This document shows, in pieces, positions 1 to 64,000 of a DNA stretch of 64,000 nucleotides; within the stretch, counting starts at the first letter, position 1; every line of letters begins with the position of its first letter. The notes beneath the pieces are model-generated. The model saw only the letters and a program-made list of their open reading frames with translations, made no database searches and had not been told where the DNA came from. The position numbers and the translations under genes were made by a program. The DNA is from Aldrovandia affinis (lineage: Eukaryota > Chordata > Actinopteri > Notacanthiformes > Halosauridae). Location: NCBI GenBank assembly GCA_029706075.1, contig JAINUG010000015.1:2017715-2081714 (forward strand), in the 5' to 3' direction.

Positions 1-616
1 TAAAAGTGTGTGTGGGAAGAGAGAGAGAGAGAGGGTGCACTGAAATAGTGTCTGTGCCTCTCTGTGATTGTGGAAGAGGGCTCGCACTAAGGTAGTGGAG
101 TGTCTTTGGGCAATGGCCTGAACTCTCACTGGAAGAGTGGCGAGGGTCTCTGTGTGTTTGTGTTGAATGACAACTTGGACTGAAGTCTCTGTGTGCATGG
201 GTTTAGGAAGCACTTAAAGTCACAGAATATGTATGTGCCAAGAGTTAGAGGAAGTCCGGATGAAGAAGAAGTGTGGTCCTGTTATGTGGATTTGTGGAAA
301 GCCGCTGATTATCTGTGTTGTGTGTTCCCCGGAAGGGGATTCCCACCTTGCAGGAGGCGGGCATGATTTATTTTTTTGTTCATTTAGTTTGTTTATTTTT
401 GTTAATTGTTTTTGCCCGAAAGCTTCGCAGTGAGTAAGGTGAAGACTTTGTTTTGTTTGTTTTATTTAACCTGCTCTCCTGCTGTTTCGCTCCCGGGTCT
501 GGGAGAGAGATGGAAATAAAGATCCGGTCCGGAGACCAGCGAACCCCACTCCTCTGCCACTTCTTACCTTCTGCTGCTCTGCTCATATCCGGGGAATTGT
601 CACATGGCGTGTAACA
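1..616 (-). mobile_element. LTR of an LTR retrotransposon, copy 1 (runs off the window start)
   Basis: Read on the minus strand this begins TGTTACACGCC at 616 and matches the start of the repeats at 23490 and 55266: the same CAGGTGACAATTCC-like opening, a GGATCTTTATTT stretch, a GAAGCTTT-GGGCAAAA segment and the GGGGAACACAC segment. Bases 1-230 match the CA/GAGA-rich middle of the 55266 copy (an ACCCTCGCCACTC block and AGTGAGAGTTC units), so this copy keeps the long middle that the 23490 copy lacks. The other end lies outside the window, so no target duplication can be checked. No internal retrotransposon genes are visible. It abuts a Tc1-like fragment on its right. Confidence 0.8.
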
Positions 617-628
617 GCTACATTTGAC

Positions 629-815
629 AAAAACCCAATACAGCACATCACCCAAAGAACACTATCCCTTTTGTAAAGCATGGTGGTGGCAGCATTTGGT
701 TATGGGGGTGTGTCTCATCAGCAGGGACAGGGGCACTTGTCAGGATAGAAGGGAAAATGGATGGGGCAAATGCAGAACAATTCTTGAGGAAAACCCACTG
801 CCCTCTGCAAGAAAG
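629..815 (+). mobile_element. Tc1-like transposase fragment
   Basis: The bases resemble the middle of a fish Tc1/mariner transposase gene: an ACCCAATACAGCACATCACCC opening, then the AAGCATGGTGGTGGCAGCAT segment that in Tc1 transposases encodes the KHGGGS motif, then CAGCAGGGACAGGGGCACTTGTC. A 183-residue frame from 624 runs through it but reads into the neighbouring SINE, so it is not a gene. No terminal inverted repeats survive. It lies between the LTR ending at 616 and the SINE beginning near 829. Confidence 0.6.
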
Positions 816-828
816 TTGAAACTGGGGG

Positions 829-1197
829 TTTCAGATTTTGTAAATTTTTCTCCCAATTTAGTAGCCAATTACACCCGCTATTTGTTTCGATTCACCTTCC
901 CCACGAGTCCACCGCTCGTCTCTATGAGGCAAGCTAATTATCCGAGGGCAGTGAACACCGCCTCCTTCGAGATGGAATTTGCCCATGCACATTCTGGAGA
1001 CACCCTTATGTGCTTCATGGCAAACTTGTGCTGGCTCTCTCTCCCCCCTTCCCCTGGGGCAGACAACCAAATGCCGCCCTCAATCAGGGCTAACGACCAG
1101 GGCCGGTCTGGTAGAGACGGGTTTTGTACCACGTCCCTGACAGGCAGCCGGACCAGCCAAAATATGGTGCGTTAGCCCGCTACGCTACCCGCCATCC
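829..1197 (-). mobile_element. tRNA-derived SINE, family B
   Basis: On the minus strand the head (about 1195 down to 1115) looks like a degenerate tRNA with pol III box-like sequences (GCGTAGCGGGCTAACGC, then a GGTACAAAACCC region). A conserved body follows (GGCCCTGGTCGTTAGCCC, CATTTGGTTGTCTGCCCC, GGGGGGAGAGAGAGCC), and the end carries AATTGGGAGAAAAAT. The same body is found at 46485-46795, 50058-50300 and 62385-62645, which identifies it as a repeat family. Open frames here on both strands are by-products. Confidence 0.75.
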
Positions 1198-4100
1198 CTG
1201 AAGTTCATATTTTAAACTACAGACTACAGTTATCTCATTATCCAAAGCACAAAATGTGCTCAAGTGCAAGAGGAGTGCATAGTGGAGAGTTTTTTAAAAA
1301 CGGGAATGAAAGTTACTATTTACTAACAAAATTGTACTGTACAGCTGACAACATTGTGATAAATTTGATGATCAATAAGGCATGTTATGGAATTTAAGAG
1401 CTCTCCTGTAAGTAGGCTATGTATCATTTTTCTTCATGCACAATACACATTTAACCTAGAACTAATCTTATTGCCTTCATTTGTGCTTCTTATAATTAAA
1501 ATAGCCTTATATGATTTTAGTAAGTTCCTAACTATTTGTTTCTCCCCAAGTTCAGTAAATGTAACTACTGCCAATATCATTATCAAAGTGATTTACACCT
1601 TGGGGGACTTCCTGCAATACTAAGATTGTACTCCATATTCATATATATGAATGAATAATCCATTATGATAGACTCCAATGTTTTATAGAAAATACTTTAT
1701 ATTATACATATATAATAGTATTAGTATTTTATATAGAATACTATACTGCAATTATGTGAATCAGTGTGTGATCCCATTTGTTAAGAGTACCTGTGTACAT
1801 TTAAAGATAAATTTAAAGCTAAAGTTAATGGGATAATTTTATAAAGGGAACCATCTTAGTGTTTTAAGAAATGCCAGAGAAAACCATACATCTGAATTGT
1901 GCCTTTAGAACCAGGTTGTTCCACAAGAGCAGTTTTTTTTATCCCAGCTTTTACTAAGCCCTGGCACAGTTCTGAGAAGAACAAACACATCGACAGTTGT
2001 AGATCAATTCTACGCAGAGACGAAGATGCTCTACGTCGATTTCAAGTCATTAGTAGGCATTTCATTTTGACGATTAATCTTCGAGGTCAAGCTTTTACCA
2101 TATTTAAATACAGTTTTTTAACAAGGATTTGAGCAATCTAGCAATCAAAGTAATAGGAGGATTCTATTCATTACTGTTTTTGTTTAATACAACCATAAGA
2201 TTGTTATGCTAGGAAAGAGATTGAGAATGGATAAGAAATGTCATCACTCAGTCATAAAATCAACCAATCAATTCCATAACTCATATAAAAACAAATGTAG
2301 TTTGATATGCAACTACTTAAGCTTGCTTAAACTTTATAATTTTACTTGAGTAGTTAAAACATTAGTTTGGTTTAGTTGAGTTTTCTTACTTTTGAGTTGA
2401 ATATTAAGCCACCTAAATGCTATTATCCACAATGTACTGCAAAAGCTTGATGGGAGACAAATGAGGCAGATGTCTCATTTTCCATACAGTATTTACAGAA
2501 CATTACGGTATGATCTTTAAATGTACACACACATTAAGCATGTTTGTGGTTAATGAAAGGCTGTAGTAGTAGGGACGTTGCCCAGCTAACTTAATAAATC
2601 TACTTGCTTTCTAAGAGGGTATATTTACTTCATACTGACTAGTTGTGGCTAACAGCTTTTGTAAGATCAATAAAGGTATATGTCCATTTTTTATTTTATT
2701 TTACATAACGGGTGAATCCTAATTTGACATATCGTGGAATATGTACAGTTGTGTGTTTGGGTTATGTCAGTTGTGGTTACTGTATTTCAGTTATGTGTAT
2801 GTAAGCGTGGCGTGAGCTTATATAAAAATGCTTTCATGTGTGTGATTGAGTTTGTATTACATAACACCACCTATTCCTTTCTTTGCACTGCATCCCACAG
2901 CCATACATAAGGCCACTATTTCCTGTTTCTATGCTTCTGGTTTGAACTTGCGAACGAAAATGCTGAGATGAAAACCCGCTTTCATAATGTGATATTTTAA
3001 TGGGACTCTTAACATAAACAGATCTCTTTCGGAAATCCAATAGAATTGTGTTACATCTGCAACATGTACAGAAACCTTCACAAAAACAGAAGCCATTTTC
3101 TAATACATTCTAGCTGTTTTACAGTATTAATTATGCAATGAGACTCAATAAGAATATTTCCAAATGAGAAATATAATGAAGTTTTAAAACACAAGAAACT
3201 ATTACCTGTAATTAAGATTTAGACATTTTTGTTTTATCTCAGCAAATCCTGCACTTGATAAAACTGAGCTGTTGTAAACTATTCTGGGAGAATCTGGTTT
3301 AACATGAGAATATTAATAGATTATCTTCATCATTCTGTCATCAAGTTAAATTAATTTCCCCCTGAAGCATATGCCAGTCATACTGCTTGCAAAAAAAGTG
3401 GTAAAATCCCATTTTTGACTAATGATTCTCACAAGGGTGCACGTGCAGTTTTCACATTGGTGTAGATCAGTGGCTCCAAATATATTTCCCCACAAAAACG
3501 AATCATAGGCTGTTGTCCTCCAGAGAATAAAATGCCCATTGTCTTCTGTGAGTAATGCTTCTGCCAGAATTGATTTTCTTCTTTCCCCATTCCCACACAA
3601 TTGTTGTATCTGAAGGAAAGCTAATTGTCTAAACATTCCCATTTGACCAATAACACACTGCAGACAATGGGCACAATAGGTGTAGCCGCGTTAATGTGGT
3701 GGTGTGATCACAGAAAATAATTTTGTGAAACCCCCAAGGATGTGCTTAGTGTGGATTTGTTCTCTTAATATTTAATACATTCAGCACAATGAAAAGTAAC
3801 ATTTTTGTATGCTTGCACATTCTGTTAAACAATAGCATTTTGCCAAGTTAGATTTAATCTATCATTAGATCAGGCTGCAACATAATTATCTTTTATTATT
3901 CTCTTTGAACAATTATATCATTTATTTTCCATGTTTGCCTTTATATTTTCAATCTATAATTCATATTTAAATGGTATTTCAGTATGATCTTGTATTTCCA
4001 ACCCTGTTGGGTGGGACCACAGCTATGTTGTATATGGGACAAGTTAGATAATTGAATACAATTAAAAATAACCACAACAGCCAAAGCAGTATGAAGTACA

Positions 4101-5166
4101 GTATTGAATGTGCAATTTGTTGCATACAGTGAAACATGTTTAGATAGTTTATAAAGTTGGAATAATGCTATGAAATATAAATAATAAAAATACAATTTCA
4201 TAATAACCATACAGTTCTCAACGTCTCCAGTTTGGATAATGATAACAAAACAGTATTTCAGGTTTAGCCTACCCTTTTCCCAGGTCTTTCCTCTGTCTCT
4301 GGTCACTCCCTTCTCCAAAAGAGAAAGGATGTATGATTTTTATGATCTAGAGAGCACAACCTGTTTTGTTTTCACCAACAACATTTCAGGGTTCATTGTA
4401 CTGAACCTCCAATCGCTCACAGTTTGACATTTTAATGTTAATACATTGCAGTGTTTTCCTGTGATTTTCTTTCTCAACAATGGGGGCATTTTATCACACA
4501 ACTTGCCTGATTACTTTAGGCTATGTCAAATGTAGTTTAAGGGAATTAGAAAGTTCAGTTTTTGATTTTTTGAGTAATTGCTTAATTTTTAAGAATCACA
4601 CTTCATTGTCATTGACATTGCCATTTGAGCCTTTATTCTATAGCAGGGAGAATGTATTGACATCCAGATTATGTTGGACACTGCAATATGTTGGATGTAC
4701 GGGCTCGGATATGTGGGATTATAATGAATTTGCTTCTTATTCTTAATTGTTAATCTTAGTGTTTTAAAATGTTGGTATAATTTCCATGACCTTTCTGTAT
4801 TATTCTACGCTCATGCATTGTACTATTTTCAGGTGACTGTTATCACAATCATGATTCTGTTTTGTCATTTGTGAAGTGTGCTGCACCAAAAATGTGATTG
4901 CATTTCAATACCTAGTATGCCTTCACTTAGTGATATTTCGCAGAGAAAGTAAGTCAACACTATTGAAACCATCTCCAGATGTCCTAATGTAGCTATGGGC
5001 TATTCCATTTTTTACTATATTGATAACTTGTTTAAGTTATGAGCATCTAAATAAAATTTTCTCACATGCTTTACCTTGATTTAAATATAAATCCTCGACT
5101 CTCTGTGTTGCACTTACAGTAACACGCATAAGTAGATGCTCCCTAATTACTCTCAAGAGTGTGAGG
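1198..5166. other. Intronic DNA, nothing recognised
   Basis: AT-rich sequence in the upstream intron. The open frames (for example 3346-3642 and 3941-4318 on the minus strand) have no recognisable domains and no convincing splice context. No repeat family was recognised. Confidence 0.5.
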
Positions 5167-5288
5167 GTATTGAATAGGTTCTGCAAATATGTTTTACCAG
5201 ATTTGGTCGCCAGCCCGATCGGAGGTGGCATTGAATATTGAATAGTATTGCATTGAGTGTATTGAATAGGTTCTGCAAATATGTTTTA
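5167..5288. repeat. 30-bp direct repeat flanking a 62-bp insert with a SINE scrap
   Basis: The 30-base unit starting GTATTGAATAGGTTCTGC occurs exactly at 5167-5196 and 5259-5288. The 62 bases between carry CAGCCCGATCGGAGGTGGCA (5211-5230), identical to the body of the family-B SINE at 50169. The layout resembles a long target duplication around a very short insertion, or repair that copied in filler DNA. Confidence 0.6.
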
Positions 5289-5480
5289 ATATTTGAATGA
5301 TAATTTTTTTGTTTGTGAATTGATTTGTTTGTTTGACTTTTTTACTCACCTTTGAATGGATAAGAGTCATTCAATGTGAAAATCAAGTCAATACTGGCAT
5401 GAACCTCCAAAAACTATGTAAGAAATCATGTTTGCAGCACGTTTTATCATAATGATATTGTATGATACAAGTTTGATACA

Positions 5481-5837
5481 GTGCAGTGGATAGCACTGTC
5501 GCCTCACAGCAAGAAGGTCTCGGGTTTGAATCCAGGCCAGGGGCCTTTCAGTGTGGAGTTTGCATGTTCTCCCCGTGTCCGCGTGGGTTTCCTCCGGGTA
5601 CTCCGGTTTCTTCTCACAGTCCAAAGACATGCATGTTAGGCTAATTGGAGAGTCTAAATTGCCCGTAGGTATGAGTGTGTGAGTGAATGGTGTATGTGGT
5701 GCCCTGCGATGGATTGGCGACCTGTCCAGGGTGTGTTCCTGCCTCTCGCCCCAATGCATGCTGGGATGGGCTCCAGCCCCCGCGACCCTAACTAGGAATA
5801 AGCGGCTGAAGATGAGAAGATGAGATGAGATGAGATG
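5481..5837 (+). mobile_element. tRNA-derived SINE, family A, full length with target duplication
   Basis: The head GTGCAGTGGATAGCACTGTC (box A-like) with GGTTTGAATCC (box B-like) is followed by the body widespread in teleosts (CGTGGGTTTCCTCCGGGTAC, CTAATTGGAGAGTCTAAATT, GCGATGGATTGGCGACC) and a simple-repeat tail of GATGA units. The 12-bp sequence AAGTTTGATACA occurs exactly at 5469-5480 and 5838-5849, a textbook target-site duplication. The 123-residue minus-strand frame here is a shadow of the SINE. Confidence 0.9.
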
Positions 5838-7224
5838 AAGTTTGATACATGTTTTTTCCAGCGGTGTGAAACATCTTGTTGAATTCAGCTTGAAACCACA
5901 AAGGAAACAAAGAATAGTGCTATAAAATTACTTTGTTTGTGATGTCATGGAAATAAAGGCCAAATGTGTTTCCAAGCTCCAGCTTTTGTAAAAGAATCCC
6001 ACTAGTGGTGTTGGGGAAGCTACTCTAAAAATGTAGTTAAGTTAAAAGCTACCAATTTCTAAAGCTTTGAAAAAAGTAGTTCACTTCATTGAAACCACTT
6101 CATAAAGATATTTCAATGATCTAATTAACTTTAGCTGAAATGTCTTGCAATAAAAAAATATATATGACTGTTATAGAACAGATCAATCTGGAGGCAAGCA
6201 TAGCAAGATCATTAGTGAGGTAACTAGTGACTTTAGATATTATTAGTTGCTAGACTAATGTTAGGTCTCCATTGAAAAACAACCGTGGTCTTTAGTGTTC
6301 AATTATACATGTTATCCATGCATAATGGGTGGTTGTTCACTACCAAGCAAGAAAGCACCTATCGGACCAGTTGTTGGTCCACAATTCAGCACAAAGGTCT
6401 GTTCGGCAGCCCTTTTGCATTCTCTGAAAGTACTCCTGTCAAAATCTTGACTTCTGAGTTCTATATCATATTTGTGCTAAAAACTTCAACCACTATTTTC
6501 TCCCACACAGGTACCTTTAACAGACTAATAAACATTTGTCTACAGTTTGAATTCCATACCATCCTAAAGGCACAGTCTGCTACAAGGCTTAAGTAATTGT
6601 ATGCATTTGAATCCTATAACAGTGGATCATGCTACATTTTCATGAAAGCTGAAGTCCTGGATAAGGAAGCAACTGTTTTCCCACTTATATGATTGTAACC
6701 AGTGGCGTCATGCTCATTAACTTTGAGGGGGCATGTGCCCCCTACATTTTCTGGCATAATTGTTCATTTAAACAATTGGCATAAATTGTTACTATGGGAA
6801 AATGTATTAAATTACAGTCGTAAGAAGGAGGGAGGAGGAGTCTGGCGACATTCAGTGGGAGTGATTTTGGAACACTGCTTATAATCATTATTGTCCTCGC
6901 TGTGGATGAATTGAGTTGAACTTATTAAGCAAGGCTAGCTGAAGCTACATGGAAACTGGTTTTAAACATAAACGTAATTGTCTATAAGAAATTTGCATTT
7001 AGTTAGTAGGCTATATCAGAGCTCATCTACATGATATATGCAATTGGCACAATAAATTGTCTGTTTTTGTATGGACATTCATACAGAATTAGCTTCATTA
7101 GCAGTTAGCTACATTGCTCATTTAGCTACATTATCATTATCAGATGCTCATCAAGGAAGATGCAGGTCACGCGAGGGGTAGACATATAAACTGACTTGTA
7201 AAAAAAGACTGACTTGCCAATGTA
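5838..7224. other. Intronic DNA with two possible hAT-end scraps
   Basis: Mostly unremarkable AT-rich intron. Around 6006-6060 the words TGTTGGGGAAGCTACTCT and AATGTAGTTAAG resemble the start of a common fish hAT-type element. Around 6703-6750 CAGTGGCGTCATGCTCATT resembles another such end. Neither has a visible partner end or target duplication, so neither is annotated as an element. Confidence 0.35.
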
Positions 7225-7741
7225 CAGTGCATCCGGAAAGTATTCACATCGCTTCACTTTTTCCACATTTTGTTATGTTACAGCCTTATTCCAAAATGGA
7301 TTAAATTCATTTTTTTCTCAGAATTCTACACACAATACCCCATAATGACAAAGTGAAAAAAGTTTTTTAGACATTTTTGCAAATGTATTAAAAATAAAAA
7401 AATAAAATATCACATGTACATAAGTATTCACACCGTTTGCTATGACACTCAAAATTGAGCTCAGGTGCATTCTGTTTCCACTGATCATCCTTGAGATGTT
7501 TCTAGAACTTCATTGGAGTCCACCTGTGGTAAATTCAATTGATTGGACATGATTTGGAAAGGCACACACCTGTCTATATAAGGTCCCACAGTTGACAGTG
7601 CATGTCAGAGTAAAAACCAAGCCATGAAGTCCTAGGAACTCTCCATAAACCTCCGAGATAGAATTGTGTTGAGGCATAGATCTGGGGAAGGGTATAAAAA
7701 CATTGCTAAAGCATTGAAAGCACCCAGGAGAACCCTGGTCC
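7225..7741 (+). mobile_element. Tc1-like transposon, 5' portion only
   Basis: Follows a TA at 7223-7224 and starts CAGTGCATCCGGAAAGTATT, a terminal repeat familiar from fish Tc1 elements, followed by CACTTTTTCCACATTTTGTT and CACCTGTCTATATAAGGTCC. It then reaches the start of the transposase region (a GATCTGGGGAAGGGTATAAA segment) and stops abruptly near 7741. The catalytic region and right terminus are missing. Confidence 0.85.
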
Positions 7742-10700
7742 TTCTACCAGGTTCTCCCATTGCTGCAGAGGAACTCCAAGCTCCAGGGTCCTAAAAGTGT
7801 CTGCTTGTCAAAGTGAATTAATATTTGTAAGCCTTTGTCCCATCCCCTAAAAGCTGATGAGCTTCTCCTTGACCTCATGCTGTGAGGTAAAGCTGTGCAC
7901 AGGGCACACTGAAGCAGAACTGACCCTTCATAAAGTGAAGTGGTGATGTAGCTTAACAGAGATCTAGGCACATAATGGCCTAACAATGCAAAAGCCAAAA
8001 AATAAAAAAGTCAATAAACAAACAAAGCTAAAAAGCATACACAAAGCACATTTACAGATGCAGGACTGTTTCAAACACACCGAGTTACAGGATAATTTAG
8101 TGTACAAAGCCAAGTATCTGTGGACCAATTACTTCTTGGTCTTTTCCTCGGAAGGCTTGCCTTCTCAGTATTCAGAAGCTATTTTGCATGTTAGCTGTTT
8201 TTCCCAAAGGGGAGAGGGCAGCTGAGGCTTATGATGGCGTTACTCCTTCGGATATTTGTGGAATGTACAGTTGTTTTGTTTTACGGATGACCAGAGTTAC
8301 CCTTCGTATCTTGCCAAAGTAACCTTGCCAGCGCAGGTGATCCCAAGCTCACCTGTACCTCTCAAATGTTTTTTTCAAGATTTAATTCATCAAAATGACT
8401 GCCAGGACTGCTGAAACCTGTCAACTCAAGAGGCCTGAGGGTAAAAGTAGTATATTTTGACCCTTGTAAAGATAAGGCTTTGCAAAGCACACCATGGGGA
8501 AGAGGACTAGGGACAGTGGAGTGCCATGTTTTAGGGCTCTTCCAAAGAGTGAACTAGAGGGAAAAAAGCCTTGATCATCACCTTTTGATGTCTAGATGTC
8601 TGTTCTACATGTATGTTTGGGGGAAGGCTTTCCCTAGCTCAGCGAGAGAGGTGATGACCTTCAAAGACCTCCGAGCCCTCTTCCCACAGAAATGTGGGTG
8701 TGTCAGCGCAGAACCCGAAGAGATGTGGTGACGCAGGGGTGTCGGGCCTGCGAAGCCTTGATGAAATGATGGCGGATTACGAGAAGCTGGAAAAAGGCAG
8801 AGGAGGATTATACTGGCTGCATTACGAAAAAATAGGACTCGTGAAATTTTAGTGAAAAAATTTACTTTCTGTGCTGATAAAGACAGCCCTGCAATGGCTG
8901 TACATTTGAATGTTATATTTTTACCCCCTTCTTTAAATAGACTCTTAGTCTATTTAATATAGCTTAGTATGTAAAGTAAAACTGCAGAACACTACATTAA
9001 GGAGAGACTCAATGTCCAGCTCACATTCATCATCATAAGTGACAGAATAAAGAATGTGCAGTGCTAAAATAGTAATTAAATGGGTCTGACTAACGCTAAT
9101 GGATAATTAATGAATTCCACTCTTGCAATATTTCTTTTCTGTCACAGCAGAGGATTTTGATCCTGTAAAAATACTTTACCCCAGTCTCCACCAGACTCCA
9201 TCACCCCTAGCAACAGCCTCACATATGAAAAAAAACACATAATTGTGTGCCCAGTGGGAAGCTTCCTTGCATTGTTTTGTTATTCATCAAGAATTTGTTT
9301 TCATCATGAGCTGATGTTACCAGTATTTCCCTTTTTTCCTATGGAGAACTCCGTCTTGCCACGTAATGACACATTGGTGCAAACGCCTCCGTTGCCTTAA
9401 CAATTCTCCAGCATTTAACGGCAGTCTTTCTTGCGAGAGTGAAGAGGTTGTTCCCAGTCAAGGTCAACGTGGGCATCTCTCTGCTGTGATATAAGCCTTC
9501 TGCACTGACGTCAAGGTTCTAAAATGTAGATGTCAGTGGGCTGCTAACAAGAAAGAGTACAACACAGAAAGTGGGATATTTTCCCCAAGGCTGTTTTGCT
9601 ATAAATATCTGACTCGCATTTCTTTGATTTGCAAATTAGGAGGTCCCCCCCTTCATTTCTTCCTTCCTTTTTCTACGCTAACTTTCGGAGGAGAAGCGGA
9701 AGTCGTGACTGCGGCTGTGTCATTCATTTTGCATGTGGGCGTAAGAAGGAAAATTAATGGCTTTATCCCTCCGAAGCACCACAGTCGAAGACTTATCTGT
9801 AACTTCAAAAAAAACATGGCACTGTAAACCACGACACACTGAAAGAAACAGAGGAACCACAGCGTTGCTGAAGATTAAAATGAATTTTCGTTCGGCTAAA
9901 TGAGGGGTGCTTAGAAATAAGTTGCATTACGCCATTAATAAAATCAACCGCATTCAGTGCAGTAGAAGGACACCGTTGTAATCTCCTCTAAACAGGTGTT
10001 GTGATTACAGGGAAGCCTGCGCGATATGCAAGGCTACAGAGCTACTCCAGGCATACACAAGAAGAGGCTTGGCTGTGGGTCGTCTGCTCCGTTCTGTCTG
10101 CCAGCCTCGTTCAGTGTCAGTGTTAATTAGTGTTTCGGAAACAGGTTTTGCTCAATTTAAAAAGGACTGTAAATATTTAACATGGCATATCCTGAACACA
10201 TGGCTAAGCTTTTTGCGCATCACCTTTCCATTGATGATTTTGTTTGTTTTCTTTGGGCATTTGCTGTATTTCATCCTCCCCCCCCCATCCAATTCAGGGA
10301 TGCATGATTTTAATCTCCCCTCAGATGAATGCATCTCTGTGCTGGCTCTCTGAGATGAAGTGCAGGCCTGGCCTCAAATCCACACCATGGCACTCTGTTA
10401 GCAGCCCATTGCACACTCGCCACAGCTTGCAGGCAATGGCTTGAACTTGGACCTCCATGTGTTTCCATTGAGAGCTTATGCACATTGAATTGCGCAGGCC
10501 TTTCAGAAGGGGAGGTTTTTAAAACTTTGAACGTTTTAAAAATAGGCCAGCAGTTTTTCATGTTTTCCAGTGTTCAGCTCAACCTTGATCTTACTAAAAG
10601 TAATAAAATCATTTATTATTTAGCATGTGGTGCTGAGGTATACTACCCATTTTTTTACATTTGTGTATACATTATGAGCCGGTATTACAGAAAATAAATT

Positions 10701-10779
10701 GTGCGTTTTTAATGGAAGGGCCCAAGTTTGCCTTAGCTATTTTCAGGGATATACAATTAAAAAACTATATATATATATA
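7742..10779. other. Intronic DNA, nothing recognised
   Basis: No repeat or exon recognised. The stretch 9620-9830 and parts of 8580-8820 are more GC-balanced and less repetitive than their surroundings and might be conserved noncoding elements, but conservation cannot be seen from one sequence. The remaining frames are short and featureless. Confidence 0.45.
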
Positions 10780-11576
10780 CACTCCCGGTCAAACGTTTTA
10801 GAACACCCCATTTTCCAGTTTTTACTGAGATTTAAGCAGTTCAAATCCAGTGAATAACCTGAAATGGTACAAAGGTAAGTGGTAAACTGAGGTAAAAAAA
10901 AAAAAGTTTAGGTTACCAAAAAACTATTTTTTGGCAGTGAGTAGTTTCCTACACCATCAAAAGGCACTTGGAAACTGGAGGGAACTCTGACAGGAAGAGG
11001 TCTGGCCAAAGCTCAAAGCCACAACAAAATCAGAAGACAAGTTTCTGAGAGTCAACAGCTCGCATGATAGGCGGCTCACAGGACAACAGCTTCAAGCACA
11101 GCTTAACACTGGTCAAAGTAAGGAAGTCTCAGTTTCAACTGTAAAGAGAAGACTTCCTACTGCAGGTTTGACAGGTCGAGTGGTAGTAAAAAAGCCATTG
11201 CTAAGATGGCAAAATAAGAAAGAGGCTTACCTGGGCCATGAAGCACCGCTAGTGGACTACTGAAGACTGGAAGAAGGTCTTATGGACCGATGAATCAAAA
11301 TTTGAAATCTTGAAATTTTGAAAGGTTTTTGTAGGCCGTCAAGTAGGCGAAAGGATGGTTCCTCAGTGTGTGACACCAACTGTCAAACATGGAGGAGGAA
11401 GTGTGATGGTCTGGGGCTCTTTTGCTGGATCCAGAGTCGGCGACTTGCACAGACTGACTGTTAACCCACGTTAACCCATTACCTTTGTACCATTTCAGGT
11501 TATTCACTGGACTTGAACTGCTTACATTTCAGTACAAACTGGAAAATGGGGGTGTTCTAAAACTTTTGACCTGTAG
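10780..11576 (+). mobile_element. Tc1-like transposon, both ends present, interior deleted
   Basis: Bounded by TA on both sides (10778-10779 and 11577-11578). The left end reads CACTCCCGGTCAAACGTTTT and the right end CTAAAACTTTTGACCTGTAG, approximate inverted complements. A second inner pair (CCATTTTCCAGTTTTTAC and AAACTGGAAAATGGGGGTG) also matches. The plus strand carries transposase remains: a WTDESKFE-like peptide near 11280 and KHGGGSVMVWG near 11387-11420, both from the DDE catalytic domain, in frames broken by stops. At 797 bp it is about half the usual Tc1 length, so it has a large internal deletion. Confidence 0.85.
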
Positions 11577-12236
11577 TATATATATATATATGATTTAGAC
11601 TAACATGTACATTTAAGGTATTTAATTAAAATTGACATTATAGCTCTTGAACATAAATTAATTTCATCCTCTTACAGCAGGGCTTAAAGCAAAGAAAACA
11701 GAATTGCCCATAAATGATATTTACAGTGTATTGGACAGCCACCCCACACATTTCCAGATTTGTGTTCATAGTTTATTTTATTGTCATTATGCCTGCAAGA
11801 TAACAACCAGACTAGTCTGACAGTGATAAATGATTGAGAGCTGATGCAGAGAGATGCCTTTGTAATCAGGAAGGCGGTGATGTTGGGAAAGAGACCTGTG
11901 GGCAGATGGGGCACTTCCAAGGAACCTATGGATACTTTATATTTATTTGAACCCCTAATGTAACCCCCCTCTCCTCTCAAAATAGGTACTGACTGTTCCC
12001 AAGCCTTCTAGACAACTGATGACAGGTCAGGGTCTTGCTGCTAGCAATACCCAGTGAATGTATTTTGGATATGGGTCATATCAGGCAGTCCTACACATGA
12101 GGTTTCAGAATGTGCTAAAATTAGTGTGGACCCAAACAGGATGAATGGGATCAGTGCTGGATGGGGATGCTGAAGCTTTGAACTAGTTATGGATCTCATT
12201 CTTGAATGTTAAACTTGGCATCAAGGTTTACTGATA
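11577..12236. other. Short TA repeat, then plain intron
   Basis: A short TA microsatellite (about 11576-11592) is followed by AT-rich sequence with nothing recognised. Confidence 0.45.
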
Positions 12237-14282
12237 CAGGTGATTGCCAAAATAAAAGAAACACTAATAGAAAGTAAATTTGAAAGCAGTTTCTTCCACA
12301 TAGGTGTGGTTCCTGAATTAATTAAGCAATTAACATACCATCATGCATAGGGTCATGTATACGTATGCTAGGCAGGCCCAGTTGCCCACTATTTTGGCTA
12401 CCAGGGCTAGAAGAAGAGATCTCAGTTACTGGCATGGTTTAGGTCCAACCCCTTAGAGGGCAAGGTAACCGGCAAATAAATACAAAACCATTTTGAGTGA
12501 TCACCTTCATCCTATGGCGAAGCATTTCTACGCTGATGGCTATGGTCTTCCAGGATGGAAATGCCCCCATCTGTAGGGCATGAGTTGTCACTGAATGGTT
12601 TGATGAGCATGAAAACAATATGAAAAATATGCCATGGCCAGCTCAGTCCCCAGATCTCAACCCAATCAAGCACTTATGGGAGATTCTGGAGCGGCAACTG
12701 AGACAGTATTTCCCACCACCATCAACAAAACAGCAAATTATGGAATTTCTCGTGAAAGAATCAACAAAAGTTCCAGACACAAATGCCAAGGATGGAAGCT
12801 GTTCTGGTGGAAAGCCCATCACCCTATTAAGACACTATGGGCCCTATTTTCCAATAGTGATGTTCCAGCACACACTTGTAGAAACAGAATATTTGCCATA
12901 TCCGCCAAGGTTCATTGATGAAGCATTTGTTCTATGGGTTGGTGGCTCTAGGGGTGTGACTATGAAAGCATCAGCACTATGCAAGTTTGGTGTCAAACAC
13001 TATGGGCCAACTATTTAGCGCAAACGTGGCACTCTGTGCAATTTCAGTGATGTTATGCCATATGAACTAGTTATCTGAAATAACATGAGAATGTTTTGTG
13101 AATATTGTGAATTTCCCCCACGTTGAGGCAAATCGTCCAATCCATGGGTAACTTGCAAGCGTAATCAACAGCTAAAAACTATTTCCACAGCTTGTGGTTA
13201 TCAATGCACGGAGTTTGAAGCCAGCAGGCCATCCATCGCTTTCAGTAAGATACACCTGTTAAATAAATATATGTTTGTATGCACATTGTTTTTCTTATGT
13301 GAAATGGTTTTATTCTTTCCATTTGCACTACAGAAAATGCGATAGGCAATATGCGAAGGCGATACCGTGAGCGATACCCTGGGTTTGGTAGCCGGTGTTT
13401 GCCAGACGGCTATCAGTTCGGCTGTACATGCAGTTTCTTCCAGTCTTGTCCAACATGCACATTAGTTTATTACTTTTCCTACACCCGACAGCCAGCAGAG
13501 AACTAAACAGGATTTTTATATGCAATGTGGATTCCCTGGGGTCTGCACACATGTGCAGTTGCGCGCACCATCTGATCATGGTATCATTTATGTGAATCGG
13601 AAGGGGGTCCACTCCATTAATATCCAGGTGGCTTGTGATGCACACTCCAGGGTAACGCATGTAGGCCTACTGCATGACGAACATAAATGAAACAGGCCTA
13701 GTTGCAGTTGTGAGTTTGTTATTTATTGCTTTCCATTTAACAATTACATTAAGTTAGAAGAAAAGAAACATTGTTTTTTTTTAAGTTGAAAAGCCTACAA
13801 ATAAGGAAAAAAAGAGATGGTAAAATAAAACATTTTCTTTTAACAATGTAGGTCTCAAAATATAAACTCAAATCATGAAAATAACAAATTAATGTGCGCC
13901 TGGTTTTCCCCCTCTGATTCGCGCGCCAACTTTTTTTCTTTTTTCTCCTCTTTTGAGAAGCGCTCCTGGCGCAGCCGCGCAAAACTGTCATGTCAGGAAA
14001 TTGCCAATTTGCTGTAGTGTTAGCGCACTAGTATTTAAAGGGATAGAAAATAGGTGTTCTGATTGGCCATTATGAAACCAAACCCCCACCACACCCACAT
14101 TTTAAAAAAAGAAGTTAATCCAACCTCTTTTACAACTGCGCCGGAGGTGCGCTATCGTCCTAAATCACAAAATTACCGAAATTGCGTTAGACACGCCCTA
14201 AAGCGCCACCGTCTTCGCTTTGCGTCTGCATTACCGATACCATCCTAATTCACCAAAATAGGGCCCTTTATGTTGGTGTTCA
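12237..14282 (+). mobile_element. Tc1-like transposon split by another element
   Basis: After TA at 12235-12236 it starts CAGGTGATTGCCAAAATAAA. The plus strand then carries the end of a Tc1 transposase: MPWPAQSPDLNPIKHLWEIL from about 12632, the family's final catalytic block (D/E of the DDE triad), which falls inside a 132-codon frame beginning at 12620. The N-terminal half of the transposase is missing. At 12838 the element is interrupted by the 1428-bp repeat 12839-14266. A scrap of Tc1 sequence (TTTATGTTGGTGTT) resumes at 14267 and decays before the right terminus. The element at 35574-36299 belongs to the same family. Confidence 0.75.
12839..14266. mobile_element. Non-autonomous TIR element nested in a Tc1 transposon
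   Basis: Starts GGGCCCTATTTT and ends with the exact inverse AAAATAGGGCCC. The right part (about 13960-14230) has the GCGC-rich words (GGCGCAGCCGCGC, AGACACGCCCTAAAGCGCCA) that I associate with a common fish non-autonomous DNA transposon of hAT type. Only about 12 bases of the termini are inverted. The flanks (ACACTAT on the left, TTTATGTT on the right) do not give a clean target duplication, so the class is uncertain. No transposase frame was recognised. Confidence 0.6.
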
Positions 14283-17200
14283 CTATATCTCTTGTGATGT
14301 TATGGGAGATATCACAGATCCTATCACATCCAGTGTGCCATTGCTCGTGATTTTAGCTTCTTTTTTTTACTTTGTGCCTTTGTCCGACATTTTCAAACCG
14401 TGTTTTTCAAATGATGTAATTACTGCCTTGCAATTAGTGTTGTTTATCAATGGTCTGTTTCTAATTTCATCAGGGATATTTCACTGTTAAAAACCTAACT
14501 CAGAGTTAATAAAACTGTTGGTTATTTGTGTTGGTTATTATTATTATTATTTATTTATTTTCCTCACAGCAACCCCAATACTGTCACTAAAGTTACGTGC
14601 AATCGTAAACAGTCAGGCTGGTAAATATCAGGAGGCACTTTTAAGTTTTTTTTTCTCTCAGGGCATTACTAATACTGTAGGTAGAGAAGTAAAGCAGTTC
14701 TTCCTTTAGCACCACTGTCAGCAGATTGTGGCCTGACATCCTGAGGAATGTTCCAGATCCTCATCATGTGGCAGTGTGTCCTGGTTTCAGCCTCCTCCAC
14801 CCCCACCACCCATCCCAGGCACATCATCCTGGCGCAGCCCAACCTTGTGCGACAGCTAGGCCTTGATAGATCAGTGATGATTTTTTCCATACTTTTTTTA
14901 GCATCACTATGTGCTGTCAGGACATTAATGCTGTGAATTATGAGGCAAAATATAATTGTTAATGAGCTGGGACACCAGCTCTCAGAAAAAACCCTGCACC
15001 GCCATCTTAATCACTTTCACAGTGACTCCAAGTTCGCCCTACCTTTGCCAAATTCAGACACATGCACAAAGCTCTGACTAGTTGTTGTGAAAGCAGTTAC
15101 AGATTTAATTTTCCCTCTTCATTGGTAGAAATATATTCAGTAGAAAAACATCCTTCTCCCTGCATGAAACAATTTCATAAACATTAACCTTTAATGGTGT
15201 TGATTCAGCGATGGCGCTCATATTGTGGAATAATGTCCTACTATTCAACACATCACATTGTTAATGGAACATTTTTTCAGGGAAACATTTAATATACCTT
15301 TTTTCAGCTCAGATTGTCTTACGTATAAACAATCTGCTGTTTTTTTATCAGCAACATTCAGGTACTACAAGCTTTGTAAACAAGGCCAAACAAGATTACG
15401 TATGGTGTTGTCAACTTTAATAAAGTCAACGACCAAAAAGGGTGGGGGGGGAACAAAAATGTTTTTCATAAAACATCACCCTGGCATTTACGTGGTCATA
15501 ACACCAAAGAATAAAAGGTTGTTTCGCGTGAATTCACACGAGAGCACAAGCATTGCTTGTTTTTTCACTTCAAAACTATGCATATCAAAATGTGATATTT
15601 CCAGATTATGCCCTGCTGTCCCCCTCATGTAGAGTGAAAAGGTGCAATGTGACCTCTTGAACTCAAGTGAGGTTGTCAAGAACCTGACCTGATTCAGTAT
15701 GTTCTCAACCACAGCACGTCAAACCCCATGGGACCTAACCTTACTGCATCACTGCCCACGACCTCCAGCTCTCTGTGGTGTATTTATGTCTCCCAACCTC
15801 AGGTCTGGCTCAAGTGAACTGAGTTGCCACTGACACAAAGTGCTTTATGGAAAACACCTAGGGGTGCTATTTGTCTGGTGAACTATGGCAAATCCAAATT
15901 ACTCTGTACTTTTTCCTGGCAGCATGTTATGCAATTAAATAGGAATATCTATCAGGGGGGAAATGAGATCCATGAAGACATTTTGACCACAACCTTTACA
16001 TTTACTCTGACGTTTTATTAAAGAATTCCAGCCAGATCAGTCGTGGAAAATTATGTTACTCAATATGTTACTCATATTTCAATGTTATCAGGCGTCATTG
16101 CCAGACAGATGTTTTTCAAGTAGAAAGAGAAGACGACTGTCCCTATATTGTTTATTTTCTACTGAGTTTCTCTGCTTTTGTAATATTAATAGTGTGAATT
16201 CTTGTGGAACTGATTTGATTAAAATAAATCAGAATGTTGCAGTGGTGCTGGGAGCATTTGGTTTTACATAATTCATCTGCCGCTCCACACTGCGTACACC
16301 CATACCGTTATACTGCTCTTTATGGTTAAAGTACAGCTGAAGAAAAATAAATCCTTCTCAAAGCTGCATTACCTCTAGATTAAAGGCAAATAAATATTTA
16401 TGTTTTTGGATGTGCCACAGTTTTGTGATGACCTAGTTTCAGATGGCAAAATGACGAGGACTGCTTGAGTGCCATTGCACCTTTTCTGGAAACTCATGCT
16501 GTTTCTAAGGCATCTGTTATCTGAGTGAGACCACACATACAAAGCTATATGATGATAGGCCAGTTGATTTATTACGTGGGCACAACAGTTCCCAAAGTAG
16601 TTGCAGCGGTTCCATTGGACCTTCATCATGGTTGCTGTCTATTCTCTTTAGCCACCTAAATCTAGGTTATAAATCTAGGTTAAATCTAACTATGCCTATC
16701 AAGTATCAACCCCAATAGCAAATGTTATCACGAGTTTAAGAATCTGTTAAATAACTAATTCAATAAAACACATTTTGTTTTGTTCATCATCTTGATGTTG
16801 GGTTATCCCCTCTGAGTTTCTGTTTGAAAGCTGTTGACTTTCCACTTCCTACTAGTCATTCTGATAGAGGCATTAAACAGCTCCCTTTAACCTGACAAAA
16901 ATGTTCTATTGTTATGGTATGTACATATACAATGAGTATTTTTGGTTTAATTAATTAAATAGATTCAATAGTGCTTCAATTCTATAATACAATGATATGG
17001 ACATTTATCAGGAAAAACCCCCCAGTAATGACAAATGATAGGCCTGATTTTGTTTTGGCCATTTCACAAACTTCATTTGGAGAAAGGTGACCTGTTAAGA
17101 CTGTAATTTCTCCAGACTTTGTACATATGTGGCACATAACTGGTTTATAGGGGATTTGATAACACAGAATATGCAACTGGTAGTTTTTGTGGCTCTCAGG

Positions 17201-17477
17201 TTTTAACATTTGTCTTACCTTTTACACTATTCAAGGTGTCTCTGTAGCCTACTTATCAACTGCTATGTTTTTTATATTAAATATATGATAGGTATGAATA
17301 GTTTTAAGGCCAAATATTTTTGATCATGTTGTATTTGCTTGAAGTTGTCTGTCTTGTGGTACTTACAGTGCATGACTGTATTCATTAGATTAGGTATTGG
17401 TTTACCATCAAGGACCATGTTAGTGTTTTCATTAATACGGTCATGGGTTATCCTCTGGGATCAAATGTGCATTACAC
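14283..17477. other. Intronic DNA, nothing recognised
   Basis: AT-rich. A short TTA microsatellite lies at about 14533-14556. The longest frames (124 codons from 15258 plus; 84 codons at 16375-16629 minus) lack recognisable domains. Confidence 0.45.
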
Positions 17478-18312
17478 GATTTCTTTATTGTCATTGTACT
17501 GCTACAACAAAATTAAAACAACACTCCTAGTGGGGCTACAATATAAAATAGAAATAAATACAAAATAGACATGGGAGCAAAAGTCCGATACACTGTACAT
17601 ACACCCACACACACACACTTATTTAAGAAGACTAGTATAAATGCTAAGACATTCACACCACACACTTGCTACATATTGCACATGTAAGATAGATATTGCA
17701 CTTATTATAAGTTATATTGCACAACAATGGATATTACTCTTATTATAAGTTATATTGCACATGGGAGTTTGTATTGAGGCATCATGACTAAAATGCTGAG
17801 CTGCTAGGCAGCATGGACTAAAATGCTATAGTGCATGGGAGCTGTCTTTCAGTGCAGCATTCAGGACAGTGATGGCCCTGGGATAAAAACTGTTCAGTAA
17901 TCTTGTGGTGTGTGTTTTGACAGTCCTGTAGCGTCTGCCTGATGGCAGGAGGGCAAACAAGTGATGCCCGGGGTGGGTGGGGTCCTTGGTGATGCTGGTG
18001 GCTTTTTCTCAGGGAGCGGGAGGTGTAGAGGTCCTGGATGGCAGGGAGCTGGGTGTTGGTGGTCTTCTGGGCTGAGTTGACGACTCTCTGTAGAGCCTTC
18101 TTCTCAGCCACAGAGCAGCTTCCATACCACACACAGATCCCGTAGGTCAGGACACTCTCAATGGTGCAGCGGTAGAAGGACACCAGATGCTGTTGGGAGA
18201 TGTTGATTTTCCTGAGTGACCTCAGGAAGTACAGCCGCTGTTGTGCCTTCTTCACCAGAGAGTGTGTGTTGTTGGACCATGAGAGATCATCGATATGTAC
18301 TGACCATCGATA
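17478..18312 (-). mobile_element. LINE fragment (L2-like), 3' end with reverse transcriptase C-terminus
   Basis: A minus-strand frame of 173 codons (18339 down to 17818) contains AQQRLYFLRSLRKINIS, LVSFYRCTIESVLTYGICVW and KALQRVVNSAQKT, which match the region just after the reverse transcriptase domain of L2-clade LINEs. After its stop the minus strand continues into a 3' region with repeated TATTGCAC words (17585-17800) and a terminal GACAATAAAG-like end near 17480, typical of L2 tails. The element is 5' truncated, as most LINE insertions are, and abuts a Tc1-like element on its upstream side. Confidence 0.8.
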
Positions 18313-18325
18313 TGTACGATATATA

Positions 18326-19385
18326 GACTCAGTGGCCACTTTATTAGGTACACCTTTCTAGTACTGGGTAGGATCCCCCTTTGCCCCTAGAACAGCCTGA
18401 ATTCTTCATGGCATGGATTCACCATGGTGCTGGAAACATTCCTCAGAGATCCTGGTTCATGTTGACATGATAGCATCACGCAGTTGCTGCTAATTTGTCA
18501 GCTGCACATTCATGTCACAAATCTCCCATTCCACCACATCCCAAAGGTGCTCTATTGGACTCAGATCTGGTGACTGTGGAGGCCATTGGAGTACACTGAA
18601 CTCATTGTCATGTTCGTGGAACCAGCTGGAGATGACATGTGCTTTGTGACATGGCGTATTATCCTGCTGGAAGTAACCATTAGAAGATGGGTAGACTGTG
18701 GCCATAAAGGGATGCACATGGTCAGCAACAAGACTCAGGTAGGCTGTGGCATTTAAACAATGCTCAATTGGTATTAAGGGGCCTAATGTGTGCCAAGAAA
18801 ACATTCCCCACACCATTACACCACCACCACCAGCTTGAATTGTTGTCTTGTTTTAGTGAGCCTGTGCCCACTGTAGCCTCCCTTTCCTGTTCTTAGCTGA
18901 CAAGAGTGTAACCAGGTGTGGTCTTCTGCTGCTGTAGCCCATCCACTTCAAGGTTCGACGTGTTGTGAATTCAGAGATGCTCTTCTGCATACCACTGTTG
19001 TAATGTGTGGTTATTTGAGTTACTGCCACCTTCCTGTCAGCTTGAACCAGTCTGGCCATTCTCCTCTGACCTCTATCATTAACAAGGCATTTTCACCCAC
19101 AGAACTGCTGCTCACTGGATGTTTTTTGTTTTTTGCACCATTTTCTGTAAACTCTAGAGACTGTTGTGTGTGAAAATCCCATGAGATGAGCAGTTTCTGA
19201 GATACTCACACCACCCTGTCTGGCACCAACAATCATTCCACGGTGAAATTCACTTAGATCACATTTCTTCCCCATTCTGATTTTTGATCTGAAAAACAAC
19301 TGAACCTCTTGACCATGTCTGCATGCTTTTATGCATCGAGTTGCTGCCACATGATTGGCTGATTAGATAATTGCATTAACAAGCT
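18326..19385 (-). pseudogene. Tc1-like transposon with broken transposase gene
   Basis: The left terminus at TA 18324-18325 reads GACTCAGTGGCCACTTTATT, the terminal repeat of a well-known fish Tc1 family. The transposase reads on the minus strand in pieces. The N-terminal helix-turn-helix part is at 19350-19093 (KKCDLSEFHRGMIVGARQGG, then SHTTVSRVYRKW), a middle piece at 19059-18853, and the catalytic part at 18816-18490 (MVWGMFSW, FQQDNTPCHKA, WPPQSPDLSPIEHLWD), which holds the second Asp and the last acidic residue of the DDE triad. Stops and frameshifts separate the pieces. The transposase-start side ends near 19385 without its terminal repeat. Confidence 0.9.
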
Positions 19386-19689
19386 TACATATGGGTGTGT
19401 GTCACTCACCTCATTTCTGAAAATGTAATTATTCATTGAGATAGTAATATGTTTATTCCTTAAGAAGTAGCTTCACAAAGTCCATCAACCTCTTAGTGTT
19501 GCATGACGGAACTGCAGGTTAATGAGAGAACTGAGGAATTTTGCATGGCCATATACAATTGAATCCTTATGTACCTTTTGTGACTTGTTTTTCTTACAAA
19601 TGTCTGCAATTAAACCTTGATTGAATTACTAGTGCTTAATCCATTACATTTACTAAGAGGCTAGTTAAATAGTCAGCCAAGTCATCTAG

Positions 19690-19850
19690 GCGGCTGTGTA
19701 GTGTCATGGTTAGGGAACTGAGCTTGTAACTCAAAGGTTGCCAGTTCGATTCCCAGGTGGGGGCACTGCCGTTGTACCCTTAAGCAAGGTACTTAACCTG
19801 AATTGCTTCAGTAAAAATATCCAGCTGTATAAATGGTTGTATGTAAAGAA
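19690..19850 (+). mobile_element. tRNA-derived SINE, family C, 3' truncated
   Basis: The head contains TCATGGTTAGGGAACTGAGC (box A-like) and AGTTCGATTCCC (box B-like), followed by GGTACTTAACCTGAATTGCT and ATATCCAGCTGTATAAATGG. The same sequence appears in reverse at 28016-28236. The AGCGACTTAC/TCTTATCC tail found in that copy is missing here. Confidence 0.8.
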
Positions 19851-22251
19851 ATGTCAATTGTGTAAGTCATATGTATAATGGATAATGTAAAAATGTATCA
19901 AACTAAGGTTTCCTCTAAGATAAATCCTTAAGTGTAATGCTGGTGAATGACTGTACTCATTTTTTACTAATAATGTGTGTCTGGTTACACAATGGCTTTG
20001 ATAGGATAATGTTCTGTAGGCTATTTGACAAACACATATCCCATTCACTCGTGAATGCAATGTTTACTTATCGTATCTCCTTTTAGTACTTCAAAAATGA
20101 ATAGGCTGGCAGTAATAATGTATGTGCCTGGATAACTGCCAAGATATGTATGAATTTCTAAAACAAATGTAATTGATGACTATGAGAGACTATGCCAAAC
20201 AATATTCTCTGAATACATTCCTGAGAAAAGTGTACTATTCTGTTTGTCCAAGTGATGAAGAGTAAATTAACTCCTTTCAGATTCTGTAAATTAAGTAAAT
20301 TGACCGACAAAAGCTTATTGGCTATTTAGCTGTAAGAAATACTTCTAGCATGGTACTGCACTTAAATACCTTCACTGGTTCACTATTGATGCTCACGTGT
20401 GCTAAAAATTCCTAGAACTCCTCAGCGGTGGAATCTCGTGTCCACTGACATTGAAACTGCAGTTGATACTGCCCTCAGGCTATAGACTATAAGACTATCG
20501 CATATAATTCAGTTTAGACTATATTTATCATATCAAGCTCTCTTGTATTTTCTATTCCATCTTTCTTTTTGTTTTTGTAATTGCTTTCAAGTGACCTACT
20601 TTTGTCTTTGTGTCATATCCCATTCAACAATATCAAAGAATGGACCACATTGGCCAAAACTGAAATATTACTTCATATTTACACATACATATTGTGTGTG
20701 TGTTTTTTGTTGTGATTATATGGGTGAACACTGACTGAATTAATTACTCTTGATAATGGCATTTGCTAGCTAAGTAAATACATTTATGTATAAATACCAC
20801 TATATTGTTCACATTATTTACACACATAGTGTCAAAGTGAATAAGAAACACATAAAGGTAAATCCTAATGGTGATTCATTTAACATTAGGTCCATATGAA
20901 TATGAACACATTTGTAATGCTTTAAAAAAAAACAGAATTAACCTGAATAATGTCCAGTAATTATTTGGAAGAGGCAGGTTGAAATAAAATTCTATGTATC
21001 TTTACAGTCTGTTATTTCATAAGAACGTACTGACATATGATACTGTGTATGAGTATGATGCTGACTAGTAATTCAATAAATAGTGTATGATGTCAATTTT
21101 ATAACATCCTCAGTTATCAGGTGCAAGCTCTGAAGCAGCCAATTAACATTATATCAATCGAGCTTGATAAACACCCTTGTGGTCTTGTGATCTGAAACTT
21201 CACGATCCCAAAGGCCTCATATACCTCAGCCTATAAAGCACTACTTTGCGTCATCTTCCAGTGTGGGCTTGGCGGCATCAAAACCAATAATGGTCATGCG
21301 CCACCATCCTAAATGGACTCATAATAAATGATGATACCTGCATCTCTCTTACATACAATTTCTAAAACTTTCCTTCTAATACACCTGTCATTACTAGATA
21401 GCTCTATTTGCTAGAGCAGTGGTTTTACAAATGCGTGCCCACATGAGATGTCTTGCGTGCCTGCAGAGCTATACTACTACAGCTTTATTACTGTGCTCAC
21501 GTAACAAAATAATAATTAAAAAAAATATGTATTCCTATTGTGACTGCTGTTCAGTCCACTAGATGCCACCAACTGCCCTAAATATATTAACCCTTTAATA
21601 GTCAATATGCGTTTCCACTCAATCTGTAACATTTTAGTAGCCGGTGGTTTAATGATGCAATCTTTTGCCTATTGCTTTAATGAATTTGTGCCAGTCTAAA
21701 TGTTTTGCTGCAGACCACTGGGCTTGAGCATCCACCCAGGACTACACAAGTTTGCCAGCTTCTTTTATACCACAGGCACATACATTATCACTACTTCTGA
21801 GAGTGTATTATGTGATTACTTAATCTATGTTACATAGGTTGCTAGATTGATACCTTTAATTAGTTTGACATATCAAGCTATGTCAGCTGGCATGCCGACT
21901 ACTCATATGATAGGCTCAACAATAATAATAATAGCTAGGCTCAATACTAACTTGTAACTATATGGCTACATGGTACTCAACACTCACTAATGTCTTTAGC
22001 TATGTCAAACTATTTATCTAAAGTAACTATATAGTTAATAAGTACCTAGCTAGCTATAGTAAATTGACATATTGTTACTGTATGTATCAATACATGTGTT
22101 ACTCAGGTATCTAAATCTACAGTGCTATTCAATATTCATATTATAAATAATGTATATGTAGCATATATAAAACAGACATTACATAATATGATTACATAAA
22201 GGTTTATAGCCAGATGTTTTCATACAATACACCTCAAGGCTAACATTGCAC
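19851..22251. other. Intronic DNA, nothing recognised
   Basis: AT-rich sequence (about 22 kb has many TAGCTA words). No exon or repeat with definable ends was seen. Confidence 0.45.
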
Positions 22252-22953
22252 TGTCACGTCCCGTGTTCATGTTCCCCGTAATTAGGTGTTTGTAGTTTAT
22301 TACATGTTTTCCTTGTTGTCCGGTCTGTGTTTTTATTTTCGCTTACCTGTTTCCAGTCTTGCCATTGTATTATTGTTTTCACCTGTTTCTCATTATGTCG
22401 GATGTAGTTAAGCTGTTTATTTCCAGATTGTCTCGTCATTGTATTATTGTTTTCACTTATTCCTTGTGTCTGATTGCAGTCAGCTGCATTCTTGTTAATT
22501 CCTGATAGTTTCTTGTTATGTCTAAATGTATATAAGCTGTGCGTTTTCCCATGTTCATTGCCAGATTGTCTTGTGCTTTGCTTATGCCTACACAACTCTC
22601 CAGCGGTTTCTCTGTTTACCCGTGTATTGTTTCATCGTGTTTTTCTTCATGCTCATCTGTATCCCAGTCTCGTTCCCAACCCACCTGTTCTTGCTCCTTG
22701 TGGTTCCAGTCCCGCTCCTCTCTGTGTTCCCTGGACTGATTTCCCGTTATCGACCTCCGCCTGCCCATTGACCACATCTTGCCTGCCTCTGACACACCTA
22801 AAGCCTGGAACAAACTTTGCCTGTCCCCGACCACTCTTTGGATGCCTGTATTGCCCTGATTGCTCCTGTTTGACCATTGCCTGTTTTTTACGCAATAAAG
22901 GACATTATTGCATTTCTGGGTCCGCGCCTGGTTTTCCTACTCCGTTCCTGACA
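22252..22953 (+). mobile_element. Solo LTR with exact 5-bp target duplication
   Basis: Starts TGTCACGTCC and ends CCTGACA (the TG...CA rule), and is flanked by TGCAC on both sides (22247-22251 and 22954-22958). Inside are a TATATAAG promoter-like box at 22529-22536 and a polyadenylation signal AATAAA at 22894-22899, placed and oriented as in an LTR transcribed on the plus strand. The 702-bp length and lack of internal genes show a solo LTR left by recombination. Frames on both strands here (including 168 codons plus) are by-products. Confidence 0.9.
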
Positions 22954-23489
22954 TGCACAAAGAAACATTGTGCTAACTAATTTATGAATGATTTATTAAC
23001 AATCACTTTCAAGTTAGCTAATCATCTAGCTAAATAGCTCTAAAAAATTAGCTACTGCTGGTGCTGTGAAAAGAAAACTGAGGGAGATTTGAATAGAGGA
23101 GATTACAATGCATCTGTATGGAATTAATATATTTAGATTTACAACACACAGTAAATTATTTCAGGCTGAGGCATGAATGCATTTGGGATGAAAATAGTGT
23201 TAGATCAGGAGGCCATAATTGGAGAGGAATGAAGCCAGATTTTAAAACAGCTCATTGGGTTTCAGAGCTGACGCCTGATACTGCGTTATCAGCTTATCGG
23301 ATCTAGTACTACATTTAGCTACTCACTTTTTCCATTGTGGCATAACGTGAAGGATGATGCTCAGGTGGAATGCAAGGTTTGACTTGTTCCCTCCTCTGGC
23401 TATTACGTTTCCCACATTCTCTGGGAGATCCGTTCTCAACATCATTTTTTTCTGAATCCACATGGATGAACGAGTTTGCTTTTGGGGGG
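22954..23489. other. Short intronic stretch, nothing recognised
   Basis: No features beyond the target-site copy at its left edge and the GGGGG target site at its right edge. Confidence 0.45.
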
Positions 23490-24189
23490 TGTCACACGCC
23501 AGGTGACAATTCCTGGACTGGAGCAGAGCAGCCGATGGTAATAACTGACAGAGTGGGGTTTTGCTGGTCTACGGATAAAGGGTAAAATAAAATAAACAAA
23601 ACACTTGCCGTGAAGCTTTTGGGCAAAAGCAATTAACTAAAATAAGAAACTAAAATAAACCAACAATAAATGAAAGCCCCACCTCCTCCGAGGGGGGAAT
23701 CCCCTTTCGGGGAACTCACAGTCAGCGGCTTTCCACACCGCCTTCATACATTCACATTTAACACACTGCTCTTAAATAGGCTTACTTTCTGCCTGGCTCA
23801 GGTGGGACTCGTGAGGCAATCACCTGTCTAACATTCACACACCTAATCACAAAACACCAAACAATTGACAAACCACACCCACTCACATTCTCACACACAA
23901 ACAGGTAAGTGAATGATCACTTACCAATCAATATCAATTAAATAATAATTCAATCAATTATGGCCTTTGGAGCAGTGAGACTATCCGGAGGCAGGTTTAG
24001 CACTCTAGAGTGTGAACTATTGCCCGGAAGGTTGCTCCAAAGGCTATAATTGATTTAATTATTATTAAACACCCTGTGAGAGTGCCAAACCTGCCCCCGG
24101 AAAGTCTCACTGCTCCAAAGGCCTCCACAACATGGAAAAACCAAGGCGACCCTGCCACTCCCATGTTTCAGAGACCAATGCCCTCCACA
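23490..24189 (+). mobile_element. Solo LTR, copy 2 of the 1/55266 family, shortened and rearranged
   Basis: Starts TGTCACACGCC and ends GCCCTCCACA, flanked by GGGGG at 23485-23489 and 24190-24194 (5-bp duplication). At 700 bp it lacks the roughly 600-bp CA- and GAGA-rich middle present in the 55266 copy. Its right half holds a long inverted repeat: 23962-24006 (starting GGCCTTTGGAGCAGTGAGAC) pairs with 24079-24123, around a 72-base loop. Part of the loop (24020-24066) is also the inverse of 23941-23975. In the 55266 copy the corresponding segment is in the opposite orientation. Confidence 0.9.
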
Positions 24190-25602
24190 GGGGGATATCA
24201 TTCCTCATTACAGACCACCTCTGCATCGGAATCAGCATTGGACTTCGCATGTTATATAAGGAAATGCAAAGAGAGATTTATCCCATGTAGCTAGCTAGCT
24301 AATAGCTACCTACCAGGGTTGGGAAATGCGAGGGAGCTGTCTGCACGTGCACAATCGCGTTGTACACAAAACAAAATGCAAGAACAGCCAAAGAGGTGGT
24401 GGGATTACATTACATTAGCAGACACCCAAGATCCAGTATTATATTATTTAATATGGGATATTTAGACATTTTAGTAGGGTAAAGGTTTAAATACTTTTTC
24501 CCCGCATGAAAATAGTTTTTGCCACGTGATTTATCACGATCTATTACGGTATTGCGTTAAGTTTATGATAGTATTATTTCATATTATTTTAATATCGTGG
24601 TATACCAGTATACCGTCACAGCCCTAATATATATATAATTATATAATTTTGTATTTTCAATTTAAAAAATATATTTTGATGGATCTCTCTCTCTTGGTCT
24701 CTCTCTCTCATTGAAGTGTGATGGGGGAATTATCTGTAGGGTGACCAGATTCAAATAGTCCAAATGCAGGACAAGCCGGACATATCTGCATTTTAAAAAG
24801 TTTTTACTTCATTTGAAATGCAGTGATAATCAAAATAATGAAGCGAGCTACATCTCAAACTATGTGTATTGACAGGGGGTGATGATATTGCTGGCCGGGG
24901 TTCATATTTGTTATGCTATTATATTCAAATGTATAAAAAAGAACCTAATGTTTTTATTGACACATCCCCCACTGTGCTGCCCAACGCATGTTGATGCAAA
25001 TGCTTCCATCGCCGACCACAAAACTACCAAACTGGGCAGAGGGGAGAAATATTCAGTTTGCGCAGCTGAAACGAGCCATTACAATACTGTCCAGGTGCAG
25101 TTTTGCTACCGCCCTCCCCAAATTACAGCCCTATAGCACCTTTATGATGTAAACTTCAACAATTCCATGCTCAGGATAAGATGTCCATCCTAAGGTTCGA
25201 CATTGGGAGAGTGCTTGGCAAAATGAATCCCAAAGTATGTAAAAGATATTCAACTGCTGTCTCACAAACCTCTAAAGGGTTTCTCTTAAAATCATTGCTG
25301 CTACTTTTTTTAATTCCAGTTCTCCCTTTTCATATTTTCCCCAGGACTGTCCATTCTTCATATTTTTCCCAGTTTTTTAAAACTATATTTTATTAACTCG
25401 TGGTCATCTCTTCCTGGACATAATGCGGAGGTGGAAACAGCATCTCTCACAAGTGCCCAGATGCTTCTTCTCACTATGTTCAAGCTATCAACCATGCAGA
25501 CAATGAAAGCCAAGTGCATTTTTGCACGTGTGTTTTTGTGATACAACACAGTTGTAACATCAGTGCTGAGGAGGTTATACTGAGCAAAAACATACTGTAG
25601 AG
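24190..25602. other. Intronic DNA with a possible hAT-end fragment
   Basis: About 24430-24626 ends in TACCAGTATACCGTCACAGCCCTAAT, which resembles the terminus of a fish hAT-type element (inverse of CAGGGCTGTGACGGTATA). No matching left end was found, so this is at most a fragment. The rest shows nothing recognisable. Confidence 0.35.
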
Positions 25603-25779
25603 CAGGGTTACTCAATTCATGGTCCTCGTCGGTCAAGTACTGCTGTTTTTCCACCCTCCGTTTAGTCAGGTGTGAAGACTCTCTGGCCAATCAATTGCAC
25701 TATTTGTTCAATTATCTATCTGAGAGAAAAGAAAACGAGAACCGAATTTGCATTTGTGGGCCAGATTTGAGTAACCCTG
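25603..25779. mobile_element. hAT-type MITE with exact 8-bp target duplication
   Basis: 177 bp, starting CAGGGTTACTCAATTCATGG and ending GATTTGAGTAACCCTG, so the termini CAGGGTTACTCAA are inverted copies. CTGTAGAG flanks both sides (25595-25602 and 25780-25787). An 8-bp duplication with CAGGG termini is the hallmark of hAT transposons. The element is too small to code for a transposase. Confidence 0.9.
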
Positions 25780-28015
25780 CTGTAGAGCACATAGGGCTAC
25801 AGTTAATTAATTCTTGCTTCCTGTCTAGCAGAGCTAAAAGTCAATCAATATGCTCATCTCTTTCCCATATTGTATTGGTAAAAACATCTGAACAATTCAA
25901 TCTCCCCATTTAACTCGTAATATGCTAGTGGCAATGCACAGCAGTGATTACTCAAGCAGAGATCCTGTGCAACCTATAGTAAACAAAGCTCATCTCTACT
26001 TTTGTAATTTTGTCAATGATGGAGCTTCATATCTTGAAAAAAACAGTGATTAAAAAATAGCTGTGATTAAAAGCACAGTCTGCCTGATCCATCAGATTAG
26101 TAATTGACTCATTGACTGAACTAATTGATGGACTCTTAATTCAGCTCTTAATTCACATTTCAACCAGGGATTCAATTTGTATTTGCCTTGCTTTATTCCT
26201 TTGTTTTGCAATGGCCATTGTATAACACTGATAAATGTTGAAAATGACCATTTACATGTTAAATATAGTACATCAACAAATAAATCGACAGGCTGACCTG
26301 TTTATATAACTAGATGGTACAATCTTGTGTTCATTATCATTACACTCAAGGTGATTAAATATTCTCATGTTGACTTCACTGCGAGATCTTGGTTCTCTCA
26401 CAGGGACGAGGATCACAAGGATTCAGGTCATGAGCAACAGGATGGATGAGAACTGAACAGTGGGAAATTCACTTCAAGGGGAGATTAGTCTCTTGTTGCG
26501 GTCCTCAAGAGTCTGTATTTTCTGAGCAGGTCTTCATAGTGCAGTTTCCTGGATGGCACAAAGCTTTTGATATTCCTCTTAAGAGGCTTTAATTTGGGAG
26601 TGGGCAACTTTGGTCCTGCTTTTTGTATAGCCCCTCTGCTATTAGTTCAATTACACTTGAATTATTTAAGTGATCTTCTCCTAAGTAATTAAATGTCAAT
26701 TAAGATCAATGATCTGCAAAGCACTGTAATGTTTGTGTCATGAGCCCCATAAAGTGTTTTTTTTAATGATTAATTTACATGATGATTATTTTTATTATTT
26801 ATTATTTATAATTTACATCCATTATTTATTATTTACATCCAGGCTACCTGGCTACCTGGAGTTTTTTTCTTTTGGATTTGTGACTTCATTAATATTTGAT
26901 TAAAGTTTTATTTATTCACCCATTTATCCACGGTATTATAATTACCTGTGTTTAAAATACCCAGAAATTATAATGACATAATTCTAATCACTGGGCATGC
27001 GCAGCACTAATACTCTGCTTCAAAAGACAGTATCCTACTCAGCTGGTAATTGGAAATGTGAAACATACAGTCCCACCGCCATCAAACAGTGACACAATTT
27101 GCAGCACCTCATCAGCTTCTGTCATATAGTAAATGAAGAGGCATCTAAACCCAGGCAAGCTTGGTTCTCAAGTGCTCTCCTAACCTAATCAGCCTGATCT
27201 CCTCTTCATGATTTGGTAAATGAGGGGTAAAGTGAGTACAATTTTTTTATTCCCCTTTACACCAGAAACATAGAATTGCTCCGGGTTAGGCCGCAGATGA
27301 GTAAAATGATATGTCTCAAACAAGGACAGGTTCAGAGAGAGTGAAAGGACTTGACGTGATCATACCTGACGCAACTTGGAGAGCAGCCCAATTATCACCA
27401 TGAGACACACTGGGTTTACATTCATACCCTGCTTCATTATTCAGTTTGACTTTGCTCCGCTCTGATTTTCGCCACCCGCCCTCTCGCTCCTCTGTCTTTC
27501 TCTCTCGATCTCTGTCTCTCACGGGGAAAGGGAAGTTCATTAAATATTGAGCAAACTGTCCTAAAAATGATCATAAATGTCGCAATTTTCTCAATCGTGA
27601 CAAGCTGAGCGATGAACCTATAAGTGATTAAGCATGATCAGCTACTTTTTTTCCAGGACTTACATCTATACCATTTTCCAGAAAGGGAAAGAGGAACAGT
27701 TTGCTCTTCGATCATGAGCAGGAACTGTTACTTACTAAATTTTGTGAAATGTAGGGCACAGTTGCCATAAACTGTATATAAAACCAGTCTCAGGCTTAGG
27801 CATGATTTTCATAGGCTTATCACAACTCGTTGAAGGAGCAGGACAAAAAAAATGATTGCAAAGCATTTGATGCTTAGCAGATTACTGTTGAACATTGCAG
27901 CACTTTCTCAAAAAGAGTAGATGACGATGTGACCATCTGCTGCCTAATTAAGTTGCAGCCATATTACATTTAGCATGGTAAATGCTGGCAGGCAGTGTTG
28001 AAAAGAAGCATGTTA
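25780..28015. other. Intronic DNA, nothing recognised
   Basis: AT-rich, with short TTATT runs near 26780-26830. The region 27260-27560 is more GC-balanced and could be conserved regulatory DNA, but that needs comparison with other species. Confidence 0.4.
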
Positions 28016-28236
28016 CATTTACATTTTAGGCATTTAGCAGACGCTCTTATCCAGAGCGACTTACACAGTTTACATTTCTTTACATACAATCCATTTATAC
28101 AGCTGGATATTTTACTAAAGCAATTCAGGTTAAGTACCTTACTCAAGGGTACAACAGTAGTGCCCCACCTGGGAATTGAATCTGCAACCTCTGAGTTATA
28201 AGCCCAGCTCCCTAACCATTACACTACACTGCCTGC
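28016..28236 (-). mobile_element. tRNA-derived SINE, family C
   Basis: The minus strand has the tRNA-like head (inverse of CCCTAACCATTACACTAC and GGGAATTGAATCTGC), the body shared with 19690-19850, and the tail GTCGCTCTGGATAAGAGCGT followed by AAATGTAAATGTAA, a signature common in fish SINEs. CATGTTA occurs at 28009-28015 and 28237-28243, a probable 7-bp target duplication. Confidence 0.85.
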
Positions 28237-28243
28237 CATGTTA

Positions 28244-30740
28244 AGAGGATACTGCATATTGTGCATTCCTTATTGCAATGAAATACCAGTATATCCCAAA
28301 TTAAGTATTCTGTGCTACTGAAAACAATGATAAACATTATTTTTTTAAATCAGGCTGTATTTCAAATGGTGAAACTCCCACACAAATACTTACACAAACA
28401 GTTTGACACAGGGACATACTGTAAATGCAGTGGTACTTCTGTCCTGTCATTATCTTCTGTGCTTGTTCTGTAGTGCTGGCAAACACCTCACATTTGATGG
28501 TGCTTCCCAGGAGAATAGCTAATAGTAAATTATGATGACTGCATCGTAAAGGTTATTAGTAAATAATGGACAATTCTGAAATTGATGGTTTAATCAGAAA
28601 ATGCTAATTCTCGTCCCTGTGCTTAATATCATTGGGTACTCTTTATCACTGCGCTGCTTCAGAACATCAGAATAATAAAGTCATATAAATGAAAAATGAA
28701 TAAAATATGCTGAAAGGATATTCCTTCCCTTAGTTAAATATATTAAACAATCAACAATTTTATCATAGATAAGATGAAGGTTCATAGAGAAATTCTATTC
28801 TAGGAAAATAAAAATGATGCTTGTCTAATTCAAAAGACAGCTTGTTTGGATTTATAATTTTGATGCATTACTGTTTTTCTGCCCGTCTTCATTGAACCAC
28901 TGAAAGAAATTCACACAAAAACATTCATATAGGCGGGCTGAGAGAATATAAGCAGTGGCAGGTGCTGAGAGAGTAACCTTTTTGGGCCTGGGTTTTTTTA
29001 ATCCCTTGAATAGGTGAGGATAATTAGTACTCAGCCAGTGTTGTGTTCGGTAGACTTGCTTCAGAGCAATCGGGACTCCAATCTCCAACTAAAGCCCAAA
29101 TGCTTAATTTGGTTCATTAATATTATAATCAAAAGTAAGGTGTCTTGGGAGAATTAGCCTCAGCTTGCAGATCTAACTTTTAAAGAGAGTGCCTCTTCTA
29201 AATTTTTGGTTTCTTTGACCGTTTGCTTTTATGGGCCAGTGCTTCAAATCCTCATCATGGCTGTGCTTTCTTTGGTTTACTATTTGAATTTCCTGTGTAT
29301 TATGTACCTTAACTTTTACTGCCTTGGTAAGGCTTTGCAGTATCTATATTATGATTAAAAGGACTGAAATCACTGTATGATACTGAGCAGATTGCTTATA
29401 TAACACTAGTAGCTTTTCAACCCTTTCAATTATAAGTAAAGTATATATTACATTCTTGTTTCTACTAAGCACAAGTAGATATATTTTTTTATATCATTGG
29501 AGGCAAGGATTGATAGATGAATTTATTCTAAAAATTGAATACTAAGATGTGTACTCATTGTTTCCATACAGTGCTTTGTAGAGAATGGATTGGCAGACGA
29601 ATATGCACAGCAAAATGTTCAGTGTTAAATCATTGTGTGTTAATACATGTTATCCCTTTTGGACTGCCTTTGAGTTGAACTTACCATTTCACACTTACCA
29701 TTTAACTGTGTGACTTTTTAGTCCTTTTTTTGTTGTTTGAGAGTAAGACGATGTAAGCATGACTCCTGCAGTACCATTGAGTGGGCTTCAGTGTGTGGGA
29801 GAGGCCTGATGGATTCTGAAGAATCCTAATCATGCGCATGCACACACACACACCGCAGCATGAGAAGCTCTCAATGCTGAGAGATAGGCTGCCATCTTTC
29901 ATTATTTAATAATCAATTTTGTTCACATTTGTGAGATTGATCTGATTTACAGGCCAAGCTTCCTGGCACTGGACTGTGCTGTGACTTTTGAGGAACTGAT
30001 TGTCCATTGATAGCTAGCTTCAGTCTAATAAATTATACCCTCACTCTAAGACTGAATGATTTAAAATGAAATGTTATACTTATACTCATGGTGGATTACT
30101 AATGAAAAAATATTTGTCCTTTTAAGTAGTGATGGGACAATGAGGTATCATGGCACCAAACATGGGTGGAGCTTCCATATACTACCAGTAACTTGCCAAT
30201 TTGAACCATTGTGTTTTGTTGTGAAGAGCAAAATCTTTTGATAGGTTCAAACAAGTCAGTGATTGACAGCTAATTGTAGCTCCAACAATTTTTGATGTCA
30301 TGATGGTTGTGCTACAGTTTTTTCTTCACATTTTATCTTCACATGCGAACCGAACACTATGAGTCAATGGGCAGACAAAGCCAATTTTGGCACAGCATTA
30401 ATAGTCCACATTGTGTTTTGAAAGCAGTGTCCTCAATTAAGCCACCAAGCAGGCTCAATCTGTGGTCCTTTAGCTGTGGTCTGTATTGGCAGGAGGTGGA
30501 GTCTCCTTGAATGAGTGAGCATGCCCTTCTGGCAGGGGCCAGGGGCCACATTGCAGCTTCTGGGCACTTATTCTACTGCCAGGAGCCTTCAGTCTCTCTC
30601 TCCGCCTCTCTCTCTCTGTCTATCCCCTTCTTTCTATGGATATTTCTCTCAAATCCAAGTTAAAGTTCAAACTTTATTGGCAAAATGACATTGTATCGCC
30701 AAAGCGCATGTAATGGAACCTAAAGACTTAAAAAATGTAA
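28244..30740. other. Intronic DNA, nothing recognised
   Basis: AT-rich. A short CA repeat lies at about 29840-29853. No exon or repeat with definable ends was seen. Confidence 0.45.
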
Positions 30741-31202
30741 ATGTTTGTTAGAAAACTTCCAACTGCAATGCAAAATTCCCTTGTTACATCAGCTGGAGAT
30801 ACCACTCATGTTTAGAGTAGATGCCTACTTTCCACAATTTTCACTATCAAAGACCGATAGAAACAAAATATAGACAAAACTATTTATCAGAAATATTGCC
30901 CAGTTGCTTTAGCGATGCATTCGGCATGTGTACATCATTTGAATACTGTGACATGATAGGGGTATCCCTCTTCTCGTTTCCAAGGGGCGTGGTGAGATTA
31001 GCTGTGTACTGGTTAACTGGCAGAACATGAATCGAGTGTTTGTTTACTGTCTTCGATTGTCAACAAGAACAAATAGGTACAGTATCTACTCCAGTGTAAA
31101 TATGTATGTGTTATCTCCAGCTGATGTGACAAGGACATTTAAAAACACTACATTTGTGAAACACAACACCATGATATACTAGGAAGCTGTCTAACAAACA
31201 TT
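30741..31202. mobile_element. Inverted-repeat element (MITE-like)
   Basis: The left arm from ATGTTTGTTAGAAAACTTCC, through TTACATCAGCTGGAGATA (30784-30801), to GAGTAGATGCC is mirrored on the right by TACTCCAGTG, TATCTCCAGCTGATGTGACA and GGAAGCTGTCTAACAAACAT. Arms of roughly 100 bases diverge in places. No clean target duplication was identified, and no coding potential is present. Confidence 0.6.
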
Positions 31203-33508
31203 CAGTCAGTACGGGAGTATGCTCTCAAATTTCAATTCACTTTAATTCATTTCACTGCAGTTCCCCTTTAACAATGGGGAGAGCCGGGAGAAAAGACAAA
31301 CAATAATAACAATAATTGTAAAAAAAATAAAAAAAAAGATAAATTGTAACAAAATATTGTGTTTTTGTCTATGTGCTCCCATTAACAATTAAGTTGGCAT
31401 CGTAGCGCATTTCAGTACTATGTTTGTAGCTATCGTCTGCCCAATGTGTATCAGACGCCATGGTGGTGTGAATCTCAGATGTATGTATTACAAACATTTT
31501 CCTGTACTATGTAGTCTACATGTATCTAGTAGTTAACTAGCTGCATAGCTTATGGTGCTAAGCACACCCTTGTCTCTTCTTACTGTTTTGAGTGTCAGGA
31601 AAGGAAGCCAATTGTTGCCAGAGCGGTGGTTAATATACAGGCCTTGAAACGTAGGTGTGCATGTACATGTGTAGCATAATACAAGCCCAGATAATACAGA
31701 TTTTAATTCATTCTTTGCCACAATCCCAGGAATGTCATAAATAGTCATTGTTTTCCCAGGATTGTTATATAGCCTAATTGTGACCAGAGATGAGGCGAGC
31801 CGTATCTGCAGTGGGCAGTAATGTACATTAGCTAGGTAAGGTTAACGCACCATCATCTCACTTTATTTTTGGTTCCTTCGATGGTTTCAGACATTTGTTT
31901 AGTGATATGTTTTATTTTTATTTTTTTGCCCCTTCTCTTTTATGTATTTGTTTATTTGACTGTTTCTATACATTTTAGCTTAACTGGTGGCACAGACCGT
32001 ACAGCAGTACATGTTTAGTGATCGCAGTCCGAGTACAAGGTATGAGTACCATGTATAATTTAATGGGTTAACAAAATGTATCTTTTTGTTGTATGAGTAA
32101 GTAAAGTGCTAAGTGCTGTTATATCCCATTGTGGGAGCATTCAGTAGCATGGTGTTTTTCCCTGTTATTAAAATTGTCTGAAATGTGTATTCATGTTATG
32201 TGCCACACCACCTGTACAGGGTTTTTGAGACTATTCAGGCCATTGGGAATTGTGCAATAAAAGGGACAGGGCTTGTCAGAGGGGAGTGACATATCTGCTT
32301 GTAACCCATATTCAAAATGACTATATTTCTGTAACTATTTATGTATGTGCAATGACTATTCAAAATGAACTACTACTGGGTATCTTTACCACATGTTGTT
32401 GATGATCTTTTGGACAGTGTGCAATATGTCATAGTGAGATAGGTAGTTAATGCTGTGCAATACTCACTAAATGATTGCACTGAAGTACCGTGTAGCATAT
32501 ATGCTTTTGAGTCTTTAAAAATATATATGGTTTACCTTTAAAACTGTGTGCCTGCATTCACAGAGCCTATGGGGAATATACCAGTCATGTGTTGTGTAAT
32601 GGTCTCCCATTTTTCTTGTCTTTTTTCTTTTTTTTGGGGGGGGGGTAATAACAGCTTCTTCTTGCTCTGAAACATAGCCTTTGGCTATAATGTGAACTTT
32701 ATGCTTATCCTATAGTGGCCCTTGCCCCAGTCCATTTGGATCCAAATACTTATGCCTGCCAATTTTTAATCTCTCAATAATTAAATCATGAACAATACAC
32801 ATATTTGATACTTTTCTATAACATCAGCCTTCATCTGTTTCATTTGGTTGAGAATGACTTGTGTGGGCCATTATAATCTGTGTTGTGTTCCATAGGGTTC
32901 TCTAACCCCTTACAGTGAGAGAGGTGTAGTCATGTCCTTAGAAAACTAAGTAGGGGGTGGCATGAGCACCCCCTCTGGGCCACACAAACATAAAGGTATA
33001 AGTGTTGAAAGCAGCCAAAGCCTTATTTTCAAACTATAATTAAACTTGACACCCTTTAATGAGCACTATTTCCTTGCTCTTAATGAAGACCATAAGCATA
33101 AGGTTATTATTATTAATCCGCTATTATGCAAAAAAAAATTCTGCAGGCTGATTCAAAGTTGTTGGTTGCCTCTTTCATGCCAAGTACAACCAATACACTT
33201 TCTGAACTGAGAAATGTCACCATTGAGTATTTGACTTACAAAGATATGATTCATAATTGATTGAAATTGTACTCACTGGTCAGTATTTTTCCAAATCACA
33301 ATTCCTATGTGTGATTAAAAACAAGAGACAGGAAAGGCTAACAATAGCACAATAGCTAGGCGAGTGAATGCATGAAAATATTCCATAATGCTATGTGGGA
33401 ATTTAGGAATCAGTTTGGCCAGAAGCAAAGTCATTATCTGAAGTAGTTGGTACTTAAGCACTTGGACTGTGAACAGGATCTGGGATTTGTTATGAGAATT
33501 CATATTAC
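31203..33508. other. Intronic DNA, nothing recognised
   Basis: Contains an A-rich tract near 31318-31340 and a poly-T then poly-G tract at 32629-32646. No genes or definable repeats. Confidence 0.45.
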
Positions 33509-33699
33509 GGCCTGGATTCAGTGCAAATTTATACTTAACTTTGCAATTAAATGCTAGTGTACTTTGTCTTTCTTCACAAACACAAAAGGTTTGGTGGGCT
33601 AATGTTCGTGATTGATGAATTTACCGAACTCCGTTTGTGAAGAAAAAAACAACACTTGCATTTAATTGTGAAGTTAAGAACAAATGTTGAATCCAGGCC
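33509..33699. mobile_element. Foldback MITE with long terminal inverted repeats
   Basis: 191 bp, starting GGCCTGGATTCA and ending TGAATCCAGGCC. The inverted match continues for about 70 bases each way (TTAACTTTGCAATTAAATGC on the left against GCATTTAATTGTGAAGTTAA on the right, then TTCTTCACAAAC against GTTTGTGAAGAA), so most of the element would fold into a hairpin. The target duplication is not clear. Confidence 0.75.
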
Positions 33700-35084
33700 T
33701 GCTGTATGTCTCTGAAGCGTGCCTTCACTGTTCCTCAGCAACACTGTTCACGCCTTCCTGCCCTGCCCTGCACTGTCCTTTCCTGGGCTGCAAATCTCCA
33801 TCACAAGTTAGGAAATGCTTCATGTGAGCAAGACTTAATTATCTCGAGTCTGCTCCAGCTGAGCTCATTTTTAATGAATGTTAATTAAGTCAAATCCAAT
33901 TTCAATTATAACGAGACATATTATTTAACATGTGCAAGACATTATCTCAGATATTTCAGAGAGGTTAAGTGGTTCTTAATCTATGCCTTGATGAAAGGCA
34001 GATATGTACTAACATGGATGTACATCTTTTAAAACAGTATAGTAAAAAATGTGTTTATTTCTGAATTCTTTATAATTGTGCATAATAACATAATTCAGCT
34101 AAATACACAACTGTATGAAATGTTATTGTTCACAGAGTTCACAATGTTGAAGGGAGTGATTAAATCAGCAACAAATAGAGATGGCTCTTGCCCTACTATT
34201 AACCATATCAACAGCTAACTACATGCCATTGTTATTTTATGTACTATTTATATACATTAAAAGGCACCTAGGGTTTTTTTGTTTTAATTATAAAATTAAA
34301 CAAATGGAGAGTTTTGTTGGGCGAATCTAAAGCACAGTGTCATTTTCAGTCTCCAATTACATATTTATGTTAAATAGGAATGATAAATTACTGATAATGT
34401 TTCAGGGAAAAACCCTTTGCGGCCTTTCATTCCAGATGTCAATCAGCTGCTGATTGCCAAAGATCTGTAATACTCATAGGTTCATGGATATCAGTATATG
34501 GATACCAGTCAGTGAACACCACGGTTAAACTGTGATGACAATGTGACGACAACAACAATAATACAAAAAAAATAGACCTAGTATATACTGTGTTTAGCAG
34601 GTGTGTGTTTTTCTATGAATCACATTATTTATTTAAATAAAGTTTGCAAAGAGTAAACCTTTTAAATAAAGTTTGTGAAGTCCACACACTGGTCTCCACA
34701 AACTGCTTGTCTGAGTAGTTGTATAGAGCCCAGTTACTGAGCTTTCTCCCTGAAGATATCTTACAGAAATCATACTGCCACACCACAAAAAGTATCTAAA
34801 GTTTGTTCTCTGCTTGTCACACCTTTCCAGTGCAGAAGCAGTGTTTTTTGAAACCTTTAAATAAAAAGATACTTTCTAACACACAGCAGATGACTGCTGT
34901 TGTATTACCGCTAAACCATTGTGCTTTAAAAAAGAAAGTTTTTCACAGCCTATCAAAATCTGTTATATTGAAGTCCATTATAAACTCTGTCTACAGAGAT
35001 GGGGCTTCTAAAACAAAATCCCTCTCTGAACTTATTTTTGGCAACATACAACATAATTATTTTCAGATTATAGATGGCATTTTG
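33700..35084. other. Intronic DNA, nothing recognised
   Basis: AT-rich. A 106-codon frame at 34803-35123 has no recognisable domain and runs into a SINE. Confidence 0.45.
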
Positions 35085-35545
35085 GGCCTCTGGTTGGCTC
35101 ACCCTGTTAAGGCACTATTCTAGTGTGTGGATGAGCCCCACAGTCTGGTTTCAAATCCAGATCGTAGCAGTGGCGAATGTGGCCAGCAGCCCCACCAGGT
35201 GATAATTGGTTATAATTGGGGCATAGTTGGCGGTAGCATCGCCCAGGGAGGGACGGATTCAGTTGGCCAGGTCTTCCACGTCTAGTCACCCACCAGAAAC
35301 TGCTCACTGATCAATGGGGCGCCCATGGTCTGCCTGTATAAAGCTGAACATGTTTTCCTCTGACTTAGGTCTGTGAAAGCTTAACTTGTGAACTGTAGTG
35401 TGAAAAGAAGCGGTGGCTGACATCACATGTTTAGGAGAAGAGCACGTGCATCTCTGCACTCTCCCGGATTGACAGCGAGGATTGCAGCGAGCATAGTTTA
35501 AGAATATGATTGAGCATTCCAAATTGGGAGAAAACGTTGAAAAAG
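35085..35545 (+). mobile_element. tRNA-derived SINE related to family B
   Basis: A tRNA-like head (TTGGCTCACCCTGTTAAGGC, then GGTTTCAAATCCAG) is followed by a body that differs from family B but ends with the same AAATTGGGAGAAAACG tail (35520-35535). It is therefore treated as a related or composite SINE. The overlapping minus-strand frames are shadows. Confidence 0.6.
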
Positions 35546-35573
35546 CACTGAAGAAAACAGCATTTTGTTGGTA

Positions 35574-36299
35574 CAGGTAACTGCCAAAACGAACGAAACA
35601 CCAAGATAAAATGTGTTAATAGGACACTGGGCCCCCACAAGCTACCAGAACAGCTTCAATGTACAATGGCATACATCTACAAGTGCCTGAAACTCTATTG
35701 GAGCGATGCAAAACCATTTTTCCATGACAAATTCCATTATTAGCTGTTTTGTTGATGAGGGTGGAAAATTCTGTGTCAGGTGCTGCTCCAGAATCAGAAG
35801 AAGTGTTCAATTGGATTGAGAACTGGTGACTGAAATGGCCATGGCATGTGGTTTTCTTTGTTTGCGCTCATCAAACCATTCAGTGACCACTCGTGCCCTG
35901 TGGATAAGGGCATTGTCATCCTGTGACCAAAAGATCACTCCCATCAGGTTAGAAATGCTTCACCATAGGATGAAAACTATCCCTCAGAATGGCATTCTAT
36001 TTACTGGTGTTTAACTTGGGGGTTGATTGGACCTAAACCATGCCAGGAAAATGCACCCCACACCATAACGCCAGCAGAATCCTTAACCCATTTAGACCTA
36101 AAATGCCCTAAAAAGGCAATTATTCTACACAACCTCTTAAAAAAATCCAAAAAAAAGCCGACACCAACGTGCACTTCACACGTCATTTAGCGAATCACAG
36201 CGCATTTCATTAATCGCAAAATCGATGCGACCTAAACGTCACTCCAGGTCTTAATGGGTTAATTTACTCAAGGGTTTCCTGTATTTTGACAGTTACCTT
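35574..36299 (-). mobile_element. Tc1-like transposon, internally deleted, hosting a MITE
   Basis: Lies between TA at 35572-35573 and TA at 36300-36301. The left end is CAGGTAACTGCCAAAACGAA, and the right end reads CTGTATTTTGACAGTTACCT, its approximate inverse. Minus-strand remains of the transposase include DSAGVMVWGAFSWHGLGPI (near 36078-36020), the block around the second catalytic Asp. Same family as the element at 12237. A 172-bp MITE is inserted at 36087-36258. Frames are broken. Confidence 0.8.
36087..36258. mobile_element. piggyBac-type MITE between TTAA sites
   Basis: TTAA flanks both sides (36083-36086 and 36259-36262). The ends are CCCATTTAGACCT and the near-inverse AGGTCTTAATGGG. 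TTAA target sites with CCC...GGG termini are characteristic of the piggyBac superfamily. At 172 bp it cannot encode a transposase. It sits inside the Tc1-like element 35574-36299. Confidence 0.8.
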
Positions 36300-37975
36300 T
36301 ATATTGATGATGCAAAATACTTCCCATCAATAATTTAAATGAACCACAATGTACCTTATGTTGATGCATGGCTCACATAAGTATTGGTGTATATGAGGAT
36401 GGCTAGGAAGAAACAAATGGAGTTTGTTGAAGATAATGGACAAGGTAATGGACAGGCAATTTCCTCAGAAGCCGATACTGGATCTATATATGTTGAAAGT
36501 AACAATCAATTGCTGCAGCTTCAGCTTCCATATTTTATTAACCACCTTGGATGACTGAATGCATCAGACAGGAAGGACATGTTTTAATGAAAGTTTTAAT
36601 GCTCTGCAACAAACTCTAATTAAGCTAGGTGATGGGTTATCAACAAATCTGCTGAATGCAACAGTGTCAAAGAGATTTGGAAGTCTGTCATTAATATGAT
36701 AAGGTTCATTTATTTAGAGAGTAAGAGGTTCTGATCAAAGGCCATGTGCCTTAAGAGTTAATTATGGGAAGTGGATTTTAACAGTGGAAAGTAACCACTC
36801 CTTAAACAAAAATCATTTGTGCAAGCAGTGTTCAGTGTGTACAGTGCAGCTTGGGAACCTTACCTTACCTGTTGTTGGGCTTTGTGTTATAGAACAGGCC
36901 AGGTCCTGTGTGTATCACAGTATCAGCTGTTAAATGTTGCCTTTGCCGTTTTTTTGCTATGCTTCCTTTTTCTTCACCATTTCTTCTTTTGCTGGCCTTC
37001 AGGGATTGGCAGTACCAAACAAGGCATTTCAAAAATAAAAACAATAAGAACAGAAACAAATCCCATTTTAAGTTCCCATGTGAATTTGCACAGCAGGGTG
37101 AAAGGATGTCTTTTGGAGTGTTTAGCATGAAGCCAGACTCGTAAGTTTTTTTTCCTTCTTTTTAGTCAGAAGTCATCCATTTTCTGAATGGTGGAAGGGT
37201 GTTGAATGAGAAGGAAGAGATACAACTGAACATCAACTGATTTGGGATTTAATAGATGCATAGATTTACTTGAATATGTTTTTGCACAGTACCCCCAGCT
37301 GGACTTGGCCACCAACTATTTTACGGCTACATTGTCCACCTTGGCAAACTAAAAAATTGTATTCCTTGACAGACAAATGTATCTGAAATTACTTACAATC
37401 TTAATCTCAGGCTCTTGCTTTGCTTTTTTAATGCAGTTCAGGCTTTTGTTCTCCCTTATAGTCCTCTGTTCTCTGGTTTATTATGACTACATCACAATGA
37501 GATAGCGCACAACCTTTGGATGATATTACATTATTGAAGGACATTTGATATAAACAGATTTGAATATCTAATCTGTGTGAATTTAAAAGGGTCTTCTGTA
37601 TCGAATGTTTCTATATTCATTTGTGTAAGGTGTAATTAGAGTTTGATTACTATCACACGTCTTTGTATGAAGCCACAAAGGAACCACGCACTCAAGAGCA
37701 CCATATTGTTTCATTGAAACATTAATATTCATATTTTATTTGAACTTTGACAATAATAATCAACACATTTGAGAAAGTAGAAAAAATTCAGTCATGAAAT
37801 GTGCTTTATCAAAGCAGTAACATTTAATGACTACTTTTTTATATAATTGAGAGATGTTTGGACAAAACAAGCAGAACATGTTTGCATTCTAGCATATTCA
37901 TTCATATTCTGCTTCCATTTGGGTGTATTACAATTTGTTAAGTAAACCATTTTCTCTTGTTCTTCTGTCTGTTAG
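36300..37975 (+). other. End of the upstream grin2a intron, with splice acceptor
   Basis: No repeats were recognised apart from AT-rich sequence. The last bases form a strong acceptor: a pyrimidine-rich tract (TTTTCTCTTGTTCTTCTGTC, 37950-37969) and AG at 37974-37975. Confidence 0.7.
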
Positions 37976-38568
37976 GATGTGAAGTCCACTTTCTTCCAGT
38001 TCGGCGCCTCTATCCAGCAAGAGGCACTGCTGATGCTGAACATCATGGAGGAATATGACTGGCATATCTTCTCCATAGTAACCAGCAAATTCCCAGGGTA
38101 CCAGGATTTTATCACTGTCCTAAAAATCACGGTGGACAACAGCTTTGTTGGCTGGGATTTACAGAACGTCATCACCTTGGATGCAGTCGACGGGGACGCA
38201 AAGACTCAGATACAGCTGAAGAAGATCCAGTCCTCGGTCATCCTGCTGTACTGCTCCAAGGATGAGGCAACCTACATACTGGAGGAGGCACGCTCCCTGG
38301 GCCTGACAGGCTTCGGTTTCATCTGGATTGTTCCAAGCCTGACGACTGGCAACCCGGAGATCACGCCAGATGAGTTTCCCTCCGGAATGGTCTCGGTGTC
38401 CTATGATGATTGGGACTACCCATTGGAGGCACGGGTGCGAGACGGGCTTGGAATTATTACCAGTGCTGCCGTGGCTATGCTGGAAGAGTTCGGCGATATC
38501 CCGGAGGCTAAAACCAGCTGCTATGGACAACTGGAGAAAACCAAGCTGCCTCCCAGTGCATTACACAA
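37976..38568 (+). CDS. grin2a: grin2a exon (GluN2A amino-terminal domain), partial CDS
   Basis: Encodes 197 complete residues plus two bases of a split codon. GluN2A is the NMDA receptor subunit that binds glutamate and forms calcium-permeable synaptic channels with GluN1. This exon makes most of the extracellular amino-terminal domain, which sets allosteric inhibition by zinc. Diagnostic stretches are [35 protein letters not shown] and [15 protein letters not shown]. In mammalian numbering it runs from residue 139 to 335 with no gaps. Zinc-site residues Glu266 (GNPEITP) and Asp282 (first Asp of YDDWDY) and disulfide Cys320 (TSCYGQ) are kept. Acceptor AG is at 37974-37975 and donor GT at 38569-38570. 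The reading frame enters in phase 0 and leaves after two codon bases. GluN2A fits better than GluN2B ([23 protein letters not shown]). Which teleost paralogue (aa or ab) cannot be told. Confidence 0.96.
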
Positions 38569-40957
38569 GTAGGCCTATCTGTTTCACTGATTGCTATTAT
38601 CTGTCTACCTGTTGGTCTGTCTGTCTGACTGTCTTATCTCTGTCCATGTCAGCACAATTTATCTGATATGGCCTGTGGCCTGTTGTGTTGTTGAGTTATA
38701 TCTAGTGTATGACTGTTTATAACAATAAGGTGATAGTAAGAGAATATGTAATAAAGCTAGGAATGTTGAGTTGTATATTGTGCTGCACCTCAGATGGCAG
38801 AGAAGCAGCCCCAGGAATAAGTGATGTGGGCATGAGCCTCACTTTACTCAGTGTTCCCCTGAGGACTGCACAGCTCCATCGGCAAACTAATGAGTTCAGC
38901 TCCACAACGTCTTGTGAGAGTGCCAGGGAGCAACTTGAAAGAGCTTTGGAGAGTTCTCAAAATGTAAAGAGCTCTTGATTTGACCCACCCTTTTGTTCTT
39001 TGTCTCTCTGCTGCTTTAAATGAATCTCTGAGTATACAGCTCCTGTCATATGCTTAACCAGTCTTGTGGCTGGGTATAGGTCTGCATGGTTTTATTTCTG
39101 GCATTCTATCAATTTTTCCAATGTAAGTCAGGAAATATAATTCAGTAACAGTCCACCTGAGACCATTAGTTTCAACATCTGTCATTGCATTGAAGCTATT
39201 TCCTTTCGGTTTTCCAGAATATATCCCTGTAGATAGACTGAGTGTTGAAGAACTACTGCTTTTTTAACTGAAAAGATCCTCCACAGACTAAAATATCATA
39301 TGCTGTACAGTAATGACCACCTTTTCATTCCAAAATCTGCTAGTAAAACCCTTAATGAGTTAAAAACTTAAAACAACCTTCTCACCTTGGCTGTCTAGTA
39401 CATAAAACAAATTGATCTACAGGGGCATGATCAGGCTGAATGATCTTTTTTGAGGCATTTTCATTTTTTCTTCAGCAAAAGGTCAATTCAAGTTTTCTTA
39501 ATTGGAAAGAAAATCAAAAACCTCTGCTAGCCTCAAGAACAGGAGTCTTTCATTTGGATATCTCTTTAATGACAACACTGAAAACAAGGAATGAAAAGAA
39601 GCCAATGAAAGGCACTTTTACTGATGGATGTTCAGGCAGAGGAAAGGCAGCGGAGATCGACCAAAATGTCGCGCAAGCCCCGCAGCGGGTGCAGCGTTTG
39701 GCGGTCATGCAGTTGTGACGTCTCTGAGTGTCTACTGTATATTTTCTGTCCCTCCAAGCATCCTGCTATCTGAGAAAGCTGGATCCCCTGCAGAATACAG
39801 AGAACAACATCATATGTTGCTCGTCACTGCCTATTAGAGATACATAGACAAGCTGAAGTGAATAGCAGCCTGCCTCACTGAAAACTGGGCTTAAACAGCT
39901 AGGTTTTAGCTCAGAGACTAGTGGTGGCCCTGCGTGTACTGCCGGTAGTGAATGTACTAGGGCGCAGCAATGATGTAAATACAACGCCATCATCTAACAT
40001 CATCCAACTGCTGGCAGTTTTTTCCCCTCTGAGGAGAGGGCTGAAATATTTACCATCAGAGTTGAGTGATTGATATGTTATGAAGAATGATGCTTGCAAA
40101 TACATGGCATAATGGCCGTAAAATTGTTTAATGGGATTTATTGCTTTTCTGTCACAGTGATGTTGGAGCAAGCATCTGAAAATAGATTTTATTTTTGATA
40201 AAATGCAGGCATTTTACAGGCATTTGTGGCCTAGATTTAAACAAAAAAGACTTAGACTAAATAAGGACAAATGCAATTCAGACTGACAAGACTTTAGTTT
40301 AATCTACATTCAATCAAACCAACCTCATCCTCATAAGGACAGAAAATACTGGGAACAGGAAAAGGTGTGGCCTGAAAGAGTTTCTGTCCAAACAGTAAGT
40401 CTGAAGAAGACATCGATTGAAAGGCGTTTCCATATACGGAACCATGCTGAGTGATTGTTTGTTCATCAGACACTGCCCTAGCACCACATAATAATAAACA
40501 AGAGCATCACTGTTTCACTGAATATAATAATAACACTGGAACAATTGGACACTGTTGAAAGGAGTAGTTTTTTCAAGTTAACTTGAACTCGAGTAGGAGC
40601 CCCAGTGTGTAGATTGAAATACATAAAGATTAAAAAATAGATTTGAAAATCAACGATAGCTACTGCATTGGAAAGAAAAAAAAAAGATATATCTACGTAT
40701 ATAGTGTTTTGGCATCCCATACCTGTTGGTGATATCCTGCATCTCTAAATTAACGAATGCCATGGATCCACAGGTCTGTCATTAACAAAATATGTTGCTT
40801 GTGGGTGAAAATTGATTTAATTAAATAAACTGCACGACTTGTAGAATCTAAGTACCATATAAAACATCCATGTCTTTAAACTGTGGTATAACATTACATT
40901 TGCAATGAACACAAACAGTGGGGTTTACCTGGCTGTAGGCTATGGACAAATGCATTA

Positions 40958-41783
40958 CAGGCAGTCCCCGGGTTAGGAACGAAATCCGTTCTTAAGTCTG
41001 TCTTTAAGTCGAATTTGTATGTAAGTCGGAACAGGTACATACAGTTCTTATTAATCGTCACTTAGTCAAATGTTTGTCTTAGTATAGTATTTATTTTACC
41101 TTTCTGTGCATATAAAACACTTAAGAAAAACTTCCAAATACAATAAAACATCTTAAACATAACATTCAGTACATAATAATACAGTAATAATAAATTAAAG
41201 CGATTGAACAAACCCCTATTCGCAACAAATTATTCCTCGCAATCGCCTCCACTTGCTGCACAAGCAGCTTTTAAGTCATTGAAACTAAAGAAAGGCTAAT
41301 AGGCATATTACGCAGATTTTGGTCTTCTATATTCTTTCCATCTCAATAATTAAACCATTGAGTTGCATGGCCTTTCACATGCTACACTATTCTCCCTTTG
41401 TCTTTTAAAATTGTTCCGATCGTTGACCGGCTGTAGCCTAACGCTTTCCCAATGGCTGATGGCGTTTCACCTCTCTCCAATCTCTTTATTATTTAAACTT
41501 TACTTTCCATGGTGATTGTTTTCCTTTTCTTTGATGCATCGCCAGTGCTTGCATCGGATTTACGCTTTGGAGGCATCGTTGTAAATGTAAGAGAAAGAGA
41601 AAAACGGTAATGACTGGTAATAACTGACGGTGATCTCTGTTGCTTGAGCCGACGAACCACTGAATCCGCAATGCAATGTGTTTTATTACGAACCATTGCA
41701 TTTAACTCAATTTTTTTAATACAATAGGCCTTATGGCATTCTGTTCGTAAGTCCGTAAGCCGGACGTTCGTAACCCGGGGACT
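40958..41783 (-). pseudogene. pogo/Tigger-like DNA transposon relic
   Basis: The ends are AGTCCCCGGGTTAGGAACG on the left (40963-40981) and its inverse CGTTCGTAACCCGGGGACT on the right (41765-41783), with TA before the left end. On the minus strand, MPPKRKSDASTGDASKKRKT (from 41576 downward), TITMESKV and then ETPSAIGKALGYSRSTI (near 41475-41425) match the N-terminal CENP-B/psq-type helix-turn-helix of Tigger/pogo transposases. There is a stop after ESKV and another shortly after the HTH, and the DDE domain is absent. About 825 bp remain of an element normally over 2 kb. Confidence 0.8.
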
Positions 41784-41847
41784 AAAGTTACCAACTGTTC
41801 AACCAAAATATAGCATATCATTAACATATAGTATAAATAGTATAGTA

Positions 41848-42060
41848 TTTTTAATACAATAGGCCTTATGGCATTCTGTTCGTGGGTTTCCTCCGGGTAC
41901 TCCGGTTTCTTCCCACAGTCCAAAGACATGGTTAGGCTAATTGGAGAGTCTAAATTGCCCGTAGGTATGAGTGTGGAGTGAAATGGTTACCAACTGTTCA
42001 ACTGGGAAGGCTCCAGCACATATCATTAACACAATGGATGGATAAATAGTATAGTATAGT
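41848..42060 (+). repeat. Mosaic of SINE family A and duplicated flanking DNA (first)
   Basis: Blocks of the family-A SINE (GGGTTTCCTCCGGGTACTCC to GTAGGTATGAGTGTG at 41884-41974; GGGAAGGCTCCAGC at 42004-42017; ATGGATGGATAAAT at 42034-42047) alternate with copies of the sequence just upstream. A 36-mer at 41848-41883 equals 41713-41748, GTTACCAACTGTTCAAC at 41986 equals 41787, CATATCATTAACA at 42019 equals 41814, and TAAATAGTATAGTA near 42043 equals that near 41833. All flanking blocks keep their original order. Confidence 0.8.
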
Positions 42061-42339
42061 ATAAATAGTTGCCATCTTTTAAACCTTTCTATTTTGGGCT
42101 CTAGTTTTGTTGTCAAAGTGCAATGCACAGACAGTAGTGCTAATGCAGGACCTGAGGAACATTGAGGCGTGTCCTTGTCTATTCCGGTAGTTTCGTGACA
42201 AGAGATGGTACCTTTGTTATTTACCTTTAATACATTTGCCATAGCAAATATTATCATGCCTAATAAAGAACAAGCGCCATGGCTTGCGAAGAGCAAATTA
42301 TGAAACTTGCTTTCACTACAATAAAATGGAGTACATGGA

Positions 42340-42540
42340 ACGGTGGTGCAGTGGATGCCTCACAGCAAGAAATGCAGGCCGGGGCCTTTCTGTGTGGAGT
42401 TTGCAACTCCGGTTTCTTACTAACACGTTAGGCAGTCTAATTGCGTAGGTATGAGTGTGTGAGTGAAGAATTACATGTTAATGCAGGCTCCAGCCCCCGC
42501 GACCCTTCCTACAATGGATGGATGGATGGATAATTGGATG
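42340..42540 (+). repeat. Degenerate family-A SINE, mosaic with flanking DNA (second)
   Basis: Family-A blocks (ACGGTGGTGCAGTGGAT head, GGGGCCTTTCTGTGTGGAGT, GGCTCCAGCCCCCGCGACC and a GGATGGATGG tail) are present, but long pieces of the body are missing. At the joints lie short words that recur in order just downstream: AAATGCAG (42370 and 42546), TACTAA (42418 and 42557) and AGAATTACATGTTAAT (42467, close to 42576). Confidence 0.7.
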
Positions 42541-42715
42541 GCGTAAAATGCAGCAATACTAAACTCAGCTAAGCTAGAATACATGTTAATCAGTTTCCTA
42601 CTGATAAAAGTGCATTTCTCAGTAGGATACTGATATAGTTGTCCGGAAGGAGGAAGAGGAAAACACATGTGGCACACATTAATTTAGTTTCTGTCTTTTC
42701 AATAAATCCATATAT

Positions 42716-45677
42716 GGGCCATTCTACCGAATTGGTTCAAAGTCAGGTTGGAAATATTTTGAAATTTTGTTTGTTTTATTCCCAAAACTTTGTCCGTATA
42801 TATATTGTACCATATCTAAAGTACATATATCTAGTAAAAGTACCGTCAATTTTTATATTGTATTTTCAGACTTTTTTGGAATATTTTTCTTCTCCCAAAA
42901 ATTGTCACTACCGAAACAGAGTAATACACTATAGTAAAAAAGTATTATAGTAACCTGTTAAGATTGTGTTTTCTTCCCTTCTCTAAAGAGTATATTTACA
43001 CATTTTTCTTGAAGGTTTTCACAATTAAATCAATAAAAATGACATTTTTACCAAATTTAAAAGTTCAATTTCTACAATTCATCAAAATCTAAATGCAATC
43101 TTTCTCTGTAAAATGCATAACACTGATCATATTGGTTTCAGAGTTAATGATTGATGAAATTGAACATACATTTAACCAATCAGTATCATAACATTTTAGT
43201 TTATAACTCAATATACTTAATTTTTTTACAAAACACCCAGTGTTTCGGTAGTGACTGCACTGTTTCGGTAGTGACCACAGTATTTTGTTTGCAAGGTTGT
43301 ATCATATTTCCTCAACCTTATTGCTTAATCTTAACTCATAACATGCCTTATGTTGGGAATATGTTGAACAGGGTTTTGTGGTCAATAAAATAATTTTATT
43401 TTTGAAGACATAACAATTGTTCATCCATAACCATTTAAAGTACAAACATGACTTATCAATGGAAAATAATTACCGAAGTGGGTTCAGTAAAAGAGAAGAA
43501 GAAGAAAACATTGACAAATAACATTGATATTATGCTGTTGCTGTCAGGCTTCTGAAAGCTAACTAATGTATCCTGGAAAGGTCTGTAACAAATAGATTCC
43601 GCTAGCCGCGATGCTAATTTTCGCTATGTTAAACTCCATTGACTTATGCTAAAGATGTTAGCGATCTAAAAGTCAGCTATGGTTTGCTTTTGGGGTCTTT
43701 CAGGATGGACGGGAGGTCCCTCCAAGGCAATGGTAAGGGAAATACTGAAAATAGATGATTGAACATTCCATTTTGCTAGCATAACTAAAGAATGCTAGCA
43801 AGCACATGGCTAGAAAACAGTTTTGAAAACATAATATTTTGCATAAAACCTTGTCACTACCGAAACATAGTAATACACTATAGTAAAAAAGTATTATAGT
43901 AACCTGTTAAGATTGTGTTTTCTTCCCTTCTCTAAAGAGTATATTTACACATTTTTCTTGAAGGTTTTCACAATTAAATCAATAAAAATGACATTTTTAC
44001 CAAATTTAAAAGTTCAATTTCTACAATTCATCAAAATCTAAATGCAATCTTTCTCTGTAAAATGCATAACACTGATCATATTGGTTTCAGAGTTAATGAT
44101 TGATGAAATTGAACATACATTTAACCAATCAGTATCATAACATTTTAGTTTATAACTCAATATACTTTATTTTTTTACAAAACACCCAGTGTTTCGGTAG
44201 TGACTGCACTGTTTCGGTAGTGACCACAGTATTTTGTTTGCAAGGTTGTATCATATTCCCTCAACCTTATTGCTTAATCTTAACTCATAACATGCCTTAT
44301 GTTGGGAATATGTTGAACAGGGTTTTGTGGTCAATAAAATAATTTTATTTTTGAAGACATAACAATTGTTCATCCATAACCATTTAAAGTACAAACATGA
44401 CTTATCAATGGAAAATAATTACCCAAGTGGGTTCAGTAAAAGAGAAGAAGAAGAAAACATTGACAAATAACATTGATATTATGCTGTTGCTGTCAGGCTT
44501 CTGAAAGCTAACTAATGTATCCTGGAAAGGTCTGTAACAAATAGATTCCGCTAGCCGCGATGCAAATTTTCGCTATGTTAAACTCCATTGACTTATGCTA
44601 AAGATGTTAGCGATCTAAAAGTCAGCTATTTTTTGCTTTTGGGGTCTTTCAGGATGGACGGGAGGTCCCTCCAAGGCAATGGTAAGGGAAATACTGAAAA
44701 TAGATGATTGAACATTCCATTTTGCTAGCATAACTAAAGAATGTTAGCAAGCACATGGCTAGATAACAGTTTTGAAAACATAATATTTTGCATAAAACCC
44801 CAAAAAGTTTACTTTATTGAAGAGAATATGTGTTCCATTCTTAAAGTTACACACTGATTTTCAGACTTTGGAACACATTTATTTCAAAATGATGGGATTT
44901 AACTACGTAAAGTTTCGGTAGTGACAAAATGGAATGGTTTCGGTAGTGACAATTCTAGCTAACTTTGAGCATAACTAAAAAATGCTAGCAAGCACATGGC
45001 TAGCATACACATCTTTGAAGAGGTGTACACACATAAAAACTGAATAATTCGCATAAAACCCAAAAAAGTTTACTTAATTGAAGAGAATATGTGGTGACGA
45101 TTCTTAAAGTTATACACCAATTTTCAGACTTTGGAACACATTTATTTCAAAAGTATGGGATTTAGCTACTTACCATGCAGCCATGAGGGACAGGGAGGCA
45201 GTGTGACTGCCTGGTCAAAAATGCAGAGGTGTGGCTAAAAACCAGGCTCAGCCAATGGACTAAAACTCTTGTGTTTCGGTAGTGACATGAAAACGTGGGA
45301 CAAGATTTTTTTAGTATAGTTTTTTTATTTAAAAATTAAACCGACAATAAATCTAAATCTTTCAACTTCTGTTTAAACTTAATCATAAAGATCTTTGAAA
45401 TTACACCATTGAACAAAATCTAAAAAATGTTTTAAGTGTTATTTACATACATTTAAATTTAGGGGTCAGGGTTTGGGACAGCTACTTCCCAATAGAAAGT
45501 ACCCTATAAATGTTTTTTATTTTTTATTTAGCTTATCACTATCTCATTTAATGCCTTGGTTTTAAATAGATCATAACATATTCTTAGTAAATATCTATGT
45601 CTGAATACTTAATTGTTTTGTTAAATAGTTCTTCTCGTTGTGGGACCGCACTTTGAACTAATTCGGTAGAATGCCCC
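42716..45677. mobile_element. 2962-bp non-autonomous TIR element with iterated CACTACCGAAA motif
   Basis: Starts GGGCCATTCTACCGAATTGG and ends with the near-inverse CTAATTCGGTAGAATGCCCC. The inverted match extends about 27 bases (TTCAAAGT/ACTTTGAA). ATATAT flanks both sides (42710-42715 and 45678-45683), although its self-complementarity leaves the exact boundary open. The 13-mer GTCACTACCGAAA or its complement occurs nine times inside: 42904, 43243, 43263, 43853, 44192, 44212, 44913, 44938 and 45274 (first and fourth inverted relative to the rest). Its core CTACCGAA is also in the termini. No transposase-like frame exists; the longest are the duplicated 80-codon frames at 43151 and 44100. 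I cannot assign a superfamily. Confidence 0.8.
42902..44799. repeat. 949-bp tandem duplication inside the TIR element
   Basis: 42902-43850 and 43851-44799 are head-to-tail copies with about eight scattered single-base differences that I could spot (for example CAGAGT/CATAGT at the start and CCGAAGTG/CCCAAGTG near 43473/44422), so about 99% identical. The joint reads AAAACC|TTGTCAC. A more diverged partial repeat of the end region follows: 44735-44905 resembles 44975-45172 (GCAAGCACATGGCTAG, CAGACTTTGGAACACATTTA). Confidence 0.9.
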
Positions 45678-46484
45678 ATATATTAAAACATGTTTATTAA
45701 CAATATTAACTACATTTCATTGATGCTCCGTAGAGGGTGACCCACATTTTGACTCGTTGTCCCGTGTCCTGCAAGGATGGACGTTGTCACACATAATAAA
45801 ATATATTGATTGTATTAACTAACTTTATCCAAAAAACAGCTGAAAGATACTTAGCTATCAAGTTAAAGCTAACAACAGCATTGCACTGTAAATCTATTTT
45901 AAGCTCATGTTTCAGGTTTTATTAAGATGGGAAATCCTTAGGGGTCAGCTGTGTCTGTGGCAATGCTAGCTAACATTAGCTTAGTTGTCTGACCTGCTGT
46001 GTTAGCATTACAGGCAGCACCAAAACTGTTTATGTTTTTCAAAATAATGTTTATTTTCATGATTATATATATGCATTTCATTCAGTCATTCATTTTTTAC
46101 CAGGATGGTTGAAAATCATTTTCAAGTAACAACAATAAATGCTACTGTATTATTAAGCTGGATATAACATGAACTGCAACTCAATGAATCCAAACACACA
46201 GATGTAGCACAAAAAGGAAGGCATTTTTGGGACTGTCTGGCCAATCAAAGGCAACCTATGGTGCCAATTACTCGGTCAGTACAAATTTCTATTAGCTACA
46301 GTCTCTTACTTCTGCTCCGCCATAGAGATGCATTAAACAGACTTTATTGAGATACAGCATCACAGTAATCCAGGAAAGATTGGTTTGATTTGATTCAATT
46401 TCTGCCTGTGAATATTCCAGCTTGTACAATACAATACAATAAAAATGTTAATGCATTTATTTATTTATTTTAAAGAATTTGTTT

Positions 46485-46795
46485 CAGATTTTTCTCCAAT
46501 TATACCCCATTTATTTAGATTAACCCTCCCCCCACAAACTCATCGCCTGTCTCTAATCTACTCTCCGAGACCGGCGATGACCTGCCTCATTCGAGACGGA
46601 ACTCACCGACCCCCTTTCTGGAGACACCCTTACGCACTTCACGGCGAGTTCATGCCAAATGCCGCCCCCGACCGGGGCTAACGGCCAGGACCAGTCTGGT
46701 TGAGACAGGTTTCGAACCACGTCCCTAATAGGTAGCCACACTCGTGTAGGACCAGCCAAATACTGGTGTTAGACCGCTACGCTATCTGCCAGCCC
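46485..46795 (-). mobile_element. tRNA-derived SINE, family B
   Basis: On the minus strand the head reads GGCTGGCAGATAGCGTAGCG with GGTTCGAAACC as box B, then GGTCCTGGCCGTTAGCCCC, the CATTTGGCATGAACTCGCC region and a GGGAAAAATCTG-like 3' end (seen as CAGATTTTTCTCC at 46487). Same family as 829-1197 and 50058-50300. The frames of 78 and 68 codons here are shadows. Confidence 0.8.
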
Positions 46796-49600
46796 ATTTT
46801 TATTTATTCTTTTTTTATTCAAAGTGTAGCTTTTTTTTTCTCGCTTTTTCCTTTCATGGGGGAAAAATCTATCAGAAGATCTTGAGCATCCTTTGAATTC
46901 ATTCAAATGTTCTGCCCTCTGCATCAGCTTTAAAAACCTCTGTCTAATGGTAATCCCTGCATATTTGTGTCAGGGAGTTCAATTATTATAATTTTCACAG
47001 CAGGCATATAGGCAATACTGTCTATAATGAATATTATAGAATAGCATCCATTGAAATCACAACAAAAAGCCTTGTGCACCTCATGTTGATTCATCATGTT
47101 GTAGAAATAAGCAGGCAGCTCAAAGTTTCAATGGAGACATGATGGATGACAAGGAGATTTTGTGAAAATAGCATTTTCTAAGAAAGCAATTTTACCATCA
47201 ATACCATAAGTGCTGATGTGGCTTCATGGTAAAACCTTGGGCATATTTTGAGTTTCATAAGGCAGATGCTTCAAAAATGAATGGGTACTCTATTTGCTAA
47301 ACAAGGTAAAAAGAAAATGTGACTCATACAGTGAGTCATTGTGTTATTTATTGATAACAGCATTTAAAAGCTGATCGCTCTGAAAGAAGGGATTGATTAC
47401 TCGAACAAAGAAGCATCTACTCAAAGGGTGGAAATTGGATTTAGTTCAGTATATTCCAATCTGTCTGAATGTGCAAACTTTGCCAGATTTAATTTAGAAA
47501 ACATCAGAAGAACATCTGTGCGGTCACAGAGGAACACTCACTAGTGTCCGCTACAATACAAAATAGATTTTGCCTATATAGCACCCTTAGACAGCGTTGC
47601 ACCTCAAGGCACTTTACTCAGCCCAAAAGGTGGGTATTGAGGCTAGAAGTAAAATTAAAAAATAAAACACTTGGGAGACTGCAACAAGTTTACCTGTTTC
47701 ATTCCTGGCAGTTCATTTTTGTTGTCATCTTGGCTCTGCTTTGACAGCCACTGAGGTTTCTCAAACCCTGTTCAATAATGACTGTATTTCCGAGTGTTTA
47801 TTTCCATGCTTGTGTTCCTCTAGTGGCAGGATTTGCAATTGAACACAGCAGGAGTATAGAATACTGCAGGAAATAATTCCTCTGCTTAGCTCATGGGGCT
47901 CTGCTAATCTTTGAACCTTCACCAATATCCGTTTGTTGGCAGGGTTTGATTCCGAACAATGTACAAGCGGTTCTACCAAAAACAAAAAAATCAATGCACG
48001 GTGTGCTCCTTCCAAAGCTGCTGCCCACCACACACAATTCCCTCCTCTGTAAGGCAAGAAATATTGACAGCAAGTGGAGCTGATTGATTTTCATAGGAAA
48101 CTGGTTACATTTTTATTGAAATCATTCAATCATTCCAATATTTGTTTTTTAATCATTTAAATGCAGTCTGCATACAGTAAAGTGTTGTTTCCTGCTCTGT
48201 GGTATTCCATCCTTATTTCTTTAGGACTTAAAAGAATAAATACTCGATAAAAATAAATAAATCCAAGCTTCATGGGATCATTAACCCGAGTTAAAAAAAA
48301 TCTATAGGTGTGTTGTTAATTTAAGAAATGACTGAGATGCCAATTAAAAGCAGTTAATTGACCTAAATGTGCCTTCAGCAGAGACCAATGTTTTTTTCTT
48401 TTTTGTTTTGTTTTTTATCACTCCCACGCACCTTTTCCCTCAGATCCTATATTCCACTGCTGTACTTCTGGAGCTCACACTGTTGCCAAAGGTTCCTCTG
48501 CCCTACTTTGAATTGCACGCGCTTAAGTCTGCAGCAGTTGGGGCACGCGCTCATGCGACCATACCCGCTCCCTATCTGAGCCTTCTGGAAGCTGTGTTGT
48601 GAAAACCCCAGGGTGAAATCTCTTCACTGCACCAAAAAACAGCTTCAGCCTCACAATGGGCTTGGCGCTTGCAAGCTTTTACAAGCTGATGCCAGTCCTT
48701 CATGTAGTCTTCATACAGATTTTCCATCATAGACAGGAAAATTAAACAGACTAGGATCAGTAGCCTGGCAGATATCACAAGATATTTTTTCTCTTTATTA
48801 ACACAATTTTACTGTGATACCTGTCCATTTTTTGTGTTTTTGTACATTTGTTAGAATACTTTAAAAAACAAGTAGACTAATTCTGTAACGTGTTCCGTTA
48901 CATACTGCGTATGCTGCTCTCATTTTAAAGCAGTCCTTTGTCTAGTGGCCTGCATACACACATTATCATTGGAGCTAATTATGAATGCATCCTACATGCT
49001 GTTTGATGACTTCCTGCCATGCTTCATTACAGTTTTGCCTCTATGTAGAAAAGTTATATATTTTTATTAAATATCATGTTCTCTTACTTTGATGACTTCT
49101 AAGGTCACTATATTACATGGTCACCCTCCAGACATTAATTTATTATGTAAGGCCTCCTCATGGCCTACTGCATATTTAGATATCCATGTAGATGATCCTG
49201 GAGTCAGAGTAGATATTATCTTACTTAAAGGCTTTCCCCAAGGCCCATTGCCAATATGTGCACAGCAACTTTTTTGAGCAACTCTTGAGAATTTAATACA
49301 TATTATTATTATGCAGCAGAATGGCCTATCCAGGGTTCAAATTCAAGGTGTCTATCAATTAATCAATTAATAATAGATCAATTCAATGTTATTATAGCTC
49401 TCTAGACTAAGTGAGTGGGGGGCATATCATGGAAAGATGCATGCACATATGATAACAGCTTCAAGAAGGGCATATGTCAAAAAAATACCAAGTAATACAT
49501 CAGTATTCAAGCTTACAAAATGAGACTACGTGGGTGGGGATTTGATTGTGGTTTTTAAATTCATAAAATTGATTAACAAATTAACTACCAAAGATTTTTC

Positions 49601-49860
49601 AGGTTAAGTTCAGTTAGCAGAACAAGAATGCACAGGTGTAAATTACTTTAAGCTGAATTCTCCACTCATAATAGGCATTTTTTTTACACAGAGTTGTCAA
49701 TGCGTTGAACAGTTTGCCAGGTCATGTAATAGAGGCAGAGACACTTGGGGAATTCAAGGCCAGGCTTGATGCAGTGCTCAAAACTTTCTAGAGTGTAGGT
49801 AAATGGTGAGCCTAGATAAGCCAAACGGCCTGTTCTGGTCATTATGTATAATTATGTTCT
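49601..49860 (+). mobile_element. LINE 3' fragment (CR1/L2-like reverse transcriptase C-terminus)
   Basis: Bases 49693-49791 read VVNALNSLPGHVIEAET...LKTF followed by a stop. This resembles the last residues of a non-LTR retrotransposon polyprotein (V-N-x-W-N-S-L-P pattern, with L for W here). The 3' sequence after the stop includes CAAACGGCCTGTTCTGGTC, typical of a widespread fish LINE tail. The clade is uncertain. Confidence 0.6.
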
Positions 49861-50057
49861 CATGATAAAGCTGCAAAGTGTGCGATGGTACTCACACAAA
49901 CAATCTGAAAAAATTGTATATAGTGCTTAATAGTCACTTAACAAATAGTCATAATGAAAATTATTTCCAAATCTCACAACATAAAAAGTGCCAAATAAAG
50001 ACCAATTGGCCACCATGGGAGCAACATCAGAGTAACCTTAAAAGATACATACTCTAA

Positions 50058-50300
50058 GGGCTGGCGGATGGCCCAGCGGTCTAGTGCACCGCGCTTTGGA
50101 GCGGTGTGCGCTGCCCGTCAGAGACGCGGATCGAAACCCGCGTTTCTACCAGACCGGCCCTGGTCGTCAGCCCGATCGGAGGTGGCATTTGGCTGTCCGC
50201 CTCCAGGGGAGGGGGGAGGGAGAGCCGGCACGAGTCCGCCGAGGAGAAGGTTAATGGAGTCCGTGGAAGATCTCCGTCTCGAAAGAAGGAAGGAAAAAAA
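50058..50300 (+). mobile_element. tRNA-derived SINE, family B
   Basis: The head reads GGCTGGCGGATGGCCCAGCG with a GGATCGAAACCC box B, then GGCCCTGGTCGTCAGCCCGA, GGAGGTGGCATTTGGCTGTC, GGGGAGGGGGGAGGGAGAGC and CTCCGTCTCGAAAGAAGGAA. It ends in an A-rich tail shortly before an AT microsatellite. This is the clearest member of the family in the window. Confidence 0.85.
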
Positions 50301-50325
50301 GATACATACTCTTACATTACGCTAA

Positions 50326-50328
<3 letters not shown>

Positions 50329-50361
<33 letters not shown>
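50329..50361. repeat. AT dinucleotide microsatellite
   Basis: An uninterrupted run of alternating A and T of about 33 bases, next to the tail of the family-B SINE. Confidence 0.95.
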
Positions 50362-50368
<7 letters not shown>

Positions 50369-51239
50369 TTATTCTGTATTGCCTAACATTTATGAAGCTA
50401 TATTACATACATCTGCATCAAATATTTTCTTGGTTTGATAAAAAAGATTAAACACAAATTTGTCCTTACCTTCAACTTACAATTATATGCAGTTTGGTGA
50501 GTACAGTAGACAACAAAATTAACTTGCCTGTGTTTGTGAAGCAAAAACTAAAACATGAATTGAATTATAAGTTAAGGACAATATTAATTGTTCATTGAAT
50601 GCAGGCCATTGTTTAATGGTACACAAATCATTGCCCTTGTATTTGTAATATTGATGGTATACAGATTCCTGCCTGATGGCCCACCAGCACCCCTGGAGTT
50701 GAAAATAGCTGTATATTTCCTTTAATAGAAATAGATTGCTGAATTGGCATGCCCCCAAAAAACTTTGAGGTTCATGACAGAAGTAGTTGTATAAAATATG
50801 CTATCCATTCAATTGGAGGCCTTATATTTCTGCAGATTCCAAATGACCTGGGGTCAAATTGTTTAAGGTTTTCTCTAACCTTTCTCTTTAGATCGCTCCA
50901 TGTAGGCGTGATAAATGATGATAGTTCTTATATCTCACTTATAAAAACTTTTTTAATATACTGGACTTGAATTGATTCCAGAAAAGTCCCAGATATTTGT
51001 AGTTCTGAGAACAGCGCTGCACTAGAAAGTGACATGAAATCTTATCTTGGTGTGATCACATCTATTCAGAACGGCAGGTCATTTATCTATTGCACTTCTT
51101 AAGCTTTGGCGCAGATCTGGCCAGTGGGGGTGGGATGTCACAGTGCTTCTCTGATATGATTCATTTCCTCCATCTCACACATATATATATATTTCATCCC
51201 AGTGACACTCAACTGGCTGCAGAGCTTAATATCAGACCT

Positions 51240-51760
51240 TTATGAAGGATCAGAAAGCAACAGAATCTCTGCCTGTACAGAGCCAGCCACCAATTCATGA
51301 CGAGTGCTGTAAGTTCCTGACCGGTTCCAGCTTGTGGGCCCAGGAGCATCTCGGCTCCTCTGACGCGGTGGCGGATGAGCGTTTCGCAGCAATGTGTTGG
51401 GGCTGCTGAATGTGATAGCAAAGCGGATCCGGCTCTGGCAGGTCGGGTCCAGCCAGTTTGGGCCCGGTGCATGGGCTGACAGAGAGGCTGCTGGCAGCAC
51501 CACAGCACCTCGCTGTTGAAGCCTGGGCGCTGGCCCAAACGCGGCTAAACAGAGCGTGATCCTCGCAATGGTTCGCTGCTGATTGAGCTCCTCTAAATCT
51601 GTGGGACAAATGTCTGTGGGCCTGCGTGCCAAAGCGATCGATGTGTGACCACCCCCTTCCCCGCACTTGGAGGAAAAGATTGATGCAGACGGCGGCGAAA
51701 AGAATGCAGTGGCTAAAATAATGGGGTCAACTCGCTCTGTGGCGGTGATAGTTATATGAA
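51240..51760. other. GC-rich, non-repetitive stretch upstream of the second exon
   Basis: Much richer in G+C than the surrounding intron and free of recognised repeats. Three overlapping minus-strand frames stay open (109, 130 and 123 codons), but none shows a domain, and open frames are expected where stop-poor GC-rich DNA occurs. It could be a conserved intronic enhancer or silencer, or relic sequence; neither can be decided from this window. Confidence 0.35.
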
Positions 51761-52516
51761 ACCTTTTTAAGCCTTATGCCTACTTCGGGGACTCAGGGGC
51801 AAATGCATCTGATCCAAGTTCAGCTCCTTTCTACACCTTCCACTTTCCTCTGGTTTGGAGTAATCAATTCAACAAGCCATTAAACCATACAGCTGCTAGC
51901 TGTCCAAGTAGAGTTGTATTAATTGATAAACTGGTTGTACATATATCACTGATTACCTAGCACCGAGTAAGAACCAATGAAAAGATCACTGTCATTGGAA
52001 TACTTTTTTTTTTTTTACTAACAGTGGCTTTTAGGTTCTGTGCAGTTGTCGGAGTGCCACTGTGGTGGGACTGTGAGCATGACCTACCATTTGGAGTAGA
52101 AAACAGCCGCGGTGCCGTGCTCTCTTGAGACTCTCCTCGATATGATTCTGTCTGGGGGGTGGAAACACAGCGCACCATGTGTTTTGCAGCCTCTCACACT
52201 TAAACCGATATGACAGGAACAGGGAGGCTTTGTGAAATGTCATGATTCATGTTACCATAAACCGTTTCCTCTGAGGAAGAGGGCCATGCAACCGCATGTG
52301 ATTTTGCCTCACAGTTAACATCCTGGGCCCACTGCATTCATCAGCAGCATTTTCCCCGCTAACCCCTTGTGCCACCCTACCCCCATGCCCACCAACAGTC
52401 ATACTTTACTTCAAGATTAATAATTTGTCCTTAATAATGTCCATGTTGGTCAACATATTTGTCAGATTTAGGCAACTCAATTGCTAGGTGGCTCATTCAT
52501 TGTTTGTTTGTTTCAG

Positions 52517-52631
52517 GTATATGATGAATGTAACCTGGGAAGGCAGGGATTTGTCCTTCACTGAAGATGGGTACCAGGCCAATCCCAAGCTGGTGGTGAT
52601 AGTTCTCAACAAGGACAGAGAGTGGGAAAAG
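52517..52631 (+). CDS. grin2a: grin2a exon (end of amino-terminal domain and linker), partial CDS
   Basis: 115 nt. The first base completes the lysine codon begun at 38567-38568, then 38 residues follow: [38 protein letters not shown]. These correspond to GluN2A residues 337-374 and lead into the linker before the glutamate-binding domain. The N-x-T glycosylation sequon NVT matches Asn340. The [14 protein letters not shown] run is typical of GluN2A rather than GluN2B. Acceptor AG is at 52515-52516 and donor GTAAGA at 52632, with the frame leaving in phase 0. The open frame continues past the donor to 52895, but those residues are intron. Confidence 0.96.
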
Positions 52632-55204
52632 GTAAGATCTATCCCTGTTGCTGGAGCTGAACTAAAATTGCCCAGACCACAAGCAATCTGTTTAACAGTA
52701 CCATCACCTTTAAAAATGCCAACTTTAAAAGCTCCAATAATGTTCCATATAATTTCTGTAGCCATTGCATCCTGTTTTATGATACCCTGGGTCACTCTAA
52801 AATTGTGTCGTTGGAGTCTTTTAGTGCACCAGCTTGCAGTTGGAGCCTCTCCTACAGCATCCATATTATGGCATCCTCAGACTTTTGTGCTGTAACCACA
52901 TAATCACATCAGTGATGATTTATTTCTTTAAAAAATCTTGGTTCAGTAATTCGTTAGTGAAAGTCTTCTTGGTTCAGTGAATCATTTTGTAGCAAAGAAT
53001 GGATAACCAAAAAGGTATTTGCTCTTACGCGAAAAGCTTACATTGAATGGAATGATTATAGTTAATAGGTTTGTTAATCAAAAGGATAACCAAATTGGTA
53101 AAAATAGCAAGGAATGCTTATTAACATAAACTGCCACCATATGGCCTATAGCAGTGCCATTCAACTGGTGGCTGTGGGGTAAACGCTGCTCACCATAGAT
53201 GTACTGTACTTGCATAGGGATCTGCATAATCAGTGTCAGCATACATCCCACGGGTAACAGAATAATAAATTATATCTATGCATTCTACTTTGTTTGCGCA
53301 TACACACAATAAATTGCATTTATGAACGATCACAATGTTTTATACATAGTACATTGAAAATGTTTGGCCCGTAATCATCATTTTAAAGAAGAATTTTGCT
53401 CCCAGGAAGAAGTAGTTGAAGAACCCTAGCCTATTGGACCATAGATTACAGCATGAGATAAATTGTGTTGCTAGGTAACTAACCTGCCAGCATTTGCTGC
53501 AAAATGAATGCCATTCAATCATCATTATCAATGGGATATGGCAAGATGACATGAAAACCAGACACCAGTGCTTGAAGGACATTATTTAAAAAACTATTTG
53601 CATGCACTCCCAAAGGATTGTTATTTTCACACACAGTATTATGATGAAGGAATCCTCTTTCAAACGGAATAATACATGGAAAAGTTTATTCTCTTAATGT
53701 CAGTACACACTAACTAAAAGTGGATCTTAATATTAAACCTGACACTTACAATGTAGGCATCTGGAATACTCACTTATATTGTAACTAATAAAAAGGTAAA
53801 CAAGCCCTAGGGATTAATGTAGACCAGCAAGGACTAAATTCACATTTCATGAATGGGTGCTGCTTGCAATAGACGTGTTTACATGCTTACACAATGGTCA
53901 TATTCTCCTATACTTTAAACATTGAATGACCTTCATCATTAATGCAAACATCAAATACAAATGTCTCGAGTAAAAGACACAAGAATTGTGGGAGAGGCAT
54001 ATTTGAGAGGTTGCATACTAGCCACCATTTTGTACGACGTGTTGCCATGACAAAATCAACATCTAAACAGCTGCACAAGTGCAGTAAAGTTTAATTAAGG
54101 AACAAATCACTGAACCACACCAGCAGAGAATGGCAGAGAATCTATTGGAGTCAGCGCCTCCTCTTGTTTCTTTTTTATTGTCCATGTCTCCTCGCTCATT
54201 TCACAGCCATTGTTCTCTTGCATCCGGAGACATTCAATTTTGGGCCGAGATCCTCCCCATGTGGATCCCTCTGCATCTGTCTCATTCCGTCACGTTCTGA
54301 ATGTTGCCCGGTGGCGACCCTTGAAACTTTGCTTCCACCATCATTGGCAAAGGTGACAGCTGCAAAGCTCAAGCTGTTGTGATACAGAATTGAATGCATG
54401 AGAAAGCTATTATGTCAATTAATTCCATGTCAGCATACCGCTTGTTGATGTTGATTAAATTAGAAGAAGAAAGAAAGAATCTGGGTTGCTTGCATTGTTC
54501 TTTGCCGCTTTTGTTATTTCTCCTCTCCGCGGTTTGCTGGGGAAGCAGACAACAAAAAGTGTATCCATTAATAACTCAGACGTCAGTGCTATATTTGTCA
54601 ATGTGTAGGAAGTAAATCCTCTGAGAAAATCAAATGAATTCCCATTTTCTCTGGATTATTTTGGACATACTGTAGCTGGAAAGCAGGAATAAGGAATTCT
54701 ACTTATTCTTCAAGTCTATAAACTATACATATTCTCTAAAATCCATAAAAGCATTGACCTTGAATCAATCTTTCAGGCTCTGTAAATTGAATTTCTGAGA
54801 CACTGTGAATGGAGTAGTTGATGTTAATGATTGGGCTACTTGGCTGGATTTTGACAAGTTTAGGGTTTAGGCTAAATAAAATTTGATTATGTTCACCAAC
54901 ATAATATTCTTCTAATGTACCAATCACCAGACATTGCTCCACATATTGAATATGTCACCTCTTCTTCGTGTGTCTTGCATTCTTAGAGAATGGCCATCCC
55001 CAACATAGAACACTTTGGGAGGAGAGCTATATGACGTTCAGTGTTCTGTGAAGTATAATGGGAGTGTAATAGAGTTCACCATTGTAGGGTTGATATTAAT
55101 CTGACAGACTCAATTCATCAGCTTGAACTGTTAACCCTGCAAAACACACATTCAGAGAATCAGAGATGACTTATTGCAGCTAAAGTGTTGTTCAGTGACA
55201 TGTA
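52632..55204 (+). other. Start of the next grin2a intron, nothing recognised
   Basis: Opens with the donor GTAAGA. No exon for residues after 374 was recognised. The stretch 54130-54390 is more GC-balanced than its neighbours and might be conserved noncoding DNA. Confidence 0.5.
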
Positions 55205-55265
55205 GTCCTGTAGCTCAGTTGGTAGAGTGTGGCACTGGCGATGCCAAGGTTGTGGGTTTGATCCC

Positions 55266-56171
55266 TGTGACAAGCCAGGTGACAATCGCTGGACTGGAGC
55301 AGAGCAGCCGATGGTAAGAACTGGCAGAGGAGTGGGGTTTGCCGGTCTACAGACCGGATCTTTATTTTTTTCACCTCTCTCCCAGACCCGGGAGAGAGAA
55401 ACAGTGGGAGAACAGGTTAAAATAAAACAAGCAGTCTTCACTCTACTTGCCGCAAAGCTTTTGGGCAAAAACAATTAACTAAAATAACAAACTAAAATAA
55501 ACAACAATAAATGAAAGCCCCGCCTCCTCCTAGGGGGGAATCCCCTTTCAGGGAACACACAACAAACACAGACAAGACAGACAGCCTTCATACATTCACA
55601 TTTAACACACATCAACACTTACTGGGACAGGGTAGAACTCTACACACTGTCCCGACACACACTCAACACACATCTCGAACAGTACACCGCGCCTCTTCAG
55701 CCCGGAGTTCTCCTAGAACCTCCGCAGGCACACACATATCCAGTGACTTTTCAAGTGCTTCCCATCCATGCACACAGAGACACTCAAACTTTTCAGTCCG
55801 AGTTCTCTTTTACCCCACACACAGAGACCCTCGCCACTCCTCACAGTGAGAGTTCTCTGGCAACCAGCTCCGAGACACTCTCCACTCTTTCAGTGAGAGT
55901 TCTCGGGCCGTTGTCCAGAAACACTCTCCACTGCCCAAGTGCAAGTTCTCTTCCAATCACACCGAGGGCAAGAGGCGGACCCTATTTCAAGGCGCCCTCT
56001 CGCTCTCTTTCACGATCACACCGAGGGAGAGAGGCAGACACTCTTAGTGCGCCCTCCTTCTTTCCCACACACACAGGAAGCACTCTACTCAGTCACTTTC
56101 GACAAACGCACACAGAACTCAACATAAACTCCACACACCAACACACACAAACACACACAAACACAACACAA

Positions 56172-56202
<31 letters not shown>

Positions 56203-56621
56203 AACAGCCACTCAATATGCACACATGAATGACAATCAACAACTCAATACGCACACATAAATGACATGACAAGACTAACTGATCCCCCCACTTGCCCCAC
56301 CTGCTCTTAAATAGGCTTACTTTCTGCCTGGCTCAGGTGGGACTCGTGAGGCAATCCCCCGTCTATCATTCACTCACCCAATCACAATCACTCAACACCA
56401 AACAATTCACATTCTCACACACAAACCCAATCAGTCAATTAAATCATAATTAAATCAATTATGGCCTTTGGAGCAACCTTCCTGGCAACAGTTCACTCTC
56501 ACACCCTGAGAGAGTGCCAAACCTGTCCCCAGAAAGTCTCACTGCTCCAAAGGCCTCCATAACAGGGAAAAACAATGGCAACCCTGCCACTCCCATGTTG
56601 CCGAGGCCGACGCCCTCCACA
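55266..56621 (+). mobile_element. LTR, copy 3 of the 1/23490 family, inserted in a SINE
   Basis: Starts TGTGACAAGCC and ends GCCCTCCACA. It is flanked by ATCCC (55261-55265) and ATTCC (56622-56626), a 5-bp duplication with one mismatch. At 1356 bp it keeps the long middle (about 55620-56290) with degenerate tandem units carrying GAGACACTC/AGTGAGAGTTCTC words and a CA repeat, which the 23490 copy lacks. Several frames of 60-160 codons run through the low-complexity middle but encode only Ser/Thr/His-rich repeats. No gag or pol genes are visible. Confidence 0.88.
56131..56206. repeat. CA-rich microsatellite inside LTR copy 3
   Basis: Runs of CA interrupted by extra A residues, most regular at 56171-56196. 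Confidence 0.9.
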
Positions 56622-56975
56622 ATTCCATGGGACTACATGTCCATTGTTTGGATGGGATGGTAAAAACCGAGGTCCTGACTCTCTGTGGTCATAAAAGATC
56701 CCATGGCGCTTTTCCAAAAGAGACCAAGACAATATGTATATACATATGGAATTCATTCATTCCCTCCCTCCTTGCCTCTCCACCGTGTATCTGATATGCT
56801 GTGTGTTTGTACTGGCACACTATGGCTTCCGTCGCATTCACCCAGGTGGGTGCTGCACATTGGTGGTGGTTGTTGAGGTGAGTTGCTGCTCCTATCATCA
56901 TTGTAAAGCACTTTGGGTTCCTTGAAAATCGCTATATAAATCTAATGTTCAATTCAATTCAATTCAAACATGGTC

Positions 56976-57274
56976 ACGTTGCTTTTGCAGCCAAGGGAAC
57001 CCTACACAAAGGATAGACACCACAGATTTGTACTGTATGACCGAAATATTGAATATTGCTTGAATTCAAAGACTATTAAGCTTAAGTGTAAAAATGCATA
57101 CAATACAACTATTTACAATTAAAACATTTAAGATTACAATTTAGTGTTAAAATGAATAAACTTTAATTTGTCTCATACTAAATTAATCTCACACATTCCT
57201 ATTAATTTGGCACTGGTGATACAATAAATGATGATAGCTGCGGTTTTTGTTTTTCATTTTGTGTGCTTCTAAAA
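56976..57274. other. Intronic DNA, nothing recognised
   Basis: AT-rich spacer between two SINEs. Confidence 0.45.
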
Positions 57275-57285
57275 CAATTTGTGCC

Positions 57286-57653
57286 ATCCATCCATCCATC
57301 CATTGTCTAAGCCGCTTATTCCTGGTCAGGGTCGCGGGGGGGGGCTGGAGCCTATCCCAGCATGCGTTCCGGGCGAGAGGCAGGAATACACCCTGGACAG
57401 GTCGCCAATCCATCGCAGGGCACACACACCATTCACTCACACACTCATACCTATGGGCAATTTAGACTCTCCAATTAGCCTAACGTGCATGTCTTTGGAC
57501 TGTGGGAAGAAACCGGAGTACCCGGAGGAAACCCACGCGGACACGGGGAGAACATGCAAACTCCGCACAGAAAGGCCCCCGGCCTGGATTCGAACCCGAG
57601 ACCTTCTTGCTGTGAGGCGACAGCGCTATCCACTGTGCCACCGTGCCGCCTCC
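57286..57653 (-). mobile_element. tRNA-derived SINE, family A, full length with target duplication
   Basis: The minus strand reads the head (inverse of CACTGTGCCACCGTGCCGCC), box B inside GGGTTCGAATCC, the body shared with 5481-5837, and a GGATGGATGG tail at the left edge. CAATTTGTGCC occurs exactly at 57275-57285 and 57654-57664, an 11-bp target duplication. The 140-codon plus-strand frame is a shadow seen in many fish genomes. Confidence 0.92.
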
Positions 57654-57664
57654 CAATTTGTGCC

Positions 57665-59265
57665 TGTAAGAAAAACAAATATTGTTCTTAAGGCCTTTTA
57701 GTTGCCAGTAGTAAAAACGAATCCAAAATATACTGTACATATTCAAATATATATCATTTCTATGTTGTAATGAGTGATATTCCACATCCTCAGACTGTCA
57801 ATTGCAATTATATTTCTAAATGGCTAAAGCATACATTTCTATTATTAATTCAAAGTTTACTAACTCATGTTCAAAGTCTGGCAAAACACAAGCTTATGTT
57901 GCTATCAAACTGTTTGTACCCTACTACATATGAGTATATCTTTGTGTTTAAGCATCTATTTACCTGGGGGTCAAAGTGAAATCAGGGTTGAAGTGAATCA
58001 GCTTAATTTTCGGAAATATGTACGTATCCCCTAGCAAATTAAAAATACACTCTATTTCATATTAGTTTACTGTGTGACAATCGACAATATAATCAGTCAC
58101 TTTTCAGTCCAGCACCCCATATACAGCTATCTAGCTATGTCCATATTAAGGTCATGTTTGTGTACATACAATATAGCTATACACCCCATGGCCAGGTATT
58201 CATAACAAGTCTCATTTATAGCTTGGTTGTGGGGACAGATATTTTGTTTACAGGCATTGTGGAGTTGTGCTTACCATTACTCAATATATTAATAGTGAAT
58301 ATATTGAGTTCTGAGTGGAACCATGATCTGACCAGTCCGACCATACTCTGACCAGGCTGAATGTTCAGCTATTGGCTCAGCTTGGAAATAGAAGTTTGTG
58401 ACTTGTAATCTCTTCCCATTTGTTGATCAATGACTATGGATATTAACTGAGGAACTACAGCCCTGATTTTCATATCCCATACAACACTGTAAAAACACAA
58501 CCATGGAGATGAAAGATGTAGTGTTGTCGACTCAAACGTTTAAGGCACCATCCCTGTGCTGTCTTGACACTTTAAGCAAGAGGAATCGTTGGTATAGCGT
58601 AGCATTCAGATGGAAAGAAGGGCATGTTCGGCCATATAAATCAACCAGAAGAGTACTCTCAATGTCTGTAATCTACTTTGAAGCCGAGCAAATGAGCACT
58701 CGCTGATGTCATATAGCCACGAGTGAACTGAAATGAAGTGTCTGCCAAGTCAGTCCAAGATTTATGACAGACTAATAAAATGCTAAATTTACTGTTCTCC
58801 AAGTTGTCTGCCGGCGATTGCTATTGTCATTCCGTACCCACCAACCAGAACAATACACAAGCACCTCCTCTTTTAGGGGGTGACACTTGAGCTGAAATCA
58901 GAAGCTACAACCAGATTAATGTTCCCAGACTGACTGTGAGGGAGCTGCTTAGAGCACTGAGAGTTGCTTATTACAAAGTGAATGAGGGAAGGAGCCCGTC
59001 AGCAGAAGCCAAACATCAAGCTGCAAGGGGAGGCAAAAGCTATTCATTGAAACGGATTAAGTTTGAGAGAGTGCAGGTGCGTCTTTGGGCAGTTACTCAT
59101 TGCTGATTTGGCAGGTGGGTGGTACCTGTGTGACAGAGAAAAAATAATCAGCTTGTTGTATACAGTTACTCCCCTTCCACATGCGAGGAAGGGGAATTTC
59201 GTCTTTAATTAATGATAATCAGTTGTACAGTTCCCAATAAAGATTTTATATTTTATATTTATTAT
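57665..59265. other. Intronic DNA, nothing recognised
   Basis: No exon or definable repeat. Frames are short and featureless. Confidence 0.45.
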
Positions 59266-59932
59266 TATACCACGGCTTGGATAAACACTTGATTCTTATT
59301 GGTCAAGAAGGTGTTGATTATTTTCCAGTAAACTGCATGTAGAAACATGATAATGCATGGCTATGAAGTAGTATCAGCAAAAGCCCGTTTAACATTCACA
59401 ACTGAAAATCCAGTAACTCATCTACTACTAAATTAACTAACGGCAAAAAGTAACAAGTTAACAAAACTATAGCTTTACAACAATATTGTTTAATTGTATT
59501 TGAGTGTTTATTTATTTACTTTGCAAGTAGCCATAGTAAAAGTGGAATGAACCACTCTGGGTTGTGCAGTTGTACGAAAAGAAACCACTCCAGGGTGGTT
59601 AACACCAGGGCTGGACTGGGAGAAAAAATCGGCCCTGCCATTTCGCGCTCAGACCGGCCCGGCACCCGGTGCGAGCGCCGCATTTTCTGTCGACCGGGTG
59701 GGGGGGGTGCTGCGCGAAAAGAAGCTGAGACCAGTTCGTTTATATGCGCGAAAAATGTATTGCGCCCCTCGGAACACCCGGTCCGTGGTATAATATATAT
59801 AAAATGATTCTACCGGCCCTACCGAGGACCTACCGGCCCAAAACTAGACCGGCCCACCGGGCATTTGCCCGGTAGACTATATAGCCAGTCCAGCCCTGGT
59901 TAACACACATCGCACCATCCTGTCGTGGTTTA
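59266..59932. mobile_element. Possible older TIR element hosting a hAT MITE
   Basis: The left edge TATACCACGGCTTGGATAA is an approximate inverse of the right edge ATCCTGTCGTGGTTTATT. The sequence between, minus the 59606-59898 insertion, resembles a phrase I associate with fish repeats (GTGGAATGAACCACTC, GTGGTTAACACACATCGCAC). The match between ends is short and imperfect. Confidence 0.4.
59606..59898. mobile_element. hAT-type MITE with exact 8-bp target duplication
   Basis: 293 bp, starting CAGGGCTGGACTGGGAG and ending GCCAGTCCAGCCCTG, with GTTAACAC on both sides (59598-59605 and 59899-59906). The body is rich in CCGGCCC and ACCGGCC words, unusual for this AT-rich intron. No coding potential beyond a spurious 86-codon frame. 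Confidence 0.92.
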
Positions 59933-60401
59933 TTCCATATGTGAAATATTGTTTTGACACATTTTCAATCTGTCAGTTGATCAGGACCTAAAACGAATCA
60001 AGGCTGTCTCCCCACATGTCATGAATAAGTACCTTTGATAGTTACAGTTTTAATTGCTTTCATTCAATTTGAAGCTGATGAGGATATATGCAATGATCCG
60101 GGCAACTGTTCAACAGAAAAAAAGGCATTCAATAAAAAGTAGTCAATGTCTTACCAAAGTATATACAAATTCATGAAGCAGGAGTTGGCTATTATCTGTC
60201 AGCAAACAATTTCAGTTGAAATTAACGTTGCATTAATAGTCAGAGAAGCAGGGACGGATATAGAATGAAGTTGAATGCATATATTTAACAAACCTTTAAA
60301 TGAGTGTAACGATGCTCCCAGTGAGGTAGCTTGCTAGACAGCTGGTCAGCAACAGGGTCGGAGAAATACAGGCAGACAAGATAGGTCACATTAAACTGCC
60401 T
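59933..60401. other. Intronic DNA, nothing recognised
   Basis: Spacer between two transposable elements. Confidence 0.45.
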
Positions 60402-61573
60402 GGGCCCGTATTCACAAAGCATTTTAAGGGTAAAAGTTGGCCCTAACTCCGCAATTTAGGAGCAACTCCGAAAAATAATGGGCGTGTCACTCATAAATTT
60501 AGGACTCCTACATTTTTGGGATAAGAGTATTTCACAAAGGGTTTGAGAGCTAAAAACAGCTCCTAAGTCCAGGAGAAGTTAGAAGCAGTCAAGAGGACTT
60601 CTAAGTTGCTAAAGACCTACTCACGGCGATCCGAAAATCTGCTGCTGCCGGCAATCGTTGTTGCAATTGCGTCAACACTGGAGATATTGAATGATACAGA
60701 GCTCATAAAAGGTACCGCCAATCGCGAGAGGTATTATATATATAATATTATATATATTATATATAGATACCCGCTGATTGTTTACGAGATGCAGACATGT
60801 AACCAATTGACTAGTCAGTATTCTTGGTTTCATGTTAAATCAGTGACACGTAGCCTACATTTGTATTTTAGAATCTTTATTAGAATATAATAGGGGTGCA
60901 TCGGATCAGCAAAAAAAATAAAATAACGGGGACCAAAGGCGCGTTTCCACCAAAAATTACCAGGAACTATTCTCAAGGAATTGAATGAATGATAATTTCA
61001 GTTTTTCAATTTAAGTTATTTCACTAAATCTTTATTCGAAAATTTCACAAAATACATTTTTAGATTCAGTACGCCTTAGATGATTTAACTAGGGTGGTCT
61101 TATGCCTGAATTAATTTAATTAAAAAATTCAAGATCGCTAATGTTTACATTTTATTTAATTCGGTCGCGTTTCTAAAAACCTGCCTCCCAGAAAGGCATT
61201 TAGTATGAAAAACAGAGCAAACCAAAACATACATGGTTGTCTATCTCTTCGCTGTAACTCTGCATCGAGATTTAGGGAATTGTTACTTTAAAACGTGACT
61301 GTATTTCTCTATGATGGTTCAATTTAGCTATTAATCAGCCAATCGCTGTGGGCATTCTGAGTAAGCTCGTTCATGAGAAACAACGTCATCCATAGCAACG
61401 ACGTCAACCCCGCCCTCACTCTTAGCTTGAAAATTAAATAGGAATTCCTTAGTATGAGTTTGTCTTTGCAGCTTTGTGAATAGGTTTTAAGGTGGGACTC
61501 CTAACTAAAAGGTTTTAGTGCGATTTAGAAGTACTCCTAGTGGTAAGATAAAATTATTTGTGAATACGGGCCC
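60402..61573. mobile_element. Non-autonomous TIR element, 1.17 kb
   Basis: Starts GGGCCCGTATTCACAAAGCA and ends TTTGTGAATACGGGCCC. Subterminal words such as AGGACTCCTA, CTCCTAAGTCC and GGACTCCTAAC recur near both ends in opposite orientations. With ends set at GGCCC, the flanks give CTG on both sides (a possible 3-bp duplication, as in PIF/Harbinger), but the boundary is ambiguous. It contains an AT-rich palindromic run near 60733-60767. No transposase was recognised. Confidence 0.7.
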
Positions 61574-62211
61574 TGGAAAGGAATTGTATTATGATAGTTG
61601 GTGGGCAATACGGAGAGGCACTAAAATAATAAACGGAGCACTACAGTGTCCCAGGTATCCGCAGACATTAAAATACGCATTTACGCAAAATGTCCATCAT
61701 AGGATCGCTACATGAGTATTCTGCCATTTTTAACATTATCAATGGTTGACTTTCCACGATGTTGTTGATTGGTCTAGGAGGTTTTTGCAGGCATACTTAC
61801 ATTATTTTGTTTGATACAGCCAAGTTGTTTGCCATTAGCATTAGTCACCATAGTCAAAATGAATGACAGTAGATGGGGACCCACTCAGCTTACTCCAAAA
61901 CCACTAAAATGCCCCCCAAACAAATTCCAACACAACCTGTATAAACATTTCAATTCAAATTGAATTGAATTGAATGTTGTTGCTCATTGCTTTTTAGAAA
62001 TTATTTGAATGAATGTTGAATACTTATTTTGCTAGTCTTCCTGCTAGGATTAACTGCCTTTTCACAGTTGCATTCACATGCAGTCCTCAAGCTAGGACTA
62101 CGGAAGCACACAGACTGTGCTGTGGCTGACCGTTTAGATCCAAACCAAAATGATTTAAGTTCGCTGAAATATTAATATATAATAAATATATAAATATATA
62201 ACAAATACATT
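61574..62211. other. Intronic DNA, nothing recognised
   Basis: Includes a TTCAATTCAAATTGAATTGA run at about 61949-61972, close to palindromic but otherwise plain. Confidence 0.45.
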
Positions 62212-62256
62212 TACATTTTAACCGTTTAGCAGACGCTCTTATCCAGAGCGACTTAC
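62212..62256 (-). mobile_element. Tail fragment of SINE family C
   Basis: ACATTTACATTTTAACCGTT followed by AGCAGACGCTCTTATCCAGA and GCGACTTAC matches the 3' tail of the SINE at 28016-28236. No head was found. Confidence 0.7.
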
Positions 62257-62384
62257 AAGATGTGCATAAATACATGGTAGGAACAATCATAGTTCACGCA
62301 AGAGATCAATGCAGTAATACAGCGATAGACATCATTGCAGGCAGCTGCGTAATAAAATATTACCCGGTATCAAAAGTAAGACAT

Positions 62385-62645
62385 ATTCCCTGGTCGTCTG
62401 CCCCGATCAGGGACGGCATTTGGCTGTCCGCCCCAGGGGGAGGGGGGAAGGCTGAGCCGGCTCGAGACCGATGTGACGCACGTAAGGAGTCTCCAGAACG
62501 TGGGTGGGTGAATTCCGTCTCAAAGGAAGCAAAGTTCGCTGCCCTCTGAGAATTAGCTTGCCGAGCAGCAGACTCGTGTGGGGAGGCAAATCAAAACAAA
62601 TAGAGGGTGTAATTGGCCACCAAATTGGGAGAAAAACGGGAAAAA
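62385..62645 (+). mobile_element. tRNA-derived SINE, family B, 5' truncated
   Basis: Begins in the body (TGGTCGTCTGCCCCGATCAG) and continues with GGCATTTGGCTGTCCGCCCC, GAATTCCGTCTCAAAGGAAG and GTGTAATTGGCCACCAAATT. It ends GGGAGAAAAACGGGAAAAAT, shared with the other family-B copies. The tRNA-like head is missing. Confidence 0.8.
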
Positions 62646-64000
62646 TCTGATACAAATGAAAATAAAAAATTAAGAAAAAGTAAGGCATATTGCATAATTG
62701 CCTTTTTAATATTTATGTGGATAAGATTGCCACCTTAAAAACCGTGGCTGTGCCTGAACTTAACCTTCGGCCAATGTTTCAGTTCTCAAGAGCTCCCCTC
62801 CTGTGAAAAGTTTGCCTTTAGAATGTAATTATTGCCCGAGAGCTGGGGGATATTAACCTGAGCTTCTGAGTGCTGAGTGTGAAATAAATCTTGCCCCATC
62901 TGTTCCTGCTGTGATATGGGATTGACAGGTAGATGAACAGCAGCTCTTTGAACCAAGGACAGGCTGTGAGTTGTGGTAAGATCCATCTGAATCTAAAAAC
63001 CAAGCTTTGAGCAATTACTGTGTCTGGGTAGTTGTGAACAGTGTGTGATGGCACAGCCCAGCATCTGGGTTGGCGCTACTTTGATTGCATACTCTTGTAC
63101 ATTCAACTCTTGGTGAACATGCACTAAAGGTTACCACTGGATATGCGTAAAACATCTTCCCTTGCCTGTCTTCTATTAGATACTTATTTGCAGTGTGTTT
63201 CCTTTATCCCCCACTTTTCTCATTAGTTCATCATTACAGGGTGAAGCTCTGCCCATGCAGCTGCCCATTACAGAACAGACCATTGTCCTCCTCTTGGGCA
63301 TCAGTGTTCACACTTACCCTCTGTGTCTTTAGGCCCATTAGCAGTTTAGTGCTTTTCCATCTGATCCTGATCCCAGGGATGAGAGACACAAATCTAGAGA
63401 GTGGGGTGAGTCACCATAAAAAATGTCTTATCTTTACAGCTAATTCCCACTTATCAAGACCAAGTGGTAACTGCTAAAACAAAAACAACATACTTAAAAA
63501 AAAAAAAATCAACCAATGCCCTCCGAGTCATCCTTGATGAAGACACAATAACATCTATAATAACACAATCTGTAATACATACAACATTGTGTATGAATCT
63601 GGTCTCGGTCAGCTGGTGAAAAAACAAACCAGTGACAGAATCACCTTGGCCTGCTTGTGTGAACCAAGGAGCCATTAATCATCGCCCTACTTGAGGACTC
63701 GAGTTCTGTTAGTAAACAAGTTTAGAGTTCTCTCGGACAACACATAACCTACAATCCTACATTCCACAGACCATCAGGCAATAGCAGTAAACACACAAAA
63801 ACAAACATGCACACACCCACACACACACAAAAAAGCAAATTGGGTCTTATTTAGTAAGCACTGAACCAGACTCAAAACTTGTACGGAAGTAGTCATGTTA
63901 AACAAACCTGTTAAATGGAAATCTTTAAGGAAGGAAGCAGGCATTTCGATTTTATATCTACATGAACACATGTTGATGGGAAAGCTGTGTAGTTGGAGAA
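62646..64000. other. Intronic DNA, nothing recognised
   Basis: AT-rich to moderate composition, with a poly-A run at 63496-63508 and a short CA repeat at about 63810-63829. No exon was recognised. Confidence 0.45.

Follow-up and report, generated by a model that had tools for sequence, protein, structure and literature searches.

CACTA and other transposons are known to carry arrays of short repeats just inside their termini, and in elements of the hAT, P and Sleeping Beauty types, extra transposase sites inside the terminal inverted repeat (TIR) help synapsis. As set out in passages of PMC2613891, excision of the CACTA element Spm/En depends in cis on family-specific subterminal repeats to which the TNPA protein binds; deletion derivatives of CACTA elements keep these arrays and are mobilized in trans; and the repeats differ between families of one species. 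The rate at which such repeats diversify together with the proteins reading them is raised there as an open question. An element of comparable outline is found in the window (the 64,000-nucleotide stretch of Aldrovandia affinis DNA analyzed here). We consider it rather probable that this element is a gene-less cut-and-paste DNA transposon that duplicates TATA and carries arrays to which the DDE-type transposase of its relatives binds, including during synapsis.

The element is 2,964 bp long, occupies positions 42715-45678 and begins with TGGG and ends with CCCA; the first-pass annotation had placed it correctly but set each boundary one nucleotide too far inside (42716..45677). Its inverted arms extend over 39 nt (42710-42748 and 45645-45683, 90% complementary). 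The 29-bp termini, TGGGSCATTCTACCGAATTRGTTCAAAGT, lie at 42715-42743 on the plus strand (TGGGCCATTCTACCGAATTGGTTCAAAGT) and at 45650-45678 on the minus strand; they are identical at 27 of 29 positions, and an end matching each of them occurs at no fewer than 40 places in the genome. TATA directly adjoins both termini, at 42711-42714 on the left and 45679-45682 on the right. When the whole window was scanned for the short TIR core with up to one mismatch allowed, two matches were found, both exact, against 0.24 expected; since the same count was reached in 3 of 100 shuffles, the core by itself is weak evidence for the ends. Two tails of UnaL2 LINEs are also present within the window, which is thus part of a eukaryotic genome with LINEs.

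Nine exact copies of the 13-mer GTCACTACCGAAA are present in the whole window (shuffled sequences predict 0.04), every one of them within the element, and allowing one mismatch adds none. Three lie near the left end: one on the plus strand at 42904-42916 and two on the minus strand at 43243-43255 and 43263-43275, separated from the first by 352 bp (measured between GTCA sides) and from each other by 20 bp. They fall within the first unit (42897-43845) of a tandem duplication whose second unit follows at 43846-44794, as seen from the self-match (start-to-start distance 949 bp, 99% identity over the 300 nt listed), and which repeats the three sites at 43853-43865 (plus strand), 44192-44204 and 44212-44224 (both minus). 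The remaining three, all on the minus strand, form the right array: 44913-44925, 44938-44950 (25 bp from the previous site) and 45274-45286 (a further 336 bp away). The start-to-start distances of 20, 20 and 25 bp that had been reported for the pairs are therefore right. The 21-mer spanning the junction of the 949-bp duplication occurs once in the whole assembly; thus, six of the 13-mers were inherited and three were added locally.

The 13-mer is not confined to this locus, as it would be if it were a local satellite. In the assembly from which the window comes (1.22 Gb in 2,576 contigs), GTCACTACCGAAA occurs at 1,354 places (668 on one strand and 686 on the other), compared to 96 (53 and 43) for the reversed control. 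The genome was also searched with the left 201 bp of the element, its right 404 bp and a 1,201-bp body segment of L038, a typical gene-less copy of about 2 kb; each search returned 310-350 candidates, of which 40 were scored. The two end queries gave 325 and 310 candidates, with the scored ones 96-100% identical, and 41 matches were listed for the body segment; identities of the matches listed over the end and body searches ranged from 92 to 100%. The window element is one among several hundred copies. The two ends recur together, as the first-pass annotation had proposed to check: 13 elements complete from TIR to TIR, 1,705-4,631 bp long, were found in the 30 loci scanned.

Of 55 distinct ends containing the TIR core in the loci fetched, 54 are bordered by TATA immediately outside TGGG; the sole exception is the left end of one long copy, L029 (CTTC). 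The termini of the family read as TGGGS...SCCCA. An empty site, which had likewise been suggested as a check, is provided by the copy at L040, which sits inside a minisatellite whose units mostly measure 20-22 bp. Its left flank ends with CTGTAACTGTGTC-TATA and its right flank begins with TATA-GGGCTGTAACTGTG, while the empty units read CTGTAACTGTGTCTATAGGGCTGTAAC. Because these units carry TATA once, insertion at L040 added one TATA. The target-site duplication is thus the 4-bp TATA in the symmetric reading, with this one insertion as its empty-site basis. Ends that recur together at many loci and a target duplication of fixed length are what is expected of a class II TIR transposon.

A relative carrying a gene was reached from copies in which the 13-mers are widely spaced, by extending the search outward. 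L061 (C540:1-5200), in the same genome, has both TIRs and measures 4,631 bp from TIR to TIR with one TATA excluded; it matches the window element at 95.9% identity over 510 bp on the left and at 90.4% over 1,187 bp on the right. Between the matching parts, its minus strand contains open reading frames (ORFs) of 157, 276 and 420 aa, which represent one gene, about 780 codons long when counted from the first Met and interrupted by a stop and a frameshift. The gene is located between one left 13-mer site and six right sites. In a second long copy, L063, 598 aa of the same gene are open, and in a third, L062, it is broken into at least three pieces. Since none of these three long copies has the gene fully open, current activity of the family is doubtful. 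Alignment of the window element to L063 by blastn stops on the left at 43541 and restarts on the right at 43598, and this stretch, in which the gene of the parent is missing, is present again at 44490-44547 through the 949-bp duplication. Judged from these alignments, the window element is an internal-deletion derivative of an L061-type parent and lacks its gene, so the earlier description of it as a non-autonomous TIR element holds.

The same comparison does not bear out the idea that the 13-mers were multiplied within a non-autonomous element. L061 and L063, which bear the gene, carry a comparable array, and what is extra in the window copy goes back to its private 949-bp duplication, the source of three of its nine 13-mers; the typical copy L038 has seven exact ones.

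When the catalytic half of the protein was compared to the genome (122 of 300 candidates scored), 124 matches were listed, a lower bound. Five of these at least 124 matches, the query included and two of the five partial, are 92-100% identical, and the remaining ones listed are 29-50% identical, so a large set of relatives exists. An alignment of four sequences, two from the family of the window element (family 1) and two from a second family described below (family 2), revealed the conserved blocks H-x-D-[YF]-[AS]-E-N, SDGPxxQYRxKxNFYL and W-x-F-x-E-A-x-H-G-K-G-x-x-D-G-V-G. Residues D337, D418 and E451 (L063 numbering) are invariant in it and may possibly form a DDE catalytic triad of the RNase H type. 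We infer that the gene product is the transposase of the family. The protein gave no significant match in Pfam (best E 0.013) or PDB (best E 0.11) and none up to E 1 in NCBIfam; because it matches no curated family tried, the lineage marks a gap in general protein libraries. No relatives were retrieved from prokaryote genomes, IMG/VR viral contigs or phages, the contig scans being non-exhaustive and based on short peptide patterns.

One could suppose instead that the window element stands alone and is moved by an unrelated transposase, such as the product of a hAT-like gene in L029, where an ORF of 611 aa matches PF05699 with an E value of 0.00025 and a score of 21.2 bits, next to a cut-off of 21.4. 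This ORF is the only one of its kind among 86 sequences searched by tblastn, hAT elements duplicate 8 bp rather than the 4-bp TATA, and the transposase-like gene described above lies inside the same TIRs in L061 as well as in diverged relatives with the same termini. We regard such an origin of mobility as hardly credible.

In family 1, the layout of the 13-mers was measured between GTCA sides. In L038, eight sites (seven exact, the other with two mismatches) follow the order + - - ... + - - - -, with intervals of 348 and 20 bp on the left and 38, 15, 155 and 188 bp on the right; in L045 the intervals are 351 and 20 bp and 38, 15, 155 and 188 bp. The left intervals of L038, L045 and the window copy thus span 348-352 and 20 bp. 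In L061, the left pair is missing and one left site is present; of its six right sites, which are spaced by 20, 34, 15, 155 and 188 bp, four are exact and the others have one and two mismatches, respectively. L063 retains an exact left pair 20 bp apart and, in the stretch read, four right sites, of which two are exact, a third has a single mismatch and the fourth has two. Across 98 of the first 100 of the 1,354 places, distances between 13-mers on the same strand cluster at 15, 20 and 341-343 bp, and opposite-strand pairs lie 332-338 bp apart (start to start) eight times and 247, 286 and 306 bp apart once each. The array is kept in gene-less and gene-bearing copies alike, but single copies depart from the layout, including the window copy, whose right intervals of 25 and 336 bp correspond to 15 and 343 bp in L038.

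The position of the arrays relative to the gene bears on whether they serve expression. They might be sites for a host protein, or a promoter or silencer module of the transposase gene that is kept for expression and not for transposition. In four gene-bearing copies (L061, L063 and, from family 2, L058 and L059), the right array is indeed located upstream of the 5' end of the gene, and according to passages of PMC2613891, the TNPA sites of Spm regulate as well as promote excision. A second array, however, lies at the opposite end, past the 3' end of the gene, and both arrays are kept in copies that have no gene. Moreover, families within one and the same genome have different motifs, as shown below, which fits an element-encoded protein that changes together with its sites better than one host factor. 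A role in expression alone is thus an unlikely explanation.

Family 2 (C335 and C113) was found via the protein, and its catalytic half is 38% identical to that of family 1. A TIR end, TATATGGGTCATTCTA, is present in L058 and L059 and the opposite end, TATATGAGTCATTCTA, in L085; the TIR reads CATTCTATAATTA, and the outer termini match those of family 1. The repeated motif is a different one, the 14-mer GTCAACTGTGTTAC, which has 96 exact places in the genome compared to 17 for the reversed control. The left sites are spaced by 351, 21 and 18 bp, with one site more than in family 1, and the right sites by 19, 37, 16, 154 and 189-190 bp, where family 1 has 20, 34-38, 15, 155 and 188 bp. Site orientations are the same in both families, a site with two mismatches is found at the corresponding place, and the spacings agree within 1-3 bp. 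Same-strand pairs of the 14-mer (85 of the 96 places) cluster at 16, 18, 21 and 341-344 bp, with single-copy outliers.

Family 1 also shows the resemblance between motif and termini that was noticed at the outset: the core CTACCGAA is common to the 13-mer and the TIR and may provide an extra half-site. Since family 2 has no such echo, it is peculiar to family 1 and not general.

In a third family, family 4 (C1335), the catalytic half is 39% identical and a third motif, GTCAAATGGTGTAAC, is used. The intervals, 340 and 23 bp on the left and 32, 157 and about 181 bp on the right, bear a rough likeness to those of family 1 and come from one copy, L069, in which three sites are exact, three have two mismatches each and another deviates by one mismatch plus two insertions; the motif was not found in L075 with up to three mismatches allowed. 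The stretches upstream of the gene in six other relatives were also inspected. Five had no gene-linked array, which argues weakly for absence since the array of family 4 is nearer to the gene than the stretches fetched, and the sixth (L079) held an unrelated element. Its repeat, GTGACAACTTACCCC, a fourth motif, occurs at 841 places compared to 3 for the control and had been considered as the mark of a family of the lineage on account of its place upstream of the gene; it was dropped because the ends, GTAGGGGAGAGCGGGGTA, place the start of that element beyond the gene, which is not enclosed. At least three gene-bearing families of this genome thus differ in motif, and two of these share a nearly identical layout.

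Shared spacing is informative to the extent that the DNA between the sites has diverged. By blastn, the spacers of families 1 and 2 gave no match better than E 0.036, and spacer length was thus kept where sequence was not. Spacers of families 2 and 4 gave, as best matches, one with E 0.002 at non-corresponding places and one with E 0.008 covering a motif site. Global alignment of the spacers of families 1 and 2, however, scored just a little higher than mononucleotide shuffles (z 2.3-2.7) in three of five intervals and at chance level in the other two; the spacers may therefore not be fully saturated, which weakens the argument from spacing. We also calculated how often seven intervals would agree under a neutral indel model, in which indels occur at 0.05-0.15 per substitution, the rates, lengths and tolerances were chosen by us, and the tolerances were fixed after the intervals had been seen. 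The joint probability is 1.4e-2 in the mildest setting (rate 0.05 with 0.3 substitutions per site). With one substitution per site, it drops under 1e-4 once the rate reaches 0.1, and 9 of the 12 settings give values under 1e-3. Taken together, there is a fair, though not conclusive, case that array spacing is under selection.

The 13-mers themselves were compared to the rest of the element in 23 of 41 copies of family 1 that had been recruited by similarity to the ends or to the body, the body query itself containing 13-mers. At the seven sites, non-CpG mismatches were seen in 16 of 1,423 cells compared to 706 of 35,191 elsewhere, but this is not significantly lower than in random windows, as 870 of 5,000 window sets were as low in the same 23 copies. 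With CpG included, the 13-mers are no better kept (40 of 1,702 versus 742 of 35,684), and gaps are commoner in them (57 of 1,759 versus 496 of 36,180). This null result agrees with young copies whose decay is unconstrained once they have inserted, yet it lends no support to binding.

It also counts in favor of a rival view, in which the 13-mers have no function and are ordinary repeats that internal duplication spread and the element merely carries. The 949-bp duplication, which added three 13-mers to the window copy, and an older internal duplication in the right half, about 80% identical, are in line with this. The sites are nevertheless dispersed, occur in both orientations and share their spacings with a family that has a different motif and spacers that cannot be aligned, whereas growth of a satellite does not yield spacings shared with a different motif. 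Satellite expansion as the origin of the arrays was rejected on these grounds, and we consider it improbable that the 13-mers are functionless passengers.

Because a related family has retained almost identical spacing although its signal is another one, the signals are putative docking sites for the transposase. On the best-supported reading, which their conserved geometry suggests, the 13-mers would bind the transposase that the window element lacks. We propose the transposase itself as the reader because no other ORF of at least 130 aa is listed in L061. The window element would have inherited its two 13-mer arrays, one inside each end, from a full-length parent, and would have owed its mobility to a DDE-type transposase of about 780 aa that rarer full-length relatives supplied in trans. 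The basic N-terminal half of this protein would bind the 13-mers and, in family 1, the related CTACCGAA of the TIR. Several transposase molecules held at fixed spacing would then fold both ends into a synaptic complex, after which cleavage would occur at TGGG and CCCA; the fixed layout would reflect the multi-subunit nature of this complex.

More tentatively, and with doubts that slightly outweigh our confidence, we suggest that the lineage as a whole is locked in its geometry while swapping its recognition signal: some nine sites, with intervals of about 350 and 20 bp at one end and 20, 36, 15, 155 and 188 bp at the other, would be fixed in orientation and, to within 1-3 bp, in position in two families and roughly so in a third, and the motif would change in concert at all of them. 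If so, the synaptic complex would be a rigid multi-subunit assembly with an exchangeable DNA-reading head, and sister families in one genome would stay out of each other's way. At least three motif families, two of them with almost the same layout, amount to a natural experiment in which the joint change of protein and sites and the role of spacing can be tested.

It is quite possible that the element belongs to a superfamily already known to Repbase. The letters of its motif and TIR were not found in the literature, and among titles on TATA or 4-bp target duplications there was no TATA-duplicating DNA transposon. The target duplication of Kolobok elements is TTAA and that of hAT elements is about 8 bp. 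According to passages of PMC5199201, piggyBac duplicates TTAA and the P element 7-8 bp. Membership in piggyBac or Kolobok was rejected given TATA, not TTAA, at 54 of 55 distinct ends, and membership in hAT or P given a duplication of 4 bp and not about 8 bp. Elements of the hAT, P and Sleeping Beauty types have subterminal or repeated transposase sites, as the present family putatively does, but a Sleeping Beauty-type duplication is 2 bp (TA) rather than TATA, and the transposase-like protein has no significant match in Pfam. The transposase is perhaps Sola-like, which is our guess. Elements of the Sola group (Sola1, Sola2 and Sola3), as far as sections of PMC3627910 describe them, have TIRs, as the present family does, a DDE/D transposase, as it putatively does, and 4-bp AT-rich target duplications. 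Sola2 targets are given there as AWWT in one amoebozoan and as ATAT, AAAT or ATTT in another; compared by these descriptions, the length of 4 bp agrees and TATA does not fit AWWT.

The nearest mechanistic parallel, by analogy and in outline, is offered by Spm/En and other CACTA elements. As in EnSpm/CACTA elements such as Spm/En and soybean Tgm/Tgmt*, at least in the passages of PMC2613891 cited above, short family-specific motifs form arrays inside both ends. The termini here are TGGGS...SCCCA and not CACTA, and the target duplication is the 4-bp TATA and not 3 bp, the length given for Tgmt* in those passages; on these two counts, membership in CACTA is ruled out. In addition, a single gene here seems to hold both the basic N-terminal half and the catalytic motifs, and two families have retained their site spacing despite a change of motif, a claim that the passages of PMC2613891 do not contain. 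Our best reading is that the arrays would bind transposase and, much like CACTA subterminal repeats, would keep their geometry while recognition changes.

Matches to the transposase, the DDE-like protein of full-length relatives of the window element, numbered at least 124 in the window's own 1.22-Gb assembly and included a large diverged set at 29-50% identity, all in one genome. Many of these diverged relatives, among the matches listed, have long open frames; no Pfam model was found for them.

In three copies of the element from the same genome, the transposase gene is cut short and only its N-terminal half is left (L030, 2025-3011, minus strand; L052, 1906-2496; L054, 1534-2100). The cut point is identical in all three, the gene ending after the same codons (ETCVS, stop), and their reading frames are not all open throughout. 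The retained half is presumably the DNA-binding part, and the truncated gene is a candidate for a truncated-transposase repressor.

Another copy of the element lies inside a LINE-like reverse-transcriptase gene (locus L029, 1729-7389). Its left end is without TATA, and it contains a 611-aa hAT-like ORF, for which tblastn retrieved no match in any other of the 86 sequences compared. Locus L034 has two left ends, at 1154 and 2215, 1,061 bp apart, whose outer flanks are identical (24 nt seen); this doubled left end is a tandem duplication taking in host DNA.

The window also holds two UnaL2 LINE 3′ tails and one tRNA match (28024-28077, 62216-62268 and 55211-55268), and related sequence adjoins some element insertions, as in the right flank of locus L037.

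A separate element family with its own array runs from L083 564-901 to L084 1-153 (C113:3629913-3632502, a contig of the same assembly) and recurs at L079, a locus of a transposase relative, from 1442. Its ends are GTAGGGGAGAGCGGGGTA, and its array motif is GTGACAACTTACCCC, laid out as +, 20, -, 32, -. This motif, which belongs to the terminal region of the separate family, occurs at 841 exact places genome-wide versus 3 for the control.
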